A stretch of DNA of 64,000 nt from Cytophagales bacterium (GTDB taxonomy: Bacteria > Bacteroidota > Bacteroidia > Cytophagales > Thermoflexibacteraceae). The DNA lies in contig JAAFKA010000012.1 in assembly GCA_013299115.1 (NCBI GenBank), positions 1 through 64,000 on the forward strand, given 5' to 3'. Below are positions 1-64,000 of the stretch, in pieces. A program made the position numbers and the translations under genes. Each line of letters starts with the position of its first letter. Positions within the stretch are counted from its first letter, which is position 1. The notes under the pieces were generated by a model that was not told the DNA's origin, made no database searches, and saw nothing but the letters and a program-made list of their open reading frames with translations.

Positions 1-1
1 C

Positions 2-139
2 AAAAAACTAATCAAAAGAGGACATTTTAGCTCCAAAGAAGACCTCAAAGAAAAGCTAAACAAATTTATTGACTACTTCAATCAAACTATGGCAAAGCCT
101 TTTAAATGGACATATGGGGGAAAGCCTTGCAAGGTATAA
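2..139 (+). CDS. IS630-family transposase, C-terminal 45 residues (gene starts outside window)
   Basis: The frame opening at base 2 encodes the last 45 residues of a protein and stops at 137-139. The tail contains FIDYFNQTMAKPFKW, which resembles the C-terminal end of IS630/Tc1-like DDE transposases, where a helix before the stop reads similarly. The catalytic DDE residues would lie upstream, outside the window, so I cannot say whether the element is intact. It is convergent with the RHS toxin cluster and ends 37 bases from the stop of the last immunity gene, so an insertion sequence bounds the toxin locus. Family assignment is from the tail only. Confidence 0.6.
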   Translation, partial: KKLIKRGHFSSKEDLKEKLNKFIDYFNQTMAKPFKWTYGGKPCKV

Positions 140-175
140 AGTAAACGGTTATTTATGAGATGTAACACTAGTATA

Positions 176-454
176 TTAAGGATAATTGCTACTAATTACC
201 CTTAATATATTAGATAATCTTTTCAAATCATATCCAACGGGAATATGAGTTCCATTTAATATTCTTTTCAACTCCTGCCAATCATCACTAAGTTGTCCAA
301 GAGTTAAGTTTTTGGGGTCTTCATAGGGATTATATATTTCTTTTTGAGAAATATCCCAGTAAAAATCCTCTTGTATTTCTACAAATATTTTATCATTAAG
401 TAACTCCAACAAAATATTTGTTATTAAAAAAAGTTCTTCCTTATTTATTTTCAC
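176..454 (-). CDS. Putative immunity protein (92 aa) for the orphan RHS toxin tip
   Basis: A small acidic protein without signal peptide or membrane segment. It starts 4 bases after the stop of the displaced RHS C-terminus, the usual place of a cognate immunity gene in polymorphic-toxin loci. The central stretch YNPYEDPKNLTLGQLSDDW, followed by a Leu-rich helix ending in a conserved-looking YDLKRLSNILR, resembles small uncharacterised proteins next to toxin genes that I have seen before, but I cannot name a Pfam family. Role (binding and neutralising the tip of the upstream toxin in the cytoplasm) is inferred from position, size and composition. Its expression may depend on read-through from the RHS operon. 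Confidence 0.5.
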   Translation of the reverse strand: MKINKEELFLITNILLELLNDKIFVEIQEDFYWDISQKEIYNPYEDPKNLTLGQLSDDWQELKRILNGTHIPVGYDLKRLSNILRVISSNYP

Positions 455-458
455 TTTA

Positions 459-1451
459 TTATTCGTTTAAAATTTTATCAATATTGTCTTTAAAGGTCTG
501 AATTTCATGCTTCAAATGATGTACTCTTGCATTTATTATTTTTTCCCTTACGGCATCATTTGGGGCATTTTTCAAATGTCCTTTATTATCGTATTTTAAA
601 GGATTAGCAAGATACTCACTGAGTTTAGCCTCATGTTCTGCTATTAGTTTTTCATAAGAAGAAATAGCTTTTAGTTGTGCTGTTGTTAATTTTCCACCAA
701 ACCCTGACATTTTTACCCCATACTTTACCGCTGCCTTGCCAAACTTGCCTGCAATCCATAACAAAGGCACATCAGGCATAAAAAACTCTTCGGGAAAACT
801 TTGTTCAATAGCACCTGTTGATTTAGGAAGTTTGGTATAGTCTTGCGGAACATAACTACCTTTAAAATCATTGATTTGGCTTTGTAAACCTCCACTCATC
901 ATAGCTCCTACACCTAATTCCATCACACTGACTACCTCATTTTGTTGATAGGTATAGAGTACCCCATTCTGTACTTGCTGAAAATTAGCCCCAATATTTG
1001 TAAAAACTTCGCCATTGCTGGCTGTGAAAGAAGCTGCATTACCCTCCTGCCAAATCACCGCACCTGATTTGGATTGATACCAGTCTTTGGTTTCCCCACC
1101 CGTTGGGTCAGTCAAGTTCACAGGGTCGTTGCCCATGCCCACGTAGCTACTCCAAAACTTACCCATCGGGTCGGTGGTAGTAAACCTCCCTATTTCACTA
1201 TCATACTGCCTCAACTCAAAACTATTCCAATCCGTTTCCCCATCTTTTTCCGCAAACTCCCCTTGATACCCATACCTATACGCCCCCGCACCACTGCAAG
1301 CCGTTTTTGCTACCTTGCCAAAGGGATAGTAGTCTGTCCAAGAGGTTACGGTTAGCTTTTCGGTGTTTGGTTTGTGGACTATCTCAAAAGCATCGAAGTA
1401 TGCTGGCTGCTGTTCGTGTTCGTTTACAAGAGAGAAACGCAAAAAGCCCAA
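459..1451 (-). CDS. Orphan RHS C-terminal cassette: RHS core fragment plus unidentified toxin tip
   Basis: This is a displaced alternative C-terminus of the large RHS gene upstream. The first ~115 residues repeat the end of the RHS core (DYYPFGK, ELRQYDSEIGRF, GNDPVNLTDPTGG), then diverge into a different tip. The tip holds a hydrophobic stretch near residue 230 and a charged helical end with YDNKGHLKNAP and a final coiled-coil-like helix. DNA homology to the main RHS gene starts at 1469, exactly after the stop of the preceding immunity gene, and no ATG opens the frame; the listed start is a TTG. It has no signal peptide and no RHS shell. In known RHS/CDI systems such orphan tips are silent reservoirs that can replace the main tip by recombination; that role is inference here. 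The toxin activity is not identified. Confidence 0.7.
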   Translation of the reverse strand: MGFLRFSLVNEHEQQPAYFDAFEIVHKPNTEKLTVTSWTDYYPFGKVAKTACSGAGAYRYGYQGEFAEKDGETDWNSFELRQYDSEIGRFTTTDPMGKFWSSYVGMGNDPVNLTDPTGGETKDWYQSKSGAVIWQEGNAASFTASNGEVFTNIGANFQQVQNGVLYTYQQNEVVSVMELGVGAMMSGGLQSQINDFKGSYVPQDYTKLPKSTGAIEQSFPEEFFMPDVPLLWIAGKFGKAAVKYGVKMSGFGGKLTTAQLKAISSYEKLIAEHEAKLSEYLANPLKYDNKGHLKNAPNDAVREKIINARVHHLKHEIQTFKDNIDKILNE

Positions 1452-1469
1452 TTGGGTACATTCATCACC
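1201..1469. repeat. Direct repeat copy A (RHS core end), 269 bp
   Basis: This stretch aligns without gaps to 3008-3276 (constant offset 1807), with scattered substitutions, many at third codon positions. Weaker similarity continues to about 1120. It encodes the RHS core end from GDECTQ to ELRQYDSE and provides the homology for tip exchange. Confidence 0.85.
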
Positions 1470-2191
1470 TACTCAAACTCAAAACTTGGATTTACAGCCT
1501 CTTTAAACTCTAAGCCTGTCAATCCTGCTGCCTCTATTGCTTCTTTAAGTCGTTGCGATACATAAATATCAATGCTGAGATATTGAATAGAAAAAAAATC
1601 TAAAAATTTAAATTGATTATTAAAAAAAATATTTTCGGAATTTATATGTAAAGGATTTTGTTTTAACTTTGAGATATAATCAAAATAATTTTTAATCTCA
1701 ATAGGCACTTTTGTTCCTCTAAAAGTACGTTGCAAGTAAAATTTAGATTTTGATATATCTACCACTTGCTCAAACTCAAAGGCAAAAGTATAGTAAAGTA
1801 ATTGATAACCCTCTATCAATTTGTTATTTTGATACAAATTTACTGGATAAAAAGCATAAGTAGGCAAATCAAATTGCGATAATACTCGTTGTGCGGTAGG
1901 GCTTACCAAATATCTACCTGTGGATAAGCTATCATTGAAATCAACAAAATCAGTTAATTTTGCTTGTGGGTAGAGTTCCATGTACTCCAATTGTGGAGAA
2001 AAGTTTAATGGTTTGCCTAGTGAAAGAAAATTATCTTTAACAAGACTCACTAAATAAGTTATATATTCGTCATAATGTTGAGGATTAGAAAATTTAGTCC
2101 TCACAATGCGTGCTTGCCCACTGGCATCTTTCATTCCAGTTATTTTTGGGTCTATGGAATGTTGCATGATAAAATATTGGAGTTGTTTCAT
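1469..2191 (-). CDS. Imm11-like (DUF1629) immunity protein
   Basis: A 240-residue cytoplasmic-type protein that starts 2 bases after the stop of the AHH-tipped RHS gene and so sits in the cognate immunity position. The C-terminal segment, VSQRLKEAIEAAGLTGLEF, is the pattern I associate with the Imm11/DUF1629 family (a V-S-x-R-h-K-x-A-h-E-x-A-x-L-T-G-h-x-F end), and members of that family are often found beside AHH nucleases. The predicted job is to bind and block the AHH nuclease tip and protect the producer and its kin. The gene ends exactly where homology of the orphan RHS cassette begins, so it was apparently kept when the old tip was displaced. Family call is from memory of the motif. Confidence 0.65.
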   Translation of the reverse strand: MKQLQYFIMQHSIDPKITGMKDASGQARIVRTKFSNPQHYDEYITYLVSLVKDNFLSLGKPLNFSPQLEYMELYPQAKLTDFVDFNDSLSTGRYLVSPTAQRVLSQFDLPTYAFYPVNLYQNNKLIEGYQLLYYTFAFEFEQVVDISKSKFYLQRTFRGTKVPIEIKNYFDYISKLKQNPLHINSENIFFNNQFKFLDFFSIQYLSIDIYVSQRLKEAIEAAGLTGLEFKEAVNPSFEFE

Positions 2192-2193
2192 TG

Positions 2194-5100
2194 TTATTTG
2201 TAATATTCGTTTAAAGTATTATACCCACGCTGCAAAGCATCGTCAATTTCCATTCTTAATTCTGCTTGTAATTGTCGAATTTGATTAACATCTAAAGTGC
2301 CTGCATCAATAAGTCTTTGTAATCTACTTTGTACTGAAGTATTTAATGCAGGGTGATTACCATGAAAAGGTGTTTGCAATGGTATCAGATTGTTAGTGGA
2401 ATGAATATCAAATCCAATATTGTCTAAACTATTTTTTAAATTTTTATACACACCTTGTGGGATAATGTGATGTACTTGTCTTCCTATGGGCGAAACGGCA
2501 AACCGAGTATATACTAGCAATTTAGTCAAAGGAGATAAAGCCAGAGCAACACCCTTTCCGCCAGGTATAGCACCCGCAGTATTAAGAGCCACCCCTGTAG
2601 CCCCCATACTCTCCCCAAAAATATTTTGCCCTGTTGTATAACCAGAATAAGCATTTACAGCAGACCCCGCAGGAATGACATCAAAAACAAACCTACCAAT
2701 ATTAGCAAAAATACTATTTTCATTCCCATTTGCATACGAGTCCCCTGCTCGCATCATACTCCAGAAACTGGCACTGAGCATAGCAAAATCCATTGGAGGG
2801 GATTCTCGGTAGCCAATTACAGTTACTTCGGGCAACGTGCCACCTGTGTATTGAGGTTCACCTCCACCGCCTCCTTGTCCACCGCCTCCTCCTCCACTCC
2901 AACCCCCATCAGCATCCACCTGATTACCTGGGTCATTCCCCATCGCCACATACGGACTCCAATACTGCCCATAAGGGTCGACACTCAACCACCTTGCTAT
3001 ATCCGAGTCATACTGCCTCAACTCAAAACTATTCCAATCCGTTTCCCCATCTTTCTCCGCAAACTCCCCCTGATACCCATACCTATACGCACCCGCACCA
3101 GAACAAGCCGTTTTTGCCACCTTGCCAAAGGGATAGTAGTCTGTCCAAGAGGTTACAGTAAGCTTTTCGGCATTGGGCTTGTGGACTATCTCAAAAGCAT
3201 CGAAGTATGCTGGCTGCTGTTCGTGTTCGTTTACCAAACTGAAACGAAGGAAGCCTGTTTGGGTACACTCGTCACCAAAGTCGATAGGTTCATTGTCCTC
3301 ACTGCCTATTTTGGTAAAGTCATCTTGCGAAGTTACAAAATATTTTCGATAGGCAGGGTTAATTACCTCACCTTTTTCGTTTAAAAGTTCGACTAATAGG
3401 TAAGCCTCGACACTTTCGGTTACAAAAGGTGGAGTTTCAGGTTTGAAATCCGACCTATCGGGTGGCTGCGAGCCACCCGATAGGTTATGCCCAAACTTGC
3501 TAAGTCTTTGAGACTTAGCAAGTCTTAAAGATTTGGTAAGCTGCACCGCCAACGGCACCGCTGCCAGCACGTTGAAAGACAAGCCTTGATTTTCGCCTTG
3601 TGGCAAGAACAACGGCGTGCTGACTGCCAAACCTAAAAGCCCCCCGCCCCAAAGGGGAGTTTTACGCAAGGAGGTAACTCCCCCTTTGGGGGCTGGGGGG
3701 CTTTTTACTCCCCTTTGGGGGCTTTTTAGTTGGGGGCTTCTTACTCCCCCTTCGGGGGCTGGGGGGCTTTCATTTTGCCTTCCCCACTTCGCCCAAACCG
3801 TAGCTGTCCATCTCTCTCCCTTGCGGACGGGGAGGCGAAACTGTGCCACTTTTTGCGGTTGCGGTTGGGGCTGCTGCGGTACAGGGCTTATTTTTAGCGA
3901 AAATTTGCCATCGTGTTTTTGGGCATAGCTCCGCCAAGCATTGCTATTGGAGAAATTGCGGAGGTCGTTGTGGTCTTGTTCCCAGCTTTGGGCATTTTCG
4001 TGTTCCAAGTCCATGGTCTGGTAAGTCTGCTCGGCTTGCTCGTTGTTGCTGCGGTACGTAACCCTCACATTGCCCAAGTGGTCTTTTGCCTCGTAGATGT
4101 AGTCGGCAAAGGCTACGCCCTGCACAGGGCTGTAGGCATTGGGCTGCGGTTTGTCGTAGGTCTGTTGCCAAATACCCACCCTGCTCATACCATACAAAGG
4201 AGTTTCATCCTTTATTTTTCCCCCTTCGGGGGTTAGGGGGCTTTGGGCTTGTTTTTCATAAATCCTTACCACTTGCCCTCCTGCATCGTTTATATACCAC
4301 GTGTGCAAGCCTGTTTGGTAGTTTATTTTCTCCATTCGCTGCCCTTTGTCGTCATAGCGGAAGGTAACTTTTAGCACGTTTTGCCCATCGTGTACGGCTG
4401 TTACCTTGCCTGTTACGTCGTAGGTCAGGCGTATTTCGCTGCCGTTTTTGCTTTCTTTGATTAGTTGCCCTATTTCGTCATAAAAATAGTCTTTGTGAAC
4501 TACATTGTTATTTTTGAGTTGGCTGAGTTGATTAGTTTTTGTACCATCGGCTTTTGTCGCAAAATGGTAGTCATAGTTTGCCTGTATTACGCCGTTGGCA
4601 TCATTCCTTTTCAGGGTTTTAATGTTTCCGTTCAGGTCATAAGTCAGCCCTCCCTCAAAAAAGTTTTGGGTAGTAGAGTTTGTAAAACCATAGTTACCGT
4701 TTGCCCCTGTAAAAGTGCCGTAGTTTGCCTCTTTCAGTTGGTATTTGTGGTCATAAGCATAGCTATACGCCCTTTTTTGGTTGGGGTCGTTTTGGCTCAA
4801 GTTGGCGTTGCTGCCGTAAGCCCAGGCATTGGTGGTGATAGAACCATTGTAAAGGGCTTGGGCGGGGCTGCTTACTGTTGCCATGTTTGCTGCTGCTTCA
4901 AGGCTAACAGGTTGATAGTCGTTTTGGAAGTAACCCAAAATAGAGCCGAAAACATCGGGGGCAAATTGGTTGTTTACACCATCTTTGCCTGGGTCTTGGT
5001 TTTGAGCTAATCCGTTTATGCTTTTTAGCCAGCCTTGCAGCGTATATACGTAGTCTGTGCCTTGCAGTTGGTTGCCAGTTTCCACCCGTTTTAGTCCGCC

Positions 5101-8100
5101 GTGGTAGTAGTAAGTATAAGTTGCCAGCAGTTGGGCAGGTTGTCCGTAGGGTTTTACATAGACCCTCGCCAGCCTATACACCTTGTCGTACTCAAAACGG
5201 TGGATAAACTCTTCGGTTGTCCCTTTTTGGTACGTAACAGCCAAGACATTGCCCATCTTGTCGTAACTATAATCTAAGGTTTTAAAAACTACGGCATTGC
5301 CCAACCCAAACTTCATGCGTTGCACTGTCCATGTTACTAAGCCACGGTCGTCATAGCTATACCACGTTTTGCTGTGGTGCAGCTTTTCTGTCCACGCTAC
5401 TTGCCCTGCTGTCTTTTTCTGTTGGCGTGGGCATTCGGTGTCTGCAAAGTCATAGCCTGTTTTTACCACGTCTGTTACGTAGAGGTCGCCAATGGTGGCT
5501 TGGTTTTCGGTAGCCGTTTCATTGTTAAAAGCCTCAAAACTTGCTACATAAAATCTTTCGCCCGACCTCACAGGACGCAGCCACTCGTCATAGTCTGTAA
5601 AAGACATTTTGGTCTGTGCAGCTTGTTTGGCAGACTGAGAGAACCGAATACGCCCATCTTTGGCGTAGATGTATCGAGTAGTGCCTGCATCGGTTTCTGT
5701 TTGGCTTATCACCTGCCCTGCCGAGTTGTAGAGGGCTGTGCTTTTGTCTATGTTGTTCCAAGCTATACCCTCGTTGCGGTGCTGTGCCACGCCGTTTGGC
5801 GACACGGTTGCATAGACCCCTCCTGCATCATTGTAGAAGGTGTAAGAGAGGTTGTAGAGTTTGTAGTTATACAATAAAACAACAGGCTGATACTCAACTT
5901 GGTAAGGAAAATTCAATAAATTTTTATACGTAGGCAATGCCAATTCATAAAAGCCACCCGCAAGAGAGGCTATTTGGAATACACCTCCCCCCACCGCAGG
6001 TGTGGTAGAAAGTTGTTGGTCTTGCACCAAGTCGGTAAGGGTAGCCGTAGCCTGTGTGGTGTGAGGATTTTCTATACTTATCGTCGTAGGCTGGGCTACG
6101 GGTATATGAAACTGCACCGTAGAGAGTCGTGGGGACTGGGTGGTGGTGTATGTTGTATTGAAAGTATGCGTATAACTGACCACTCTGGGGTCAGGTTGCC
6201 CTTGTACAGGTTCTTCATAAACAGATGTTTTCTTATGCCCCACTTTAAAGGTAAAACTACCCTCACTTCGCACTTGATATTTTGAATCTTTGTCAGTATA
6301 ATACGTTGCAATTTCTATGCTATCACGCAGTCTACCCTCAAATACCACACTGCCGTTTTCCCTATCAAATACTTTGACATGATTAAAGTTTCCGTACAAC
6401 CTGATGGTGCTTTGTGTTTCTATGGAATTAGCTGGCTTTTGGGTAGCCACTTCTATATTTACCCAATAAAACGGCAAATCCAATTCATGGCGTAGCGTAG
6501 TTTCCGATGGGACTTCGCCCCCATTCCCCTCAAAAATAGCCGATGCCAGCATTTTTCCTGTTTTGTCTGCAAATACTACGGCTTCTTTTCCGTTTACATC
6601 TCTGCTCACGGTTTTAGTAGCCAATTTAGCAAAAGAGGCAATTTCTTTGCTTAGCGGTGAGGTACGGCTTCGCCACGTAGCATATTCGTTTAGCTCTGTG
6701 CTAACAGGGAAACTTTTGCTCATTGGTTCTTTGCCTGCTCCCATTTTAAAAGTTTCGCCTGCTCCGCTGCTGCGTTTCACCTCGTTAGTCCCCTTGTCGT
6801 AGTATTGCAAACGGCTGTAAGGGTAGGCAGTTTTCGGACTGTATGGCTCTTTGCCGTTTTGGTTGCTATAATACCAACCCAGCGTATTTTTAGCACTGCC
6901 AACAGGTTTTGGATTAAAGAGAGTCTGCGTGTCGTCATAGTCTCGCCAAGTATAGGCAGTATTTTGTTCGTTGCGAACAAAATAAGGTTGATAAGCAAAG
7001 CCTGTTCCTCCGTTTGTTAGGTTATTTTCCACCAACCCAGGCAAAGTCTGCCCTATCACTCGGTTCATACGGTCTTTCATCGGCTCCGTAACCCATAGCA
7101 CGCAGTTAAAAAAGTCTTTGCTTTGGCTCTGTAGCAAACTTCCCGATTGGTCGAAATAGCTTTTGCTTTCCGATAAAACAGCAGCCGTATTGCCACTGCC
7201 AAAGCCGTAGGTGGTGGTTTTTATCCAATGGTAGTCTTTATTTTCTGCTACTACGTCAGGTTCAAAAGCACAAGGTGCTTCATTTGCTGTTTCATCACAA
7301 TCTGTGTTCTGCACTGCTCTTATACAGAGGGGTCTGTCTATGGTAATGCTTTGCAAGCACACCCTTTGACCAGGCAATAGCCCATTTAAGGTGATGATTC
7401 GTTGTTGTGCTGCCAAATAAGCCGTTGTGCTGCGGTTGTCTAAGCCATTATTGATTTCGTAATTGACCGTATAGTTGCCTGCGGGCAAGTCTTTGGCAGG
7501 TTCATTCTCCCAAAAAAACTTCACTTCCATGCTGCGCGTTGCAATATTCGCAGTAGGATTCACAGGGGTAAGTTTAAAATCTATATATTCTTTCTGAAAA
7601 CTTACATTGCCCCAAGTAGCTGCACAATTATAGGCATAGTTAATCACCTTAAAGTTGGTAATTTGGCTGGCTTCTGTAAAGAGCATAGGCTGTTGGGTCT
7701 GCCCATCAAAAACCAAGTAGCCGTTGGCAAAGCCACTGCCGTTGTAGCCCATCAACCCGACTTGTGCAGGCGGCATTGGTGTGCCATTGAGGTTAAACTG
7801 TACCGAATAAGCTCCCGACGGGTCTAAATTGTCTGCCCTTACCAACAGTTGCCACTGCCCACAAGCCACAGGCAAGGGTTCTACTCCTCTCTCGCCAATG
7901 ATAGGTGTATAGGGGCTTGCAATTCTCAATTTCGGATTGAAAACATAGAGTGGTGTTTTGCAACTTGGGTTTTGCTCGTCTATTACCTCCACCTGCGATA
8001 TTTCTGTGCCATCGGCAAAATAGCTGTTCATGGTTATGGTTTGCCAACTACCAACCACCTGCCCCAAAAAGTCGGGAATAGTTCTGTTGGCAGTAAACTT

Positions 8101-10728
8101 TACCCGATAAGTTCGGTTGCTTTCTGCCCCTGCTATTCGCAACGACAAACTTCCTATTCCCCCGCAAGTAGCTGGTTGCGTTACTTGGTGGCTAATGACC
8201 TTAAACGGATTGAGGTTTCGCACCGCAGGCAAATTGGTATATAAAATGGCAGGAGTACAAGTATTTTTGCCAATGAGTTCTATCTTAGTAATGGCAGGAT
8301 GCCCATCGTCTACCAAAATATAATTTGCATTTGGTGAGGATAGCGTAAAAGTCCCTATACTTACATCATTTAGTTTTACCTCATAAGGCTCATTTTCCAA
8401 AAACAGGTAGCCATTTAGGGCAATTTTACCTTTTTGTTCGCACTTTTCGGGCTGTATCAATGTAGCACTGTTTAGAACAAGAGGCGGATATTTCTGCAAA
8501 TTGACAATGACACCACTCTGGTAGTTAGTACAACCTTTGGTTACGTTGGTCATAGCGAAACTGAGGATATACTGCCCTTCTGTGTAAAAAGGCTGTTTGA
8601 TATGATACCAACCATCGGGCAGTCTTGTGCCTGTGTACGTGCCACCACCTGGCACAAAATAGTTGAACTCGTAGGTATCCGTAGGGTTAGGATTAACCAA
8701 CTGAATATCAATCTCCATCGGTTCGTTGCATCGGGTATATTTGTGCTGGCGAACTTGCAAAATACGCGGCAGGTCGGGGCTTTGCAGCGTAATAGGCACA
8801 TTCCAAAGGGCTGTGCAGCCCGAACTTAGTCTTTTGATTTCTGCTCTGTATAAAGTCGTGTTGTTAGGAAACTGCCTTGTATAAACAATTCCATTGGTCT
8901 GCTGCACAAAAGTTTCAAGTCCTTGCGGTGTAAAGATGGTTACCTCCACATCTTCGGGCTGATTCCACGCAGGTACACTGTTTTGGGTATTGACGTGAAA
9001 CCAAAAATTGCCTGTTCCATTGCAACTGGCGGGGTGGTTGGGCGTAACCCGCGAAATTTCGGGTGCAGTAGTCATTTGATTAAAAACAACTTGCTGCGTA
9101 AACTGGTAGTAGTAAAAATCATAAAAACATTGGGTACTCATGCCATACACACCATATACGCCCGTGATGATAGTGCCATTAGAAAACCCTTCTATCACCA
9201 ATTCGTTGTTGCCATTGCCCGTTGCCATATAAGGATAAGAGTAGGGCATAGGATAAGGGTTACTGTACATATAGATAGTGCCTTGCAAGTTGAAACGGTA
9301 GGTTTTGCCCGCCGAGTTAGGCACTTGCAAGATTAAAGTTCCTTTTGCCCCGCAGACACCAAGTGGCTCTATTTTAGAATGTCCTGTGATGCTAAAAGCT
9401 GGTTTTTCAAACACAATATTCACAACCTGACTTACCTCGCAGCCTGTAACTTTGTCTTTTACTCGAATGTTGCTAATTTGAGAACCTACTGGAAAAAACT
9501 CTATACCATAAACATCTCTACCGACTTCTAATACACCGTTGTAAAAAGTTTTGGTAAATCCATTCGGATTGGAACCAATAAATACCTCATAATCTCTGCC
9601 TTGCACACCATTTTGCAGTCCTATGAGCAACTTGCCACTAATACCCGACCAGCCATTACAGTTTACAGGGTCTTGTTTGGTTATAGTCCCCAAAAGTAAC
9701 TTCGTAACAGGATAGGTATAAGCAACCGCAAAAACAGCCGAACTACATTGGGTAGTTGGTTCTGTTACAACCACAGAAGACAAGACAAAACTCTGCGGTA
9801 TGTTGCTGATAGTCAAAGTATTGCCTTGCAGCATAGCTTGAGCCACCAAAGCCCCACCATTCAGCCTAACCGAAAACGCAGTACCTTGTTGAAAATCCCC
9901 TGCATTGCCCAGCGTAACCTGCAAACCTGCTTCGCCATCACAAACGGAGTTGATAGGCGTTGCCAAGCTGATTTGGGGTTGGGGCGGACTCTGCCAAGTA
10001 TAAGTGAGGTTATAAGTACCAATGGCATTGTTTGTCAAGTTTCTAACTTCTATACTTGTTATCGAAACACCATGTGCTATGTCATTAATATTCAATAAAT
10101 TATTTTGCAAATTGACAGTGCGAGGTGTGGTAGCATCTACACCATTGTTGAGCAACCTCACCTGATGGGCTGCTCCATTAGTGCCTCCGTTTAGCTGCAC
10201 TTGCAGCCCACCATTTGCCACATTGCATTGCGTAATGGGCGTAGGTGTTGCGTTGTCTATACACAAAAGATGCGGAAAAGTGTGAGGAAAGTGAGGCGAC
10301 GTGTAGTCGTAAGAGCAAACAGTAAGATAAGCATAGCTGGCGGGGCAGACCCTGATACCAACCAGCGTAGTGCCAGCCTGAAAGCCTGTTACTAATACTT
10401 GCCCTGCGTTTATCCATTCGCCTGTAACAGGTGCTAACTGCATACCCTGATTGCCGTTGGAGTCTTCCCAATAAACATAAACAGAAGAAGGCAAAGTAGC
10501 CAAAGGGCTAACTGAAATGTTTAACAACATTCCATTCGGCGAATTGCAATTACTCGTGGAGTTAAATTGTATGTCATTGATAGCAATGGGGAAACCATAA
10601 CCTGTGCCTCCGCCACCTCCACCACCTCCTGTGCCACCACCCACTCCACCTTTGCCTTGGGCAAAAGCTGTGCAAGCTAAAAAATAGAAAAATAAGACAA
10701 ACGAAACTATATTTTTTGTGTAGTACAT
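2194..10728 (-). CDS. Secreted RHS-repeat polymorphic toxin with Ig-like N-terminus and AHH nuclease tip (2844 aa)
   Basis: A signal peptide (FVLFFYFLACTAFA, then QGKGG) is followed by a Gly-run linker. Residues ~50-1180 form about ten Ig/SprB-like repeats, each with a conserved Cys near the start, which suggests an extracellular stalk. Residues ~1180-1500 are a typical Bacteroidota pre-RHS segment, ~1500-2300 are YD repeats, and the RHS core ends near residue 2590 (YDSDIARWLSVDP). A Gly-rich linker and PEVTVIGY lead to the tip. Residues 2750-2844 carry VHHIIPQG and FHGNH, the layout of the AHH branch of HNH/endonuclease VII-like nucleases. The downstream gene is Imm11-like. I see no type 9 secretion C-terminal signal, so the export route beyond Sec is unclear. 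Residues ~2160-2425 contain several translated palindromic insertions. Activity against DNA is inferred from the family. Confidence 0.85.
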   Translation of the reverse strand: MYYTKNIVSFVLFFYFLACTAFAQGKGGVGGGTGGGGGGGGTGYGFPIAINDIQFNSTSNCNSPNGMLLNISVSPLATLPSSVYVYWEDSNGNQGMQLAPVTGEWINAGQVLVTGFQAGTTLVGIRVCPASYAYLTVCSYDYTSPHFPHTFPHLLCIDNATPTPITQCNVANGGLQVQLNGGTNGAAHQVRLLNNGVDATTPRTVNLQNNLLNINDIAHGVSITSIEVRNLTNNAIGTYNLTYTWQSPPQPQISLATPINSVCDGEAGLQVTLGNAGDFQQGTAFSVRLNGGALVAQAMLQGNTLTISNIPQSFVLSSVVVTEPTTQCSSAVFAVAYTYPVTKLLLGTITKQDPVNCNGWSGISGKLLIGLQNGVQGRDYEVFIGSNPNGFTKTFYNGVLEVGRDVYGIEFFPVGSQISNIRVKDKVTGCEVSQVVNIVFEKPAFSITGHSKIEPLGVCGAKGTLILQVPNSAGKTYRFNLQGTIYMYSNPYPMPYSYPYMATGNGNNELVIEGFSNGTIITGVYGVYGMSTQCFYDFYYYQFTQQVVFNQMTTAPEISRVTPNHPASCNGTGNFWFHVNTQNSVPAWNQPEDVEVTIFTPQGLETFVQQTNGIVYTRQFPNNTTLYRAEIKRLSSGCTALWNVPITLQSPDLPRILQVRQHKYTRCNEPMEIDIQLVNPNPTDTYEFNYFVPGGGTYTGTRLPDGWYHIKQPFYTEGQYILSFAMTNVTKGCTNYQSGVIVNLQKYPPLVLNSATLIQPEKCEQKGKIALNGYLFLENEPYEVKLNDVSIGTFTLSSPNANYILVDDGHPAITKIELIGKNTCTPAILYTNLPAVRNLNPFKVISHQVTQPATCGGIGSLSLRIAGAESNRTYRVKFTANRTIPDFLGQVVGSWQTITMNSYFADGTEISQVEVIDEQNPSCKTPLYVFNPKLRIASPYTPIIGERGVEPLPVACGQWQLLVRADNLDPSGAYSVQFNLNGTPMPPAQVGLMGYNGSGFANGYLVFDGQTQQPMLFTEASQITNFKVINYAYNCAATWGNVSFQKEYIDFKLTPVNPTANIATRSMEVKFFWENEPAKDLPAGNYTVNYEINNGLDNRSTTAYLAAQQRIITLNGLLPGQRVCLQSITIDRPLCIRAVQNTDCDETANEAPCAFEPDVVAENKDYHWIKTTTYGFGSGNTAAVLSESKSYFDQSGSLLQSQSKDFFNCVLWVTEPMKDRMNRVIGQTLPGLVENNLTNGGTGFAYQPYFVRNEQNTAYTWRDYDDTQTLFNPKPVGSAKNTLGWYYSNQNGKEPYSPKTAYPYSRLQYYDKGTNEVKRSSGAGETFKMGAGKEPMSKSFPVSTELNEYATWRSRTSPLSKEIASFAKLATKTVSRDVNGKEAVVFADKTGKMLASAIFEGNGGEVPSETTLRHELDLPFYWVNIEVATQKPANSIETQSTIRLYGNFNHVKVFDRENGSVVFEGRLRDSIEIATYYTDKDSKYQVRSEGSFTFKVGHKKTSVYEEPVQGQPDPRVVSYTHTFNTTYTTTQSPRLSTVQFHIPVAQPTTISIENPHTTQATATLTDLVQDQQLSTTPAVGGGVFQIASLAGGFYELALPTYKNLLNFPYQVEYQPVVLLYNYKLYNLSYTFYNDAGGVYATVSPNGVAQHRNEGIAWNNIDKSTALYNSAGQVISQTETDAGTTRYIYAKDGRIRFSQSAKQAAQTKMSFTDYDEWLRPVRSGERFYVASFEAFNNETATENQATIGDLYVTDVVKTGYDFADTECPRQQKKTAGQVAWTEKLHHSKTWYSYDDRGLVTWTVQRMKFGLGNAVVFKTLDYSYDKMGNVLAVTYQKGTTEEFIHRFEYDKVYRLARVYVKPYGQPAQLLATYTYYYHGGLKRVETGNQLQGTDYVYTLQGWLKSINGLAQNQDPGKDGVNNQFAPDVFGSILGYFQNDYQPVSLEAAANMATVSSPAQALYNGSITTNAWAYGSNANLSQNDPNQKRAYSYAYDHKYQLKEANYGTFTGANGNYGFTNSTTQNFFEGGLTYDLNGNIKTLKRNDANGVIQANYDYHFATKADGTKTNQLSQLKNNNVVHKDYFYDEIGQLIKESKNGSEIRLTYDVTGKVTAVHDGQNVLKVTFRYDDKGQRMEKINYQTGLHTWYINDAGGQVVRIYEKQAQSPLTPEGGKIKDETPLYGMSRVGIWQQTYDKPQPNAYSPVQGVAFADYIYEAKDHLGNVRVTYRSNNEQAEQTYQTMDLEHENAQSWEQDHNDLRNFSNSNAWRSYAQKHDGKFSLKISPVPQQPQPQPQKVAQFRLPVRKGERWTATVWAKWGRQNESPPAPEGGVRSPQLKSPQRGVKSPPAPKGGVTSLRKTPLWGGGLLGLAVSTPLFLPQGENQGLSFNVLAAVPLAVQLTKSLRLAKSQRLSKFGHNLSGGSQPPDRSDFKPETPPFVTESVEAYLLVELLNEKGEVINPAYRKYFVTSQDDFTKIGSEDNEPIDFGDECTQTGFLRFSLVNEHEQQPAYFDAFEIVHKPNAEKLTVTSWTDYYPFGKVAKTACSGAGAYRYGYQGEFAEKDGETDWNSFELRQYDSDIARWLSVDPYGQYWSPYVAMGNDPGNQVDADGGWSGGGGGGQGGGGGEPQYTGGTLPEVTVIGYRESPPMDFAMLSASFWSMMRAGDSYANGNENSIFANIGRFVFDVIPAGSAVNAYSGYTTGQNIFGESMGATGVALNTAGAIPGGKGVALALSPLTKLLVYTRFAVSPIGRQVHHIIPQGVYKNLKNSLDNIGFDIHSTNNLIPLQTPFHGNHPALNTSVQSRLQRLIDAGTLDVNQIRQLQAELRMEIDDALQRGYNTLNEYYK
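3008..3276. repeat. Direct repeat copy B (RHS core end), 269 bp
   Basis: Partner of 1201-1469 inside the main RHS gene. It lies just before the point where the two toxin tips diverge. Confidence 0.85.
3453..3485. repeat. 33-nt near-perfect palindrome translated in frame (LSGGSQPPD)
   Basis: Two 15-nt arms (ACCTATCGGGTGGCT and its complement) surround a 3-base centre. The RHS frame reads through it as LSGGSQPPDR. The same element occurs at 63730-63762 in an unrelated gene with matching arm changes, so it is a dispersed element and not RHS-specific sequence. Confidence 0.85.
3496..3522. repeat. 27-nt palindrome of the AAGTCT/AGACTT family, in frame
   Basis: 12-nt arms (CTTGCTAAGTCT / AGACTTAGCAAG) around TTG. 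It is translated in the RHS frame as part of KSLRLAKSQRLSK and lies 10 bases from the previous palindrome. Same architecture as 17141-17167. Confidence 0.8.
3636..3771. repeat. Cluster of C/G-run palindromes encoding SPPAPEGG-type repeats
   Basis: At least four consecutive short inverted repeats built of C-runs and G-runs around AAAG or TTCG centres. On the coding strand they are translated as SPPAPEGGV, SPQRGV and SPPAPKGGV variants in the RHS protein (residues ~2318-2365). They interrupt an otherwise hydrophilic RHS segment and share no sequence with RHS cores. Confidence 0.8.
4220..4246. repeat. Single C/G-run palindrome in frame (SPLTPEGGK)
   Basis: An isolated member of the family at 3636-3771, with CCCCCTTCGGGGG as its core. 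It is translated in the RHS protein as SPLTPEGGK between YEKQAQ and IKDETPLYG. Confidence 0.75.
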
Positions 10729-10764
10729 ACTGAATAGTAGTAAATTTTTTAAAAGTTTTTTTAT

Positions 10765-10787
10765 GTAGCATAGGCTTTAGCCTGTGC
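10765..10787 (+). repeat. Single REP-like unit (GTAG head + CTTTAG hairpin)
   Basis: A GTAG head followed by an inverted repeat CATAGG-CTTTAG-CCTGTG and then a T-run. It lies between the two RHS genes. The T-rich 3' side could also act as a terminator on the + strand, but no + strand gene ends here. Confidence 0.6.
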
Positions 10788-10860
10788 ATTTTTTTTAGTC
10801 CTCCGTTCAACTATTGGCAGGGCAAAAGAGCCACTGCCAAAGTTTCACTATATGGTTTCA

Positions 10861-13800
10861 CTAATTTGTCCTGTAATTATACTCATGCTTGCTGACCTGC
10901 TGTCTGCCGCTGGCATTGTATTGGTTAAATACCTCCTTGTGTACTTCCGTTAGTCGTCCCATCACGTCGTAGGTATAAGCAGTGTATAGGTTATTGGCAT
11001 CTAACAGGTGCGTGAGTTCGCCGTATTGGTTGTCATAGACATAGGCTATGATGGGGGCTTGCAACGGATGCACCCTAAAATCATCTACAAAAGTGCTTGT
11101 CCCTTGTCCCTCTATACCCACCTCGACCTCAGTAGGAGGAAAACCTGCAAACAAAGTAGAAAACTCTACATCCCAATTGAGCAATGTCCATTTGCCAGAT
11201 TTGCCTTCTGTGATGTCTTTTATGTTGCCTGTGTAGTATTTTACAGTACCTGTTGCCACATCTTTAAAATACAACTTGACTTGCTCAGGGTCTCTTACCC
11301 AAACACTCAAACGGTAGTTTTTCATTTTTTGGGCAGGTTTTACTTGGGCAACAAAAGCAGTCTGCCCTGCTGCCACTTTCAAGCTATACTGCCCCGTGTG
11401 AATATTGGCAGCATTGGTTTCGCGGGTGGCTGTGCCTTGTTTTACCTCCCCACCAAAATAACCATCTACGGGCATATCTTCTGCACCCGAATAAGCAAAC
11501 TGGTTATAGCCCACGCCGCTGGACGTAGCCAATACTTTGCTTTGGTTGTAACCCATTTTAGTCGCAGCAAAATTGCCATTGACATCTTGGGCTTCTAAGG
11601 CATGAGAATAACGGTCGTAGAGGGTTAGCTCGCCGTTTTTCTGCCAACCCGCAGGTTGTCCTTGTCCATTTGCCTGTCCATTCCAATCGTAAGGCGTAAA
11701 GGCGGGGTGCGTACCATCTTGGTTCATGGTGGCAGACCGCCAACTGTAACTTTGGTGTTTTCGCCAAACAGGATTTTGGTCGTTTACGGCAGCCACCAAA
11801 TTATATTGTCCGTTTTGCAATTCGCGATATGCCCATTGGTTGTTCCACGTCTGCACACCCGCAGAAAGCAAGTTGGCACTGCGGTTGCCCAGATTTGGCA
11901 CGTCTAAAGTCAGGCTACCCACCGTACTTCCTGCGGGATAGAGTTTATAACTATAACTTTCGCCCTCTTGGGTGAGCATATTTTTGTTGTTGGGGTTGGT
12001 CGTTTTCAAACCCATTTCAGGATATTGCAGCCCTGCTCCCTTGCGGACTTGGTAGGCTGGCACCGCCACCGACAAAAATTCGTTGCCAAAAGCATCTTTG
12101 GTATAGGTGTGGGTAGGCTGCCCTGTATAAAAATCAAAAGCCAGGGTCTTGGTTTCGGTGCTGATGCCTGTCGTATAATCCACTGCCTTAGTCCCCAGTA
12201 GCACCGAAGGCACTTCGGTCAGGGTGCTGATGTTGCTTTTTACCCCTTGTTGGCTACCTTCCTTCGTCAGTTTCAACTCACTAAAACTTTGGTCTATAAT
12301 CCCTTGGCTTTTGTATTGGGTACGCAGCGTATTTTCGTCTGCATAGTCATAGCGGACTTCGCCCAGCAGTTTGTCATCTGCCCCATAACTATACGAAGCC
12401 AATAACTTGCCTATATTGGAAGTTTTGTTTTTGATTTTGGTTCTGCCTGCATAGTAAGCATGGGTGTTTATCTGTCCATTCTGCCTTTGCACAGTTTGCT
12501 CTGCCTCTATCATTTCTCTTTGATAGGTCTGGAACTGGTAACGAGAGTAGCCGGGCAAGAAAATAGGGGCAAGGTTGCCTTCTTGGGTGCTTTGCCTCAC
12601 GGTTACATATTCGTAAATCACCGCAGGTGGCGGGATTTCGCGGGAGAGGGAAAGTACACGAGGGAGTTGTTTTTTCAATAAAGCTGCTTTTATCTTATCC
12701 AAGGCTGCTTGGTTGTCAGCTCTACCATCTTTATTTTCTAAATTGATAGACAGATAAGTAGGCTCATAAGAAGTTACCCCTGAAACTACATCTTTCTTTG
12801 CTGCCTCATATTTTGGATATTTATAATCGTAATGGGTGGTACTTTTTTGGCTATCATGCTCAACGGCTATGCTCTGCACTCGCAACCCATCGCCATAACG
12901 CAAGATATTGCGGTCTATGGTAATAAAACCTGACTTGAAAGAAGGCAACCCTTCAAAACGTATAGCACAAAAAGGAGGCGTAGCAAATAATAATCGATAA
13001 GTAGATATATCAAATTCTCTTGGTTGTAATAATTGGGTATTAAAAGCTGTATTTTTTAATTTGATATAGTTTCTACCTTTATTTTCTATCTCCATCTCTA
13101 CCTCATGGTGGCTGAGGTAGTAATTATGGCATTTGCCCGAAAGATAATCACATAAAAGCCAAGTATTTAAACCACGAGCATGACAAGTCCAGTGCCAATC
13201 GCCTGCACACTCATAATCTGCACCACCATCTAAAGTACCACATCTTACAAACCTGCCACCGTATCTTTTGTAATCACTATACACCAAATTCACTTTCACT
13301 TTGGTAATATTTTCATCGAGACTTTCCCAATCTGTATCTGAAATAGCAAACTCAAAAATACCATTGGCTGGTTTTGCTTTTTCGCTAAGGCTGACAATAG
13401 GCACACTTTCTACCGATTTTTGGTAGCTGTCTGATTCGTAATTAATAGAAACTTTTGCACCTAAACTGGTGGTAATAGTCCGCAAAGACCACACATCTTT
13501 AGACTGGGCAGCCAATTTGGTAGCCTGATGAGCAAAATCATAGCTAATATTGTTTCCATCTCTTTTTTCTCCCTCAAAATCAGCCTTATATTTCCCCCAC
13601 ACATCTACAAAATCTTTGTGATAGGGCGGGTTTTTAGTTTCGGTAAATTCAATAGGAGAAGTCAAGTTTTGAATATCAAGTTGATTTTTGCCCAAAAAAT
13701 TGAGTGCAAATTTATTGGGAGCATCAGAAGGTAACAAGCAAGCATAATAAGTTTTTCCCCAGTTGGTAAATCTTACTAAATCTCCTGCTTTAAAACGACT

Positions 13801-16362
13801 AAGTGTAACGACAAATTTTTTCAACATTCCATCATACTGAGGAGTCCCAGATGCTAAGATAGGTTCCTTTAAATCATAGTCAAATTCTATTGGCGGAATT
13901 AGGCTTTGCACTCCGCCTTTTCCACAAAATTTAATACTTTTTAAGGTCAGTTTCCCTAATTTGTTGTTCATATTCTGCACCATAGGGTTGTTGGGATTAG
14001 TCAAATCACCAATATTGTTGGAAGTAATTACCCCATTTTTGTCATAACTGTTAAGAGTTTCAGGACAAAGACTATAATCATACTCGAAATTCACTTTTCT
14101 TATTATATCACCTGTTTGAGAGAATAAGGTAATAGAATTTAATCCATAAGACATATCTGGTAAACGTATTAAATCTACATTTCCATAAGCAGTGCAAATA
14201 AAACAATCTCTTGGCTGGTCAGGGGTTCCACAATTATCATTTCTTCCACTTATACACACCCTACGAGTTTCTTTTGTTATATCACTACCACCTTTAACTT
14301 CGTTGGTAACTGATTTTCCATCGGCTCGTTTTATTAAATCAAATGCTACTTTGTTCTCCCTATTTTGAATACTTTTAAGGTAGTAAACTTGTTTATACCC
14401 ATAAGAATAGGTCTCAAACTCGGTATCCATATCTTTGTGAACTCCATTCGCAGGGTTTCGCCAAAGATAATTAGTTGCTTTTAAATCATAGGAAAATACA
14501 GTCCAATAGCCCCAGTCTTCAGCGTCTGCCTGCTTATTATTATTTCTATCTACATAATCTGGACCTGTAATAGCAGTAAGATACCACGTATGCGCATAGG
14601 CATCAGGATTGTCTATTTTTGTATAGGTATTATCTTTATCAGTAACTTTTTCTGTTTTCTGGTAAGACCCAAAACTATAAGACGCTAATCCAAAGTGATA
14701 AACTAAACCAGTTTCATTAGTTATTCTAAAACCGCCTATACTTTTGTCCACATTGCTTTCAATAGGTGAGAAAAAATCAGGAGAATCTGTAAATGAATTT
14801 TTTATTACATAATTTACCTTGGAAGGATAGGGATAGGGAATATCATAATTAGGAATAAAGCCTTTGTTAGCAGCTTGCCCTTCTCTTATCTCTTGATTGG
14901 TAAACCACTCAATATGTTTTGTACCTGCCAGTTGATTATTTTGAGCATCATAATCTCCCCCCGCTTGCATAGTAGCAGGGCTATAGGTCATATTTTCCAA
15001 CAAATTGGCATAGCTAATATTAGCGGGGTTTTGTTCTTTGTAGTTGTTGGCATATTCGCCCGCAAACCTAAACTGCACTTTTTTGTCTGTATTAGGTTTT
15101 TGGTAGTACGTGATGGGGTTAAACCAGTTTCCATCTCCATCTTTCTTTTTCACATTTTGTTTAAATGTGTGGGTATGCTTCAAAATGTAGGGCTGTATTT
15201 GCCCACCCACGCCCTGGGCTTGCACACTGTAACTATCATAGGCAGCAAAAGCCCCACCTGCATGATTTGCTGCATTGCCCTGCTCATTTACTTGTGTAAC
15301 CTTATTGAATTCAGGCATATCATAACTATCAAAAGCATAGTCTTTCATACCGTCATAAAAATTTAGGCTACCTAAACGGGTATTTAGCGTGCCTGTATGC
15401 AAAGTGCCAATACCTTTTACATCTGAAGTTTCGTCTATCCAATACCTTGTACTATTAAAACCTAATTGAATTCCAAATCCCCAGGGAGTTGGTATAGTAC
15501 CTCCTATCTGAAATGTGGAGGTACTAACATTGCCAGAATTCCCATTAGTTTGCCCAGCACTTACACTGATACCAGCAGCTCGTACACTTACCTGTCCTGT
15601 ATTCATGGAAACATCCATAGAGCCAAGTTTTCCCATGCTAACACCATAGAGTACATCACTATTTGAATATCCTTTTATTGTTTCAAAATTAGTTGTGATT
15701 CCAACAGATGCTTGTGCCTTTGCGGTGAGTATTCCATAATTATATCCTATAGTACTATTTAATCCTATATTTGCATTAGTTTGTCCTCGCGAACTTGTTT
15801 GTATTCGTCCCTCTGCCTGTGCTATTCCAAAAAGTCCTACGGAATAACCTGAATAAGCACCTACACCAAATCCTGTATAGGTATCATTAGAAAAAGTCAA
15901 TCCAAAACTTGGACCTGCCGCACCACCAGGTCCTATGACTACACCGATGCTAAAACTCGTCCTTGTTCCCCCCGACCAATAATCCCTTCTTGTCCCTTTG
16001 GTTTCGAAGGCATCATCGGGGTATCCATTTACAATGCGGGTGATGGCACCTGTGTTGAGAGTCCAGCCTAAGCCTGTCCATGAGGCTTCTTCGTTGGGCT
16101 GTATGTCGGCGTGGTAAGACATGGAAATAGGGAAACCTCCTTCGGGTCCTGGTACTTCTAAGAGGGGCAAGCTGTACGTAAAATCACCAGTCGCCAAGTT
16201 TACCATGTCCGTAGTGTCTATAGGCTCAAAGCTGGTGGCTTCGGGTGAGGTAGGTCCTGCGGTGAGGGCATAAGCCACAGTAGGCGTAAGGAGTTGGGTA
16301 AGGAAAGTAACCAACAAACCCGCAGCAACAGGTCTTCTATATCGGTGGAAAAAATTGAACAT
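10861..16362 (-). CDS. Secreted RHS-type protein without toxin tip (1833 aa)
   Basis: Companion of the large RHS toxin, encoded first in the same direction with 132 bases between them. The chosen start is ATG at 16362 (MFNFFHRYRRPVAAG); the frame is open 16 codons further up, but that part is read out of a repeat (16387-16506). An N-terminal hydrophobic segment ends in TVAYALTAG, like a signal peptide. Then comes SFEPIDTTDMVNLATGDF, the SpvB/RHS-like opening seen in many Bacteroidota RHS pairs. The middle is long and beta-rich with Gly-rich stretches (residues ~130-300). YD-type repeats appear only at the end (YTAYTYDVMGRLTEVHKEV). There is no RHS core and no tip. It may form part of the shell or help delivery of the partner; that is inference. 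Confidence 0.75.
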   Translation of the reverse strand: MFNFFHRYRRPVAAGLLVTFLTQLLTPTVAYALTAGPTSPEATSFEPIDTTDMVNLATGDFTYSLPLLEVPGPEGGFPISMSYHADIQPNEEASWTGLGWTLNTGAITRIVNGYPDDAFETKGTRRDYWSGGTRTSFSIGVVIGPGGAAGPSFGLTFSNDTYTGFGVGAYSGYSVGLFGIAQAEGRIQTSSRGQTNANIGLNSTIGYNYGILTAKAQASVGITTNFETIKGYSNSDVLYGVSMGKLGSMDVSMNTGQVSVRAAGISVSAGQTNGNSGNVSTSTFQIGGTIPTPWGFGIQLGFNSTRYWIDETSDVKGIGTLHTGTLNTRLGSLNFYDGMKDYAFDSYDMPEFNKVTQVNEQGNAANHAGGAFAAYDSYSVQAQGVGGQIQPYILKHTHTFKQNVKKKDGDGNWFNPITYYQKPNTDKKVQFRFAGEYANNYKEQNPANISYANLLENMTYSPATMQAGGDYDAQNNQLAGTKHIEWFTNQEIREGQAANKGFIPNYDIPYPYPSKVNYVIKNSFTDSPDFFSPIESNVDKSIGGFRITNETGLVYHFGLASYSFGSYQKTEKVTDKDNTYTKIDNPDAYAHTWYLTAITGPDYVDRNNNKQADAEDWGYWTVFSYDLKATNYLWRNPANGVHKDMDTEFETYSYGYKQVYYLKSIQNRENKVAFDLIKRADGKSVTNEVKGGSDITKETRRVCISGRNDNCGTPDQPRDCFICTAYGNVDLIRLPDMSYGLNSITLFSQTGDIIRKVNFEYDYSLCPETLNSYDKNGVITSNNIGDLTNPNNPMVQNMNNKLGKLTLKSIKFCGKGGVQSLIPPIEFDYDLKEPILASGTPQYDGMLKKFVVTLSRFKAGDLVRFTNWGKTYYACLLPSDAPNKFALNFLGKNQLDIQNLTSPIEFTETKNPPYHKDFVDVWGKYKADFEGEKRDGNNISYDFAHQATKLAAQSKDVWSLRTITTSLGAKVSINYESDSYQKSVESVPIVSLSEKAKPANGIFEFAISDTDWESLDENITKVKVNLVYSDYKRYGGRFVRCGTLDGGADYECAGDWHWTCHARGLNTWLLCDYLSGKCHNYYLSHHEVEMEIENKGRNYIKLKNTAFNTQLLQPREFDISTYRLLFATPPFCAIRFEGLPSFKSGFITIDRNILRYGDGLRVQSIAVEHDSQKSTTHYDYKYPKYEAAKKDVVSGVTSYEPTYLSINLENKDGRADNQAALDKIKAALLKKQLPRVLSLSREIPPPAVIYEYVTVRQSTQEGNLAPIFLPGYSRYQFQTYQREMIEAEQTVQRQNGQINTHAYYAGRTKIKNKTSNIGKLLASYSYGADDKLLGEVRYDYADENTLRTQYKSQGIIDQSFSELKLTKEGSQQGVKSNISTLTEVPSVLLGTKAVDYTTGISTETKTLAFDFYTGQPTHTYTKDAFGNEFLSVAVPAYQVRKGAGLQYPEMGLKTTNPNNKNMLTQEGESYSYKLYPAGSTVGSLTLDVPNLGNRSANLLSAGVQTWNNQWAYRELQNGQYNLVAAVNDQNPVWRKHQSYSWRSATMNQDGTHPAFTPYDWNGQANGQGQPAGWQKNGELTLYDRYSHALEAQDVNGNFAATKMGYNQSKVLATSSGVGYNQFAYSGAEDMPVDGYFGGEVKQGTATRETNAANIHTGQYSLKVAAGQTAFVAQVKPAQKMKNYRLSVWVRDPEQVKLYFKDVATGTVKYYTGNIKDITEGKSGKWTLLNWDVEFSTLFAGFPPTEVEVGIEGQGTSTFVDDFRVHPLQAPIIAYVYDNQYGELTHLLDANNLYTAYTYDVMGRLTEVHKEVFNQYNASGRQQVSKHEYNYRTN

Positions 16363-16386
16363 GGTGTTTTTTATTTTAGTTGTTGA

Positions 16387-16506
16387 TGTAGTGTGGGCTT
16401 TAGCCCACACATTTTAACTTTGTAAAGTTATTTTTTATAATTTTTTACAGAAATGAAATGTATTAGATTTTAATTGTGTCTTGTGTGGGTTGAAACCCAC
16501 ACTACA
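16387..16506. repeat. BIME-like pair of inverted REP units (120 bp)
   Basis: The left unit is TGTAG then GTGTGGG-CTTTAG-CCCACAC; the right unit is its inverse around TTGAAA, ending in CTACA. The pair fills the gap between the RHS operon and the lipoprotein gene. Outer ends are inverted (TGTAGTGTGGG / CCCACACTACA). Same layout as 17950-18071 and 62892-63008. Confidence 0.7.
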
Positions 16507-16549
16507 CTATTTTTACTGTTTAGTCTATTTGTTTAAAATTTCTGCAAAT

Positions 16550-17209
16550 TTATTGCAATTTGGGTGTACTTTCCAAATCTTTTGTGTTAAATCTTAACCT
16601 CACGTCGCCAATTCCTGCCCCAAATTCGTTGATATTGAGTTGCACCCAGTCGGTTTGCTGTGCTTTTTGCTTGTCGAAGACGAGCAAAACATCTGTGCTG
16701 CGGGTCATACCATAGAGTCGTAGATAGGAATAATCTGCAAGAGGAATGGTATCTTGCTGCGAAGTAGTCAAATAGGCATAGGTAGGCATTCGGTAAGAAA
16801 TCACTTGCAAAATTTCGCTGAACTTGCTGTAATTTTGCACTTGCAGCACATTAAGCAAGTCTTGCTTGTCCGCCGAAAAGCCTACGTTAAAATACCAATA
16901 CTTGGCATAGACTTTTTGCAGCGAATCTTTTTGTTTGGCTGTGGTCTGTTGGTCTGTGAGTTGCTGCACCACCAAATCTGTAGGGCGTAGCGTAGCCGTA
17001 ACTTCATAAGGTTTGAGGTTATAGGTTTTAGACAAGCCATTGGCTGATTCTTTCACGTAAGCCAGCAGTTCTGTTTCTGATAAAGTCTTAGGACGACAAG
17101 CCCAAGTTGCTGTGAGCAGACCTGCACCAATCAACACAAACTTTCCAAGTCTTATAGACTTGGAAAGTATTGTTTTCTGTATTTTTGCAAAACAAGTCTT
17201 GTTATTCAC
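16550..17209 (-). CDS. Putative lipoprotein, unknown function (219 aa)
   Basis: The N-terminus has a hydrophobic stretch ending in TATWAC, a plausible lipobox with Cys near residue 38, so it is likely anchored in the outer or inner membrane. The part before the hydrophobic stretch (ILSKSIRLGKF) is encoded by a 27-nt palindrome, which makes the signal peptide unusually long. The body has no motif I recognise; it contains a Gln/Lys-rich helix followed by beta-rich segments. It overlaps the end of the OmpH-like gene by 8 bases, so the two are translationally linked and may act together in the envelope. Alternative starts downstream of the palindrome are not obvious. Confidence 0.6.
   Translation of the reverse strand: MNNKTCFAKIQKTILSKSIRLGKFVLIGAGLLTATWACRPKTLSETELLAYVKESANGLSKTYNLKPYEVTATLRPTDLVVQQLTDQQTTAKQKDSLQKVYAKYWYFNVGFSADKQDLLNVLQVQNYSKFSEILQVISYRMPTYAYLTTSQQDTIPLADYSYLRLYGMTRSTDVLLVFDKQKAQQTDWVQLNINEFGAGIGDVRLRFNTKDLESTPKLQ
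17141..17167. repeat. 27-nt palindrome of the AAGTCT/AGACTT family, in frame
   Basis: 12-nt arms (CTTTCCAAGTCT / AGACTTGGAAAG) around TAT. It lies within codons of the lipoprotein signal region. Compared with 3496-3522, both arms have changed together while the inner AAGTCT/AGACTT is kept. Confidence 0.8.
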
Positions 17210-17720
17210 CTTTGTATGCTTTGTTTAGTTGAACAATTACCTCCTCTGTGATGTCTAACTGCTCGTCGGCATAAGCCATAGACCCATTGCCATTGGCAGC
17301 AAAAATGAAAGCATAGCCTTTTTTCTTGCCATATTCTTTCAAAAAAGCATTGACTTTGGTTAGCACAGCTTCGGTCATTTTTCTGTCCTCCTCCATTGCT
17401 TTTTGGCGAATATTGTCTTTGTACTGCCCATACTGTTGCTCTTTGGTTTTCAGCAATTCGCGGGAAAGTTCGGCTTCTTTGGCAGTCATTTTAGCCACGC
17501 CCTTGTTATAGTCCTGAAAAGCCTTATCCAATTCACTTTTCAACGTATCTATATTGTTTTGCCAAACGGCTGTTTTTTGTTGGTAGTTTTTTTTGGCATC
17601 AGTCATGCCTTGATATTTTTCCATCACCTTTGGCACGTCTATATAAGCCGAAGGTTTTTGTTGGTTGCAAGCTAATAAGCCCACCAAGAGGAAAATAAAA
17701 ATACTACTAAGAGTTTTCAT
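17202..17720 (-). CDS. OmpH/Skp-family periplasmic chaperone-like lipoprotein
   Basis: 172 residues with a lipoprotein signal (FLLVGLLACNQQ) followed by YIDVPKVMEKYQGM, the typical opening of OmpH/Skp proteins. A long charged coiled coil (residues ~40-130) follows, then a beta C-terminal end (GYAFIFAANGNGSMAYAD, LDITEEVI) like the family trimerisation body. Skp proteins hold unfolded outer-membrane proteins in the periplasm; here the lipobox Cys implies membrane anchoring, which is common in Bacteroidota members. First gene of a two-gene operon with the overlapping lipoprotein gene. Four TGATAAAAC copies lie 110-200 bases upstream of its start. Confidence 0.8.
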   Translation of the reverse strand: MKTLSSIFIFLLVGLLACNQQKPSAYIDVPKVMEKYQGMTDAKKNYQQKTAVWQNNIDTLKSELDKAFQDYNKGVAKMTAKEAELSRELLKTKEQQYGQYKDNIRQKAMEEDRKMTEAVLTKVNAFLKEYGKKKGYAFIFAANGNGSMAYADEQLDITEEVIVQLNKAYKGE

Positions 17721-17744
17721 GGGTTATACAAGATAAAAATTTCG

Positions 17745-17778
17745 CAAAGGTCGCAATTTTTTCTATTTCTTATACAAA
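17745..17778 (-). promoter_or_regulatory. Candidate Bacteroidota promoter for the ompH-like operon
   Basis: Read on the minus strand: TTTG, 22 bases, then GACCTTTG (one mismatch to TAnnTTTG). The -7 box lies about 25 bases before the ATG. Spacing is slightly long, so support is moderate. Confidence 0.4.
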
Positions 17779-17949
17779 CCCCTCGTATTTTTTTCGTTGC
17801 TTGTGCTTGACAAAGTAGGTATTGCTTTGATAAAACATCAAAAGTGATAAAACAAACAAAAAATGAGAAATGATAAAACTCTTTATTTTGCAAAGTTTAT
17901 CACTTCGTTTTGTTTTTTGATAAAACTGAGGAAAAATACATAGTAGAAA

Positions 17950-18071
17950 TGTAACATACGCTTTAGCGTGTGGGTTTATACGGTGGCTGATAAAAAGCAT
18001 TTAAATAGTATTTTTTCCTGAATTTACTTTGCAAATTCAGGAAAAAATCACACGCTAAAGCGTATGTTACA
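17950..18071. repeat. BIME-like pair of inverted REP units (122 bp)
   Basis: Left unit TGTAACATACG-CTTTAG-CGTGTG, right unit the exact inverse ending in TGTTACA. A 37-nt palindrome (18011-18047) lies between them. The same stem occurs as a single unit at 50247-50269. Confidence 0.75.
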
Positions 18072-18108
18072 TTTACACAACTCAAACCTAAAAATTCAAA
18101 ATTCAACA

Positions 18109-21100
18109 TTAAAACCCTCCTCCTTTTTTCTCTTTCTCGTCTTTTTCGTCTTTTTTCTCGTCCTCTATTGTTTTCTCCTCGTCCTCTTTTTTCTCTGGTT
18201 CAGGTTCAGGCGTATTATCACCCAAATAGTTCAGGCGGAAAGAACTGCGGAAACGAGCTTTTTCGGTGGCATCAGCAATTTTAAACTTGTCTTTCGACTT
18301 CGGATTGCCTACCTCCACATTAAATTCGGGAGTGCCATAGTCGTTTGTTCCCTCCGAAGGAGGCACATCAGAGGCAAGCATTTTGAGGTCATCGCCGCGT
18401 TGGGTGATGAAAAACCATTTGTTTTTGCTCAACTCTAAGTAGATATTAATTTGCTGATTCTTAGGGTTTTGGGCATCAAACGGAATTTCCACAAAACCAT
18501 CGACCCAAATCCCTACTTCCTCTTTGAAAATACTGCCCAAACCTATTTTGCCTTTGCTATAAAAAGCCTTGTGGGTTTCTGACCAATGCAAATCTACATG
18601 GCTCAGTACCAAAGAGTTGTCCAAATAATCACTGTACTCTGCCTTGCCTTTGCTCACGTCTTTGTAGTAGCTTGCAAATTTTTCACCTATCAAGTGCGAC
18701 ATTTTGTATAACGTAGAGTCGTTGGCACGCGGAATATAGCGAGGGTCTGTGTTCTTGATGAATTTGGTTATGTCATCACCCATTTTTTTGAAAGCATTGC
18801 CTTTTACTTCGGGTATGGTAAGGGCAATCAAGGTATTGATTTGGTAGTGTTTTTTAGTAATATCCACATTGCCAATGCCTATGGTCTTAAACTCAAAACC
18901 ATTGCCACGTTGTTTTATCAATTCTATTAAACCATCAAAGTGGGCTTTGCCTGTTTTGCTGTTGTAGATAAAATTGTTGCCTGTGTATTTCAAATGCGGT
19001 TTTTCGGGGTCTGGTTTCTGCCTTGCCTCTGGCTCAATAATCAAATCTCCCGACTCGTCTTTGCGAAACACGCCATTCGATTGGAAAATGGGCTTGTCGT
19101 CTTTGCTAATTTCGGTTTTAAAGGCTGTTTTCAAAGTTTTGTTTTCATCGTGCAAGAAAATACCTGTGCCGTACATTTTGCCGTCGACTTCCTCCATACC
19201 TTTTACGGCAATAGCCCCGCCCGAGCTTTCGAGAGGAAACCAAGAACTGTTGGGTTCGTCCACAAATTTGATTTCGCCTTTAAAAATCAGCTCTGTACTG
19301 TCGGCACGCAAAATGACTTCGCCACGAAACTGCACCCCTGCCTGTTTCATAAACTTGTCTTTTTCCACTATTTTGGTAGAGGCATACACAATCTGTACGG
19401 AGTCGTCTTCGCTGCGTCTGCCTATGGTTTCAAAACTATTGAAGGCTATGTTAAAGGTTTCTTTGGCATCGTTGGTGTATTTGTGTATGCCTTTGCCTTT
19501 AAACTTGTTGCGGTTGATAATTTCTATGCTGCAATTAAAAAGTTGGTGATACGAAACTGTATCATTTTCAGTTTTGTTTGCTAGCAACTCCACCATTGCA
19601 TTTTCCATTGGCTCCATTTTTGCCCCTTTTTTAATTTTTACATCACCGTTGTAGGGAATAATTCGGGCGTGCATAGAGTAAATGTAAGGCACACTACCAA
19701 CCGACAACTCATAGTTGTTCAGGTTATAAACGGCATTACCTCCTTCAAAGGACAAATTGTCTTTTGGCGACAAGTGCGTAGAAGTGAAAACGGCATCTTC
19801 CAATCTGCCTCCTTCGGGGAGTCGCATGGTCAATACTTTTTCGGCAAAAAACCAATCTGCTCGACCCAACGAAGTTTTATAACGAGCATCGGGGAAGGTG
19901 AAACTTTGCTGTTTGGCTACTTCGGTTTCTATGGTGGCGTGTCCTGTTTGTTCGTCCTCTTCCAAACCTGCGTCAAATTCATAATCCACTTTCACGTTGG
20001 TAGCTTCTACGGCATTGAGTCGGGCTGCTGCCTTGTCTTCGTTGTCGTCTGTTTTGTTGGTTTGCGGTTTTTTAATCACAAAGAACGTATGCCTTGCATT
20101 GTATTTGTGATTTTCAAACAAAAATTCTTTGGATTCTGCCGTAGAGTTTTTATTGTCAAACTGCCCAGTGCCACGCAAAGCCCTGTCGGTCAAGGACAAC
20201 ACACCTTGAAATTTGCCTTGCTGGTCGGGGTTGGGGTGTTTGTAATACATCTCAAAAGGTGTACCACCGTCTGTTCGCAGCAGCATACTATCCTGCACAA
20301 TTTGTTTTTTGGTTTCTTTGTCCCTCTCAAAAAGCCACTGCATACCAAAAAACCTCATTCTCACATCAGGATAAGTTGTTTTGGTATTTTCTCCTGCATA
20401 AGTAAAAGTGGTGTCGGCAATCGTACCACTCGAAAGGACTCGTTGGGAGGCTCTTTTGCCAAAAACAGTAACAGAGTCCTCGTAATAAATGAAGTCGTTG
20501 GAGTAGAGTTTGGCGGTGAGATAACGGATTTCGCCATCTCCTCTGATGCCGTTGTTGCCTGCCAAATGCACATCTCCCTCAAAAACTGCATTGTTTTTTC
20601 TGTAAATTGGAAAACCTTTGGGGTATTCTTGGTTTTCGCCTTTCCAATGTGTAAAACCGAAGGACTTAGTTTTTTGCTTTTGTTTGTTTTTCTTTGCCTC
20701 TTTGGGGTCAAGACTCACGTCCTCGAACTTGCCCAATTTAATGGTATCTCTAAAATCGGGGAAAATTCCGTTAGATTGAAACATACCCATTAGGTTTTCG
20801 TTTTCAGGTTCAGACGAAGCCATACTGTCTAAGGTAAAAGGTTCGAGTTCGAATTTTACCAAACTATCGTAAGCCCCGTCTAAGATTTTTTGGCTTTTGA
20901 AGTCTATGTGTCCGCCTACTTCGGCATCAAATTTTGGAAAGCCAGGGTAACTTTTATTGGAAGATTTGTTTTTGGGGTGTCCCAAATAAAAAGTGCCACT
21001 GGTAACTTTTATACCGTTGTCTGCCCCACCAAAGAGCAAGGAGTCGGCATTGGGCATACGGATCAGGTAATCTTGGTAGCTAAACGTAAAACTTTTGCCA

Positions 21101-23745
21101 TAAAACCTACAATAATTGTCTATGGTGTCTTTTTTCGTGCCATTTTCGCCTGTTTTCTGCACGTGCTTGTCGGCACTCACAGGGTAGCCGTTAAACTCCA
21201 TTTCGCGATTTTCTTTGATAATTACCTGACGACTCTTGATTTTTCGCAAGTCTTTCACAGGGTTTGCTTTGGCTATAGAATCGAGGGCTGCTTTTTTCTT
21301 TGCCAATTCTGCTGCCTCTTTTTGCTTTTTCTCCTCTTTTTTGCGAGCAATTTCTTTTTGCTCTTTTTTGTTGTGAAAAGGGTCTTCTACTATGGTTTCT
21401 ACCTTAATATCCGATGCAGGTTTGAGGGCAGCACTTGCCTCCGCAGCAGGGTTTACAATGGTAAGGGTATCCCAAACGGATACGTCCATGAGGTCTATTT
21501 TTTTGGTTTCATTCACCCGCAAGGCATCTACAATCAGGTTTTTGCCTACCTCAGTCAAGCCAGCTTGGTCGGCAGTGGGCAACTTGGCAATGGAGTCTTC
21601 GGCAGCTTTCAGGGCTTTTTGCTCTACTAATTCGAGTCTTTCTTCTCTCTGGTCGCCATCTACTTTTTTGAGGTAGAAAAACGGCACTCCACTCACCGTA
21701 ATTTCGTTTGATTTGAGGTCGAGTTTTGCATTTTTGCCGTTGGGCATAAAAGATTTGAGCCACACCTTGTCATAATCCGACTTCTTGGCGTGTGCGTCTA
21801 TATACAATTTGCCTTTTCTAAGCAACTTGACCCAACCATAGTGGCGACTTCCATCTTTTTCGGTCTTGAAACGGCGAGAATCATACTCCACAAAGCCCAA
21901 ACGGTGCATATCCATCATAATTTCTCTGATGCCTTTGAGGGGAACTTTGGTGTGGTCAGAAACATCTTTGAGATAAATTTCCATTTTTTGCCTTTCTGTA
22001 TCTCGTTTGTTTTTGTCGCCACCATTTTTGGGTTCTCTGTTCATATAGCCACCCAAAATAAGCAAAGGGTGAAATTTTGCCAATTTTTGCAACTCATACA
22101 ATTCGTTTTCATTGTAATAGTCGACAGACCGAATTTCGGCAGGAATCTGTTTTTTGGCATTCAAAATAGCCAATAGCAAGGTATCAGCCGCCGTATTCCA
22201 TTTGAGGTTGTCGGCTTGCACCTCTACTTTGTGGTAGGAGTCGTAAAACGGCGTGTAACGATATTCATTTTTCTCCTTGCGTGCCGTCAATTCCCCTGTT
22301 TTGAAGTGATAACGCAACCTCACGCCAGGGTGCGAAATGGTGGAGGTATCGGTAAGATAAACAATAATGCTTGCCTGCGGATTGAAAAGCATAGAATCTG
22401 TTAAGTCGTATTCGTATCTCGATGAGGCTCTAAATTTGATTTTGCCCTCTTTGAAAACCTCCACCACAGTAGGTTCACCACAATAGTTTTTGCTCGAAAA
22501 CTTTTTGCCCGCCAATGAAAAACCACCTTTGTAGGTCATATCTTTCACCACGTTTTTCACCGAAATATTGCCATGATGCGAAGTAAATTTTGGGAACTCT
22601 GCATAAGGTTTGCTGTTCATTTTCACTCCTTTGTACTCAAAAATGCCCTTTACTGCCGAGTCTAAACGCGAAGTGTAAGTCATTTTGGCACTGTTGTCGA
22701 GCAGTTGCGGAAGTCGCAAGTTGATAGGAAAGGCAGACAATTCTGCAAAAACTTCTTTTTCGTTTAAGCCCAATCGCAACCAACCTATTTTGCCTCCAAT
22801 GGCAGTCAAATGATTTTTGATAGGCATATAAACTCCAGTCATTTCTTTGATTGTAACCGAATCGTAAGCCGAAGCTATTAACAAATCCATTTTCTCAAAA
22901 ATCAAAAAGACACCCTCACGTGGAATGGTATCATTGGCAGGCGCCAAACATTCGTCGGTAGGAAATTCGGTTTCGTTGGTTTCTGTTTTCTCAGCCTCGT
23001 TGGTTTTGTTTTCCTCCGTTTCATCACTGCCCCAAGGGTTGCTGCCCCAGTCGTCAGGATTGGTGGGTACGGTTTCCACTTTCCAAGGGTCTTCTTTGTC
23101 CACTTTTTCAGGCTCAGAGGGGGCACCCCAGCCGTTGTTGTCGTCTGCGGGAGGTGTATCTTCGGCAGCTTTTTTCTCAAAAGTTGTATCTTGTGCCGCC
23201 GCCTCTTTCATTTGGTTTTTGAGAGCCAAGTCGTCTGTTGGTTTAATGTAGCCGAAGGTAAACGGCACAGTGGCAGGTACTTGATATTGGTTAAACCTCG
23301 ATTTGTAGAGATAGTTTTCTGCAAAAAAATGTTGCATAGCCAAAAAATAATTCAACGCAATGGTACGGTCAAACTTGTAATCTTGCATAGCTAATTGGCT
23401 CACTTCCAAATACTTATCAAACTGTTCGGCACTTAGTTTGCGAATTTCGGTAGCAGCCAAAACCGAAGCTAAAAAGGTTTCTAAGTGCGGACTCACAGGC
23501 AAACTCCTTTTGTAGCCGTTTTGATACAATTTAAAAACATTGGTTTTTTGGGTAGCCGACAATTTATCGTAAGCAGCCTGAAAATCGGCAGCTACTTTTT
23601 TGGTTATGGCGTTGTCCGTTTTGGCATAGACGAATTGCAAATCTGTCAAAAAATTAGCTTCACTGTTAAACTTGTCGGCAGTTTGGGCAAAACCCTTGTG
23701 CAGCGTAAGCAAGCAAAGCAGGAGAAAAAGCAGTTGTTTTTTCAT
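18109..23745 (-). CDS. Giant secreted protein of unknown function (1878 aa)
   Basis: The chosen start is ATG at 23745 (MKKQLLFLLLCLLTLHKGFAQ), a clear signal peptide; the frame is open 16 codons further upstream but without such a start. The mature protein has a helical N-terminal domain (~residues 20-175), an acidic low-complexity linker rich in Asp, Glu, Pro and Trp (GWGAPSEPEKVDKEDPW, DDWGSNPWGSDE), a long beta-rich body with many Gly-Asp turns, a Lys/Glu-rich coiled coil near residue 840, and a final Glu/Lys tail. I recognise no catalytic motif. Size, export signal and beta content suggest an envelope or surface scaffold. It is monocistronic, with repeats on its downstream side. Lineage-restricted families of this size are known in Bacteroidota, but I cannot name this one. 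Confidence 0.75.
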   Translation of the reverse strand: MKKQLLFLLLCLLTLHKGFAQTADKFNSEANFLTDLQFVYAKTDNAITKKVAADFQAAYDKLSATQKTNVFKLYQNGYKRSLPVSPHLETFLASVLAATEIRKLSAEQFDKYLEVSQLAMQDYKFDRTIALNYFLAMQHFFAENYLYKSRFNQYQVPATVPFTFGYIKPTDDLALKNQMKEAAAQDTTFEKKAAEDTPPADDNNGWGAPSEPEKVDKEDPWKVETVPTNPDDWGSNPWGSDETEENKTNEAEKTETNETEFPTDECLAPANDTIPREGVFLIFEKMDLLIASAYDSVTIKEMTGVYMPIKNHLTAIGGKIGWLRLGLNEKEVFAELSAFPINLRLPQLLDNSAKMTYTSRLDSAVKGIFEYKGVKMNSKPYAEFPKFTSHHGNISVKNVVKDMTYKGGFSLAGKKFSSKNYCGEPTVVEVFKEGKIKFRASSRYEYDLTDSMLFNPQASIIVYLTDTSTISHPGVRLRYHFKTGELTARKEKNEYRYTPFYDSYHKVEVQADNLKWNTAADTLLLAILNAKKQIPAEIRSVDYYNENELYELQKLAKFHPLLILGGYMNREPKNGGDKNKRDTERQKMEIYLKDVSDHTKVPLKGIREIMMDMHRLGFVEYDSRRFKTEKDGSRHYGWVKLLRKGKLYIDAHAKKSDYDKVWLKSFMPNGKNAKLDLKSNEITVSGVPFFYLKKVDGDQREERLELVEQKALKAAEDSIAKLPTADQAGLTEVGKNLIVDALRVNETKKIDLMDVSVWDTLTIVNPAAEASAALKPASDIKVETIVEDPFHNKKEQKEIARKKEEKKQKEAAELAKKKAALDSIAKANPVKDLRKIKSRQVIIKENREMEFNGYPVSADKHVQKTGENGTKKDTIDNYCRFYGKSFTFSYQDYLIRMPNADSLLFGGADNGIKVTSGTFYLGHPKNKSSNKSYPGFPKFDAEVGGHIDFKSQKILDGAYDSLVKFELEPFTLDSMASSEPENENLMGMFQSNGIFPDFRDTIKLGKFEDVSLDPKEAKKNKQKQKTKSFGFTHWKGENQEYPKGFPIYRKNNAVFEGDVHLAGNNGIRGDGEIRYLTAKLYSNDFIYYEDSVTVFGKRASQRVLSSGTIADTTFTYAGENTKTTYPDVRMRFFGMQWLFERDKETKKQIVQDSMLLRTDGGTPFEMYYKHPNPDQQGKFQGVLSLTDRALRGTGQFDNKNSTAESKEFLFENHKYNARHTFFVIKKPQTNKTDDNEDKAAARLNAVEATNVKVDYEFDAGLEEDEQTGHATIETEVAKQQSFTFPDARYKTSLGRADWFFAEKVLTMRLPEGGRLEDAVFTSTHLSPKDNLSFEGGNAVYNLNNYELSVGSVPYIYSMHARIIPYNGDVKIKKGAKMEPMENAMVELLANKTENDTVSYHQLFNCSIEIINRNKFKGKGIHKYTNDAKETFNIAFNSFETIGRRSEDDSVQIVYASTKIVEKDKFMKQAGVQFRGEVILRADSTELIFKGEIKFVDEPNSSWFPLESSGGAIAVKGMEEVDGKMYGTGIFLHDENKTLKTAFKTEISKDDKPIFQSNGVFRKDESGDLIIEPEARQKPDPEKPHLKYTGNNFIYNSKTGKAHFDGLIELIKQRGNGFEFKTIGIGNVDITKKHYQINTLIALTIPEVKGNAFKKMGDDITKFIKNTDPRYIPRANDSTLYKMSHLIGEKFASYYKDVSKGKAEYSDYLDNSLVLSHVDLHWSETHKAFYSKGKIGLGSIFKEEVGIWVDGFVEIPFDAQNPKNQQINIYLELSKNKWFFITQRGDDLKMLASDVPPSEGTNDYGTPEFNVEVGNPKSKDKFKIADATEKARFRSSFRLNYLGDNTPEPEPEKKEDEEKTIEDEKKDEKDEKEKKGGGF

Positions 23746-23880
23746 GGTCGTTTTGTTTTTTTCAATTTTATGAATTTTTGGGCATATTGTCATAGCAAAA
23801 GCAAGTAAAAGTTTGTTAAAAGTAAGCTAAAAACTTCACTAATTTTACCAGAGTCTTAGGACTTTTGACGACATAGCCCA

Positions 23881-24516
23881 TTATTTTTTCACCAAAACAG
23901 CCCTTGCAGGTGCTGCCTCTGCTCCTTTGATAAGTAGTGGCAGGCAAATTAAATCATAAATTCCTGTGGTGGCGTTGGTCAAATCTAAACCTTCTAAAAT
24001 AACTATGCTTTTGTCGAGCAAAGTCCAATGCGTTTGCATATCTTTGTCGGCAAAAAGTTGGATAGATAAATAGTCTATGCCAATCAATCGAATTTGGTGG
24101 TCAGCTATCCATTGGGCAGCATCAGGGGTGATGGCAGTAAAGTTTTCGTAAAATTGATTGCCCTCTGTTTGCCAACGTGCCGAATTGTCAGTTTTGAGCA
24201 ACAAACGAGGTTTCAAGAAGTGCGGAGGAATAGTGGCAAGCATAGCAGCCGTTATTTGCGAACAATTCAGAAACTCTACCACCGAAGCTTCACCCATGCA
24301 GTCGGCAAGACAAAGGCTGTCTACATTGGCTGTTCCATCTAAGCAGTGGTTGGGTGCATCTACGTGAGTACCTGTGTGCAATCCCATGTAAAGTACGGAG
24401 TCGTTTGTCCGTTTGCCTTCGGCTATAGACGAAGATTTAGACAAAGAATAAGGCGGTGTGCCTCGCCAAATAGGAATATTTGGGCTAAGAGGCAAGGTAA
24501 TGTCTATGATTTGCAT
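23881..24516 (-). CDS. Cyclase-family metal-dependent hydrolase (kynurenine formamidase-like)
   Basis: 211 residues with the family signature HTGTHVDAPNH (residues ~47-57), in which the His and Asp residues bind the metal, and a conserved N-terminus ITLPLSPNIPIWRG. Further family features are IDYLSI and a C-terminal LPLLIKGAEAAPARAVLV. The family (PF04199) includes kynurenine formamidase, isatin hydrolase and polyketide cyclase-like enzymes. No kynurenine pathway gene is nearby, so the substrate is open. Cytoplasmic, no signal peptide, single gene. Confidence 0.85.
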   Translation of the reverse strand: MQIIDITLPLSPNIPIWRGTPPYSLSKSSSIAEGKRTNDSVLYMGLHTGTHVDAPNHCLDGTANVDSLCLADCMGEASVVEFLNCSQITAAMLATIPPHFLKPRLLLKTDNSARWQTEGNQFYENFTAITPDAAQWIADHQIRLIGIDYLSIQLFADKDMQTHWTLLDKSIVILEGLDLTNATTGIYDLICLPLLIKGAEAAPARAVLVKK

Positions 24517-24650
24517 TATGTTTGTGAAATTTTACGTAGTGTGTTTGTTTTTTGGATAGTTGTAACTCAAAAATGAACTTTTATTTTTAAACTACCAAAA
24601 AAAATATTGGATAGGCTTATTTATTTGAAAGTCAATATACTAAATATTAA

Positions 24651-24736
24651 GCATGCAGACAACGTAGCTTAGGTGGCTTTTGCAGATATTTTTTCAAAAT
24701 CCGTTTTTATCCGCAAAATCTGCGTTAGCTGCGTGC
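24651..24736. repeat. 86-nt long-stem palindromic element
   Basis: Begins GCATGCAGACAACG and ends CGTTAGCTGCGTGC, forming a long imperfect hairpin. Same family as 54620-54707 (both carry an ATCTGCGTTA segment near the right end). It lies in the 5' region of the peptidase gene. Confidence 0.65.
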
Positions 24737-24757
24737 TAAAAACTTTACTTACTTTCT

Positions 24758-25771
24758 ATGTTAAACAAAACTTATTGGTACTTTTTTTTATTTGTCTTTG
24801 CCCTTAGCTTTTCGGCTTGCGAAACCAAACCCAAAACCACCGAAAAACCAAAGGCTTTGGTGCTGAAAAAATCTCCTGATTTTCAGGCAGATTCGGCTTA
24901 TAATTTTGTGGCAAAGCAAGTTGGTTTTGGCAAAAGAGTACCCAACTTTCCTGCTCATGTGGCTTGTGGAGATTATTTGGCAAGTACACTCAAAAGAATG
25001 GGCTGGCAAGTGATAGAACAGGCTTTTGATGCCACCGCCTTCGATGGCAAGGTGCTGAAATCTCGAAACTTTATTGCCTCGTGGAATCAACAAGCTACCA
25101 AACGGATTTTGTTGGCTGCTCACTGGGACACCCGACCTTTTGCAGACCAAGAAAAAGACAAAACCAAACACAACCAACCCATAGACGGGGCTAATGACGG
25201 GGCAAGTGGCGTAGGTATTTTGTTGGAAGTGGCACGCAGCATAGCCCAAAATTCTGCTGTTCCCCTGCAAGGTGTGGGAGTGGACATTGTTTTCTTCGAC
25301 AGCGAAGACCATGGGCAACCCGAAGGCACGCCAACGGCTGATTACAAGGCGGATATGTGGTGTTTGGGGTCGCAATATTGGGCAAAGAACAAGCACCAAG
25401 CCAATTACAGTGCCTATTTTGGTATTTTATTAGACATGGTTGGTGGGCAAAATGCAAAGTTTCACAAAGAAGGACAATCTATGAAATATGCACCCACAAT
25501 AACGCAAAACGTATGGCAGATAGGGCAACAGTTGGGCTACACGCAATATTTTATAGACAAACAAACAGAGCCTATCATAGATGACCACCTGTATATCAAC
25601 GATTTAGCAAAAATTCCTATGCTCGACATCATAGAGTATGACAACAGAGATGGCAATTTTTTTAACCAACATTGGCATACGCTAAATGACAATTTGCAAA
25701 ACATAGACCGACAAACCTTAAAAGCCGTAGGGCAGACCGTATTGCAAGTGGTTTATAACGAGCAAGAGTAA
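24758..25771 (+). CDS. M28-family peptidase / glutaminyl cyclase-like lipoprotein
   Basis: A lipoprotein signal (FLFVFALSFSACETKP) precedes an M28 zinc-enzyme fold. Visible metal-site motifs are AAHWDTRPFAD, DGANDGASGVG and FFDSEDHG, then a His in DDHLYIND. The FDSEDHG ending and the short length (337 aa) fit the glutaminyl-peptide cyclotransferase-like branch, widespread in Bacteroidota, better than aminopeptidases with extra domains. Predicted periplasmic, membrane-anchored enzyme; N-terminal pyroglutamate formation on exported proteins is the likely role by family. It is followed by a 35-nt palindrome and then atpC. Confidence 0.8.
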   Translation: MLNKTYWYFFLFVFALSFSACETKPKTTEKPKALVLKKSPDFQADSAYNFVAKQVGFGKRVPNFPAHVACGDYLASTLKRMGWQVIEQAFDATAFDGKVLKSRNFIASWNQQATKRILLAAHWDTRPFADQEKDKTKHNQPIDGANDGASGVGILLEVARSIAQNSAVPLQGVGVDIVFFDSEDHGQPEGTPTADYKADMWCLGSQYWAKNKHQANYSAYFGILLDMVGGQNAKFHKEGQSMKYAPTITQNVWQIGQQLGYTQYFIDKQTEPIIDDHLYINDLAKIPMLDIIEYDNRDGNFFNQHWHTLNDNLQNIDRQTLKAVGQTVLQVVYNEQE

Positions 25772-25794
25772 AACAGATGGAAACCCTAATCCAA

Positions 25795-25829
25795 AAACCT
25801 AATAAGGTTTTAAAAACCTTATTAGGTTT
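25795..25829. repeat. 35-nt AT-rich palindrome after the peptidase gene
   Basis: Arms AAACCTAATAAGGTTTT and its complement meet around a single A. It sits 23 bases after a stop codon. It could end transcription of the peptidase gene, but it has no T-run afterwards, and similar palindromes are dispersed elements in this phylum. Confidence 0.6.
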
Positions 25830-25964
25830 AGTGGTTAAAACAAAATGACTTTTACAAAAAAAATATTGTTTTTTACTTCTCTTTCTTTACCTTGCACAAG
25901 TTTTTGCAGGTTTGTTACCTCATTACTTTGTTACTTATCATCAATTCTAAAATTTTATCGCAAT

Positions 25965-26213
25965 ATGTATCTCGAAATTGTAACCCCCGACCAAAAAGTT
26001 TTTGCAGGCGACATAGTAGGTGTGCAAGTACCCGGCAGCAAAGGTTCTTTTGAAGTCTTAGAAAACCACGCAGCCCTTGTAAGCACCTTAGAAAACGGCA
26101 ACGTGAGAGTAAACGAAGGCAAAACCAGCCAAAACTTCTTGATAGACTCTGGTGTGATAGAGGTAAAAAATAACAAAGTGATAATTTTGGCTGAGTCCGC
26201 CAAGAAACAATAA
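25965..26213 (+). CDS. atpC: F1Fo ATP synthase epsilon subunit
   Basis: 82 residues from the chosen ATG (MYLEIVTPDQKVF), matching the short epsilon form of Bacteroidota, which has the beta-sandwich domain and lacks most of the C-terminal helices. Family features are DIVGVQVPGSKGSFEVLENHAALVSTL and VIEVKNNKVIIL. The frame is open 40 codons upstream, but that part (hydrophobic, Ser/Leu/Cys-rich) does not belong to the family. In many relatives atpC follows atpD; here no other ATP synthase gene is present. It precedes murC by 18 bases, so the two are probably co-transcribed. Confidence 0.9.
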   Translation: MYLEIVTPDQKVFAGDIVGVQVPGSKGSFEVLENHAALVSTLENGNVRVNEGKTSQNFLIDSGVIEVKNNKVIILAESAKKQ

Positions 26214-26231
26214 GTTTTTTACTAAAATTCA

Positions 26232-27632
26232 ATGTTTGCAGCTTTATCTTCCATTCAATACGTCTATTTCATCGGCATTGGCGGAATTGGCATGAGTGCC
26301 TTAGCTCGTTGGTTTGCTGCCAATGGCAGGACAGTGGCAGGTTATGACCGCAGCCCCTCCGCCTTGACCCAAACCTTGACCCAAGAAGGCATCGCCATTC
26401 ACTATGACGACCAAGTAGAGGCTATTCCTTTGGTTTTTCGCGAAAACAAGGCAACAACTTTGGTGGTTTATACACCTGCTGTACCTGTCAATCATTCGGA
26501 GTTGGTTTATTTTCAACAACAGGGCTACACTATTCAGAAAAGAGCAGCCGTTTTGGGCATTATTGCCAGCAGTATGCGGTGCATAGCCGTTGCGGGTACG
26601 CATGGCAAAACCACTACCTCGTCTATGATTGCCCATATTTTGCGTCATGCAGGCGTAGACTGTGCAGCCTTTTTGGGTGGAATTACACAAAACTACCAAA
26701 CCAATTTGCTACTTAATAAAAACCTCGATGACCAAACTTTTGTAGTCGTAGAGGCAGACGAATTTGATAGGTCGTTTTTGCAACTACACCCCGAAATTGC
26801 CGTTATCACCTCTACCGATGCCGACCATTTGGATATTTATGGTAGCAAAGAGGAAGTTGCCAACAGCTATACTGCCTTTGCAGCCCAAGTAAAAAGTCAA
26901 TTATTTGTAAGTTTGCACACACACCTCAACCAAAGTGCCAAAATTACAGCCCAAACTGTACCTTATGCCAACTTGCCTTTTGCAACGGACAAGGGTATTT
27001 TTGCTACACACATTCGGATAGAAAATGCAAAATTTGTGTTTAATTATGTGGCTTCAGCTCATTCCATAGAAAACATTGTGATGCAAATACCAGGGCAACA
27101 CAACATAGAAAATGCAGTTGCTGCCATCTCGGTTGCCTTACACATTGGCGTTGCTCCTGCTGCTATCAAAGAGGCATTGGCTACTTTCGGTGGCGTAAAA
27201 AGACGTTTTGAGTATATAGCTCGCAACGAAAATATGGTTTTGATAGACGACTACGCCCACCACCCTACGGAAATTGAGGCTTTTTTAACAGCAGTCAAAA
27301 CTTTGTATCCAAAACGCAAAGTAACAGCCATTTTTCAACCTCATTTGTTTAGTCGCACCAAAGATTTTTATAAAGAATTTGCAGTAGCTTTGTCCTTAGC
27401 AGATAGGTTGGTGCTGTTGCCAATTTATCCCGCAAGAGAATTGCAAAGTGATTTCCCCCATATTCGGGCAGAAATTATTTTGGATTTGGTAACAGCCAAA
27501 GAAAAATATCTTGTGCCTGATAATGAGGTAGTTGAGTTTCTGAAAAACAAACCCAACGACATCATAGCTACCATAGGGGCAGGCAGCGTAGAAAATTTGA
27601 TACAACCTTTGGCTAGGGCTTTGTTTGTGTAA
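26232..27632 (+). CDS. murC: UDP-N-acetylmuramate--L-alanine ligase
   Basis: Mur ligase of 466 residues that adds L-alanine to UDP-MurNAc in the cytoplasm. Seen in sequence: the N-terminal nucleotide-binding start YFIGIGGIGMSALARW, the ATP loop GTHGKTTTSSM (~residue 122), VVEADEFDRSFLQL, DADHLDIYG, GQHNIENAVAAI and the C-terminal DDYAHHPTEIEAFL. Length and order match MurC and not MurD or Mpl. It is downstream of atpC and apart from the usual division and cell-wall cluster. It is convergent with the phosphate transporter gene across a small hairpin. Confidence 0.93.
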   Translation: MFAALSSIQYVYFIGIGGIGMSALARWFAANGRTVAGYDRSPSALTQTLTQEGIAIHYDDQVEAIPLVFRENKATTLVVYTPAVPVNHSELVYFQQQGYTIQKRAAVLGIIASSMRCIAVAGTHGKTTTSSMIAHILRHAGVDCAAFLGGITQNYQTNLLLNKNLDDQTFVVVEADEFDRSFLQLHPEIAVITSTDADHLDIYGSKEEVANSYTAFAAQVKSQLFVSLHTHLNQSAKITAQTVPYANLPFATDKGIFATHIRIENAKFVFNYVASAHSIENIVMQIPGQHNIENAVAAISVALHIGVAPAAIKEALATFGGVKRRFEYIARNENMVLIDDYAHHPTEIEAFLTAVKTLYPKRKVTAIFQPHLFSRTKDFYKEFAVALSLADRLVLLPIYPARELQSDFPHIRAEIILDLVTAKEKYLVPDNEVVEFLKNKPNDIIATIGAGSVENLIQPLARALFV

Positions 27633-27682
27633 AAAAATGTAAGTTGTGCAGTACCTCTATTTTTTTGGGTATCTTCGTTTAA

Positions 27683-27731
27683 TGTAATGCTTAAAAGATT
27701 TTTCAAGGAAATATTGCTTCTAAGCATTACA
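27683..27731. terminator. Inverted repeat between convergent murC and phosphate transporter genes
   Basis: Perfect 11-nt arms TGTAATGCTTA / TAAGCATTACA separated by 27 bases. The location between two converging stop codons suits a bidirectional terminator, but the loop is long and no T-run follows, so it may instead be another small mobile palindrome. Confidence 0.4.
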
Positions 27732-27746
27732 TACTCTACTCATTCT

Positions 27747-29147
27747 TTAAAATATATTTCGCAACAACAAAAACAGTGTGGCAGCCAAAGCAATGGAAAC
27801 AGGCAAGGTAAGTACCCACGCCATAGCTATATTTTTGAGGGTCTTGGGTTGCAAATTGGCTACTCCTTTGGCTGCAAACATACTCCCCGCTACAGCAGAC
27901 GACAAGACGTGAGTAGTGCTTACAGGCACACCTAACTGGCTTGCCAACCCTATGGTGCTGGCTGCAATCAATTCAGCAGACGAGCCTTGTGCGTAGGTAA
28001 GGTGAGATTTGCCTATTTTTTCGCCTATTGTTACTACTATTCTTTTCCAACCTATCATAGTGCCTAAACCCAACGAAAGAGAAATCATAAACAGCACCCA
28101 CAACGGCGCGTACTCTATATGTGTTTTGAGGTCTTTGGTAATAGCCTGTAATTCAGCTACTTGTGTGGCTTGCAAACCATTTTCTTCTATTTTGATAAGT
28201 TGAGTTATGGCTTTATTGAGGTTCTGTAATTCTATACGCACTTTGTAATGAAGGTCTTTGGGAAGGTTTTGGTAACTGTATTGGGCTACTATTTGCTGCA
28301 AATTGGTGGTATTGGTCTTGATTTGTTCCACATTTTGCTCTGCATTTTCATTAAGTTTTGCAGGGTTTATTTGCTTAGTTATCAACTGAATTTCAGCTAT
28401 TTTTTGGGTTATTTGTTGCAAATCTTGTGTAGTATCTAAGGCAAAATGAGTAGGTACAATAGAAATTAAGATGAGCATAACCAAACCTACGCCTTTTTGC
28501 CCATCATTGGAGCCATGAAACACACTGATTAAAGTTGAGGTCAGGATAGATAAAAGCCTTGTACCTGTGGGTGGTGGGGTGTCTTTGGGAGGCTCAGAGA
28601 AAAAAGTTTTGGATTTTATCCACTGTTGAAACGATTTCATTAGCAAAATAGCCATTGTAAAGCCAAAAAGAGGAGAAATAATGAGAAAAAGCATAATTTC
28701 TTTCGCCTTGTCCCAATTTACGCCTGCCCCCATGCTGCCTTGCAGCCACGAATAAGCCAAACCGACACCAATAATAGAGCCTATCAAGGTGTGAGAACTT
28801 GAACTTGGCAAGCCAAAATACCACGTGCCTAAATTCCAAATAATGGCACTAAGCAGCAAAGATAAAATCATGGCTACATTCTGCCCCACGTCTTGGGCTG
28901 CAAAAGCCTCCGTAGGCAGGAGGTTGATAATACCCATAGCCACGCCAATACCGCCAATGAATACGCCAATAAAATTGCATAATCCCGACCAAACCACTGC
29001 CTGCCAAGGTTTTAGAGAATTGGTGTAAATAACAGTGGCAACGGCGTTTGCCGTATCGTGAAAACCATTGACAAACTCAAAACCACAAGCAGCAACTAAG
29101 GAAATGAGCAACAAAATGAGGGTAGTTGTTTCTAAATCAAATAACAT
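27747..29147 (-). CDS. Low-affinity inorganic phosphate transporter, PiT family
   Basis: 466 residues from the chosen ATG (MLFDLETTT). Two family signatures are visible: GFHDTANAVATVIYT near residue 30 and the inverted partner PVSTTHVLSSAVAGS near residue 420. Multiple hydrophobic segments form the two halves, separated by a hydrophilic, helical insert (~residues 240-350) rich in Gln, Asn and Ile that is longer than in minimal members. PiT carriers import phosphate with protons or sodium across the inner membrane. No PhoU-like regulator gene is adjacent. Divergent from the SNF2 gene with a short shared promoter region. Confidence 0.9.
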   Translation of the reverse strand: MLFDLETTTLILLLISLVAACGFEFVNGFHDTANAVATVIYTNSLKPWQAVVWSGLCNFIGVFIGGIGVAMGIINLLPTEAFAAQDVGQNVAMILSLLLSAIIWNLGTWYFGLPSSSSHTLIGSIIGVGLAYSWLQGSMGAGVNWDKAKEIMLFLIISPLFGFTMAILLMKSFQQWIKSKTFFSEPPKDTPPPTGTRLLSILTSTLISVFHGSNDGQKGVGLVMLILISIVPTHFALDTTQDLQQITQKIAEIQLITKQINPAKLNENAEQNVEQIKTNTTNLQQIVAQYSYQNLPKDLHYKVRIELQNLNKAITQLIKIEENGLQATQVAELQAITKDLKTHIEYAPLWVLFMISLSLGLGTMIGWKRIVVTIGEKIGKSHLTYAQGSSAELIAASTIGLASQLGVPVSTTHVLSSAVAGSMFAAKGVANLQPKTLKNIAMAWVLTLPVSIALAATLFLLLRNIF

Positions 29148-29174
29148 AAATTTTTTTTTAGTACGCAATGAAAG

Positions 29175-29225
29175 CAAAAATAGTAAAAAACTAATAATTT
29201 TTTTTGATTTTTTAGGTTATGTTTG
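29175..29225. promoter_or_regulatory. Divergent -7 boxes between phosphate transporter and SNF2 genes
   Basis: TATTTTTG on the minus strand (29175-29182) and TATGTTTG on the plus strand (29218-29225) both match the Bacteroidota -7 consensus TAnnTTTG. I see no clear TTTG -33 partner for either. Confidence 0.4.
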
Positions 29226-29265
29226 TGTTAAGAAATTAAACCATTTTAAAAATTTACCATTAAGT

Positions 29266-32200
29266 ATGAATGTATCACCCGACCAGCCGTTGCAAATTGT
29301 CTATTCGCTGTACGAACACCAGTATTTGGGCTACCTTTTCAGTGCTTATGCCGTACAGTTAGACGTTTACAAACGGCTTACTCTGAAATATCAGCAGATT
29401 TCGTTGCTCAATGCTGCCGAATTTAATTTGGGTGAAACAGACAAAGAATTGGTCGAAATTATTGAGGGTATGCAATACGAGGCAATTTTGAAAAAATATG
29501 CAACCAAAAAACTGCCTTTCGATGCTTTTTTGCTCAAAGTTTATGACAAGGAGCAAGGCGACAAATTGCTGCAAGAAACCATTAATTTAGATTTGGAAAG
29601 GCGAAGGGCAAAGATTTTGGAAAAGTTGCAACAGAAAAACAAACTGCTTTTTGAGATGTCTAACGATGGCGTGCCTACCCACAAACGGATAGAACTCATG
29701 CCCGAAAAAGGGACTGTTTTGTTTCATTTTTTTCGCAACGCCCAGCACACGCATTACTTCCCCACGCTGAAATACGCCAGCAAAAAGTTGGATTTTCAGT
29801 ATAAAAACGGCATTTTAATTTGCAATGAACCTGCTTGGCTGCTACTTGGCGACAAACTCTATACGTTTAACAAAAATCTCGATGGCAAAAAGTTGCAACC
29901 CTTTTTGTTCAAAAAATTCATAGAAATTCCAAAAAAAATAGAAGAAACCTACTACCGCAAGTTTGTTGCTCCACTTATCGAGGATTTTGAAGTTCATGCC
30001 GAAGGTTTTACTATCAAAAAAGCTACCGCAGTCCCACACGCCCAAATTAGTTTTACGGCTTTGCAAGCAAACGACCAAAACCTCTTGCTCGACTTGGCTT
30101 TGACTGCTCACGACCCTGCCTCGCCAACGGACACGCAACTGCAAACCAAAGATGACCTGCAAAAAGACGCACAAAAAGAACAAAAAGAGGAGGAAAAAAT
30201 TGTATTTTCTTTGCTCTTTCAATACGACAATTTTACGTTTGACAGTCAAAATGATTCGCCAAGCAACGTGAGCATAGAAAAAGAAGGCGAAAATTATACT
30301 TTTCACAAAATTATTCGCAATCAAGTTGTTGAAAAAGAGCAAGTTATGGCATTGGCAACCATGGGCTTGACTTTTAAAAACGGCAAAGCTACGCTGCCCA
30401 AATCTCAGGCTTTTGCGTGGCTCAACCAATATTACGAACAGCTAAAAGATTTGCAAATAAACATTACTCAACAAGCTACAGACAATAAAAAATATTTTAT
30501 TGGCAAGTCGGCTATCAACTTGCAAGTGAACGAAAACAAAGATTGGTTTGATGTCTATGCAGTGGTTAAGTTTGGGGACTACGAAATTCCGTTTTTGCAA
30601 CTCCGCAAAATGATTTTGAGCAAAATTAGCGAATTTGCCCTGCCCAATGGAGAAATTGCGGTAATACCCTCCGCTTGGTTTAGCACCTACAGTGACATTT
30701 TTAACTTCATAGACGACAGAAACAATCAAAACAAGCTAAAAAAACACCACATTGGGCTGCTGCAAGACCTCCACGATGGCGAATATGCTCAACTCACCAT
30801 GAGCAGAAAATTGGAAAAATTGCGAAACTTCGACCACATAGAAGACCAGCCGCTGCCCACAAATTTCGTTGGCGAATTGCGACCTTACCAAAAGGCGGGC
30901 TATAATTGGTTGCTGTTTTTGGCTGAATATCGTTTGGGTGGTTGCCTTGCAGACGACATGGGTTTGGGCAAAACCGTACAAACTTTGGCACTGTTGCAAG
31001 CCCAAAAAGAGCAAAACCAAGCCGAAAATATAAAGCAAGCCTCGCTGTTGGTCATGCCTACTTCGCTGATTTATAATTGGCAGAAAGAAGCTATGAAATT
31101 TGCCCCTGAACTCAAAGTATTGAACTACACAGGCTCGACTCGCAATAAAAACGTGCAGATTTTTGACTATTACGACCTCATCATTACTTCTTATGGTACG
31201 GCAAGGGTAGATGCCGATTTATTGGAAAAATATTACTTCAATTACATCATTTTAGACGAGTCGCAAGCCATAAAAAACCCTGATTCGCACACCTCTAAGG
31301 CTGTAAAAGAACTGAAAAGCAAAAACAAGTTGATTCTCACAGGCACGCCAATAGAAAACAGCACCATCGACCTCTGGTCGCAGCTAAGTTTTGTCAATCC
31401 TGGGCTGTTGGGTAGTTTGTCCTACTTTCGCAATGAGTTTCAAATTCCGATAGAAAAACGAAATGATGCCGAAAGGTTGCAAAAACTCCACAGCTTGATT
31501 AAGCCTTTTATCTTGCGGCGGATAAAAACGCAAGTCGCCAAAGATTTGCCCGAAAAAATAATCAATGTCAAGTATTGCAGCATGACCTCTGCCCAAGAGC
31601 AAAAATATGAGGAAGTGAAATCTATGTATCGCAACAAAATTTTGGAACACATAGAAAAAAATGGCGTTGCCCAGTCGCAAATGCTTTTGATTCAGGGCTT
31701 GACCCAACTCCGCCAGATAGCCAATCACCCTCGCATGACAGACCCCGATTATGCAGCCGATTCGGGCAAGTTGGAAGATGTGTTGTATATGTTGCAAACT
31801 ACGATTAGCGAAAAACATAAAGTATTGGTTTTCAGTCAATTTGTCAAACATCTCGCCATAGTTCGCAAAGAATTAGACCAACTGAAAATTCGCTATGCTT
31901 ACCTCGATGGCAGCACAACAGACAGGCAACAGCAAGTAGAGAATTTTCAGCAAAACCCTGATATTCAGGTCTTTCTGATTTCTCTCAAAGCTGGAGGCGT
32001 AGGTTTAAACCTTACCGCAGCCGACTATGTTTTCCTGCTCGACCCTTGGTGGAATCCTGCCGTAGAAAATCAGGCTATAGACAGGTCGCATCGCATAGGG
32101 CAACAAAACAAGGTGATTGTCTATCAATTTATTTCACAGAATACAGTGGAGGAAAAAATATTGCTCATGCAGCAAAACAAAATCCGTTTGGCTAATGACC

Positions 32201-32268
32201 TGATAACCACCGAAGAAAGTTTTGTGAAAAGTTTGGACAAGGCGGCGATTGAGTTGTTGTTGGGATAG
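29266..32268 (+). CDS. SNF2/RapA-like DEAD-box helicase (1000 aa)
   Basis: The start is ATG at 29266 (MNVSPDQPLQIVYSLYEHQ); the open frame further up overlaps the divergent promoter and is unlikely to be coding. An N-terminal half of ~540 residues resembles the bacterial SNF2-associated region (no SWIM Cys motif seen), with a charged linker near residue 300. The motor follows: LADDMGLGKT (~563), DESQAIKN (~664), LTGTPIENS, then SLKAGGVGLNLTAADYV and HRIGQ in the second RecA domain. SNF2 proteins use ATP to translocate on DNA and remodel bound proteins, including RNA polymerase in RapA. No restriction partner is adjacent, so I read it as a housekeeping remodeller. Confidence 0.9.
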   Translation: MNVSPDQPLQIVYSLYEHQYLGYLFSAYAVQLDVYKRLTLKYQQISLLNAAEFNLGETDKELVEIIEGMQYEAILKKYATKKLPFDAFLLKVYDKEQGDKLLQETINLDLERRRAKILEKLQQKNKLLFEMSNDGVPTHKRIELMPEKGTVLFHFFRNAQHTHYFPTLKYASKKLDFQYKNGILICNEPAWLLLGDKLYTFNKNLDGKKLQPFLFKKFIEIPKKIEETYYRKFVAPLIEDFEVHAEGFTIKKATAVPHAQISFTALQANDQNLLLDLALTAHDPASPTDTQLQTKDDLQKDAQKEQKEEEKIVFSLLFQYDNFTFDSQNDSPSNVSIEKEGENYTFHKIIRNQVVEKEQVMALATMGLTFKNGKATLPKSQAFAWLNQYYEQLKDLQINITQQATDNKKYFIGKSAINLQVNENKDWFDVYAVVKFGDYEIPFLQLRKMILSKISEFALPNGEIAVIPSAWFSTYSDIFNFIDDRNNQNKLKKHHIGLLQDLHDGEYAQLTMSRKLEKLRNFDHIEDQPLPTNFVGELRPYQKAGYNWLLFLAEYRLGGCLADDMGLGKTVQTLALLQAQKEQNQAENIKQASLLVMPTSLIYNWQKEAMKFAPELKVLNYTGSTRNKNVQIFDYYDLIITSYGTARVDADLLEKYYFNYIILDESQAIKNPDSHTSKAVKELKSKNKLILTGTPIENSTIDLWSQLSFVNPGLLGSLSYFRNEFQIPIEKRNDAERLQKLHSLIKPFILRRIKTQVAKDLPEKIINVKYCSMTSAQEQKYEEVKSMYRNKILEHIEKNGVAQSQMLLIQGLTQLRQIANHPRMTDPDYAADSGKLEDVLYMLQTTISEKHKVLVFSQFVKHLAIVRKELDQLKIRYAYLDGSTTDRQQQVENFQQNPDIQVFLISLKAGGVGLNLTAADYVFLLDPWWNPAVENQAIDRSHRIGQQNKVIVYQFISQNTVEEKILLMQQNKIRLANDLITTEESFVKSLDKAAIELLLG

Positions 32269-32315
32269 AGGGTGATATTTTTTTGTATAAGTAACAAACA
32301 AAACTTAGTAGGTTT

Positions 32316-32347
32316 TTTGCTAATCACAAACAATGACCTTATATTTG
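32316..32347 (+). promoter_or_regulatory. Bacteroidota-type promoter before the outer-membrane barrel gene
   Basis: TTTG at 32316-32319, a 20-base spacer, then TATATTTG at 32340-32347, a full match to the -33/-7 consensus. The ATG at 32379 follows after a short leader. Confidence 0.7.
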
Positions 32348-32378
32348 GGTTTTGTTATTACTTCTATCAAATTCAGCA

Positions 32379-32999
32379 ATGAAATCAATTATTTATATAG
32401 CTTGTCTATTATTTACTTGTTGTTTTGCACAGCAAGCCCAAGCCCAAGACAAGGTGTTTAAGATGACACCACAAGATACCATAGTGCCAAAAGTAAAAGA
32501 GGAAGTTGTGCCTAATAAAATACGGCATAATGTAGATCATCCGCGTATTTTGGGAGGTTTTATTAACTTTCAATTATGGGGCAATTTGTTGGCTTTGGGG
32601 GCTTCTCCTTTGGCAGCTTACAAAGTTACAGACAAGTTTCACATAGGCGTGGGTGGCACTTATCTTTATTCGAGGGCTGCACTTTATGGCAACACCTACG
32701 ATGCACACACTTTGGGAGGTCGTGTGTTTGCCCGATTGATGGTTATAGAAGGTATTTTTGCTCACATAGAATATGAAAATCATTATACGCCCACAGTAAC
32801 TGCGGGTACGCAATTATTTTCCAATAGGACTTGGATAAGTGGGGCTTTGTTTGGCATAGACTACCGCAACCGTTTAGGAGAGCAAACATTTTCTACATTG
32901 AGTTTGTATTATAATGCAACGCACCGAGATAATCAAGCACCATTTTTATATGGCAATGCACCTTTGGTGATTAGGTTTAATGTGGAATATGAGTTTTAA
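32379..32999 (+). CDS. Small outer-membrane beta-barrel protein, unknown function
   Basis: Start chosen at MKSIIYIACLLFTCCFAQQAQAQ, a signal peptide. After a ~40-residue periplasmic segment the protein consists of alternating amphipathic strands (FHIGVGGTYLYSRAALYG, GGRVFARLMVIEGIFAHIEYE, WISGALFGIDYRN) and ends in VRFNVEYEF, a classic outer-membrane barrel C-terminal Phe. About 8-10 strands fit its length of ~206 residues. Similar small barrels are common and mostly uncharacterised in Bacteroidota. It is preceded by its own promoter and followed by the ParA-HEPN module. Confidence 0.75.
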   Translation: MKSIIYIACLLFTCCFAQQAQAQDKVFKMTPQDTIVPKVKEEVVPNKIRHNVDHPRILGGFINFQLWGNLLALGASPLAAYKVTDKFHIGVGGTYLYSRAALYGNTYDAHTLGGRVFARLMVIEGIFAHIEYENHYTPTVTAGTQLFSNRTWISGALFGIDYRNRLGEQTFSTLSLYYNATHRDNQAPFLYGNAPLVIRFNVEYEF

Positions 33000-33085
33000 A
33001 TTTGATAAGGTATTTACCTACATAATCTTATTTAAGTATCTTTGCAAATCATTTTGTGAATCCAAAATTAAAATATATAAAAAAA

Positions 33086-34129
33086 ATGGCTATAAAAATT
33101 GCTATTTTCAACCATAAAGGCGGTGTAGGAAAAACAACTACTGTTTTCAATTTAGGATGGAAACTTGCAGCACTTGGTAAAAAAGTTTTATTAGTTGATG
33201 CAGATACGCAATGCAACCTAACTTTACAAATTTTAGGTGAGGATAAGTATGAAGATTATTATGAAAAAAAACCTAAACATAATATCAAAAGCTATCTTGC
33301 ACCAGCTTTTGACTCGCAGCCTATACTCATTAAGCCTGCAGAAGTAATACAAGTAAAACAACAGCCTAATCTGTCATTAATAGCTGGTAGTTTGGATTTA
33401 TCAAGTTTAGATACCCAGTTAGGTATGTCTTTTCACTTGACAAGTCTGATTTCGTCTATGCAAAACTTGCCAGGTTCTTTTGACTTCCTTATCCAACGCA
33501 CAGCAGAAGCTAATCAGATAGATTATGTATTATTAGACCTCAATCCAAGTTTAAGTGCTATTAACCAAGACTTGCTGTTGTCGAGTGATTATTTTCTAAT
33601 TCCGACTTCGCCTGATTATTTTTCAAGACAATCTATTAAGTCTTTGGCTACTATATTGCCAAAATGGGAAAATTGGGCTGTGAGGGCAAGGGAAGTTTTT
33701 AAGGAAGTTATCTATCCATTGCCTTTAAACACACCAAAGTTTTTAGGTTTTACGACCAATCGTTTTCAACTCAATCAAAGTGCTACACCATCAAAAGCAC
33801 AACGTGATATGATGGACAAAGTGGGACAAGCTGTTGATAACTTTCTTGTGCCGAGTCTGAAAAAATGTAATATGTTATTAAACGAAGAAGTCTATCATCA
33901 ATATCCGCAAAGACTTTGCAAAACACAAAGTAATTATTGTATTGTAGAAATATCCGATTTTTACAGGGTGGATTCGCTGTCTCAAAAAAATAATATACCT
34001 GTTTTTCTTGCCAAAGATGAGGATTTAGCTGGCGAAAATCAAAGAGATACGAGAGATTGGTTTGAAGGTTTATACACTTATTTTGCAAACGAAATAATTA
34101 ATCGTACAGATTATGCAGAACATCGATAA
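33086..34129 (+). CDS. ParA-family ATPase of an accessory ParA-HEPN module
   Basis: Begins MAIKIAIFNHKGGVGKTTT with the deviant Walker A, followed by LLVDADTQCNLT and a Walker B-like DYVLLDLNPSLSAINQDL, and SPDYFSRQSIKSL. At 347 residues it is longer than chromosomal Soj/ParA, with a C-terminal extension (residues ~240-347) that resembles ParA-like proteins of mobile elements. No ParB or centromere-like repeats are adjacent; the next gene overlaps by 17 bases and encodes a HEPN-type protein. The region is more AT-rich than its neighbours. I infer a defence or toxin-antitoxin role over DNA segregation. A -7-like TATCTTTG lies at 33037-33044. Confidence 0.8.
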   Translation: MAIKIAIFNHKGGVGKTTTVFNLGWKLAALGKKVLLVDADTQCNLTLQILGEDKYEDYYEKKPKHNIKSYLAPAFDSQPILIKPAEVIQVKQQPNLSLIAGSLDLSSLDTQLGMSFHLTSLISSMQNLPGSFDFLIQRTAEANQIDYVLLDLNPSLSAINQDLLLSSDYFLIPTSPDYFSRQSIKSLATILPKWENWAVRAREVFKEVIYPLPLNTPKFLGFTTNRFQLNQSATPSKAQRDMMDKVGQAVDNFLVPSLKKCNMLLNEEVYHQYPQRLCKTQSNYCIVEISDFYRVDSLSQKNNIPVFLAKDEDLAGENQRDTRDWFEGLYTYFANEIINRTDYAEHR

Positions 34130-34736
34130 TGCTATACAAATATTTCGTTTAAATGTGGCAAGTGTAGAACAGTTGCATCGCATTTATATGTTTTTATCTT
34201 TGCAAAATTCACAAAATTTTGATTTATCAGAACTTTTGCGTGCAGAAATAGCACTTATTGTAAGTGCTTTGGATTGTTTTGTGCATGATATTGTGCGTTT
34301 GGGTACTTTGGAAATTTATTCAGGAAACCGTCCATTTACCAATACATCGTTTTCTCCTGATTATGATACAAGGAAATTTGTTAATTTACTCACAAGAAGT
34401 AAAGACGAACAATTACAAGAAATAGAAAAAACAGTTAGAGATACCAATAAAAACGATGCTTACCAAAATCCTGATAAAATAAACAAAGCCTTAGCAGGAA
34501 TAGGTATCGAAAATATATGGACAATTATTGCCTCTCGTTTAGGAATTGACGATGCGGGAGATGTAAAAAGACAATTAGAATTAATTATTAGAAGACGTAA
34601 CGCCATAGTACATGAAGGAGATATAAACCCAGATACTAACCAAAAAGCTATGATAGATAGTGGATTAGTACAAGATAATATCAATTTTATCATCACCATT
34701 TGTGAAACCATTTATGAGCAAGCTATTTTGCCATAA
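34113..34736 (+). CDS. HEPN-domain protein (MAE_28990-like), putative RNase toxin
   Basis: 207 residues, all-helical, with RRRNAIVHEGD (residues ~157-167). This gives the R-N-x3-H pattern (Rx4H) that forms the RNase site of HEPN proteins. Helix one (LLRAEIALIVSALDCFVHDIVRL) and the overall length resemble the MAE_28990/MAE_18760 HEPN group. Its start lies 17 bases inside the ParA gene, so the pair is translationally coupled. By analogy with other HEPN modules it would cleave RNA when released from control, with the ParA ATPase as sensor or restrainer; this is inference. It could instead be a non-toxic abortive-infection scaffold. Confidence 0.65.
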   Translation: MQNIDNAIQIFRLNVASVEQLHRIYMFLSLQNSQNFDLSELLRAEIALIVSALDCFVHDIVRLGTLEIYSGNRPFTNTSFSPDYDTRKFVNLLTRSKDEQLQEIEKTVRDTNKNDAYQNPDKINKALAGIGIENIWTIIASRLGIDDAGDVKRQLELIIRRRNAIVHEGDINPDTNQKAMIDSGLVQDNINFIITICETIYEQAILP

Positions 34737-34789
34737 TTTATTGTCTTTTTTAGTTCAATATATACTAAATTTTAAAACAGCATACAACA

Positions 34790-35569
34790 ATGAAAAAAAC
34801 AACATTCTTTCTATTTTTTGCCCTGCTTGCGGGCTGGTGCAACGCAATTTATGCCCAAGTAGGCGTAAACAATGGCGTAAAATTTGACGAGGAAAGTTTC
34901 GATTTCGGAACTTTTGACGAAGGCAAATTGGCAGAGCATCTCTTTACTTTTACCAACAAAACGGGCAAAACAGTAACTATCAACAACGTGCAAGCCTCTT
35001 GTGGCTGTACGACCCCAAGCTGGACAAAAGAGCCTATTGTCAATAACGGAAAAGGTTCTGTAACCGCAGCCTACAACAGCGAAGGCAGACCCGGTATGTT
35101 TTCCAAAACGGTTACTGTAACCCTGACCGAAGACGGCGGCACACCACAAACTGTGGTATTGAGCATAAAAGGTAATGTAACAGGCAAACCTCGCCCAAAA
35201 GCCGAAGAAATCAACGCATGGGCAGCTTTCGACAAAGACCAACACAACTTTGGCAAGATACAAGTAGGGCAGAAAGTAGCCAAAACTTTTACATTCAAAA
35301 ATACAGGCACAACAGACCTTGTTATCTCGTCTATGTATGCCCAATGCAACTGCGTGAGTATGCAGACTTCATTTGGTGCAGCCATCAAGCCAAATGAAAC
35401 AGGTACAATAGAATTGGTCTATGCCCCTACCAAACCAACGACGCAAGACGAAATGGTAATTTTGTTTACCAACAGCACTACACAACCGCAAGTCGTGCTG
35501 ACCTTGAAGGGCGAAGTAGTAGAGGCTCTGAACTCAAAATCTATCTTAAAAGAATCTGACGGCTTTTAA
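34790..35569 (+). CDS. Secreted DUF1573 protein with two Ig-like domains
   Basis: Signal peptide MKKTTFFLFFALLAGWCNAIYAQ, then two DUF1573 (ASH-like Ig) domains. Domain one contains DFGTFDEGKLAEHLFTFTN and the Cys cluster SCGCTTPSW; domain two contains FGKIQVGQKVAKTFTFKNTG and QCNCVS. These proteins are abundant in Bacteroidota, and their function is not established; the Cys-x-Cys motifs hint at redox or metal roles in the periplasm. Single gene between the HEPN module and nuoE, with a palindromic repeat directly after its stop. Confidence 0.85.
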   Translation: MKKTTFFLFFALLAGWCNAIYAQVGVNNGVKFDEESFDFGTFDEGKLAEHLFTFTNKTGKTVTINNVQASCGCTTPSWTKEPIVNNGKGSVTAAYNSEGRPGMFSKTVTVTLTEDGGTPQTVVLSIKGNVTGKPRPKAEEINAWAAFDKDQHNFGKIQVGQKVAKTFTFKNTGTTDLVISSMYAQCNCVSMQTSFGAAIKPNETGTIELVYAPTKPTTQDEMVILFTNSTTQPQVVLTLKGEVVEALNSKSILKESDGF

Positions 35570-35581
35570 TTTTCTTCTTCA

Positions 35582-35630
35582 CAACCCCGAAGGGGTTGAA
35601 CAGCAATAGCCCTACGTGAAACGTAGGGAC
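35582..35630. repeat. Double-hairpin dispersed repeat (CCCCGAAGGGG and CCCTACGTGAAACGTAGGG)
   Basis: Two adjacent hairpins: CAACCCCGAAGGGGTTG, then CCCTACGTGAAACGTAGGG. Located 13 bases after the DUF1573 stop and 30 bases before nuoE. This type recurs in Bacteroidota intergenic regions; it may also terminate the upstream transcript. Confidence 0.7.
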
Positions 35631-35659
35631 GTAAACATCAAAAAAATACACAAAACTAT

Positions 35660-36211
35660 ATGGCACACGCAGGACTTGGCATTGACAAAATAATGGAATA
35701 CAACCATCAGAATCCAACTTTTTCTGAGGAGGAAATGGTCAGAATCAAAGAAATCATTAGTCATTATCCAGAAGGCAAACAAAAATCGGCTATTTTGCCC
35801 ATTATGCACATCGCACAAACCAAATGGAACTGGATGAGTCCTGCCGTTATGGATTATGTGGCTTCTTTGTTGCAAATAGAACCCATAGAGGTCTATGAAG
35901 TAGCAACTTTCTACACCATGTTTCACTTAGAACCCGTAGGCAAATATGTGTTAGAGGTCTGCCGCACAGGTCCTTGTATGATTTGTGGTGCAGAAGAACT
36001 GATAGGGCATTTGGAGAAAAAACTGCAAATCAAAGTAGGCGAAACTTCTGCCGACAAGAAATTTACTATCAAAGAAGTAGAGTGTTTGGCTGCTTGTGGA
36101 GGTGCCCCTTGTTTGCAAGTAAAACTAAAAACGATGGACGGTGCTTATAAGTATTACGAAAATCTTACGCCTAATAAAATAGACGAATTAATGGTTGCTG
36201 AGTGGGTGTAA
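35660..36211 (+). CDS. nuoE: NADH-quinone oxidoreductase subunit E (24 kDa)
   Basis: 183 residues with the thioredoxin-like [2Fe-2S] arrangement: CRTGPCMICGA gives the first Cys pair (C-x4-C) and ECLAACGGAPC the second. The N-terminal helical domain contains ILPIMHIAQTKWNWMSPAVMDYVA and VYEVATFYTMF, typical of NuoE. It transfers electrons between the NuoF flavin and the chain at the peripheral arm of complex I. No nuoF or nuoG gene follows in the next 2 kb, so the gene is separated from the rest of the operon here. A hydrogenase or formate dehydrogenase gamma subunit is an alternative, less likely without partners. Confidence 0.85.
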   Translation: MAHAGLGIDKIMEYNHQNPTFSEEEMVRIKEIISHYPEGKQKSAILPIMHIAQTKWNWMSPAVMDYVASLLQIEPIEVYEVATFYTMFHLEPVGKYVLEVCRTGPCMICGAEELIGHLEKKLQIKVGETSADKKFTIKEVECLAACGGAPCLQVKLKTMDGAYKYYENLTPNKIDELMVAEWV

Positions 36212-36336
36212 CTGTGGAATAAGAGGTGTGCAATAAAATAGTTGTAAGTTTTTAGTTAATGCTGTTTGCAACAGTTAGAAAAAAGTGGAAAGATTTTTGA
36301 ATAATCAATAAGCAAGCTACCAATTAAAATAAAATC

Positions 36337-37938
36337 ATGCAAAAATTATTGATTACCAACTTCTTGTGTTTCTTGCTTTGCTCTTTGCCTATTGCCTTTG
36401 CAGCACAAGCCCAAACTACTCCACCTGCCACCACGCCTACCACCACCACAACCAAAGAAGACGAAGAGGACGAGGCTTTGCTTTTGTCTGCCACCAGCAG
36501 CATTATTACCAAATTGGAAACGATGGAAATAAGCGAAGTGGAGAGAAAAAAATACATAGACAAAACCAAAGTGAAAACTCCCCTCAAAATGGTGTGGTGG
36601 AATGGTTTAGATGTAGAGTGGAAAAAAGTATTCAAACGAGCATTGAATATGAAAGATACTGTGATGACGACTGCTTACTTAGATTCTTTGTTTTGGTTGG
36701 AGGAAATCAACTGCATGGGCAGCAAGGTAAAAAACGTAGAGCCGTTGAAAGAATTGAAGTTTTTAGAGAAAATAAACCTCATGCGTACAGAGGTTACAGA
36801 CATTACTTCGTTGGCAAAATTACCGAATTTGGCTAAACTGAACTGCACGTTTAGCAAAGTTCCCCAAACAATGGTGGAGGCTTTTCAAAAAAAATATCCA
36901 ACTATGGAAGTTTTGCCCTACTTGACCTTAGAGTGGTGGAATGGTTTGCCCGAAGATTGGAAAAAATTACTGAAAAACAACGCCAAAATTACCAGCGAAA
37001 CCATGACGTTGGCAGACCTCAACAAACTGTACTCGATGCCGAAGTTGATTTGCGACAGCAAAAACGTCAATCCTTTTGCCATTACCAGCCTCGAACCTGT
37101 GCGTAAACTGAAAAACTTGCAACTTTTGTACCTCTCCAATACCCAAATTGAAAGCCTTGCACCTGTGGCTGAACTCAAAAAATTGCGTATTTTGCATTTT
37201 GCAGATACCAAAGTGGCAGACTTAACTCCCCTGAAAAATTTGACCGAATTGACAGATGTAGATTGTTCTATTACGCAAGTGAAGTCTTTGCAACCTCTTG
37301 CAAACTTGACAACGCTGAAAAAATTGAGTTTTTACGAAACCGAAGTAGATACGATTGGTGTATTGGCTACGATACCCAACTTGCGCGAGGTGCATTTTTC
37401 TGATACCCAAGTGCGTAGCCTAAAACCTTTGAAAGATTTGCAAGAATTAATTATTTTGACTTTTGGCAATACCAAAGTGAGCAGTTTAGAGCCTCTAAAA
37501 AATTTGAAAAACCTGAAAATGCTTAAATTTTTCAGCACTCCTGTTACAGATGTTGCTTTGTTGGCAGAACTTCCGCACTTGGTTTCGGTTAGTTTGGCTC
37601 GAACTCAGGTCAAGGATTTAACTCCCCTCAAACAACTTCGCCGTATCAGAGAACTGAACTTTGCTTATACGCCTGTAAAAAATTTAGACGCCGTTTGCAA
37701 CTTGCCAAGAATGGAGATTTTGGATTTTTCAAACACCTCCGTCAGCGACATTACTTGCCTCACTGCCTACGCAGATTTGCGGTCTTTGTGGTTTAACGGA
37801 ACAGCCGTTGCGTCTTTGCAGCCTATTTTGCGACTGAAAAAGTTAATAACCTTAGATTGTTCGGGTACAAAAATCAAGACTTCAGAAATAGAAAAGTTTA
37901 GGAAGGATAATCCGCAGTGTAATGTGCATTTGGAATAA
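36337..37938 (+). CDS. Secreted leucine-rich-repeat protein (533 aa)
   Basis: Signal peptide ending in AFAAQAQ, then a Thr/Pro- and Glu-rich linker. The protein holds two WWNGL...WKK repeats (residues ~87 and ~208), a Bacteroidota motif around LRR proteins, and then a run of about ten 22-residue leucine-rich repeats from residue ~130 and ~250 to the end, of the internalin-like pattern LxxLxxLxLxxTxVxxLxPLxxL. LRR proteins of this sort bind proteins at the cell surface or in the periplasm. No transmembrane anchor or type 9 signal is visible. Single gene located before the type IIG locus. Confidence 0.85.
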   Translation: MQKLLITNFLCFLLCSLPIAFAAQAQTTPPATTPTTTTTKEDEEDEALLLSATSSIITKLETMEISEVERKKYIDKTKVKTPLKMVWWNGLDVEWKKVFKRALNMKDTVMTTAYLDSLFWLEEINCMGSKVKNVEPLKELKFLEKINLMRTEVTDITSLAKLPNLAKLNCTFSKVPQTMVEAFQKKYPTMEVLPYLTLEWWNGLPEDWKKLLKNNAKITSETMTLADLNKLYSMPKLICDSKNVNPFAITSLEPVRKLKNLQLLYLSNTQIESLAPVAELKKLRILHFADTKVADLTPLKNLTELTDVDCSITQVKSLQPLANLTTLKKLSFYETEVDTIGVLATIPNLREVHFSDTQVRSLKPLKDLQELIILTFGNTKVSSLEPLKNLKNLKMLKFFSTPVTDVALLAELPHLVSVSLARTQVKDLTPLKQLRRIRELNFAYTPVKNLDAVCNLPRMEILDFSNTSVSDITCLTAYADLRSLWFNGTAVASLQPILRLKKLITLDCSGTKIKTSEIEKFRKDNPQCNVHLE

Positions 37939-38076
37939 AAAATGATAGATAATATTACAAAATATTGCTTTTTAAATAAAAAGTCGTTTTATTGCGTGGT
38001 ATTTTTTTACTAAAAAGTACAAATTGTAAGCTACTTTCACAACTTTTAAAGCACTTACTTTGAGTTAAATATTGTC

Positions 38077-41000
38077 ATGCAATTAAATTTAAATTCTTTT
38101 GAGCAAAATTTAGCTATAATGGGTTTCAGAAAAACTGTTTTAGACAGTGCAACTGATGCCTCAAAAGAAAGTATAGGCAATTTGTATTTAGTCGCTGATA
38201 GAGCAACAACTGTCATTCGTGAAAAAGAACCGCAAATTGCCTTTGCCTTAGAACAAGCCTACAAATTTGATAACAGTATTTATGCAGTCTATTTTCGTTT
38301 TTTTGAAAATGGTTTGCCCCCTATTCCTCAAATTTATATTTACGATTATTCTGAAATTTCAGTACTAACAGACACAAACGAAAATCACCTTGCCCAGATT
38401 CATAGAAATATTTGGAATGCAGGGACTGTGCCTTTTATTTATGTGTTTACTTCCAATGCTATTCTAGTTATCAACTGTTCTAAGCAACCCAAAAATGAGG
38501 AGGATACTATTCTATTTACTCCATTTAAAATATTAAAAAATATTAGTGAGGTTTCCACACTCAAAACTGATATGGAGAAAAATTTATATGCAAAGTATGA
38601 GGAGTTTTCTGCAACCAGATTTGATAGTGGCTATTTCTTTGAAAATTCAGCTTACAAAAATGAAATTTCACTGAACAATACCGCATACGAAACTTTGCTA
38701 AGTTTGTTGGAAAAAACCAAAAATAGTTTGATTGAAACAGTAAATTTTTTCCCTCATCAAGCTGACAAAAATGCACGGTTTGTCAAGAAATTTTTGCTAA
38801 TGTGTATTTTGGTTAAATACCTTGAAGATAGGAAAGACGAAGATGGTCATACCGTATTCCCAAAAGCTAATGATACGAGAAAATATGCAAACGGAGATAC
38901 ACAAAATATTACCTACGAACAAAATTTTTTCAATCGTATTTTAGCAGGGGCAACTTCATTTACAGAAATTGTAGGGAATGGTGAGGCTTGTGTGGCTTTG
39001 TTTGACTATTTGGGTAAACATTTTTCAGGTAAAATTTTTTCTTTGGAAACAGAGGAGAGGGCTGTGCTTAAAAATGCCAAAGCTGAACAATTAGTATTAT
39101 TTCAAAATTTTGTAGAGGGCAAAACAGACCCTAAAAATCTACAAATTAACATCTGGAAATTGTACTCTTTTCAATATTTACCTGTTGAATTGATTAGCAA
39201 TATTTATGAAAATTTTTTGGAAAAAACAGCCGAAGGAAAAAAGAAAGCTGGCGTAGTTTATACGCCTCCGTTTTTAGTTCGTTTGTTGATAGACCAAAGT
39301 ATGCCCTTAAAAAATTATAAACAACTCACCACAAAAAATGAAAAAGGAGAAATAGAATATTTTAAAGTCCTTGACCCTTCTTGTGGCTCTGGTGTATTTT
39401 TGGTGGCAGCTTATTGTCGTTTGGTGCAGTGGTGGCGTATTGAAAATAGTTGGCAAAAACCTGATGTAGAACTACTCAAAGAAATTTTTACTAAAAGTAT
39501 TTTTGGTGTAGATGTAAGTCCCGATGCCGTAAAAGTAGCTATTTTCAGCTTAACCATAGCTTTGTTAGATATGCTTTCGCCCAAAGTAATTTGGGACGAA
39601 TTGACTTTTGACGAAATAGATACAGCAAACAATGAAACTCCTGAAACAGCTAACAAAGCTAAACAAGATAATAAATCTTTTTTTAAGCTCCATCAATGCG
39701 ATTTTTTTAAATTGGTTGCTGAAAAATCAACGATATTTGAAGAATTAAAATTACCTACAAGTTTTGATTTGGTAATTGGTAATCCACCTTTTGCTACCTT
39801 TAAAGATTTGGGGAAAGATGCAGTTTTTGCCAAAAAGACAGATGCGGCTAATAAAAAAAAATCTAATAGACCAAAACTGCCTGATGATCAAGTAGCTTTG
39901 CTGTTTGCAGAGGAAAGTGTAAAATTGTGTAAACCCACAGGCTTGTTGTGTATGATTTTGCCTTCGGCTCCCTTTTTATACAACATCACTTCTGATGATT
40001 TTAGAAAATATTTTATAGAAAATTATGATGTACCACAAATATTAGACTTCACACATATTGCAAGAGTATTGTTTAAGAATACATGGCAAAAAAGTGACAA
40101 AATGCCAACGGGGGCAGATGTTGCTACCGTTGCCTTGTTTGCAAAAAACACCAAGCCTACTGATAAGTCTATTCTGCATCTTGTTTTCAAAAGAATAAAA
40201 GCCATAGAAAACAAAATGTATTTTGAATTAGATAAGTATGATTTCCACTGGATTAGTAAAAATTTAGCGAAAAATAGTCGTGTTGTATGGAAATGCAATT
40301 ATATGGGCGGGGGTAGGATTTATTCTATTATGGAAAGATTGCAAGGCTTACCAACATTAAAGGAATTTGTTGATAGTCAAAACTGGCTTTTTCAAGAAGG
40401 CTATATTGGCATTGACTTAGAAAAAAATAAACACAAGCAAGCTATTGAACAACTAAAAAAATATGAGCAAAATGCTAATATTTTAGACGATAAACAAACA
40501 AAAGAATTTAAGACATTAAAAGCTAAATACATAAAGGCTGATTTCTTAACAGGTAAACAGGTTTTGCCAACTGAGGCTGTTACTGGAAATAGTATAGATT
40601 TTTCTCAAATAACGACCTTAACAGATGAATACTTTAATAGCCCAAGAAATAAAGCCCTTTTTTTAAAACCTTTTCTTATTATCAAAGAAGGTATTGCTAA
40701 TAATGCTCTTATATCTCATTTGATACCAGAACCTGATATAAAAAAACGTAATATTTTGGCATTTAAGGATAAATTTATTATTGTTAATCCAAACGAGAGA
40801 ACACAATGGGAAAATGTGGTACAATTTGGAGAAGTATTAAAAAATAATGCACTTTTATATCATTTCTATATTTTATGTTTTAGTAGCCAATACCTCATTG
40901 GCAAAGCAACTGCCATTCTCAAAGCTGACATTGATGCTTTACCCTATCCAACAAACGAAAAGGAAAAAGAAGATATGAAATTATACGACATAGAGAAAGT

Positions 41001-41448
41001 CATAGTCAATGATGTGCTAACTTATAGTGTAAAATTTCGCAGCAATGGCAGCAAATCGGAGGCAGTACAGCCCATAAAAGAAGAAGATAGAGAAACCATA
41101 ATGAATAATTTTAGCACGTGGTTTTTAAGTGTGATGAACTCCGTCTATAAAGATATAAAAACTTATAAAACTCTTTTTATTGATGATTTTGTGTGCTTTA
41201 TTGTCTATAAAGGCGAAAAATTGCCTGAAATTGATATAGAAAATTTAGATAATGCAGAAGTATATTTGAATAACTTACTTATTCAAAAAAATATTTCCAA
41301 AACAATACAGATGACCAAGATAATAACAATTTTTGATAAAAATGTAACGTATCTTATCAAACCTAATCAGTTGCGTTATTGGCTGCCTTCCATAGCTATT
41401 CGTGATGCTGATGAAATTTTTGCTTATTTAACGAAAAAAGGATTTTAG
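38077..41448 (+). CDS. Type IIG-like restriction-modification methyltransferase (1123 aa)
   Basis: A large N6-adenine methylase of the Eco57I/class I SAM type. Motif I is DPSCGSGVFLVAAY (~residue 434) and motif IV is DLVIGNPPFAT (~568), preceded by AGVVYTPPFLVRLLI, which marks the start of the methylase core. The N-terminal 400 residues are helical with no clear PD-(D/E)XK motif in what I can read; the C-terminal ~350 residues would be the target-recognition part. The next gene starts 2 bases after the stop and encodes a nuclease-like partner, so cleavage and modification may be split over two chains. AT-rich codon use compared with core genes suggests acquisition by transfer. Target site cannot be inferred. 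Confidence 0.8.
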   Translation: MQLNLNSFEQNLAIMGFRKTVLDSATDASKESIGNLYLVADRATTVIREKEPQIAFALEQAYKFDNSIYAVYFRFFENGLPPIPQIYIYDYSEISVLTDTNENHLAQIHRNIWNAGTVPFIYVFTSNAILVINCSKQPKNEEDTILFTPFKILKNISEVSTLKTDMEKNLYAKYEEFSATRFDSGYFFENSAYKNEISLNNTAYETLLSLLEKTKNSLIETVNFFPHQADKNARFVKKFLLMCILVKYLEDRKDEDGHTVFPKANDTRKYANGDTQNITYEQNFFNRILAGATSFTEIVGNGEACVALFDYLGKHFSGKIFSLETEERAVLKNAKAEQLVLFQNFVEGKTDPKNLQINIWKLYSFQYLPVELISNIYENFLEKTAEGKKKAGVVYTPPFLVRLLIDQSMPLKNYKQLTTKNEKGEIEYFKVLDPSCGSGVFLVAAYCRLVQWWRIENSWQKPDVELLKEIFTKSIFGVDVSPDAVKVAIFSLTIALLDMLSPKVIWDELTFDEIDTANNETPETANKAKQDNKSFFKLHQCDFFKLVAEKSTIFEELKLPTSFDLVIGNPPFATFKDLGKDAVFAKKTDAANKKKSNRPKLPDDQVALLFAEESVKLCKPTGLLCMILPSAPFLYNITSDDFRKYFIENYDVPQILDFTHIARVLFKNTWQKSDKMPTGADVATVALFAKNTKPTDKSILHLVFKRIKAIENKMYFELDKYDFHWISKNLAKNSRVVWKCNYMGGGRIYSIMERLQGLPTLKEFVDSQNWLFQEGYIGIDLEKNKHKQAIEQLKKYEQNANILDDKQTKEFKTLKAKYIKADFLTGKQVLPTEAVTGNSIDFSQITTLTDEYFNSPRNKALFLKPFLIIKEGIANNALISHLIPEPDIKKRNILAFKDKFIIVNPNERTQWENVVQFGEVLKNNALLYHFYILCFSSQYLIGKATAILKADIDALPYPTNEKEKEDMKLYDIEKVIVNDVLTYSVKFRSNGSKSEAVQPIKEEDRETIMNNFSTWFLSVMNSVYKDIKTYKTLFIDDFVCFIVYKGEKLPEIDIENLDNAEVYLNNLLIQKNISKTIQMTKIITIFDKNVTYLIKPNQLRYWLPSIAIRDADEIFAYLTKKGF

Positions 41449-41450
41449 TT

Positions 41451-42248
41451 ATGGACGAAAATAATATACAGAATAGTTTAGTGGGTGAACCTACCGAAAG
41501 CTATGAAAAACATGGCAGTATAGCTGTTGTTTTAGATTTCTTTGAAAAATATTTACCTCTATTTACAGATAATGCAGAGAGCAAAGAAATAAAAACTGAA
41601 AAAGGTTTAGTTAGTCATTTATTAGACATTATAGAGGTTTATCTATTTTCTGATAATAATGATATAAAACAAAATTATCCTTTTAGGTTTAGGAATGAGT
41701 ATTTAGTGAATAAGAAACAAGGAAATAGCCCAAGTGTAGATATTGGGGTATTAAGCATTAATGAAAACCATACAATAGAAACAATTACTTATGGTACTCA
41801 GACAGCTTTCTTTGCGATTGAAGCAAAAATATTAGGATTATCCTCGCAGCAAAAACCTAAGTTAAGAAATAAGGAATATATCATTGGACATATAGAAAAA
41901 GAAGACCAATACAAAGAATGTGGCGGAATAGAAAGATTTAAAACAGGCAAGCATGGGAGTAAGATTTATGAAGCTGGCATGATTGGCTTTGTTCTCAAAG
42001 GAACTTTTGAAAGTTGGTTTATAAAAATCAATAATTGGATAGGAGAATTTGCCAAAGGAGAGCAGTTTCCTGTAGGCTGTCGTTGCAGAAATTGGTCGGA
42101 AAGTGAAAAATTAGTTGAGCAAAAGTTAGCCATTCCAAACCCAAGAATAAGAAAATATTTTTCTGTTCATAGTCGCAAAGTGATAGTCGCCAATATGCCC
42201 AATAAATTGCCTATTAGCCACTTTTGGGTGAATTTGATTTCATCATAA
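41451..42248 (+). CDS. PD-(D/E)XK nuclease-like partner of the type IIG-like methylase
   Basis: 265 residues, no signal peptide. PSVDIGVL (~residue 95) and FFAIEAKIL (~123) give the D...E-x-K core of the PD-(D/E)XK fold, with a spacing typical of restriction enzymes. A later conserved-looking stretch is YKECGGIERFKTGKHG, then AGMIGFVLKG. It lies 2 bases after the methylase gene, so it is almost certainly in the same operon and the likely DNA-cutting subunit. Whether it cuts DNA with the methylase supplying specificity, or is an accessory nuclease, is not resolvable from sequence. Followed by a REP-like unit. Confidence 0.65.
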   Translation: MDENNIQNSLVGEPTESYEKHGSIAVVLDFFEKYLPLFTDNAESKEIKTEKGLVSHLLDIIEVYLFSDNNDIKQNYPFRFRNEYLVNKKQGNSPSVDIGVLSINENHTIETITYGTQTAFFAIEAKILGLSSQQKPKLRNKEYIIGHIEKEDQYKECGGIERFKTGKHGSKIYEAGMIGFVLKGTFESWFIKINNWIGEFAKGEQFPVGCRCRNWSESEKLVEQKLAIPNPRIRKYFSVHSRKVIVANMPNKLPISHFWVNLISS

Positions 42249-42276
42249 TTTTTTTAAGTAATTGATTATCAACAAA

Positions 42277-42298
42277 CACAGACTAAAGTCTATGTTAC
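42277..42298 (-). repeat. Single REP-like unit (GTAA head + CTTTAG hairpin)
   Basis: On the minus strand: GTAACATAGA-CTTTAG-TCTGTG. It lies 20 bases before the GDPD start and shares the centre and head of the other units, with its own stem. Confidence 0.65.
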
Positions 42299-42317
42299 AA
42301 AAAAAATCTAATTTTTT

Positions 42318-43154
42318 ATGTTCGACCTACAAGGGCATCGTGGTTGTCGGGGCTTAATGCCCGAAAATACAATAGAAGGGTTTATTTATGCCATTCAGTT
42401 GGGTGTGCATACTTTAGAGATGGATACCGTTATCAGCAAAGATAAACAAGTTATTGTGTCGCATGAGCCGTACATGAGTCATGAGATTTGTACGCAAGCT
42501 AACGAAAGCCCTATAACAGCGGAAAATGAAAAGCAATTTAATTTGTATGAAATGACGTGGGAGGAAATTCAAAAATTTGATTGTGGGCTGAAACCTCACC
42601 CTCGTTTTCCCTTGCAAAAAAAACAGCAGGCTTACAAACCCTTGCTTGCAGAAGTGGTGCGTGAAGTCGAAAGATTTGCAAAAAAAATGAATAGACAAGC
42701 ACCTGTTTTTTATAACATAGAAACCAAATGCAAACCTGAAACTGACCTTATTTTCCACCCTCACCCAGAGGAATTTGCTCAGTTGCTGTTTGAGGTGGTA
42801 GAAGAAACAGGAATTGCTGACCAAACGATGATACAGTCGTTTGATGTGCGGACTTTGCAGTGGCTCAAAAAAAATGACAAGAAAGTAGCACTTTCTTTGT
42901 TGGTAGAGCCTGCAAATGAAATAACTCCCGAAGGCAATAGCTTTGATTTCAGGAAAAAGATAGACGAATTAGGGTTTATACCAACTATTTATAGTCCGTT
43001 TTATAAATTGGTAACTCCCGAACTCATCACTTTTGCTAATAAAAACCAAATGCAGGTCATTCCTTGGACTGTAAATGACTTGGCTACTTGCCAAACTTTA
43101 AAAAAGTTGGGTGTGCATGGATTGATAACAGATTATCCTGATAGGGTGTTTTGA
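42318..43154 (+). CDS. Glycerophosphodiester phosphodiesterase
   Basis: 278 residues, no signal peptide. Typical family features: FDLQGHRGCRGLMPENTIEGF (HR and E-N-T), LEMDTVISKDKQVIVSHEP (the E-x-D metal site and second His), and the TIM-barrel end IPWTVNDLATCQTLKKLGVHGLITDYPD. The enzyme hydrolyses glycerophosphodiesters from lipid turnover to glycerol-3-phosphate and alcohol. Single gene between the restriction locus and a convergent ketoisomerase gene. Confidence 0.9.
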   Translation: MFDLQGHRGCRGLMPENTIEGFIYAIQLGVHTLEMDTVISKDKQVIVSHEPYMSHEICTQANESPITAENEKQFNLYEMTWEEIQKFDCGLKPHPRFPLQKKQQAYKPLLAEVVREVERFAKKMNRQAPVFYNIETKCKPETDLIFHPHPEEFAQLLFEVVEETGIADQTMIQSFDVRTLQWLKKNDKKVALSLLVEPANEITPEGNSFDFRKKIDELGFIPTIYSPFYKLVTPELITFANKNQMQVIPWTVNDLATCQTLKKLGVHGLITDYPDRVF

Positions 43155-43185
43155 AAATTCTATTGTAAAAAAATTAGCAAGCAAA

Positions 43186-43602
43186 CTATACTTTGTCTAA
43201 CTTTTTAAATTCATTGTAGTTGCGAATATAATCTTGCTCATTATAGGTAGCCGACGCAAGCACAATTTGTACAGCTTGCTGCGAATATTGTATTGTATTC
43301 CACGTTTGAGAAGGCAAATACAAGCCAATATGTGGTTTGTCTAAGACAAAGGTTAGTACTTCAGCAGAATGTAACAATTCACTTCGCACAATTATTTTTC
43401 CTGCTACAGCCACTATAATTTGCTCTGTAATCCTATGGGCATGGCGACCTCGTACTGTGTGTTCAGGGGTGTGATAAGTCCAATAAATCCGTTGAGGAAT
43501 AAAGGGCAGGGCTGTATTGGTAAATTCACAGACAGAAATATAGCCCAATTCTACTTCGCCAATACTTTTAAACTCTATCAAATAAGGTTTTTTTTGCATC
43601 AT
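43186..43602 (-). CDS. WxcM/FdtA-like sugar 3,4-ketoisomerase
   Basis: The start is taken at 43602 (MMQKKPYLIEFKSI); earlier codons have no family resemblance. A cupin fold of ~138 residues with RGRHAHRITEQIIVAVAGKI, the His-x-His motif of the FdtA/QdtA group, and PSQTWNTIQYSQQAVQIVLAS. These enzymes convert dTDP-4-keto-6-deoxyglucose to the 3-keto isomer for amino-deoxy sugars of surface glycans. A glycosyltransferase lies next to it in the same direction; the other sugar-nucleotide genes are not in the window. Confidence 0.85.
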   Translation of the reverse strand: MMQKKPYLIEFKSIGEVELGYISVCEFTNTALPFIPQRIYWTYHTPEHTVRGRHAHRITEQIIVAVAGKIIVRSELLHSAEVLTFVLDKPHIGLYLPSQTWNTIQYSQQAVQIVLASATYNEQDYIRNYNEFKKLDKV

Positions 43603-43667
43603 TGTCGCAACATACTTTCTTTCGCAAAGTAAGAGAAACTTTGCCAATTATTGCAAGTTTTTAATAG

Positions 43668-44546
43668 CTATTCAAAAAGGTATTCTATATTTTTTAAGCA
43701 CCAATCTTGTTTTTTCACATCAAACGCAATTTTAGGTGGGTAAGCAGCCAACTCTTTAAATTTTTGTTCAAAATTAAACAAGTTATTTAACCATTTGCGT
43801 TGTTTTAGGTGGCGGTATCTTTGCCTTTGGTCAAATTGCATACGGTGTTTTTCAGTCAGGTTTTGGGTGGCTTGCTTCACTATTTGTCGCATTTCTTGCT
43901 CATAATTTTTGCTGTTTTCTACTGATTTTTGGTTGCTACTCCTAAACCGAAAACCACCCAACAAAGCATCTACAGCATAGAGGTCTTGGCAAGCATAAAA
44001 CCGCAGCCAGAGTTCAAAATCACCAGCAAAGTTCCACTGTTGATTGAGGCAAGCACCAGCTTGTTGCCATAATTCCCTTCGCCAAAAAGTTGACTCTTGT
44101 TGAATATAGCCTTCATTTTCTATTGCCAAAAAATCATAATAAGAATAGTGGCGGTTTTCATTGACCTCAACTGTCCTGCCTTTTTCGTCATAAATAGTCG
44201 GGAAACCTGTGAGCCACTGCACATGAGGAAACTTGCTAAAAATTTCGGTTACAATAGAAAAGCAGCCTTTGTGGTACATATCATCGGAGTTTAGCCACGC
44301 CATGATGTCGCCTGTGCTGCGGTCAAATCCTTTTTGAATGGCGTGGTATTGTCCTTGGTCGGGTGTGCTTTCCCAATAAGTCAAATATTTTTGATATTTT
44401 TTTATAATCTCCACCGACTCGTCTGTGCTGCCACCGTCTATGATAATGTACTCTGTATCAGCATAGTTTTGTTCGAGTACAGACAAAATAGTCTGTTCGA
44501 GATATTGCCCTTGATTGTAGGAAGGGGTGATGATGGATAGTTTCAT
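43668..44546 (-). CDS. Family 2 glycosyltransferase
   Basis: The start is taken at 44546 (MKLSIITPSYNQGQYLEQTI). The GT-A fold is shown by YIIIDGGSTDESVEII, the nucleotide and metal site GDIMAWLNSDDMYHKG and a downstream QQESTFWRRELW acceptor region. No membrane segment; a cytoplasmic or membrane-associated transferase using NDP-sugars. It is probably part of a small surface-glycan pair with the ketoisomerase gene 65 bases downstream. The acceptor is unknown. Confidence 0.88.
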   Translation of the reverse strand: MKLSIITPSYNQGQYLEQTILSVLEQNYADTEYIIIDGGSTDESVEIIKKYQKYLTYWESTPDQGQYHAIQKGFDRSTGDIMAWLNSDDMYHKGCFSIVTEIFSKFPHVQWLTGFPTIYDEKGRTVEVNENRHYSYYDFLAIENEGYIQQESTFWRRELWQQAGACLNQQWNFAGDFELWLRFYACQDLYAVDALLGGFRFRSSNQKSVENSKNYEQEMRQIVKQATQNLTEKHRMQFDQRQRYRHLKQRKWLNNLFNFEQKFKELAAYPPKIAFDVKKQDWCLKNIEYLFE

Positions 44547-44568
44547 AAAGCAACCGTGAACGTAAAAA

Positions 44569-44826
44569 TTAATCGTAAATATTATCACGTTTGCCCAAAT
44601 TCAAGACTAAGACAAGCAATTCCTTATCTTTAATTTGGTAAACAATACGATAATTACCTATACGAATACGATAAGTATCTTGGTATCCTTTGAGTTTTTT
44701 ACAACCATTTGGGCGTGGTTGCACCGCTAAGGTTTCAATAGCTGCAATCATTTTCTCTTTCAAGTCATCTGAAAGTTTTTTAAGAAGATGCCGAGCCTTG
44801 TCGCTAATCTTTATTTGGTAAGGCAT
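44569..44826 (-). CDS. RelE/ParE-superfamily toxin
   Basis: 85 residues with the family layout: MPYQIKISDKARHLLKKLS helix start, a central KLKGYQDTYRIRIGNYRIVYQ, and the final LVLVLNLGKRDNIYD with the basic and Tyr end typical of RelE mRNA interferases. It begins 2 bases after the antitoxin stop. RelE-like toxins cut mRNA in the ribosome when the antitoxin is degraded. The retained Arg and Lys/Tyr residues suggest an active toxin. Confidence 0.88.
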   Translation of the reverse strand: MPYQIKISDKARHLLKKLSDDLKEKMIAAIETLAVQPRPNGCKKLKGYQDTYRIRIGNYRIVYQIKDKELLVLVLNLGKRDNIYD

Positions 44827-44828
44827 GG

Positions 44829-45029
44829 CTATTTTGTAAGTAATTCACGTTTCACATCTTCCCAGTCGTGAAAAGTATCATTTTGGGCTTCCATTGCCAA
44901 AGAAGATAAATAGTCGTCCTCATCATCTTGGGTTTCTATTTCGACACTCACAAAGTTTATATTTTGCAATAACTGCAAAAGGTGAGTAGCAAAAGTATCG
45001 TCTTGCACCGTAATTTTAAAAGTTTGCAT
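44829..45029 (-). CDS. Antitoxin of the RelE-type pair
   Basis: 66 residues, acidic. An N-terminal beta segment (TFKITVQDDTFATHLLQLL) is followed by an Asp/Glu-rich stretch and a C-terminal helix that would wrap the toxin. No classical ribbon-helix-helix or HTH is evident. It precedes the toxin with 2 bases between them, the usual order. A -7 like TAAATTTG (45053-45060, minus strand) lies just upstream; autoregulation is inferred from the family. Confidence 0.75.
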   Translation of the reverse strand: MQTFKITVQDDTFATHLLQLLQNINFVSVEIETQDDEDDYLSSLAMEAQNDTFHDWEDVKRELLTK

Positions 45030-45110
45030 AGTTGGTAGATTTTAAAAACACCCAAATTTACCTTTTTAAGTTTAAATTTGTAAATTGTTTGTTGCAGATT
45101 TAATTTACTC

Positions 45111-45143
45111 AGCACTAACATTTCTTTGAGAAATATTAGTGCT
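45111..45143. terminator. Hairpin downstream of the Kir-type channel gene
   Basis: Arms AGCACTAA(C)ATTTCT and the matching right arm AGAAATATTAGTGCT. It begins 11 bases after the Kir stop on the minus strand. No T-run follows, so termination is plausible but not certain. Confidence 0.4.
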
Positions 45144-45153
45144 TGCATAGTTT

Positions 45154-46116
45154 TCACCCCCCCAATTTTTCTATATCACTGATTTTGTCTAATTCCAAGT
45201 GCGTATAGCTGCTTTTGTTGGGTGCAGGTTTAAACATTTGGGCAAACCGATGCCCCCAAGTCCATTCGTCATACTTGTAAGAGTGGCGAATGTGTACAGT
45301 TTGGGCAAAAGTATCATCAAAAAGTGCAATCAATATCAAAATTTCTGCATTAGCATCTGTTATTTCTTGTTGCGAAAGTTTATAGAGAGGACTATTTTCG
45401 TCTATGTAATGCACCACCGTCCAGCTCAAAGGCAGAAAATTTATTCGGTTTCTTTCCAATTCTAAGTTGTAATATTTCCAACTTGCTCCCGAATCATCTA
45501 CTGCCACGTCTAATGCCAAAATGACCTGTGCCGTAACATCTGTAATTTGATTATCACGAGAATTGGCAAATCGAAACATCAGGGCTTCTCTGCCCTCGCT
45601 GGTTTTGGTGTGCAGGGCTTGCTTGCTAAATATGAGTTTGGTCATAGGTCTGGAAAATTTAGCAAACAACAAACCTGTGGCTACGGCAACAGTCAAAACC
45701 CCTGTCAAAGCCTCGATGGAGGCAATGATGCCCGTAGAAACTCCCATAGGATTTACCCGACCATAACCCACGGTGGTGAAGGTTTGGATACTAAAAAACA
45801 GCACTTCGGTAAATCTTTCCAAGTCTGTTTCGGCAAACAAGCCAACAAAATGGTCTATACCTGCCCAAAAGTATAAACCAACAAAAGTGAGATTCAATAC
45901 AGAAAAGTAGAGAATCATAAACAAATGAAACTGCCACCAAGGCATATCGAGCAACCATTGATACAAGCTCAACTTTTTCCACCAAGGCAATCCTGTGCGA
46001 AACACATTAAAATTGCCGTTGGAATCCATAAACCTTGCCCCTTGTGCCTTGTCATTGCTACCAAAACCTGTATCTCGATAATCTGCAAATGGGCTAAATT
46101 TTTTTAACTTTAACAT
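45154..46116 (-). CDS. Inward-rectifier (KirBac-like) potassium channel
   Basis: 320 residues from the chosen ATG (MLKLKKFSPF). A slide-helix region precedes TM1 (~residues 62-86), the pore helix and canonical filter TTVGYG (~114-119), TM2 (~127-152), and a C-terminal cytoplasmic Ig-like domain of ~165 residues (LMFRFANSRDNQI, WTVVHYIDENSPLY). This layout is that of prokaryotic Kir channels. Passive K+ flux across the inner membrane, gated by lipids or ligands by family. Single gene with its own promoter. Confidence 0.9.
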   Translation of the reverse strand: MLKLKKFSPFADYRDTGFGSNDKAQGARFMDSNGNFNVFRTGLPWWKKLSLYQWLLDMPWWQFHLFMILYFSVLNLTFVGLYFWAGIDHFVGLFAETDLERFTEVLFFSIQTFTTVGYGRVNPMGVSTGIIASIEALTGVLTVAVATGLLFAKFSRPMTKLIFSKQALHTKTSEGREALMFRFANSRDNQITDVTAQVILALDVAVDDSGASWKYYNLELERNRINFLPLSWTVVHYIDENSPLYKLSQQEITDANAEILILIALFDDTFAQTVHIRHSYKYDEWTWGHRFAQMFKPAPNKSSYTHLELDKISDIEKLGG

Positions 46117-46160
46117 AATCAACCAGTTATAGTTAGGGTTTTCAGACCGAAGTAGGTTTA

Positions 46161-46191
46161 CAAAGATAGAAAGTACAACCAATTTTGCAAC
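46161..46191 (-). promoter_or_regulatory. Bacteroidota-type promoter for the Kir gene
   Basis: On the minus strand: GTTG, 19-base spacer, TATCTTTG (full TAnnTTTG match). The -7 box is about 45 bases before the ATG. Confidence 0.55.
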
Positions 46192-46220
46192 TATACTTTA
46201 CTCGATAATTTTGTTACATA

Positions 46221-47339
46221 TTATTTTATCATGCCATTGTCCATAATTACAAGTTTGCTTTCAGAAAAATCTTTTTTGGTTAGTTGTTGCAAAAGTTTGA
46301 TAGCTGTTTTGTTGGGGTCTAAAGACACGCCGCCTTCGCCTAATTGAATGATGGGTGTAATCATGCCTTGCAAAAATTTTCCTTCTCTATCTATGCTTAA
46401 CTTAATAATTGGTGCTATTCCATTGACCCCTTTGAGATTAAAACGTGAATAGGTACAAAAATTGCCCAGACTATACGCAATAAAACGGTTTTGATACACC
46501 TCTATGGCTCTGGTAACGTGAGGCCCATGTCCAAAGACTACATCTGCCCCTGCATCGATAACGGCGTGGGCAAATTCATAAACATTGCCTCTGTTTTCTC
46601 CATGAAACAACTCTGCCTTACGGGTAACGTGCTGGTGTGAGCTGCCTTCAGCCCCTCCATGAAAAGATACAATCACAATGTCTGCTTTGCTTGCTAAGTC
46701 GGCTACTATTTTTTTGGCTTGGGGCAAATTGCGAATATCCATAGTGCCTCCATTGGGTGCAAAGGCTGCAAAACCATATTTAACCCCTTCTTTTTCAAAA
46801 AAGACCGAAGGCACACTTTCTAAACCTGCTGCAAAAAAATTTCGTTCTTTCAAGGCTTTTATGGTGTTGGTTCTTCCCTCTGTCCCAAAGTCGCCTACAT
46901 GGTTGTTGGCTATGCTCAATATGTCAAAACCTGCCGTAGTAAGATGGTCTAACAGTTTTTCGGGCATACGGAAAGCATAACAAAGGGCTGGGTTGCCACA
47001 TTTTTTTACTGTTCCTCCTTCATTGAGCACCACACCTTCTAAGTTACCAAAAGTAATGTCGGCATCTTGCAAAACTGAATTGACAGTAGCTAATAAATCT
47101 TTACCTCCGTTCGGTGGCAAATAATCAACCGAAGGGAAGTTAGTCCCCAACATCATATCACCTACACCTATGATTTGCAACGTATCTTTGGCAATTTGCA
47201 ATTTTTCTATTGGCAAAGCAGCAACAGCAGAGGTTGCTGCTTGTTTTGTTTCTTTGTTTTCTTGTTTGGTTTGTTCTTGGGCTGTATCGCAAGCAAATTG
47301 CCCTGCCAATAACAAGGCAAATAAATAAAAGTAGTTCAT
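46221..47339 (-). CDS. CapA-family (PGA_cap metallophosphatase-like) lipoprotein
   Basis: 372 residues from the chosen start MNYFYLFALLLAGQFACDT, a lipoprotein signal. After a Gln/Lys-rich linker comes the CapA fold: GVGDMMLGTNFPS, FGNLEGVV, SIANNHVGDFGTEG, VIVSFHGGAE and DVVFGHGPHVTRAIEVY, the metal-ligand motifs of metallophosphatase-like capsule proteins. CapA helps polyglutamate export in Bacillus; here no capBC-like genes are nearby, so the role may be in another envelope polymer. It is divergent from patatin. Confidence 0.85.
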   Translation of the reverse strand: MNYFYLFALLLAGQFACDTAQEQTKQENKETKQAATSAVAALPIEKLQIAKDTLQIIGVGDMMLGTNFPSVDYLPPNGGKDLLATVNSVLQDADITFGNLEGVVLNEGGTVKKCGNPALCYAFRMPEKLLDHLTTAGFDILSIANNHVGDFGTEGRTNTIKALKERNFFAAGLESVPSVFFEKEGVKYGFAAFAPNGGTMDIRNLPQAKKIVADLASKADIVIVSFHGGAEGSSHQHVTRKAELFHGENRGNVYEFAHAVIDAGADVVFGHGPHVTRAIEVYQNRFIAYSLGNFCTYSRFNLKGVNGIAPIIKLSIDREGKFLQGMITPIIQLGEGGVSLDPNKTAIKLLQQLTKKDFSESKLVIMDNGMIK

Positions 47340-47361
47340 CAGTATATATGTTGTATTTTTG

Positions 47362-47393
47362 CCAATATAAAGTACATATAGCATAAAAACAAA
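47362..47393 (-). promoter_or_regulatory. Bacteroidota-type promoter for the CapA-like gene
   Basis: On the minus strand: TTTG (47390-47393), 20-base spacer, TATATTGG (one mismatch to TAnnTTTG). The -7 box lies 22 bases before the ATG. Confidence 0.5.
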
Positions 47394-47529
47394 TTTTGTA
47401 ATTATTTAGAATAGTTTTGTCCGATTAAAAAAAAATACTATTCTTGCATAGTATTTGCAAAAATTCACGTAAATTTAACGCAACCAATAACCAGCATAAA
47501 ATTTATTTACGTTTTTACTAACTTATACT

Positions 47530-48339
47530 ATGCAAATAGGCATTTCTCTCTCTGGAGGTGGTGCAAAAGGAATAGCCCATTTGGGCATCTTGCAGGCTTT
47601 TGAGGAGGCAGACATCAAAATTAGCCACATCGTTGGCGTGAGTGCAGGGGCTATTGCGGGGGCTTTTTATGCAGCAGGTTACAAACCTCGCCACATTCTC
47701 AAATTCTTTTCCTCTAATCAAATTTTGCAGTTTTTCAGACCCTCTTTTGGGTTTTCAGGCTTGTTAGACATGGAAAAAACTTATACTGTATATAGAGTTT
47801 TTTTTCCTGACGACAATTTTGCTACTCTCAATATTCCAATTACCATAGCAGCCACCGAACTTCATCAAGGAAGGCTGGTTTATTTTAACGAAGGCGAAAT
47901 TATAAAACCTATTCAAGCCTCGTCTTGTTTGCCCATTATTTTCAAACCTGTGCGAATTGGTGCTTACTACTACGTAGATGGCGGCACGTTGGATAATTTG
48001 CCCCACAAACCTCTCGAACATTGCGACTTTACGATTGGTGTGCATATTAATCCTTTGGGCTACCTCAGTGGCATGAATGTAAAGGAAATTTTGGAAAGAA
48101 CTTTTCACTTGGGGGCTATTGCCAATATTCCTGAACGAATGAAAAAATTTGATTTCTTTATAGAACCTCCACAATTAGGCAATTTCAACGTCTATGACGT
48201 TACGAAACTAAAAGAAATGTATCATGTCGGCTACGAATATGCCAAACATTTGATACCTGAATTGCTTAAAAAAATGGAAAAAGTAGAATCGAAACGCAAA
48301 ATAGAAGGCGAATGGGGGTGGAAGGAAACGCCAGAATAA
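47530..48339 (+). CDS. Patatin-like phospholipase (RssA-type)
   Basis: 269 residues, no signal peptide. Visible catalytic parts: the oxyanion-hole loop LSGGGAKGIAHLG (residues 7-19), the nucleophile elbow GVSAGAIAG (Ser ~39) and YYVDGGTLDNLP with the catalytic Asp (~150). Members hydrolyse acyl esters of phospholipids; short cytoplasmic ones like RssA have no known exact substrate. An ABC ATPase gene begins 4 bases after its stop, so the two are co-transcribed, which hints at a link with lipid handling. Confidence 0.9.
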   Translation: MQIGISLSGGGAKGIAHLGILQAFEEADIKISHIVGVSAGAIAGAFYAAGYKPRHILKFFSSNQILQFFRPSFGFSGLLDMEKTYTVYRVFFPDDNFATLNIPITIAATELHQGRLVYFNEGEIIKPIQASSCLPIIFKPVRIGAYYYVDGGTLDNLPHKPLEHCDFTIGVHINPLGYLSGMNVKEILERTFHLGAIANIPERMKKFDFFIEPPQLGNFNVYDVTKLKEMYHVGYEYAKHLIPELLKKMEKVESKRKIEGEWGWKETPE

Positions 48340-48343
48340 ATAT

Positions 48344-49021
48344 ATGCTACTCCAAACCGAAAACCTAACCAAAACTTTCAACGCAGGCAAGCCCAACGAG
48401 GTAAAAGCCTTGCAAGCTATCAATTTGCGAGTAGCCTCCAATGAATGTGTGCTGTTGCAAGGAGCTTCGGGGTCGGGCAAATCTACTTTGTTGGCAATAT
48501 TAAGTTGTTTGGCAAGACCTTCTTCGGGTGAGTATATATGTATGGGCGAAAAAGTAAGCCGTTGGTCAGAAAAATTTTTGACAAAGTTTCGCCAACGTCA
48601 TCTTGGCGTAATTTTCCAGCAATTCAACTTGATACAAGGTTTGTCGGTGGCAGACAACATAGCCATTCCTTTGTTGCCCCAACAGTTTACCCGCAAAGCC
48701 CTAACCGCAGCCGTAGAGCAAGCCGCCGAAACAGCCCAAATCAGGCATCGTTTGGCTTTCAAAATAGACACTTTATCGGGTGGCGAAATGCAACGTGTGG
48801 CTATTGCAAGGGCTTTGGTAGCCAATCCGCCTTTGCTTTTTGCAGACGAACCTACGGCTCACTTAGACAGCAACTTAGCAAAAGAAATTTTGACTGTTTT
48901 CGAAAATCTCAAGGCACAAGGCAAAACTTTGCTCATCACTTCACACGACCTTTGGGTGCAGCAACACCCGATTTTTGATAAGAAAATTACACTAAAAGAT
49001 GGGAAGATTGAGAAAATATGA
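48344..49021 (+). CDS. LolD/MacB-type ABC transporter ATP-binding protein
   Basis: 225 residues: Walker A GASGSGKST (~39-47), Q-loop FQQFNLI, signature LSGGEMQRVAIARAL (~142), Walker B LLFADEPTAHLD, His switch LLITSHDLW. It matches LolD, FtsE and MacB-like subunits, which pair with FtsX-type permeases. No permease gene is adjacent, so the partner must be elsewhere. Co-transcribed with the patatin gene. The stop is followed by a 91-bp inverted-repeat element. Confidence 0.85.
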   Translation: MLLQTENLTKTFNAGKPNEVKALQAINLRVASNECVLLQGASGSGKSTLLAILSCLARPSSGEYICMGEKVSRWSEKFLTKFRQRHLGVIFQQFNLIQGLSVADNIAIPLLPQQFTRKALTAAVEQAAETAQIRHRLAFKIDTLSGGEMQRVAIARALVANPPLLFADEPTAHLDSNLAKEILTVFENLKAQGKTLLITSHDLWVQQHPIFDKKITLKDGKIEKI

Positions 49022-49067
49022 TGGATGAATGCCAAACTACTCAACAAATATTTAAATTATTTTTATT

Positions 49068-49158
49068 AGAGTTTATGAATAATTTTTTGTTAAGAGGCTT
49101 GGCAAAAGATGTAATTTTTCAAAAAAATGACATCTTTGGGTAATTATTCATAAACTCT
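49068..49158. mobile_element. MITE-like element, 91 bp with 17-bp perfect terminal inverted repeats
   Basis: Terminal repeats AGAGTTTATGAATAATT and its complement bound 57 internal bases, which hold a second small inverted pair (AAAGATGT/ACATCTTT). ATT flanks both sides and could be a 3-bp target duplication. It lies between a stop and the next start. Confidence 0.6.
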
Positions 49159-49164
49159 ATTGTC

Positions 49165-50235
49165 ATGCTTTCATTCTATCCAGGTCCTTCGCAAGTTTAT
49201 CCACAAGTTCGCCAATTTTTGGTAGAGGCTTACCATTCAGGTATTTTAAGTGCAAATCACAGGAGTTCTGCCTTTGAAACCCTGCTGCAAAACACTTTAA
49301 CTCTACTCAAAAAAAGGTTAGCAATTCCTGCTGATTATGCTGTTTTTTTGGTATCATCTGCTACTGAGTGTTGGGAAATTATAGCTCAATCCCTCACACC
49401 ACAAAAAAGTCTACACCTATATCAAGGCGAATTTGGCAAAAAATGGTGCGACTATGCAGCTAAAATAGTCCCCTCAGTACAAGGTGTGGGAATTACCAAA
49501 AACTTTACTTTTACCTCCAATATCTTGCTTCCTTTGACTCAACAGCCTGATGTGGTTTGTTGTACACACAATGAAACCTCCAACGGCACGTATTTGCACG
49601 CAGATTTTGTGCAGCCCCTACACCAATTAGTAAAGACCTGTTCGCCTACGACTCTGTTGGCTTTTGATGCTACTTCGTCTATGGCGGGTTTGCAATTACC
49701 TTTTGAGCAGGGAGATATTTGGTTTGCTTCAGTGCAAAAGTGTTTTGGTTTACCCGCAGGCTTGGCTGTTTTGGTTTGCTCGCCACGTACTTTGCAAAAA
49801 GCCCAACTCATAGCAGATAGAAAGTATTACAACAGCCTTTTGTTTATTGCCGAAAATTTTGCAAACAACCAAACCACACATACGCCTAATGTGTTGGGAA
49901 TTTGGTTGCTCAATAAAATTTTAGATATTTTACCTCCTGTTGCACATACAGCCCAGCATTTGCAACAAAGAGCAGATAATTTTTATGCTATCATGCAAGC
50001 CAAAGGATACAAAACCTTAGTTTCTCCCTTACCTTCTTTGGGTTGCTTGCTGTCGCCAACTGTCTTAGCTTTTGCTGCCAACCCTGACCAATTGGCAGCA
50101 CTCAAAACGAAGACTCAGCAAGAAGGTATCAACATTGGCAATGGCTACGGCAAATGGAAAGATAATAGTTTCAGAATTGCTAATTTTCCTGCTTTGAGTG
50201 ATAAGGACTTTAAAAAATTGGAAACAGTGGTGTAA
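49165..50235 (+). CDS. Class V aminotransferase, phosphoserine aminotransferase-like
   Basis: 356 residues with PLP fold type I features: FYPGPSQVYPQV at the N-terminus (substrate loop), LVSSATECWEII, THNETSNGTYLH, LAFDATSSMAG with the cofactor Asp, and SVQKCFGLPAGL with the likely Schiff-base Lys. The length and GPSQ start suit the SerC branch, but the GITKN and substrate residues differ enough that another substrate (serine-pyruvate or cysteine-desulfurase-like) is possible. No serA is adjacent. Cytoplasmic. Confidence 0.8.
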   Translation: MLSFYPGPSQVYPQVRQFLVEAYHSGILSANHRSSAFETLLQNTLTLLKKRLAIPADYAVFLVSSATECWEIIAQSLTPQKSLHLYQGEFGKKWCDYAAKIVPSVQGVGITKNFTFTSNILLPLTQQPDVVCCTHNETSNGTYLHADFVQPLHQLVKTCSPTTLLAFDATSSMAGLQLPFEQGDIWFASVQKCFGLPAGLAVLVCSPRTLQKAQLIADRKYYNSLLFIAENFANNQTTHTPNVLGIWLLNKILDILPPVAHTAQHLQQRADNFYAIMQAKGYKTLVSPLPSLGCLLSPTVLAFAANPDQLAALKTKTQQEGINIGNGYGKWKDNSFRIANFPALSDKDFKKLETVV

Positions 50236-50246
50236 GTTTCGGAAAA

Positions 50247-50269
50247 TGTAACATACGCTTTAGCGTGTG
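50247..50269 (+). repeat. Single REP-like unit (same stem as 17950-18071)
   Basis: TGTAACATACG-CTTTAG-CGTGTG follows the aminotransferase stop by 11 bases. It may also serve as a transcript end. Confidence 0.65.
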
Positions 50270-50286
50270 ATTTTCTTTCAAATTCG

Positions 50287-50407
50287 TATTAACTATCATA
50301 ATTGGTTGTCCTCCTCTCATTGTTTGTGGCTGTACGTATAAATCTCCTGCCACAAAAATATTGGGATTGTTGGCAAAAACCAACCGAAGTCTTAAAAAAA
50401 AATCATT
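50287..50407 (-). pseudogene. Coding-like remnant between two intact genes
   Basis: On the minus strand one frame stays open and reads FANNPNIFVAGDLYVQPQ and then GGQPIMIVNTN, with non-random composition compared with the AT-rich spacers around it. No start codon or full-length gene exists; the frame runs on through the REP-like unit. I recognise no family with confidence. Confidence 0.3.
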
Positions 50408-50411
50408 CTTT

Positions 50412-50442
50412 TTTGTTTACAGCAATAAATTGTGTACCTTAG
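50412..50442 (+). promoter_or_regulatory. Bacteroidota-type promoter for the Ig-like lipoprotein-kinase operon
   Basis: TTTG (50412-50415), 19-base spacer, TACCTTAG (50435-50442; one mismatch to TAnnTTTG). The -7 box lies 20 bases before the ATG at 50463. Confidence 0.5.
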
Positions 50443-50462
50443 CCCTTGAATAATTTTTTTTT

Positions 50463-52028
50463 ATGAGAAAACATAGCTATTTGTCGTTGTTGCCCGCCTT
50501 GATTGGCTTATTTTTTTGTTGCTCGTCTTGTATTCAAGTCGTAGACCGTATCAACCCTGTGGTGCAGGATTTTTTGCCCAAAGCAGAATATTTGCCTCTT
50601 GACACCGTTTGCATTTCCACTATCTATACAGACAACGAAAGGCTGGCACAAATCACTTTGCAAATAGTACCCAACCAAACTACCAATACAGCAGGTACAG
50701 TAGATTTTACAGCTACCAAAACCATAAACTTAGACAAAGGAGGCAGACGTTATGATGGAAACATTTGCGTTACCTTGCCTGTAAACCCCAAACCTGGTAT
50801 TTATGATGTTATTTTGACGGTGAAAGATAAAGCTGATAACTTCGCCCAAGTAAAACGCAGCATAAGGATTTTGTCTGATCCTACACCTCCCCAAATTTCT
50901 GTACCCAGCTTAGAAATCTTTAAAAACAATATTTTTTCAAGACTTACGCCTGATGCCAATGGATTTTATATAGTCTGCCAATTAGACGAATTGGATTTTG
51001 GTGGCGAAGTTACTGTATCTGATAATCAAGCAATTAGAGATGTCAATATGCGGCTTACTGTCGTTAGGGGCAATAGAGAAGCCGAAGTAGTAAGCCGAAC
51101 TACTGCCCTCAATAATGTAACAACGAAATTGGTGCAACTCAAAGGTTTCTTTTCTCCTCCCTTGAGAATTGGGGCTACAGACTTAGAAAATGTAACCATA
51201 GCCAATGGCGATGTCTTGCGGTTGCGGTTGTCTGTTACAGATTTCAACGGCAATACGGCAACTTCCAATCCTTTAAGTTTGCGGATAGACTGCGATAGGG
51301 TAAAACCAAACATTACATTGCGGAGAACAAGACCCGATGCAGACACGACAAGACGTGAAATTTTTGTAGTAGAAAAAGGGAGTTTCAGAATTTTGCAAGG
51401 CACTTTATCAGACAACAAAGGGCTGGCTAACCTCAATGTGGTGTTCAGAAGACTCAACGGCACTGTGGTTTCTTCGCAAGATTTCCCTTTGACAGGTACT
51501 TCAGCCACCTTAGAAAGTTCCCTAAGCAATACTTTTGCTATTCCTACCAATGCAGCCATTAATGATGAGTATCAACTCCTTATGACTGTTACAGATATTT
51601 CGGGCAATCAAGAAATCTATGCTTTACGAGTTTCTGTAAAAGTAGATGACCCACCAAATTTTGCTATTCTAAAACCAAGAGTAATACTCGACAGTGGTAC
51701 TGAACGTGATGTTACGCTAAGTGAAAATCCAAATAGCCCTACCATAGTGCCTTTGGGAACTACACAACTGCGGATAGACGGCAAAATAACAGATGACAAC
51801 TTTTTGGAATTTATCCAAATTTTCTGGTATCCATCGACAAGTACCACCAATACAGCTTTGGTCAATGCTACCAATTTGGTCGAATTGGTCTATGATTTTA
51901 CACAACCACCTTTGCGGAGTAGTTTCCCCTTTGCCACCACAAGACTTGCCCAAACTTATGTTTTGGAGTTGCGGGCAAAAGATAATAAAGTGGAGGTCAA
52001 TCGGAAGTTTTATGTGCGGGTGCAATAA
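50463..52028 (+). CDS. Ig-like-repeat lipoprotein (521 aa), DUF4625-like domains
   Basis: Signal and lipobox IGLFFCCSSCIQ, then four or five beta-sandwich repeats, each with a pattern such as YDVILTVKDKADNFAQVKRSI, LRLSVTDFNGNTATSNPLSL, YQLLMTVTDISGNQEIYAL and LRAKDNKVEVNRKF. D-x-x-G-N calcium-loop-like turns recur. The repeats resemble DUF4625-like or Big-type domains of outer-membrane lipoproteins. Function unknown; surface display or polysaccharide binding is possible. It precedes the histidine kinase gene by 21 bases, so it may be the extracytoplasmic partner of that sensor. Confidence 0.7.
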   Translation: MRKHSYLSLLPALIGLFFCCSSCIQVVDRINPVVQDFLPKAEYLPLDTVCISTIYTDNERLAQITLQIVPNQTTNTAGTVDFTATKTINLDKGGRRYDGNICVTLPVNPKPGIYDVILTVKDKADNFAQVKRSIRILSDPTPPQISVPSLEIFKNNIFSRLTPDANGFYIVCQLDELDFGGEVTVSDNQAIRDVNMRLTVVRGNREAEVVSRTTALNNVTTKLVQLKGFFSPPLRIGATDLENVTIANGDVLRLRLSVTDFNGNTATSNPLSLRIDCDRVKPNITLRRTRPDADTTRREIFVVEKGSFRILQGTLSDNKGLANLNVVFRRLNGTVVSSQDFPLTGTSATLESSLSNTFAIPTNAAINDEYQLLMTVTDISGNQEIYALRVSVKVDDPPNFAILKPRVILDSGTERDVTLSENPNSPTIVPLGTTQLRIDGKITDDNFLEFIQIFWYPSTSTTNTALVNATNLVELVYDFTQPPLRSSFPFATTRLAQTYVLELRAKDNKVEVNRKFYVRVQ

Positions 52029-52049
52029 GATAAAATATTACAATTTATT

Positions 52050-54479
52050 ATGTTTAAGACCTCATGCAAAAAGCAAATTTTTTTTTTCAAAGTCTTTACT
52101 TTGTATGCACTGGTAGTTGGTTGGGCAAATGCTCAACCTATTAGCAGGTTTTCGAGCCATATTTTGCCCGAACAACTAAGCAATAGCATTTATTTTTTAG
52201 AAGACTCTACCAATCATTGGCAGTTAGCCGAAATTCTCACTCCTGTTTTGCAAGCAAAGTTTCAACCTTGCCACCAAGCTACACCTAACTTCGGCATTAC
52301 TCCCCACACTGTTTGGCTCAAAATTAACCTCCAACACCAAACGAACAAGGAGTTGGCAATGGAAATTGCAAATCCTACGCTGCAAGAACTCCAACTGTAT
52401 GTGGTCAATCAGGAAGGGAAACTGTTATCTTCTGCACACACAGGTAGTTTGTTGCCATTCAAGCAAAGACCTATTCAAACCAATTTTTTTGTTTTGCCTC
52501 TTCGCAATATCCCTGAAAATCAGCCTTTTACGTGCTACCTAAAAGTAAAAAGTAACTATCCTTTGCAGTTGCCTATTACGATTTCTAACTTAGATAGTAT
52601 GGTAGAAAAGGTTTATTTTCAGGGCTTTTTTCATAGTGCCTATTTTGGATTTATGTTCTTGGCTCTTTGTTTTAGTTTGACTATGTTTTTTTATGTCAAG
52701 GAAACTATTTATATCTATTATTTTCTCTATGTTTTTTTCAATGTGCTTTCTGTTGGGGGCGTAAAAGGCTACAATGCCCAATTTTTATGGTCTGCTTATC
52801 CAATTTTGAATGAAAGAATAATGATTTTTTTGAGTTTGGCAGCTTTATTTGTTATGTTTTTTTCTCATTCCTTCTTGCAAATCACTTCCAAAGATAAAAT
52901 TTACTACCGAATAGGTTGGATGATTGGCGTGGGTTGTCTGTTTACCATTTGCTTGAACTTGTTTATAGACGTAGGCTTGTCTGTCAGTGCAACAGAATTG
53001 CTGGCTATTTTTATTTATCTCTACTTGTTGGTGGTCAGCACAGACAAAACTTTTATTCAAAAACAACCTCATGCCATTTATTATTTCATTGGTGTTAATT
53101 TGTATATTGTTGGCATTGTTTTGTTTTTGATAGTGGTCAATAATGGCTTGCCTCACAACAACTTTACGAGTAGTTTTCCTGAAATTGGCACTGCCGTTGA
53201 GGTTTTGTTTTTCTCTTTTGGCTTGGCAAACAAAATTTTGGTGGAAAGAAATGAAAAAAAGCAAACCACGTTGCAATTAGTAGAAGCCTTGAAAACCAAC
53301 GAACAAATTATAAGGGAACAAAATGAAATGTTGGAAAAAAAGGTAGCCGAAAGAACCGAAGAATTGGAACAAGCAACCAATACTTTGCTCGATACACACT
53401 ACGAATTGCAGTTGCAAATGCTGAAAATTCAGCAACAGAAAGAAGAAATTTTGCAACAAACAGAGGAATTGCAAACGACTAATCAAAAGCTGGTGGAGGT
53501 CAGTCGTTATAGGCAAGCCATGACCAATATGATAGTGCATGACCTCAAAAATCCTCTCAATTTGTTGCTCAATTTGCCCAAACAAGACCCTACTATTCAA
53601 CTGAACAAAGTAAAGCAACAAGGTAGCCAAATGCTGAATCAGGTGTTGAATATTTTGGACTTGCAAAAATATGCCACTACCGAAATGTTGTTAGAACTGC
53701 GACCTTACAATTTAGCCCAAGTGGTGGACAAGGCTTTAGGCGAAGTCGATTTTTTGTATGAACCCAAAGCCTTGCAGGTAATCAAAAATATTAATCCTTT
53801 GCATACAGTAAAGGCTGATGCAGAGATTTTGCACCGAATTTTTGTAAATATTTTGACCAATGCCATTAAATATACGCCGATTAACGGAACTATTACCCTA
53901 AGCAGCGAAAACCATTCGGCTACCGAACAGCCCATTGCAAATGACGTGCTGACTCCTGCCACGCCTTTGCTCAAAATTAGCATTGCAGATACAGGACAAG
54001 GTATTCCTGCGGACAAAAAACACCTCGTTTTCGAACCTTTTGGGCAGGTAGATGCCAAACATTCGGGTAGTGTCCGTTCTACGGGCTTGGGGCTGTCGTT
54101 TTGCAAAATGGCAGTGGAAGCCCACTACGGCAGCATAGCTCTCGAAAGTGAAGTGGGCAAAGGCACTACTTTTTGGTTTACGCTGCTGCAAGTGCCACAA
54201 GAAAATGCAAGTATTTTTACGCAACCCATAGAGAGTCAAAAAAGACTCCAAGCAAGCATCACGACCATAGACGCTGAAACGCAGACCTTGTTGCAACCTT
54301 ATTACGAACAGTTTAGCCACCTCATGGTCTATGAAAGTTCGGAGGTAGAAACTCTGATGGAGAGTTTGCCCGCCAACAACAATCCTGTTTTTGTAGATTG
54401 GAAAAAAGCTATGCAAAAAGCAATAGAGCAAATGAACGAGGCAAGGTACAGCGAATTGGTGGCTTTGTTGAAAAAGTAA
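52050..54479 (+). CDS. 7TM-DISM sensor histidine kinase (809 aa)
   Basis: Signal peptide, then a DISM extracellular domain (~residues 40-185, with TPHTVWLKINLQHQTNKELAM), seven membrane segments (~residues 190-395), a long coiled coil (NEQIIREQNEMLEKKVAERTEELEQ region), the HisKA phospho-acceptor IVHDLKNPLN (His ~497), then HATPase boxes LTNAIKYTP, DTGQGIP and GLGLSF. The C-terminal ~90 residues are an extra helical segment after the ATPase and resemble a receiver-less tail. No response regulator gene is next to it. It probably senses ligands at the cell surface, perhaps with the lipoprotein encoded 21 bases upstream. Confidence 0.9.
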   Translation: MFKTSCKKQIFFFKVFTLYALVVGWANAQPISRFSSHILPEQLSNSIYFLEDSTNHWQLAEILTPVLQAKFQPCHQATPNFGITPHTVWLKINLQHQTNKELAMEIANPTLQELQLYVVNQEGKLLSSAHTGSLLPFKQRPIQTNFFVLPLRNIPENQPFTCYLKVKSNYPLQLPITISNLDSMVEKVYFQGFFHSAYFGFMFLALCFSLTMFFYVKETIYIYYFLYVFFNVLSVGGVKGYNAQFLWSAYPILNERIMIFLSLAALFVMFFSHSFLQITSKDKIYYRIGWMIGVGCLFTICLNLFIDVGLSVSATELLAIFIYLYLLVVSTDKTFIQKQPHAIYYFIGVNLYIVGIVLFLIVVNNGLPHNNFTSSFPEIGTAVEVLFFSFGLANKILVERNEKKQTTLQLVEALKTNEQIIREQNEMLEKKVAERTEELEQATNTLLDTHYELQLQMLKIQQQKEEILQQTEELQTTNQKLVEVSRYRQAMTNMIVHDLKNPLNLLLNLPKQDPTIQLNKVKQQGSQMLNQVLNILDLQKYATTEMLLELRPYNLAQVVDKALGEVDFLYEPKALQVIKNINPLHTVKADAEILHRIFVNILTNAIKYTPINGTITLSSENHSATEQPIANDVLTPATPLLKISIADTGQGIPADKKHLVFEPFGQVDAKHSGSVRSTGLGLSFCKMAVEAHYGSIALESEVGKGTTFWFTLLQVPQENASIFTQPIESQKRLQASITTIDAETQTLLQPYYEQFSHLMVYESSEVETLMESLPANNNPVFVDWKKAMQKAIEQMNEARYSELVALLKK

Positions 54480-54863
54480 AAAAATGGCAAGGAAAAACAA
54501 AAAATTACTTTTTTAAAGAATTTTTTTTATATTTGGGGCTACTTTGTGAATACTTAATTTAAACATACTCAGTATTGTAGCAACTAATCTTATTTAAGAA
54601 AAGTTATGCAATAAATTAAGCACATAGATAACACTGATTAAGCAGATTCTAAGGATAAAAAATTTAAAATCAGTGTTTTATCTGTATAATCTGCGTTATC
54701 TGTGTGCAATACTGTATATAGTCCAACTAAATAAATCCTGTAAATAGAAAACTAAATTGTTACCTTAAAGCAATGAAAATTTATTTCAAAACATCAACAA
54801 TCAAAACTTTTGCTGAATAAACATCTTTCAACTTATTTTATTTTGTAAACAAATACAAACACA
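54480..54863. other. 384-bp gene-free stretch with one palindromic element
   Basis: No gene is supported; a 15-codon frame (54774-54821) has no support beyond its own start. It holds the 88-nt element at 54620-54707. A TATTTTG close to the -7 consensus lies about 22 bases before the first methylase ATG and could be its promoter. Confidence 0.6.
54620..54707. repeat. 88-nt long-stem palindromic element
   Basis: Starts GCACATAGATAACACTGATT and ends TCTGCGTTATCTGTGTGC. The arms pair over most of their length. Second member of the family seen at 24651-24736. Confidence 0.7.
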
Positions 54864-56303
54864 ATGGAAAAATATGTAATCAATGAGAAGGAGGAAATGG
54901 AGGGGGTGGCGGAGCAGCAGATGAGGTTGTGGGGGAGGGAAAGTTTTGTCATTGATACAGATAAAAATTTACAATCTATTGATTTACAAGATTTTGTAAT
55001 AGGAAATTTATCAGACGAAGTTGTTAAAATTTATCAAAACATAGAAAAAAAACTATTTGTTGATTACAGTTATTTTCAGATTGAGCAAGATACACCCGTA
55101 AATTTTAAGCAATCTATGAAATTGGCAAGGCATAGATGGTTTCCCTATAAAGAAGGTTTTTCGCCACTTTTTGTAAAATCTTTTATTACACGATTTACAG
55201 ATAACAAAAATATAAAAATTTTAGATGTTTTTTCAGGTGTAGGAACAACTGTATTACAGGCTGGCTTAATGGGGTTTGGCGGAGTCGGTTTTGATGTAAA
55301 CCCTCTTTCCAATTTTATTGCACAAACTAAATCAATTAATTTAAGTGAGTTGCAACAAAAAGAATTTGTTAATTTAATTGATAAATTTGAAAAATCGGAT
55401 TTGAAAGAAATTGCAGAAAAACCTGATAATCAAACTATTATTTCGTATTTCTCTGAAATAAATATGCAATGGTTATTGAAATTAAAACATTTTTATTTGC
55501 AAATAGAAAAACCTTATCAAGATTTGTTTAAGTTAGTTTTTTTGCGAAGTATTGAACCATTATCTACACATAGAAAAGATGGAAACGGAGTAAAACGCAA
55601 GACTAATATAAATACTATTCAGAACTTTATATCAGAAAAAGATTTTAAAGATTATATTATTTCGTTTTTAAAACAACTTTTGATAGATATTCAAAATGTT
55701 TTTAATAAAGGAAATTCTAACTTTTATTTGCAAAGTTCATTAGATAGCAAAAGTTTCAAAAATCATACTTTTAATGCTGTATTGACTTCGCCACCTTATG
55801 CGAATTGTTTTGACTACAGTAAAGTTTATTTATCAGAATTGTGGCTTGGTGATTTTTTTGTTGATAAAAGTTCTCAAATAGAATTTAGAGCAAAATCTGT
55901 TCGCAGCCACGTACACGCAACATGGGAAGAAAGATTTACAGATAAAGGTAGTAAAATAGTCAATGAATTGATTTATCCACATTTGAAAGTTCAAAATCTA
56001 TGGTCTAATAAAATTCCGTTGATGTTATCGGGTTATTTTAAAGATATTGGGCAAATGTTAGAAAATATCTATCCTTGTTTAGAAAATAACAGCCCTATTG
56101 GTTTGGTGGTTGGTAATTCTGTTTATGACGGTATTCCTGTAGCAACAGACTTGTTAATTTGTGATATTGCAGAAAAAATAGGTTACAGTGTGGAAAAAAT
56201 AGAAGTCTATCGTAAACTTTCTACTTCATCACAACAAACAATAAAAGTCCAAAATAAGGAGTATTTAAGAGAAAGTTTGGTAGTTTTACGAAAAATAACC
56301 TAA
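54864..56303 (+). CDS. DNA methyltransferase A (TSPPY type) of the defence island
   Basis: 479 residues. A SAM site LDVFSGVGTTVLQ (~residue 120) precedes the catalytic TSPPYANCFDYSK (~307), so motif I comes before motif IV. The TSPPY motif fits N4-cytosine or N6-adenine methylases. The N-terminus MEKYVINEKEE is identical to that of the Eco57I-like methylase 2.8 kb further on, down to the DNA, and is followed by a G-rich stretch (54891-54945) in an otherwise AT-rich gene. The next gene starts 1 base after the stop and encodes a related enzyme. The two may modify the two strands of one asymmetric site; this is inference. Confidence 0.75.
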   Translation: MEKYVINEKEEMEGVAEQQMRLWGRESFVIDTDKNLQSIDLQDFVIGNLSDEVVKIYQNIEKKLFVDYSYFQIEQDTPVNFKQSMKLARHRWFPYKEGFSPLFVKSFITRFTDNKNIKILDVFSGVGTTVLQAGLMGFGGVGFDVNPLSNFIAQTKSINLSELQQKEFVNLIDKFEKSDLKEIAEKPDNQTIISYFSEINMQWLLKLKHFYLQIEKPYQDLFKLVFLRSIEPLSTHRKDGNGVKRKTNINTIQNFISEKDFKDYIISFLKQLLIDIQNVFNKGNSNFYLQSSLDSKSFKNHTFNAVLTSPPYANCFDYSKVYLSELWLGDFFVDKSSQIEFRAKSVRSHVHATWEERFTDKGSKIVNELIYPHLKVQNLWSNKIPLMLSGYFKDIGQMLENIYPCLENNSPIGLVVGNSVYDGIPVATDLLICDIAEKIGYSVEKIEVYRKLSTSSQQTIKVQNKEYLRESLVVLRKIT

Positions 56304-56304
56304 A

Positions 56305-57579
56305 ATGCAATTAGAAAAAGGACACATACAGAGTTTTTATACACCTTCAACACTCAAATATGGAGAGGTTGTAGAGTTTCCAAGCACTCGAAAAATAAAA
56401 CAATATACACATAGAATTTATAACCGTTATCCTGCACGCAGCATTTGCACAGTGCCAAGAAGTATATTACAAGAACTCAAAGAACAAAACAAAAATTTTA
56501 AGGAATTAAATATTTTGGACAGTTTTATGGGTTCAGGAACAACCGCAGTAGAAACAGCTCTGCAAGGAATGAAAATTTATGGTGTTGAATTAGATACTTT
56601 TGCACGTTTAATTGCAGAAGTTAGCATAAATACTTATAATCCAACAGAATTAGAAAGATTAGTAAAAACCTACGATACAATTATAGCAAATTGGAAAGAT
56701 TTTGAACCTGACGAAAACTATATACCAAAGTTAAATAATATTACTTATTGGTTTGATGAAGTAAACTTCAAAGAATTATTGCAATTAAAGAAAGCAATTT
56801 ATCAACTATGCGAAAATAAAGATGATTTAGATTTTTTGAAAATTACTTTTGCAGACATCATAAGACCTTGTTCTAAAATGGAAAGGCAGTCTACAAAACC
56901 CTATATTTCTAAAAAATTTATTAAAATTCCGCACAATGTTCATAATACTTTTGTAAAAAGTTTTAAGACACATTTTCAAGCATTGCAAGAATTTTCTTCA
57001 TTTGTGAGTTATCAAAAAAATAGTATAAATTGGTTAGGAAATGATGCAACTAATTTTAGTGGTAATAATCTCATAGACATTGCCATTACCTCACCACCTT
57101 ATGCAAATGCTCTTGATTATACACATTGTATAAAAATAGAAAGTGCTTGGGTGGATTGTATAGATAATGAATTGTTGCCAATTATAAGAAATAATCAAGT
57201 GGGCTACCAAACAAGAGGTAAAAGACCTGTTTCGGAGGTTGTAATGCAAAAAATTAGTATGTATTTTGATTTGATTTTTTCGCAAGACAAAAATAAAGCA
57301 AAAGCATTAGCTGCTTATTTTGAAGATATGTATGCCAATCTTTTTTGTGTTTATAAAGCCTTAAAAAATGGTGGTTGCTATCATATCATTATTGGCGATA
57401 ATGTGGTAAAAAATGTAAAAATTCCTACACACGAAATCATAGCAAAATTAGCCCAAGAGGTTGGTTTTGAATGGATTAACCTTTATGAATATAAAATAAA
57501 AGACCATAGAACTTCTATACCAAGAAATGGCAATGGTGGTAAAATTGAGTATGAAAAAGTAATTGTTTTACAAAAATGA
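56305..57579 (+). CDS. DNA methyltransferase B (TSPPY type) of the defence island
   Basis: 424 residues, same architecture as the preceding methylase: SAM site LDSFMGSGTTAVETAL (~residue 71) and TSPPYANALDYTH (~261), plus a conserved-looking region around CSKMERQSTKPYI before the catalytic motif. It follows methylase A with 1 base between stop and start, and it overlaps the next small frame by ATGA. Likely a second subunit or second-strand enzyme. Base composition is AT-rich throughout. Confidence 0.75.
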   Translation: MQLEKGHIQSFYTPSTLKYGEVVEFPSTRKIKQYTHRIYNRYPARSICTVPRSILQELKEQNKNFKELNILDSFMGSGTTAVETALQGMKIYGVELDTFARLIAEVSINTYNPTELERLVKTYDTIIANWKDFEPDENYIPKLNNITYWFDEVNFKELLQLKKAIYQLCENKDDLDFLKITFADIIRPCSKMERQSTKPYISKKFIKIPHNVHNTFVKSFKTHFQALQEFSSFVSYQKNSINWLGNDATNFSGNNLIDIAITSPPYANALDYTHCIKIESAWVDCIDNELLPIIRNNQVGYQTRGKRPVSEVVMQKISMYFDLIFSQDKNKAKALAAYFEDMYANLFCVYKALKNGGCYHIIIGDNVVKNVKIPTHEIIAKLAQEVGFEWINLYEYKIKDHRTSIPRNGNGGKIEYEKVIVLQK

Positions 57580-57698
57580 TAATTCATAGCAACATAGATA
57601 CGCTGTTGAGTGGAAAATTTTTGCGGTGGTCTGAAAATATATTAGACAAATTTTTTGCATTAGAGAATAATAAAATTTTGCTATTTTTGTGCAACTAA
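57576..57698 (+). pseudogene. 40-codon stump, probable remnant of a lost restriction gene
   Basis: An ATG overlapping the methylase B stop (ATGA) opens a 40-residue frame: MIIHSNIDTLLSGKFLRWSE, then a short helix ending in LLFLCN. Translational coupling suggests that a longer gene once began here, such as an endonuclease paired with the two methylases. The stop lies 15 bases before the start of the next methylase, whose first 11 codons copy those of methylase A. I read it as a truncation made at that junction. Confidence 0.4.
57654..57689 (+). promoter_or_regulatory. Candidate promoter for the Eco57I-like methylase gene
   Basis: TTTG, then 24 bases, then TATTTTTG (57682-57689, full -7 match). 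Spacing is longer than usual. The ATG follows 24 bases downstream. Confidence 0.35.
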
Positions 57699-57712
57699 AA
57701 TTAAAAAACACA

Positions 57713-59896
57713 ATGGAAAAATATGTAATCAATGAGAAGGAGGAGGAGTTTTTGGAAAATGGTATGATGATAGAAGAAGCAAGTGTGATGTATGGTTTGG
57801 ATTTATTTGCAAAAAATAATAGCGAAAATACAGAAATAGAAATAAATAGATTTGCAGATATAATTTATAAAAATTATTTACTGATTAAAAAAGCAGTAGA
57901 TGAAAATAACCTATCTCCCAAAATAACTATGTTTGTGAATGTAATAATTTTGTTGAAAATAGTGGGAAGTTTTAGAAAAAATGTAAACGGAATAGCACAA
58001 AACCAATTACTAAAAGAATTTATGATTGCCGAATGTAACATAACATTTGATAGTAGTATGACTTTTAATATTGATACAGTAAAAAAAATATCATTAAATA
58101 TAGGATTTGATATTGATACAGTTGTACTTGATAAAATTATAGATAATATAAACGCAATGAACATACCTTTGCTTGTAAATTATCATTCTGGCAATATAAA
58201 TAGAATATTTGGGCAAGTTTTTGAAAAAATTATTACAAAAAAAGAAATTGGGGCTTATTATACAGGCGAAAATACCACAAAATATATCACTGAAAATACA
58301 GTTATTCCAAGTTGTTTGATGCAATGGGCAAAATATGACATTGTTTTAAATAAATATTTAGCAGACTACAAAGCACAAAATGGCTTATCAATTATAGAAA
58401 ATTCAATAAAAAACAATATTTCTTTAAAAAAATTATTATTTGACCTGATACAAAAATTTGATAATTGGGCTTTGCTTAAAACCATTCAAAATATCAAAAT
58501 TATAGATATTTCTTGCGGTTCTGGTTCTTTTATTTTTTCGTCTTACTATTTGCTAAAAGAAATTTTAGGGCAAATAAAATCAGAGGAAATAGACTATGAT
58601 TATTCTAAAATTTTTGAAAATAATTTGTTTGGCATTGATATAGACGAGGAGGCTATACATATTTTGAAGTTTAGAATTTTAATAGAAAATGTGATAGAAA
58701 CAAAAACTTCAACAACTTATTTAGAACTAATAAATAATTTTATTGTAGGTAATAGCCTTATTCATAATAAATCACGAAAAAAAGATTTATTATTTTCTGA
58801 TAATAACAAAAAAAATCAATCTATTTTTGAAAGTAATTTGTGCTTAGTAAATATCGTAGATGGCGGAGGTTTTGATGTTGTTTTAGGTAATCCGCCTTAT
58901 TTAGAATATAAAAATATTACATCTTACAAAATAGAAAATTATAGAAGTGAAAAATGTAATAATTTGTATGCTTTTGTGCTGGAAAAAAACTTTGATATTT
59001 TGAAAGAGGAGGGACATTTAGGAATGATTATTCCCATTTCTTATATTTCGACAAAAAGAATGAAACCTATTCGCAGTTATTTGATAGAGAACTCAAATTA
59101 TCAATTTTGCTCGAATTATGCAGACAGACCTTCTTGTTTATTTAATGGAGTCCACCAAAAATTAAATATTATTCTGTTAGAAAAGCAAACCTCACAAAGC
59201 ACCAAAAAAGTATATACTACAAATTATTTGCATTGGTACGCAGAAAGTAAAGACGAAATTTATAATGATATTCATTATAAAGAAAATAAATTTGTTACTT
59301 CGGATTTTTTATTTAAAATTGGAAATCAAATAGAGGAAAGTATTATTCAAAAATTATGTTTTAGTTCGAGAAAATCATTAGTCGAAAATTTTGTTCCTCA
59401 TAGTAATCATACTGTTTGGCTCAATATGCGTATGACTTTTTGGAATAAATCATTTATGAAACCCCAAAAATCAAATGAATATAAGGCTTTTTTCTTTCAA
59501 TCAAGTGAAAATGCAATGCTATTTTCAGCATTGTTAAACTCCAATATTTTCTTTTTTTATTGGGAATGTATATCTGATGTTTGGCATATCACTTTAAAAG
59601 ATTTGTCCTGTCTGCGAGTTGATTTTGCCTCTTTTAGTGTGGAGCAAAAAGAGCAAATTTGTAATTTGTATCAAGAATTAGAAACAAACCTTGAGTTAAA
59701 TAAAAAGAAAATAGATAGCAAACAGACAGAATTTGAATATCAACACAAAAAAGATAAAATTTTAATTGATAAAATAGATTTGTCTTTTAAAGAATATTTT
59801 TATTTTACAGAAGTAGAAATAGAATATTTGAAAAATTATCAATTAAAGTTTAGGTTAAATGGCGAATTATCAAATTATTTAGAAAAGCAGGAATAA
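57713..59896 (+). CDS. Eco57I-like N6-adenine DNA methyltransferase (727 aa)
   Basis: The start is taken at MEKYVINEKEE (57713). An Eco57I-type core follows: GAYYTGENTTKYI, motif I DISCGSGSFIFSS (~residue 263), motif IV VVLGNPPYLEYKNI (~391) and the downstream GHLGMIIPISYIS segment. The C-terminal part (residues ~480-727) would be the recognition domain. No nuclease motif is seen, so cleavage probably rests with another protein. Strongly AT-rich. It overlaps the C5 methylase start by one base (TAATG), so both are translated together. The leader identity with methylase A suggests a recombination joint. Confidence 0.8.
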   Translation: MEKYVINEKEEEFLENGMMIEEASVMYGLDLFAKNNSENTEIEINRFADIIYKNYLLIKKAVDENNLSPKITMFVNVIILLKIVGSFRKNVNGIAQNQLLKEFMIAECNITFDSSMTFNIDTVKKISLNIGFDIDTVVLDKIIDNINAMNIPLLVNYHSGNINRIFGQVFEKIITKKEIGAYYTGENTTKYITENTVIPSCLMQWAKYDIVLNKYLADYKAQNGLSIIENSIKNNISLKKLLFDLIQKFDNWALLKTIQNIKIIDISCGSGSFIFSSYYLLKEILGQIKSEEIDYDYSKIFENNLFGIDIDEEAIHILKFRILIENVIETKTSTTYLELINNFIVGNSLIHNKSRKKDLLFSDNNKKNQSIFESNLCLVNIVDGGGFDVVLGNPPYLEYKNITSYKIENYRSEKCNNLYAFVLEKNFDILKEEGHLGMIIPISYISTKRMKPIRSYLIENSNYQFCSNYADRPSCLFNGVHQKLNIILLEKQTSQSTKKVYTTNYLHWYAESKDEIYNDIHYKENKFVTSDFLFKIGNQIEESIIQKLCFSSRKSLVENFVPHSNHTVWLNMRMTFWNKSFMKPQKSNEYKAFFFQSSENAMLFSALLNSNIFFFYWECISDVWHITLKDLSCLRVDFASFSVEQKEQICNLYQELETNLELNKKKIDSKQTEFEYQHKKDKILIDKIDLSFKEYFYFTEVEIEYLKNYQLKFRLNGELSNYLEKQE

Positions 59897-61065
59897 TGAA
59901 TGTTATAGATTTGTTTTCAGGTGTTGGTGGATTTTCAACTGGCTTGAGAAATGCAGGATTTACTATTGTGTTAGCAAATGAAATGGATAGCACAATAGCA
60001 TACTCCTACAAACAAAATCATATAGATACTGTAATGATAAATGCAGATATTGCTGCTTTTTTAGGTGATTATGAAAATGTTTTAACTAAAAATTTGGTGT
60101 TGCAAAATACCAATATAGATGTTTTTCGTAATAATATTTCAAAGATAGATTTAATCGTAGGGGGACCTCCTTGTCAAGGCTTTAGTATGGCAGGTGGGCG
60201 AATACGCAAAGGAAACGAATTTATAAATGACCCTCGCAATGATTTATTTAAACAATATTTCAAAACTATTCAACAATTTGAACCTAAATTTTTTATTTTT
60301 GAAAATGTTACAGGAATTTTAAGTATGGATAATGGGGCAGTGATAGAAGAAATTGAAAAACTTTTTGAAACAAGTTCTAATTTTAAATTTGGGAGATATT
60401 ATATTCAAAAAAAAGTTTTTAGTGCTGATGATTACGGAGTTCCTCAAAAAAGGAAACGGTTAATTATTGTAGGTTCTAAAATTCCTTTTGATATAAACAA
60501 AGAAATTGATAATTTATTTAAAAAAATGCCTTTGGATAAACAAAGTATTTTTTCATCTAAGCCAAATATTCACGATGCAATAGCCGATTTATCATTTTCT
60601 GATATTGAAAATTATTTAGATGCCCAATTATACTTAAAAAAACCTACAACTTATTATCAAAAATTAATGAGAAGTAAGTCTGAAAAAATTTATAATCATA
60701 TTCCTCATAATCATTCTGATTTGGTTATTGACAGAATAAAAAGAATAAAAAATGGTCAAAATTGGCAAGACCTTGCAGAAAGTGAAAATATAAAATCTGT
60801 TCATAGTGGGGCTTATGGTAGATTAAGTTGGAATGATTTGTCTGTTACAATAACAACAAGATTTGATACACCTTCGGCAGGTCGTTTTATTCACCCTGAT
60901 TTAGACAGGAATATAACATCGAGAGAAGCAGCACGTTTGCAATCTTTTCCAGATGATTTTATTTTTTATGGGAACAAAACCTCTATTTGTAAACAAATTG
61001 GAAACGCAGTGCCACCATTATTGGCTGAATTCTTAGGGTATTTAATCAAAAACATAGATAAATAA
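59896..61065 (+). CDS. DNA (cytosine-5)-methyltransferase
   Basis: 389 residues in the standard C5-methylase order: motif I DLFSGVGGFSTGL, motif IV with the catalytic Cys VGGPPCQGFSMAGG (~residue 91), motif VI FFIFENVTGIL, motif VIII-like KRKRLIIVGSK, then the target domain and motif X QIGNAVPPLLAEF. It would protect or mark the site recognised by the LlaJI-like/McrB-like pair downstream, as in LlaJI systems (which have two C5 methylases; only one is seen here). The gene starts on the last base of the preceding stop codon and ends 1 base before the McrB-like start. Confidence 0.93.
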   Translation: MNVIDLFSGVGGFSTGLRNAGFTIVLANEMDSTIAYSYKQNHIDTVMINADIAAFLGDYENVLTKNLVLQNTNIDVFRNNISKIDLIVGGPPCQGFSMAGGRIRKGNEFINDPRNDLFKQYFKTIQQFEPKFFIFENVTGILSMDNGAVIEEIEKLFETSSNFKFGRYYIQKKVFSADDYGVPQKRKRLIIVGSKIPFDINKEIDNLFKKMPLDKQSIFSSKPNIHDAIADLSFSDIENYLDAQLYLKKPTTYYQKLMRSKSEKIYNHIPHNHSDLVIDRIKRIKNGQNWQDLAESENIKSVHSGAYGRLSWNDLSVTITTRFDTPSAGRFIHPDLDRNITSREAARLQSFPDDFIFYGNKTSICKQIGNAVPPLLAEFLGYLIKNIDK

Positions 61066-61066
61066 A

Positions 61067-62896
61067 ATGACATTAACGGAAAGAATTAATCAAATAAAGT
61101 CTTTACAAAAAGATGAATGTTGGTATATCACAAAACAATCTTTGTCATTTAAAGATTTGTGTTTTGCAGCAAAAATTGTAGAAGATTTTAAGCTACAACA
61201 AAATGTAGTCAATTTTGAAACCTTTTTTGCCGAAAAAGCTGCTATTTATGGAATAACACCAACCCATAGAATGGCGAATAACTGTTATTATATTGGTCTA
61301 TTAAATAAAAATGGTGCGCAATACAAAGATGCAACGCTAACAGAGGCATACTTTGCTATTAAGGCAAGTTGTAAAGGAGATTTTAGTAGAACAGAATTAT
61401 ACAAAGACCTTTTAATTTCACAAATCGAAAAAGTATTTATTTCTAATGCTATCGATGAGGAAAATGCAGGCTTGCGTAAATCCTACAAAATAAATCCTGC
61501 ATTTTATTTGGCTAAAATTCTCTTGGGTTTAGGTGATATTACAGGAGATTACTCAATTACGCAAAACGAATTTTATAGATTTGTAGGTACGTCTTACAAT
61601 TATAGTTTTTACTTATCAACTATTGAACTTATTATCGAGCAACGCAAAAACAAACAATTAAATGATGATTTAGCATATATTGACAATTATTACAATGATT
61701 TGCAAGATGTTACGGTTGATAATTTTGCAAGCAACAGAATACATCTGTTATTGACTAATTTGCCTTATTTTGAAATGGTAAACGGTAAAATTTCTTTTGT
61801 TAAATATTTTATCAAAGAAATGAAACATAAATTAGCTGATTATGAATGTAATTTGAATGATAATTATTTTACCATTGAGTACCTAAATTCTAACAAAGGG
61901 CTGCCAATTCTAAGTGAAACTAAAAAGCCAAAACTCAATATTTCCAAACTTACCCCTCCCCAAACCCTCATCTTCTTCGGTTGCCCAGGCACAGGCAAAT
62001 CTCACCGCGTAACCGAAAAAGTGAAGGCAGCAGGTTTTACGGACTATAAAGTTACGTTTCACCCCGAATATGACTATGGAAACTTTGTGGGTGCATACAA
62101 GCCCTACACCGAACCCGACAAACGAATAACCTATCAGTTTGTGCCACAGGCTTTTATCAGGGCTTACGTGGCAGCGTGGAAAAACTTAGACAAACCCTAT
62201 TGTTTGACGATTGAGGAAATCAATCGGGGAAATTGTGCAGCCATTTTTGGCGACATTTTTCAGTTGTTAGACAGAGATAAAACAGGTTTTTCGCAATACA
62301 CCATTCAGGCAGACACCGACATTGCTAATTATCTGAAACAAGAACTTGCCGACACCGAATATGCCTCGCACCTCCAAGCCTTGTGTGCAGAAAGGGAAAT
62401 TACAGCCCTTGCAAACCCTTACGAAATGTTGTGTTTGCCACCCAACTTGTCTTTGTTTGCCACCATGAACACCTCCGACCAGTCCCTTTTTCCGATGGAC
62501 AGTGCTTTCAAACGCCGTTGGCAGTGGCAATATGTGCCGATAGACTATGCAGATGCCGAACAATTTATGCTAAAAATTGGCGAAAAAACTTATCATTGGG
62601 CTGCTTTCTTACAGACGATTAACGACAAAATTTATAAAATAACGGAAAGTGAAGACAAGCAAATGGGCAACCGTTTTGTAAATCCAAACGACAAAATAAT
62701 AGACGAAAATATTTTTGTAAACAAAGTTTTGTTTTACTTGTGGTTTGATATTTTCAAAAACGAGGACACCAAAAATCCAAATTATATTTTCAAAACTCCT
62801 GATAATCAATTACTTAAATATGTAGATTTGTTTTTGGCAGACGGCAAACCAAATGGAGAGAAAATAGAACAGTTTTTGGAATATAATAAACTGTAG
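61067..62896 (+). CDS. McrB-like AAA+ restriction subunit with foreign N-terminal half
   Basis: 609 residues. The C-terminal half is the McrB-type motor: Walker A FGCPGTGKSHRV (~304), YDYGNFVGAYKP, Walker B-like LTIEEINRGNCAAIFGDIFQLLDR (~385) with the McrB NRGN feature, TMNTSDQS sensor (~467) and Arg finger FKRRW (~482). The N-terminal 285 residues have no motif I recognise and would be the DNA-recognition domain. Base composition switches near 61930: AT-rich before, host-like after. McrB motors use GTP and drive a partner nuclease; here that is the downstream LlaJI-like gene. Confidence 0.88.
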   Translation: MTLTERINQIKSLQKDECWYITKQSLSFKDLCFAAKIVEDFKLQQNVVNFETFFAEKAAIYGITPTHRMANNCYYIGLLNKNGAQYKDATLTEAYFAIKASCKGDFSRTELYKDLLISQIEKVFISNAIDEENAGLRKSYKINPAFYLAKILLGLGDITGDYSITQNEFYRFVGTSYNYSFYLSTIELIIEQRKNKQLNDDLAYIDNYYNDLQDVTVDNFASNRIHLLLTNLPYFEMVNGKISFVKYFIKEMKHKLADYECNLNDNYFTIEYLNSNKGLPILSETKKPKLNISKLTPPQTLIFFGCPGTGKSHRVTEKVKAAGFTDYKVTFHPEYDYGNFVGAYKPYTEPDKRITYQFVPQAFIRAYVAAWKNLDKPYCLTIEEINRGNCAAIFGDIFQLLDRDKTGFSQYTIQADTDIANYLKQELADTEYASHLQALCAEREITALANPYEMLCLPPNLSLFATMNTSDQSLFPMDSAFKRRWQWQYVPIDYADAEQFMLKIGEKTYHWAAFLQTINDKIYKITESEDKQMGNRFVNPNDKIIDENIFVNKVLFYLWFDIFKNEDTKNPNYIFKTPDNQLLKYVDLFLADGKPNGEKIEQFLEYNKL

Positions 62897-63008
62897 AACG
62901 GACTTTAGTCCGTTTTTTTCATTCACATTTTGGAATATAACAAACTGTAGAACGGACTTTAGTCCGTTTTTTCATTCACAATACAAACGGACTAAAGTCC
63001 GTTCTACA
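62892..63008. repeat. BIME-like repeat with tandem-duplicated gene end (117 bp)
   Basis: Two direct hairpin units TGTAGAACGGA-CTTTAG-TCCGTTTT (62892 and 62945) and one inverted copy ending in CTACA. The first unit overlaps the mcrB-like stop. The second comes with a ~53-bp copy of the gene end (GGAATATAA...), so the gene's 3' end is duplicated in tandem. Confidence 0.75.
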
Positions 63009-63023
63009 GAAATACGTTTTCTT

Positions 63024-64000
63024 ATGAAAATCCTGATAGAAAAATATCATTATCCTGCCCTTACCTTACAAGGCTTGTTGCCCGACCATTACCTCACTTT
63101 TCAAAAACAAGGGCTGGCTTCGGTAGAGTTGGTGGGCTACTACAACAATTTTGAGAACAACGAAACGGTGCTAATTTTACCTAAGATTTTTGAGGAGCAA
63201 GGCAAGATATTTTCGTCTATTGCCCCCGAAAGTTTTGTAAACGAAGATGCTTTGACGGTGCTGAAAAACCACGACAAAACCAAAACCGAAATTGATTTTG
63301 TCTATCGTTTTGCGTTGGTGTTTTACTTGTCTTTGCGTGAGTTTCAGCACAGAAATCCCGACAATAGCATAACGAGCCAAGAAAACCTAAAAAATATTAT
63401 TTCCAACATAGAAAACACAGATTTTAGCGAATTGGATTTGATTTTTAGCTTGTTGCGTTTTTATCAGGAAAATAGAGAATTGATATTGTTTAAGCAAAAA
63501 ATGGCTGAAAATCAGCATTTTAAAAAATCAAATTGGGCAAAAACTATCCGCAAGCAAACTGCCATTTTACAAGAAGACGCACAGCAACACACGCAAACCA
63601 TTTATTTGCAAACCTCCCAAAAAGAGAAATTGCAAGACAATGAAAATGAACTGTTGGCTATCTTTTTTTCGGTTTTGCACCGTTTCCGCACCGCATATGG
63701 CTTTAACATTCATATAGAAAACCTAACACACTTATCGGGTGGCTCAGAGCCACCCGATAAGTACAGGCACGAAAAGTCGGATTTTGACCGCAAAGCCTTG
63801 CGGACTTTAAAGCAAATTCGCCACCAATATTTTCAAGACAAGTTCAAAAGGTTGCTTACTTTGCTCTTGGCATATTTTGAAAAACGGAGTGTGGGCAGTG
63901 CCAAAACAGGCAAAGAGGAGTTTCTGTTGTGCCAATTTTACAACCTCGTTTTTGAGGACATGATAGACAATTTATTGTCAGATACCAACGTAGCCAAAGG
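63024..64000 (+). CDS. LlaJI-like restriction endonuclease, partner of McrB-like motor (partial, runs off window)
   Basis: At least 325 residues from ATG at 63024 (MKILIEKYHYPALTLQGLLP). The order McrB-like motor then this gene is that of LlaJI R1-R2 and McrBC. The charged helical region with NFENNETVLILPKIFE and HRFRTAYGFNIHIENL fits the LlaJI endonuclease family (PF09563) in my reading; the PD-(D/E)XK site would lie beyond the end of the window. A 33-nt palindrome at 63730-63762 is translated in frame as LSGGSEPPD. Composition is host-like, unlike the four methylases upstream. Confidence 0.7.
   Translation, partial: MKILIEKYHYPALTLQGLLPDHYLTFQKQGLASVELVGYYNNFENNETVLILPKIFEEQGKIFSSIAPESFVNEDALTVLKNHDKTKTEIDFVYRFALVFYLSLREFQHRNPDNSITSQENLKNIISNIENTDFSELDLIFSLLRFYQENRELILFKQKMAENQHFKKSNWAKTIRKQTAILQEDAQQHTQTIYLQTSQKEKLQDNENELLAIFFSVLHRFRTAYGFNIHIENLTHLSGGSEPPDKYRHEKSDFDRKALRTLKQIRHQYFQDKFKRLLTLLLAYFEKRSVGSAKTGKEEFLLCQFYNLVFEDMIDNLLSDTNVAK
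63730..63762. repeat. 33-nt palindrome translated in frame (LSGGSEPPD), partner of 3453-3485
   Basis: 15-nt arms ACTTATCGGGTGGCT and complement around CAG. Differs from the copy in the RHS gene by one arm base on each side (C:G to T:A), so pairing is kept, and in the centre. Confidence 0.85.

What the first reader, a model, noticed from the sequence alone, without database searches (positions are those of the whole stretch)
54864..57748. Two different methylases share an identical 11-codon leader at DNA level
The bases from CACAATGG through the 11 codons of MEKYVINEKEE are the same before methylase A (54864) and before the Eco57I-like methylase (57713), although the proteins are otherwise unrelated. 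A shared start segment of that length in two separate families points to recombination through a common expression leader, or to a mobile leader module. It contains GAGAAGGAGGA, a strong Shine-Dalgarno-like stretch inside the coding region.
Basis: seen in the sequence. Interest (0 to 1): 0.6.

Follow-up and report, generated by a model that had tools for sequence, protein, structure and literature searches.

The report
Two methylase pairs, one copied start
In a mosaic bacterial anti-phage restriction locus, a 39-base stretch holding the start of a gene occurs twice, once ahead of each of two unrelated DNA-methylase gene pairs, which looks like a scar of cut-and-paste gene assembly and not like a widespread mobile leader.

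Summary
AAACACAATGGAAAAATATGTAATCAATGAGAAGGAGGA occurs exactly twice (54857-54895, 57706-57744) and nowhere else in the 5.5-Mb genome at up to 3 mismatches. Identity is 39 nt: 7 nt upstream, 10 codons and 2 bases.

The leader is not ancestral to either family. Methylase A orthologues align only from about residue 32-57, and C homologues only over their C-terminal half or so. It is not a widespread module: only stray partial matches in 395 same-class genomes, none in 12 family relatives or viral contigs. The internal GGAGG is unlikely to be a ribosome-binding site: 0 of 33 ATG-started genes here have an upstream Shine-Dalgarno motif.

The setting is a LlaJI-like (McrBC-related) R-M locus that looks mosaic. 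A-B is a pair found elsewhere directly before McrB-McrC. C-D is another pair found with McrB/LlaJI on lactobacillus plasmids. The McrB-like gene has a C-D-type N-terminal domain on a Bacteroidota-type motor. Third-position GC steps at A codon 26 and McrB codon 269.

Best reading: a translation start copied by recombination while methylase cassettes were assembled. Deletion between copies would leave C in frame (inferred). Moderate interest.

The parts
54857..54895 (+). Leader copy 1 (39 nt): 7 nt 5' of ATG, ATG, 10 codons + 2 nt; start of methylase A
   Evidence: exact repeat
57706..57744 (+). Leader copy 2 (39 nt), identical; start of Eco57I-like methylase C
54864..56303 (+). A: 479-aa DNA methyltransferase (SPPY motif, probably m4C); conserved body from about residue 50
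   Evidence: orthologues 43-47% identical lack the leader
54864..54938 (+). First 25 codons of A: G-rich, GC3 0.71 against 0.17 for the rest of A
   Evidence: changepoint codon 26, 0 of 2000 permutations
56305..57579 (+). B: 424-aa N6_N4_Mtase (SPPY), remote paralogue of A; A-B adjacent in other bacteria
57713..59896 (+). C: 727-aa Eco57I/PglX-like adenine methyltransferase (NPPY); only methyltransferase domains matched in Pfam
59896..61065 (+). D: 389-aa m5C methyltransferase; follows C here and on lactobacillus plasmids
61067..61957 (+). E N-terminal part (aa 1-297): predicted DNA-recognition domain, AT-rich, related only to the McrB-like protein of Lactiplantibacillus/Latilactobacillus plasmids
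61958..62896 (+). E C-terminal part (aa 298-609): AAA/GTPase motor, GC3 0.42-0.44, 44-48% identical to Bacteroidota McrB-like proteins
63024..64000 (+). F: McrC/LlaJI-R2-like nuclease subunit, 566 aa, runs past the window end to 64724
   Evidence: 35% to L011/L013 McrC-like proteins; L011 protein hits Pfam RE_LlaJI
54939..61868 (+). Low-GC3 core (0.17) from A codon 26 to E codon 268
   Evidence: segmentation
54378..54457 (+). 3' end of the upstream histidine-kinase gene; a decayed direct copy (85.5%) lies at 64761-64842, just past F, so the two bracket the locus

Best explanation
The 39-nt repeat is a translation-initiation segment (short 5' UTR, AUG, first ten codons) present once at the head of each methylase pair (A-B and C-D) of a LlaJI-like, McrBC-related restriction-modification locus. 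It reached the second gene by a recombination or short duplication event while the locus was assembled from cassettes: an in-frame fusion at the start codon that gave an unrelated methylase a working local start. Shown: the exact repeat and its uniqueness in the genome; absence of the leader from orthologues; A-B and C-D as separate pairs elsewhere; homology and composition steps in E; GC3 step in A. Inferred: the order of events, that copy 1 is the older one (its G-rich composition runs 14-15 codons past the repeat in A, but stops with it in C), that the segment gives similar translation of both pairs, and that a crossover between the copies would remove A-B and leave leader-C in frame. System mechanism (inferred from LlaJI): A-B and C-D each protect one site, one enzyme per strand; the E N-terminal domain recognises the unmodified C-D site, and the E motor and F nuclease cut.
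For: Exact 39-nt in-register repeat with unrelated flanks. Only two copies in the genome. A orthologues begin with other, shorter N-termini. A-B pair in ten loci of several phyla, directly followed by McrB and McrC in L011 and L013. C-D pair with an E-type N-terminal domain, AAA motor and LlaJI nuclease on L. plantarum and L. curvatus plasmids. E aa 1-279 match only those plasmid proteins (29-32%), while E aa 298+ match Bacteroidota McrB at 44-48%. GC3 segmentation 0.71 | 0.17 | 0.43 with boundaries at A codon 26 and E codon 268-269. Locus absent from 12 family relatives and bracketed by a duplicated histidine-kinase 3' end. LlaJI genetics: R1 N-terminal half unique with GTPase C-terminal half, R2 has the PD...D/ExK centre (PMC1459862).
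Against: No strain with the pre-fusion arrangement or the donor was found, so direction and order are inferred. GC3 steps between methylases plus N-terminal domain and the motor plus McrC also occur, more weakly, in some other Bacteroidota LlaJI-type loci (clear in L013, L045, L047; weak or absent in L011, L044, L046, L048), so composition alone does not prove import here. The GC3 step at C codon 15 is only suggestive (p 0.09). No expression data.
Confidence: 0.62

Rival explanations
1. Functional shared regulatory element: the identical start region is kept by selection so that both methylase mRNAs respond alike to one regulator (an RNA, a protein or methylation), ensuring that modification precedes restriction.
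For: It sits at the translation start of both methylase pairs and of no other gene. Both copies have an A at -3, a positive initiation determinant in Flavobacterium (PMC6847099), and a weakly structured context (z 0.2 and 0.7). C follows a 133-nt gap and may have its own promoter.
Against: No other LlaJI-like locus examined has a start-site repeat. No conserved structure or inverted repeat. A recent copy needs no selection to be identical.
Confidence: 0.17
2. Recombination or cassette-exchange site: the 39-nt direct repeats bound a 2.85-kb A-B cassette that was inserted by single crossover of a circle at the leader and can be excised in the same way, switching the modification pattern.
For: Direct repeats flank exactly A-B plus its downstream gap, and deletion would restore an in-frame leader-C gene. 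R-M loci that shuffle through direct repeats and circular intermediates are known (pneumococcal tvr, PMC6265443).
Against: No recombinase gene is seen between the repeats or elsewhere in the A-F locus. No empty-site strain was found, and 39 bp is short for RecA-dependent exchange.
Confidence: 0.15
3. The leader is ancestral and conserved in both methylase families.
For: None found.
Against: A orthologues have unrelated N-termini, C homologues align only over the C-terminal part (19, 22), and the degenerate leader pattern finds only stray partial matches in 395 class genomes (15).
Confidence: 0.02
4. Chance or assembly artefact.
For: The genome is a draft of 74 contigs.
Against: Both copies lie in intact reading frames with distinct unique flanks. 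A 39-nt exact match by chance is about 1e-9.
Confidence: 0.02

Closest known systems
LlaJI restriction-modification system (Lactococcus lactis; with BsuMI and LlaI)
   Same: Two methylases with an McrB-like subunit (unique N-terminal half, GTPase C-terminal half) and a PD...D/ExK subunit (PMC1459862). E and F match this architecture.
   Different: Here there are four methylases in two pairs of different chemistry (by motif two m4C, one m6A, one m5C) and a shared 39-nt start segment on both pairs.
Lactiplantibacillus/Latilactobacillus plasmid loci (L032, L043)
   Same: C-D pair, E-type N-terminal domain, AAA motor, LlaJI-family nuclease.
   Different: No A-B pair and no leader; the motor is less similar to E (33-34%); D is split there.
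Hymenobacter/Cytophagales A-B-McrB-McrC loci (L011, L013)
   Same: A, B, motor and McrC 35-50% identical.
   Different: No C-D, unrelated McrB N-terminal domain, no leader, no repeat.
Pneumococcal tvr/SpnIV shuffling locus (PMC6265443)
   Same: Direct repeats in an R-M locus that could allow excision.
   Different: Type I hsdS shuffling with a dedicated recombinase; none seen here.

Membership tests
LlaJI-like (McrBC-related) R-M system | McrB-like subunit with P-loop motor in the C-terminal half and a distinct N-terminal domain | tested here: met
   AAA_5 Pfam hit at 301-484, P-loop GCPGTGKS at about aa 305, distinct N-terminal domain
LlaJI-like (McrBC-related) R-M system | Second subunit with PD...D/ExK nuclease centre | tested here: inconclusive
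   F is 35% identical to the L011 protein, which hits RE_LlaJI; F itself has no significant Pfam hit; a PD...DSK-like stretch is seen by eye only
LlaJI-like (McrBC-related) R-M system | Linked methyltransferases | tested here: met
   A, B, C, D in tandem upstream
LlaJI-like (McrBC-related) R-M system | Restriction of unmodified DNA | not testable with these tools
   needs phage plating or cleavage assays
Mobile leader module | Copies in front of other genes in this or other genomes | tested here: not met
   only two copies in the genome; only stray partial matches in 395 class genomes; none in family, viral or phage sequences
Type IIG (Eco57I-like) fused restriction-methylation enzyme, for C | N-terminal nuclease domain fused to the methylase | tested here: inconclusive
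   C (727 aa) matches the last third of an 1100-aa IIG profile and only methylase domains in Pfam; no nuclease domain recognised, structure not predicted

The most novel reading that the evidence does not exclude
The 39-nt start segment is a standard socket at which methylase pairs of McrBC-type R-M systems are swapped in and out in frame, while the matching McrB recognition domain is exchanged at the boundary of its motor domain, so that specificity and protection move as one cassette onto a fixed motor and nuclease.
Probability: 0.15. Interest if true: 0.75.

Novelty: new variant of a known kind. Interest (0 to 1): 0.42.

Why it matters
Changing the specificity of an R-M system is dangerous unless methylase and nuclease recognition change together. 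This locus looks like a snapshot of how that can happen: methylase pairs joined at a common start, and an McrB gene whose recognition half matches one pair while its motor half belongs to another lineage. If confirmed, it would extend the known exchange of recognition domains in Type I systems to McrBC-type systems. The repeat also makes a simple prediction, in-frame loss of A-B, that one PCR can test.

Tried and rejected
Mobile leader: searched the own genome, 12 family relatives, 395 class genomes, viral contigs and phages; only stray partial matches outside the two copies. Ancestral leader: orthologue N-termini compared, rejected. Internal Shine-Dalgarno start: 0 of 33 ATG-started genes have one upstream, and GGAGG lies 2 nt before ATG 54897, too close. 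RNA structure: no more stable than shuffles. Start-site repeats in other LlaJI-type loci: none among those examined. Bacteroidota promoter motif TAnnTTTG: not enriched upstream of genes in this window, so no promoter is claimed. A donor gene elsewhere in the genome for A's G-rich N-terminus: none. A second McrB motor in the genome: none.

Full report
Observation. The sequence was read directly and searched for repeats. AAACACAATGGAAAAATATGTAATCAATGAGAAGGAGGA stands at 54857-54895 and again at 57706-57744, start to start 2849 nt. Identity starts 7 nt before each ATG and stops 32 nt into each gene, that is 10 codons and 2 bases. Amino acid 11 is still E in both, but its codon differs (GAA/GAG). 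On both sides the DNA is unrelated. The genome (5.5 Mb, 74 contigs) holds no other copy at up to 3 mismatches, either of 32 nt or of the first 22 coding bases.

Is it ancestral? No. Relatives of A in Hymenobacter, Cytophagales, alphaproteobacteria, a planctomycete and others are 43-47% identical, but the matches begin at A residue 32-57 and those proteins start with short unrelated N-termini. Relatives of C align from about residue 380 (in local comparison from 263 or 278). A degenerate pattern for the leader peptide finds only stray 3-mismatch matches in 395 genomes of the class and nothing in 12 family relatives (DNA pattern), viral contigs or phages (no meaningful match).

What the genes are. 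A and B are related methyltransferases (SPPY motif by eye; Pfam N6_N4_Mtase, below its cut-off for A). C is an Eco57I/PglX-like adenine methyltransferase without a recognised nuclease domain. D is an m5C methyltransferase. E is McrB-like with an AAA_5 motor. F (63024-64724, past the window end) is 35% identical to the McrC-like proteins of L011 and L013, of which the L011 one hits Pfam RE_LlaJI. This is the architecture of LlaJI, in which the N-terminal half of R1 is unique, its C-terminal half is a GTPase, and R2 carries the PD...D/ExK centre (PMC1459862).

Two methylase pairs. A-B is an adjacent pair in ten loci of several phyla. In L011 and L013 it is directly followed by McrB-like and McrC-like genes with no C or D. 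C-D is a pair on conjugative plasmids of Lactiplantibacillus and Latilactobacillus, near an McrB-like gene and a LlaJI-family nuclease, without A-B. In the window each pair begins with one copy of the leader.

A chimeric McrB. E residues 1-279 match only the five lactobacillus plasmid proteins among 72,556 plasmids (29-32%). Residues 298 onward match Bacteroidota McrB motors at 44-48% and the lactobacillus motor at only 33-34%. Third-position GC, segmented along all codons of A-F, gives three blocks: 54867-54936 at 0.71, 54939-61868 at 0.17, 61871-64719 at 0.43. Within single genes the changepoints at A codon 26 and E codon 269 were reached in 0 of 2000 permutations; C codon 15 has p 0.09; B and D show none. 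The E step lies close to the homology switch. As a control, seven other loci were measured: a step in the same direction is strong in L013, clear in L045 and L047, and weak or absent in four others. It may therefore be a recurrent feature of such loci, and composition alone is not proof of import.

Whole-locus footprint. A decayed direct copy (85.5% over 83 columns) of the 3' end of the upstream histidine-kinase gene (54378-54457) lies just after F at 64761-64842. Outside F there is also an inverted copy of a dispersed repeat that precedes A. With the absence of A and F from 12 family relatives, this suggests that the whole locus was acquired.

Mechanism. Most likely the leader is the start of one gene that was copied in front of the other when cassettes were joined. 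Copy 1 may be the older one, since its unusual G-rich composition runs on for 14-15 codons in A but ends with the repeat in C. Its use is probably plain: a translation start. The internal GGAGG is unlikely to recruit ribosomes: none of 33 ATG-started genes in this window has such a motif upstream, as reported for Bacteroidetes (PMC6847099). The phylum of this organism is inferred from its relatives and from this feature; it was not named by the tools. A crossover between the copies would delete A-B and leave C in frame; whether this happens is untested, and no recombinase was found in the locus. The idea that each pair protects an asymmetric site, one enzyme per strand, and that E reads the C-D site, is inferred from LlaJI and from the association of the E N-terminal domain with C-D.

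Verdict. The larger finding is a mosaic LlaJI-like locus whose recognition and modification parts appear to have been exchanged on a retained motor and nuclease. New variant of a known kind; moderate interest.

Noticed in passing
54378-54457 and 64761-64842 (beyond the window, L035): A decayed direct copy (85.5%) of the 3' end of the histidine-kinase gene lies just after the McrC-like gene, so the whole R-M locus is bracketed by a direct duplication, like an old insertion footprint.
   Followed up: partly
54590-54707 and 65111-65235 (inverted): A dispersed, partly palindromic repeat of about 120 nt (69 matches to the query region in this genome, 66-93% identity apart from the query itself and the leader) stands on both sides of the R-M locus in inverted orientation.
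   Followed up: partly
62888-63009: A palindromic REP-like element (TAGAACGGACTTTAGTCCGTT) stands three times between the McrB-like and McrC-like genes; the genome has 87 copies at up to 1 mismatch, often in inverted pairs.
   Followed up: partly
L013, L045, L047 compared with the window: In several Bacteroidota LlaJI-type loci the methylases and the McrB N-terminal half have lower third-position GC than the motor half and McrC, which hints at repeated exchange of the specificity part.
   Followed up: partly
1201-1395 and 3008-3202: Exact matches of 24 nt or more recur at a 1807-nt offset within or beside a very large minus-strand gene, probably internal repeats of a long protein.
   Followed up: no
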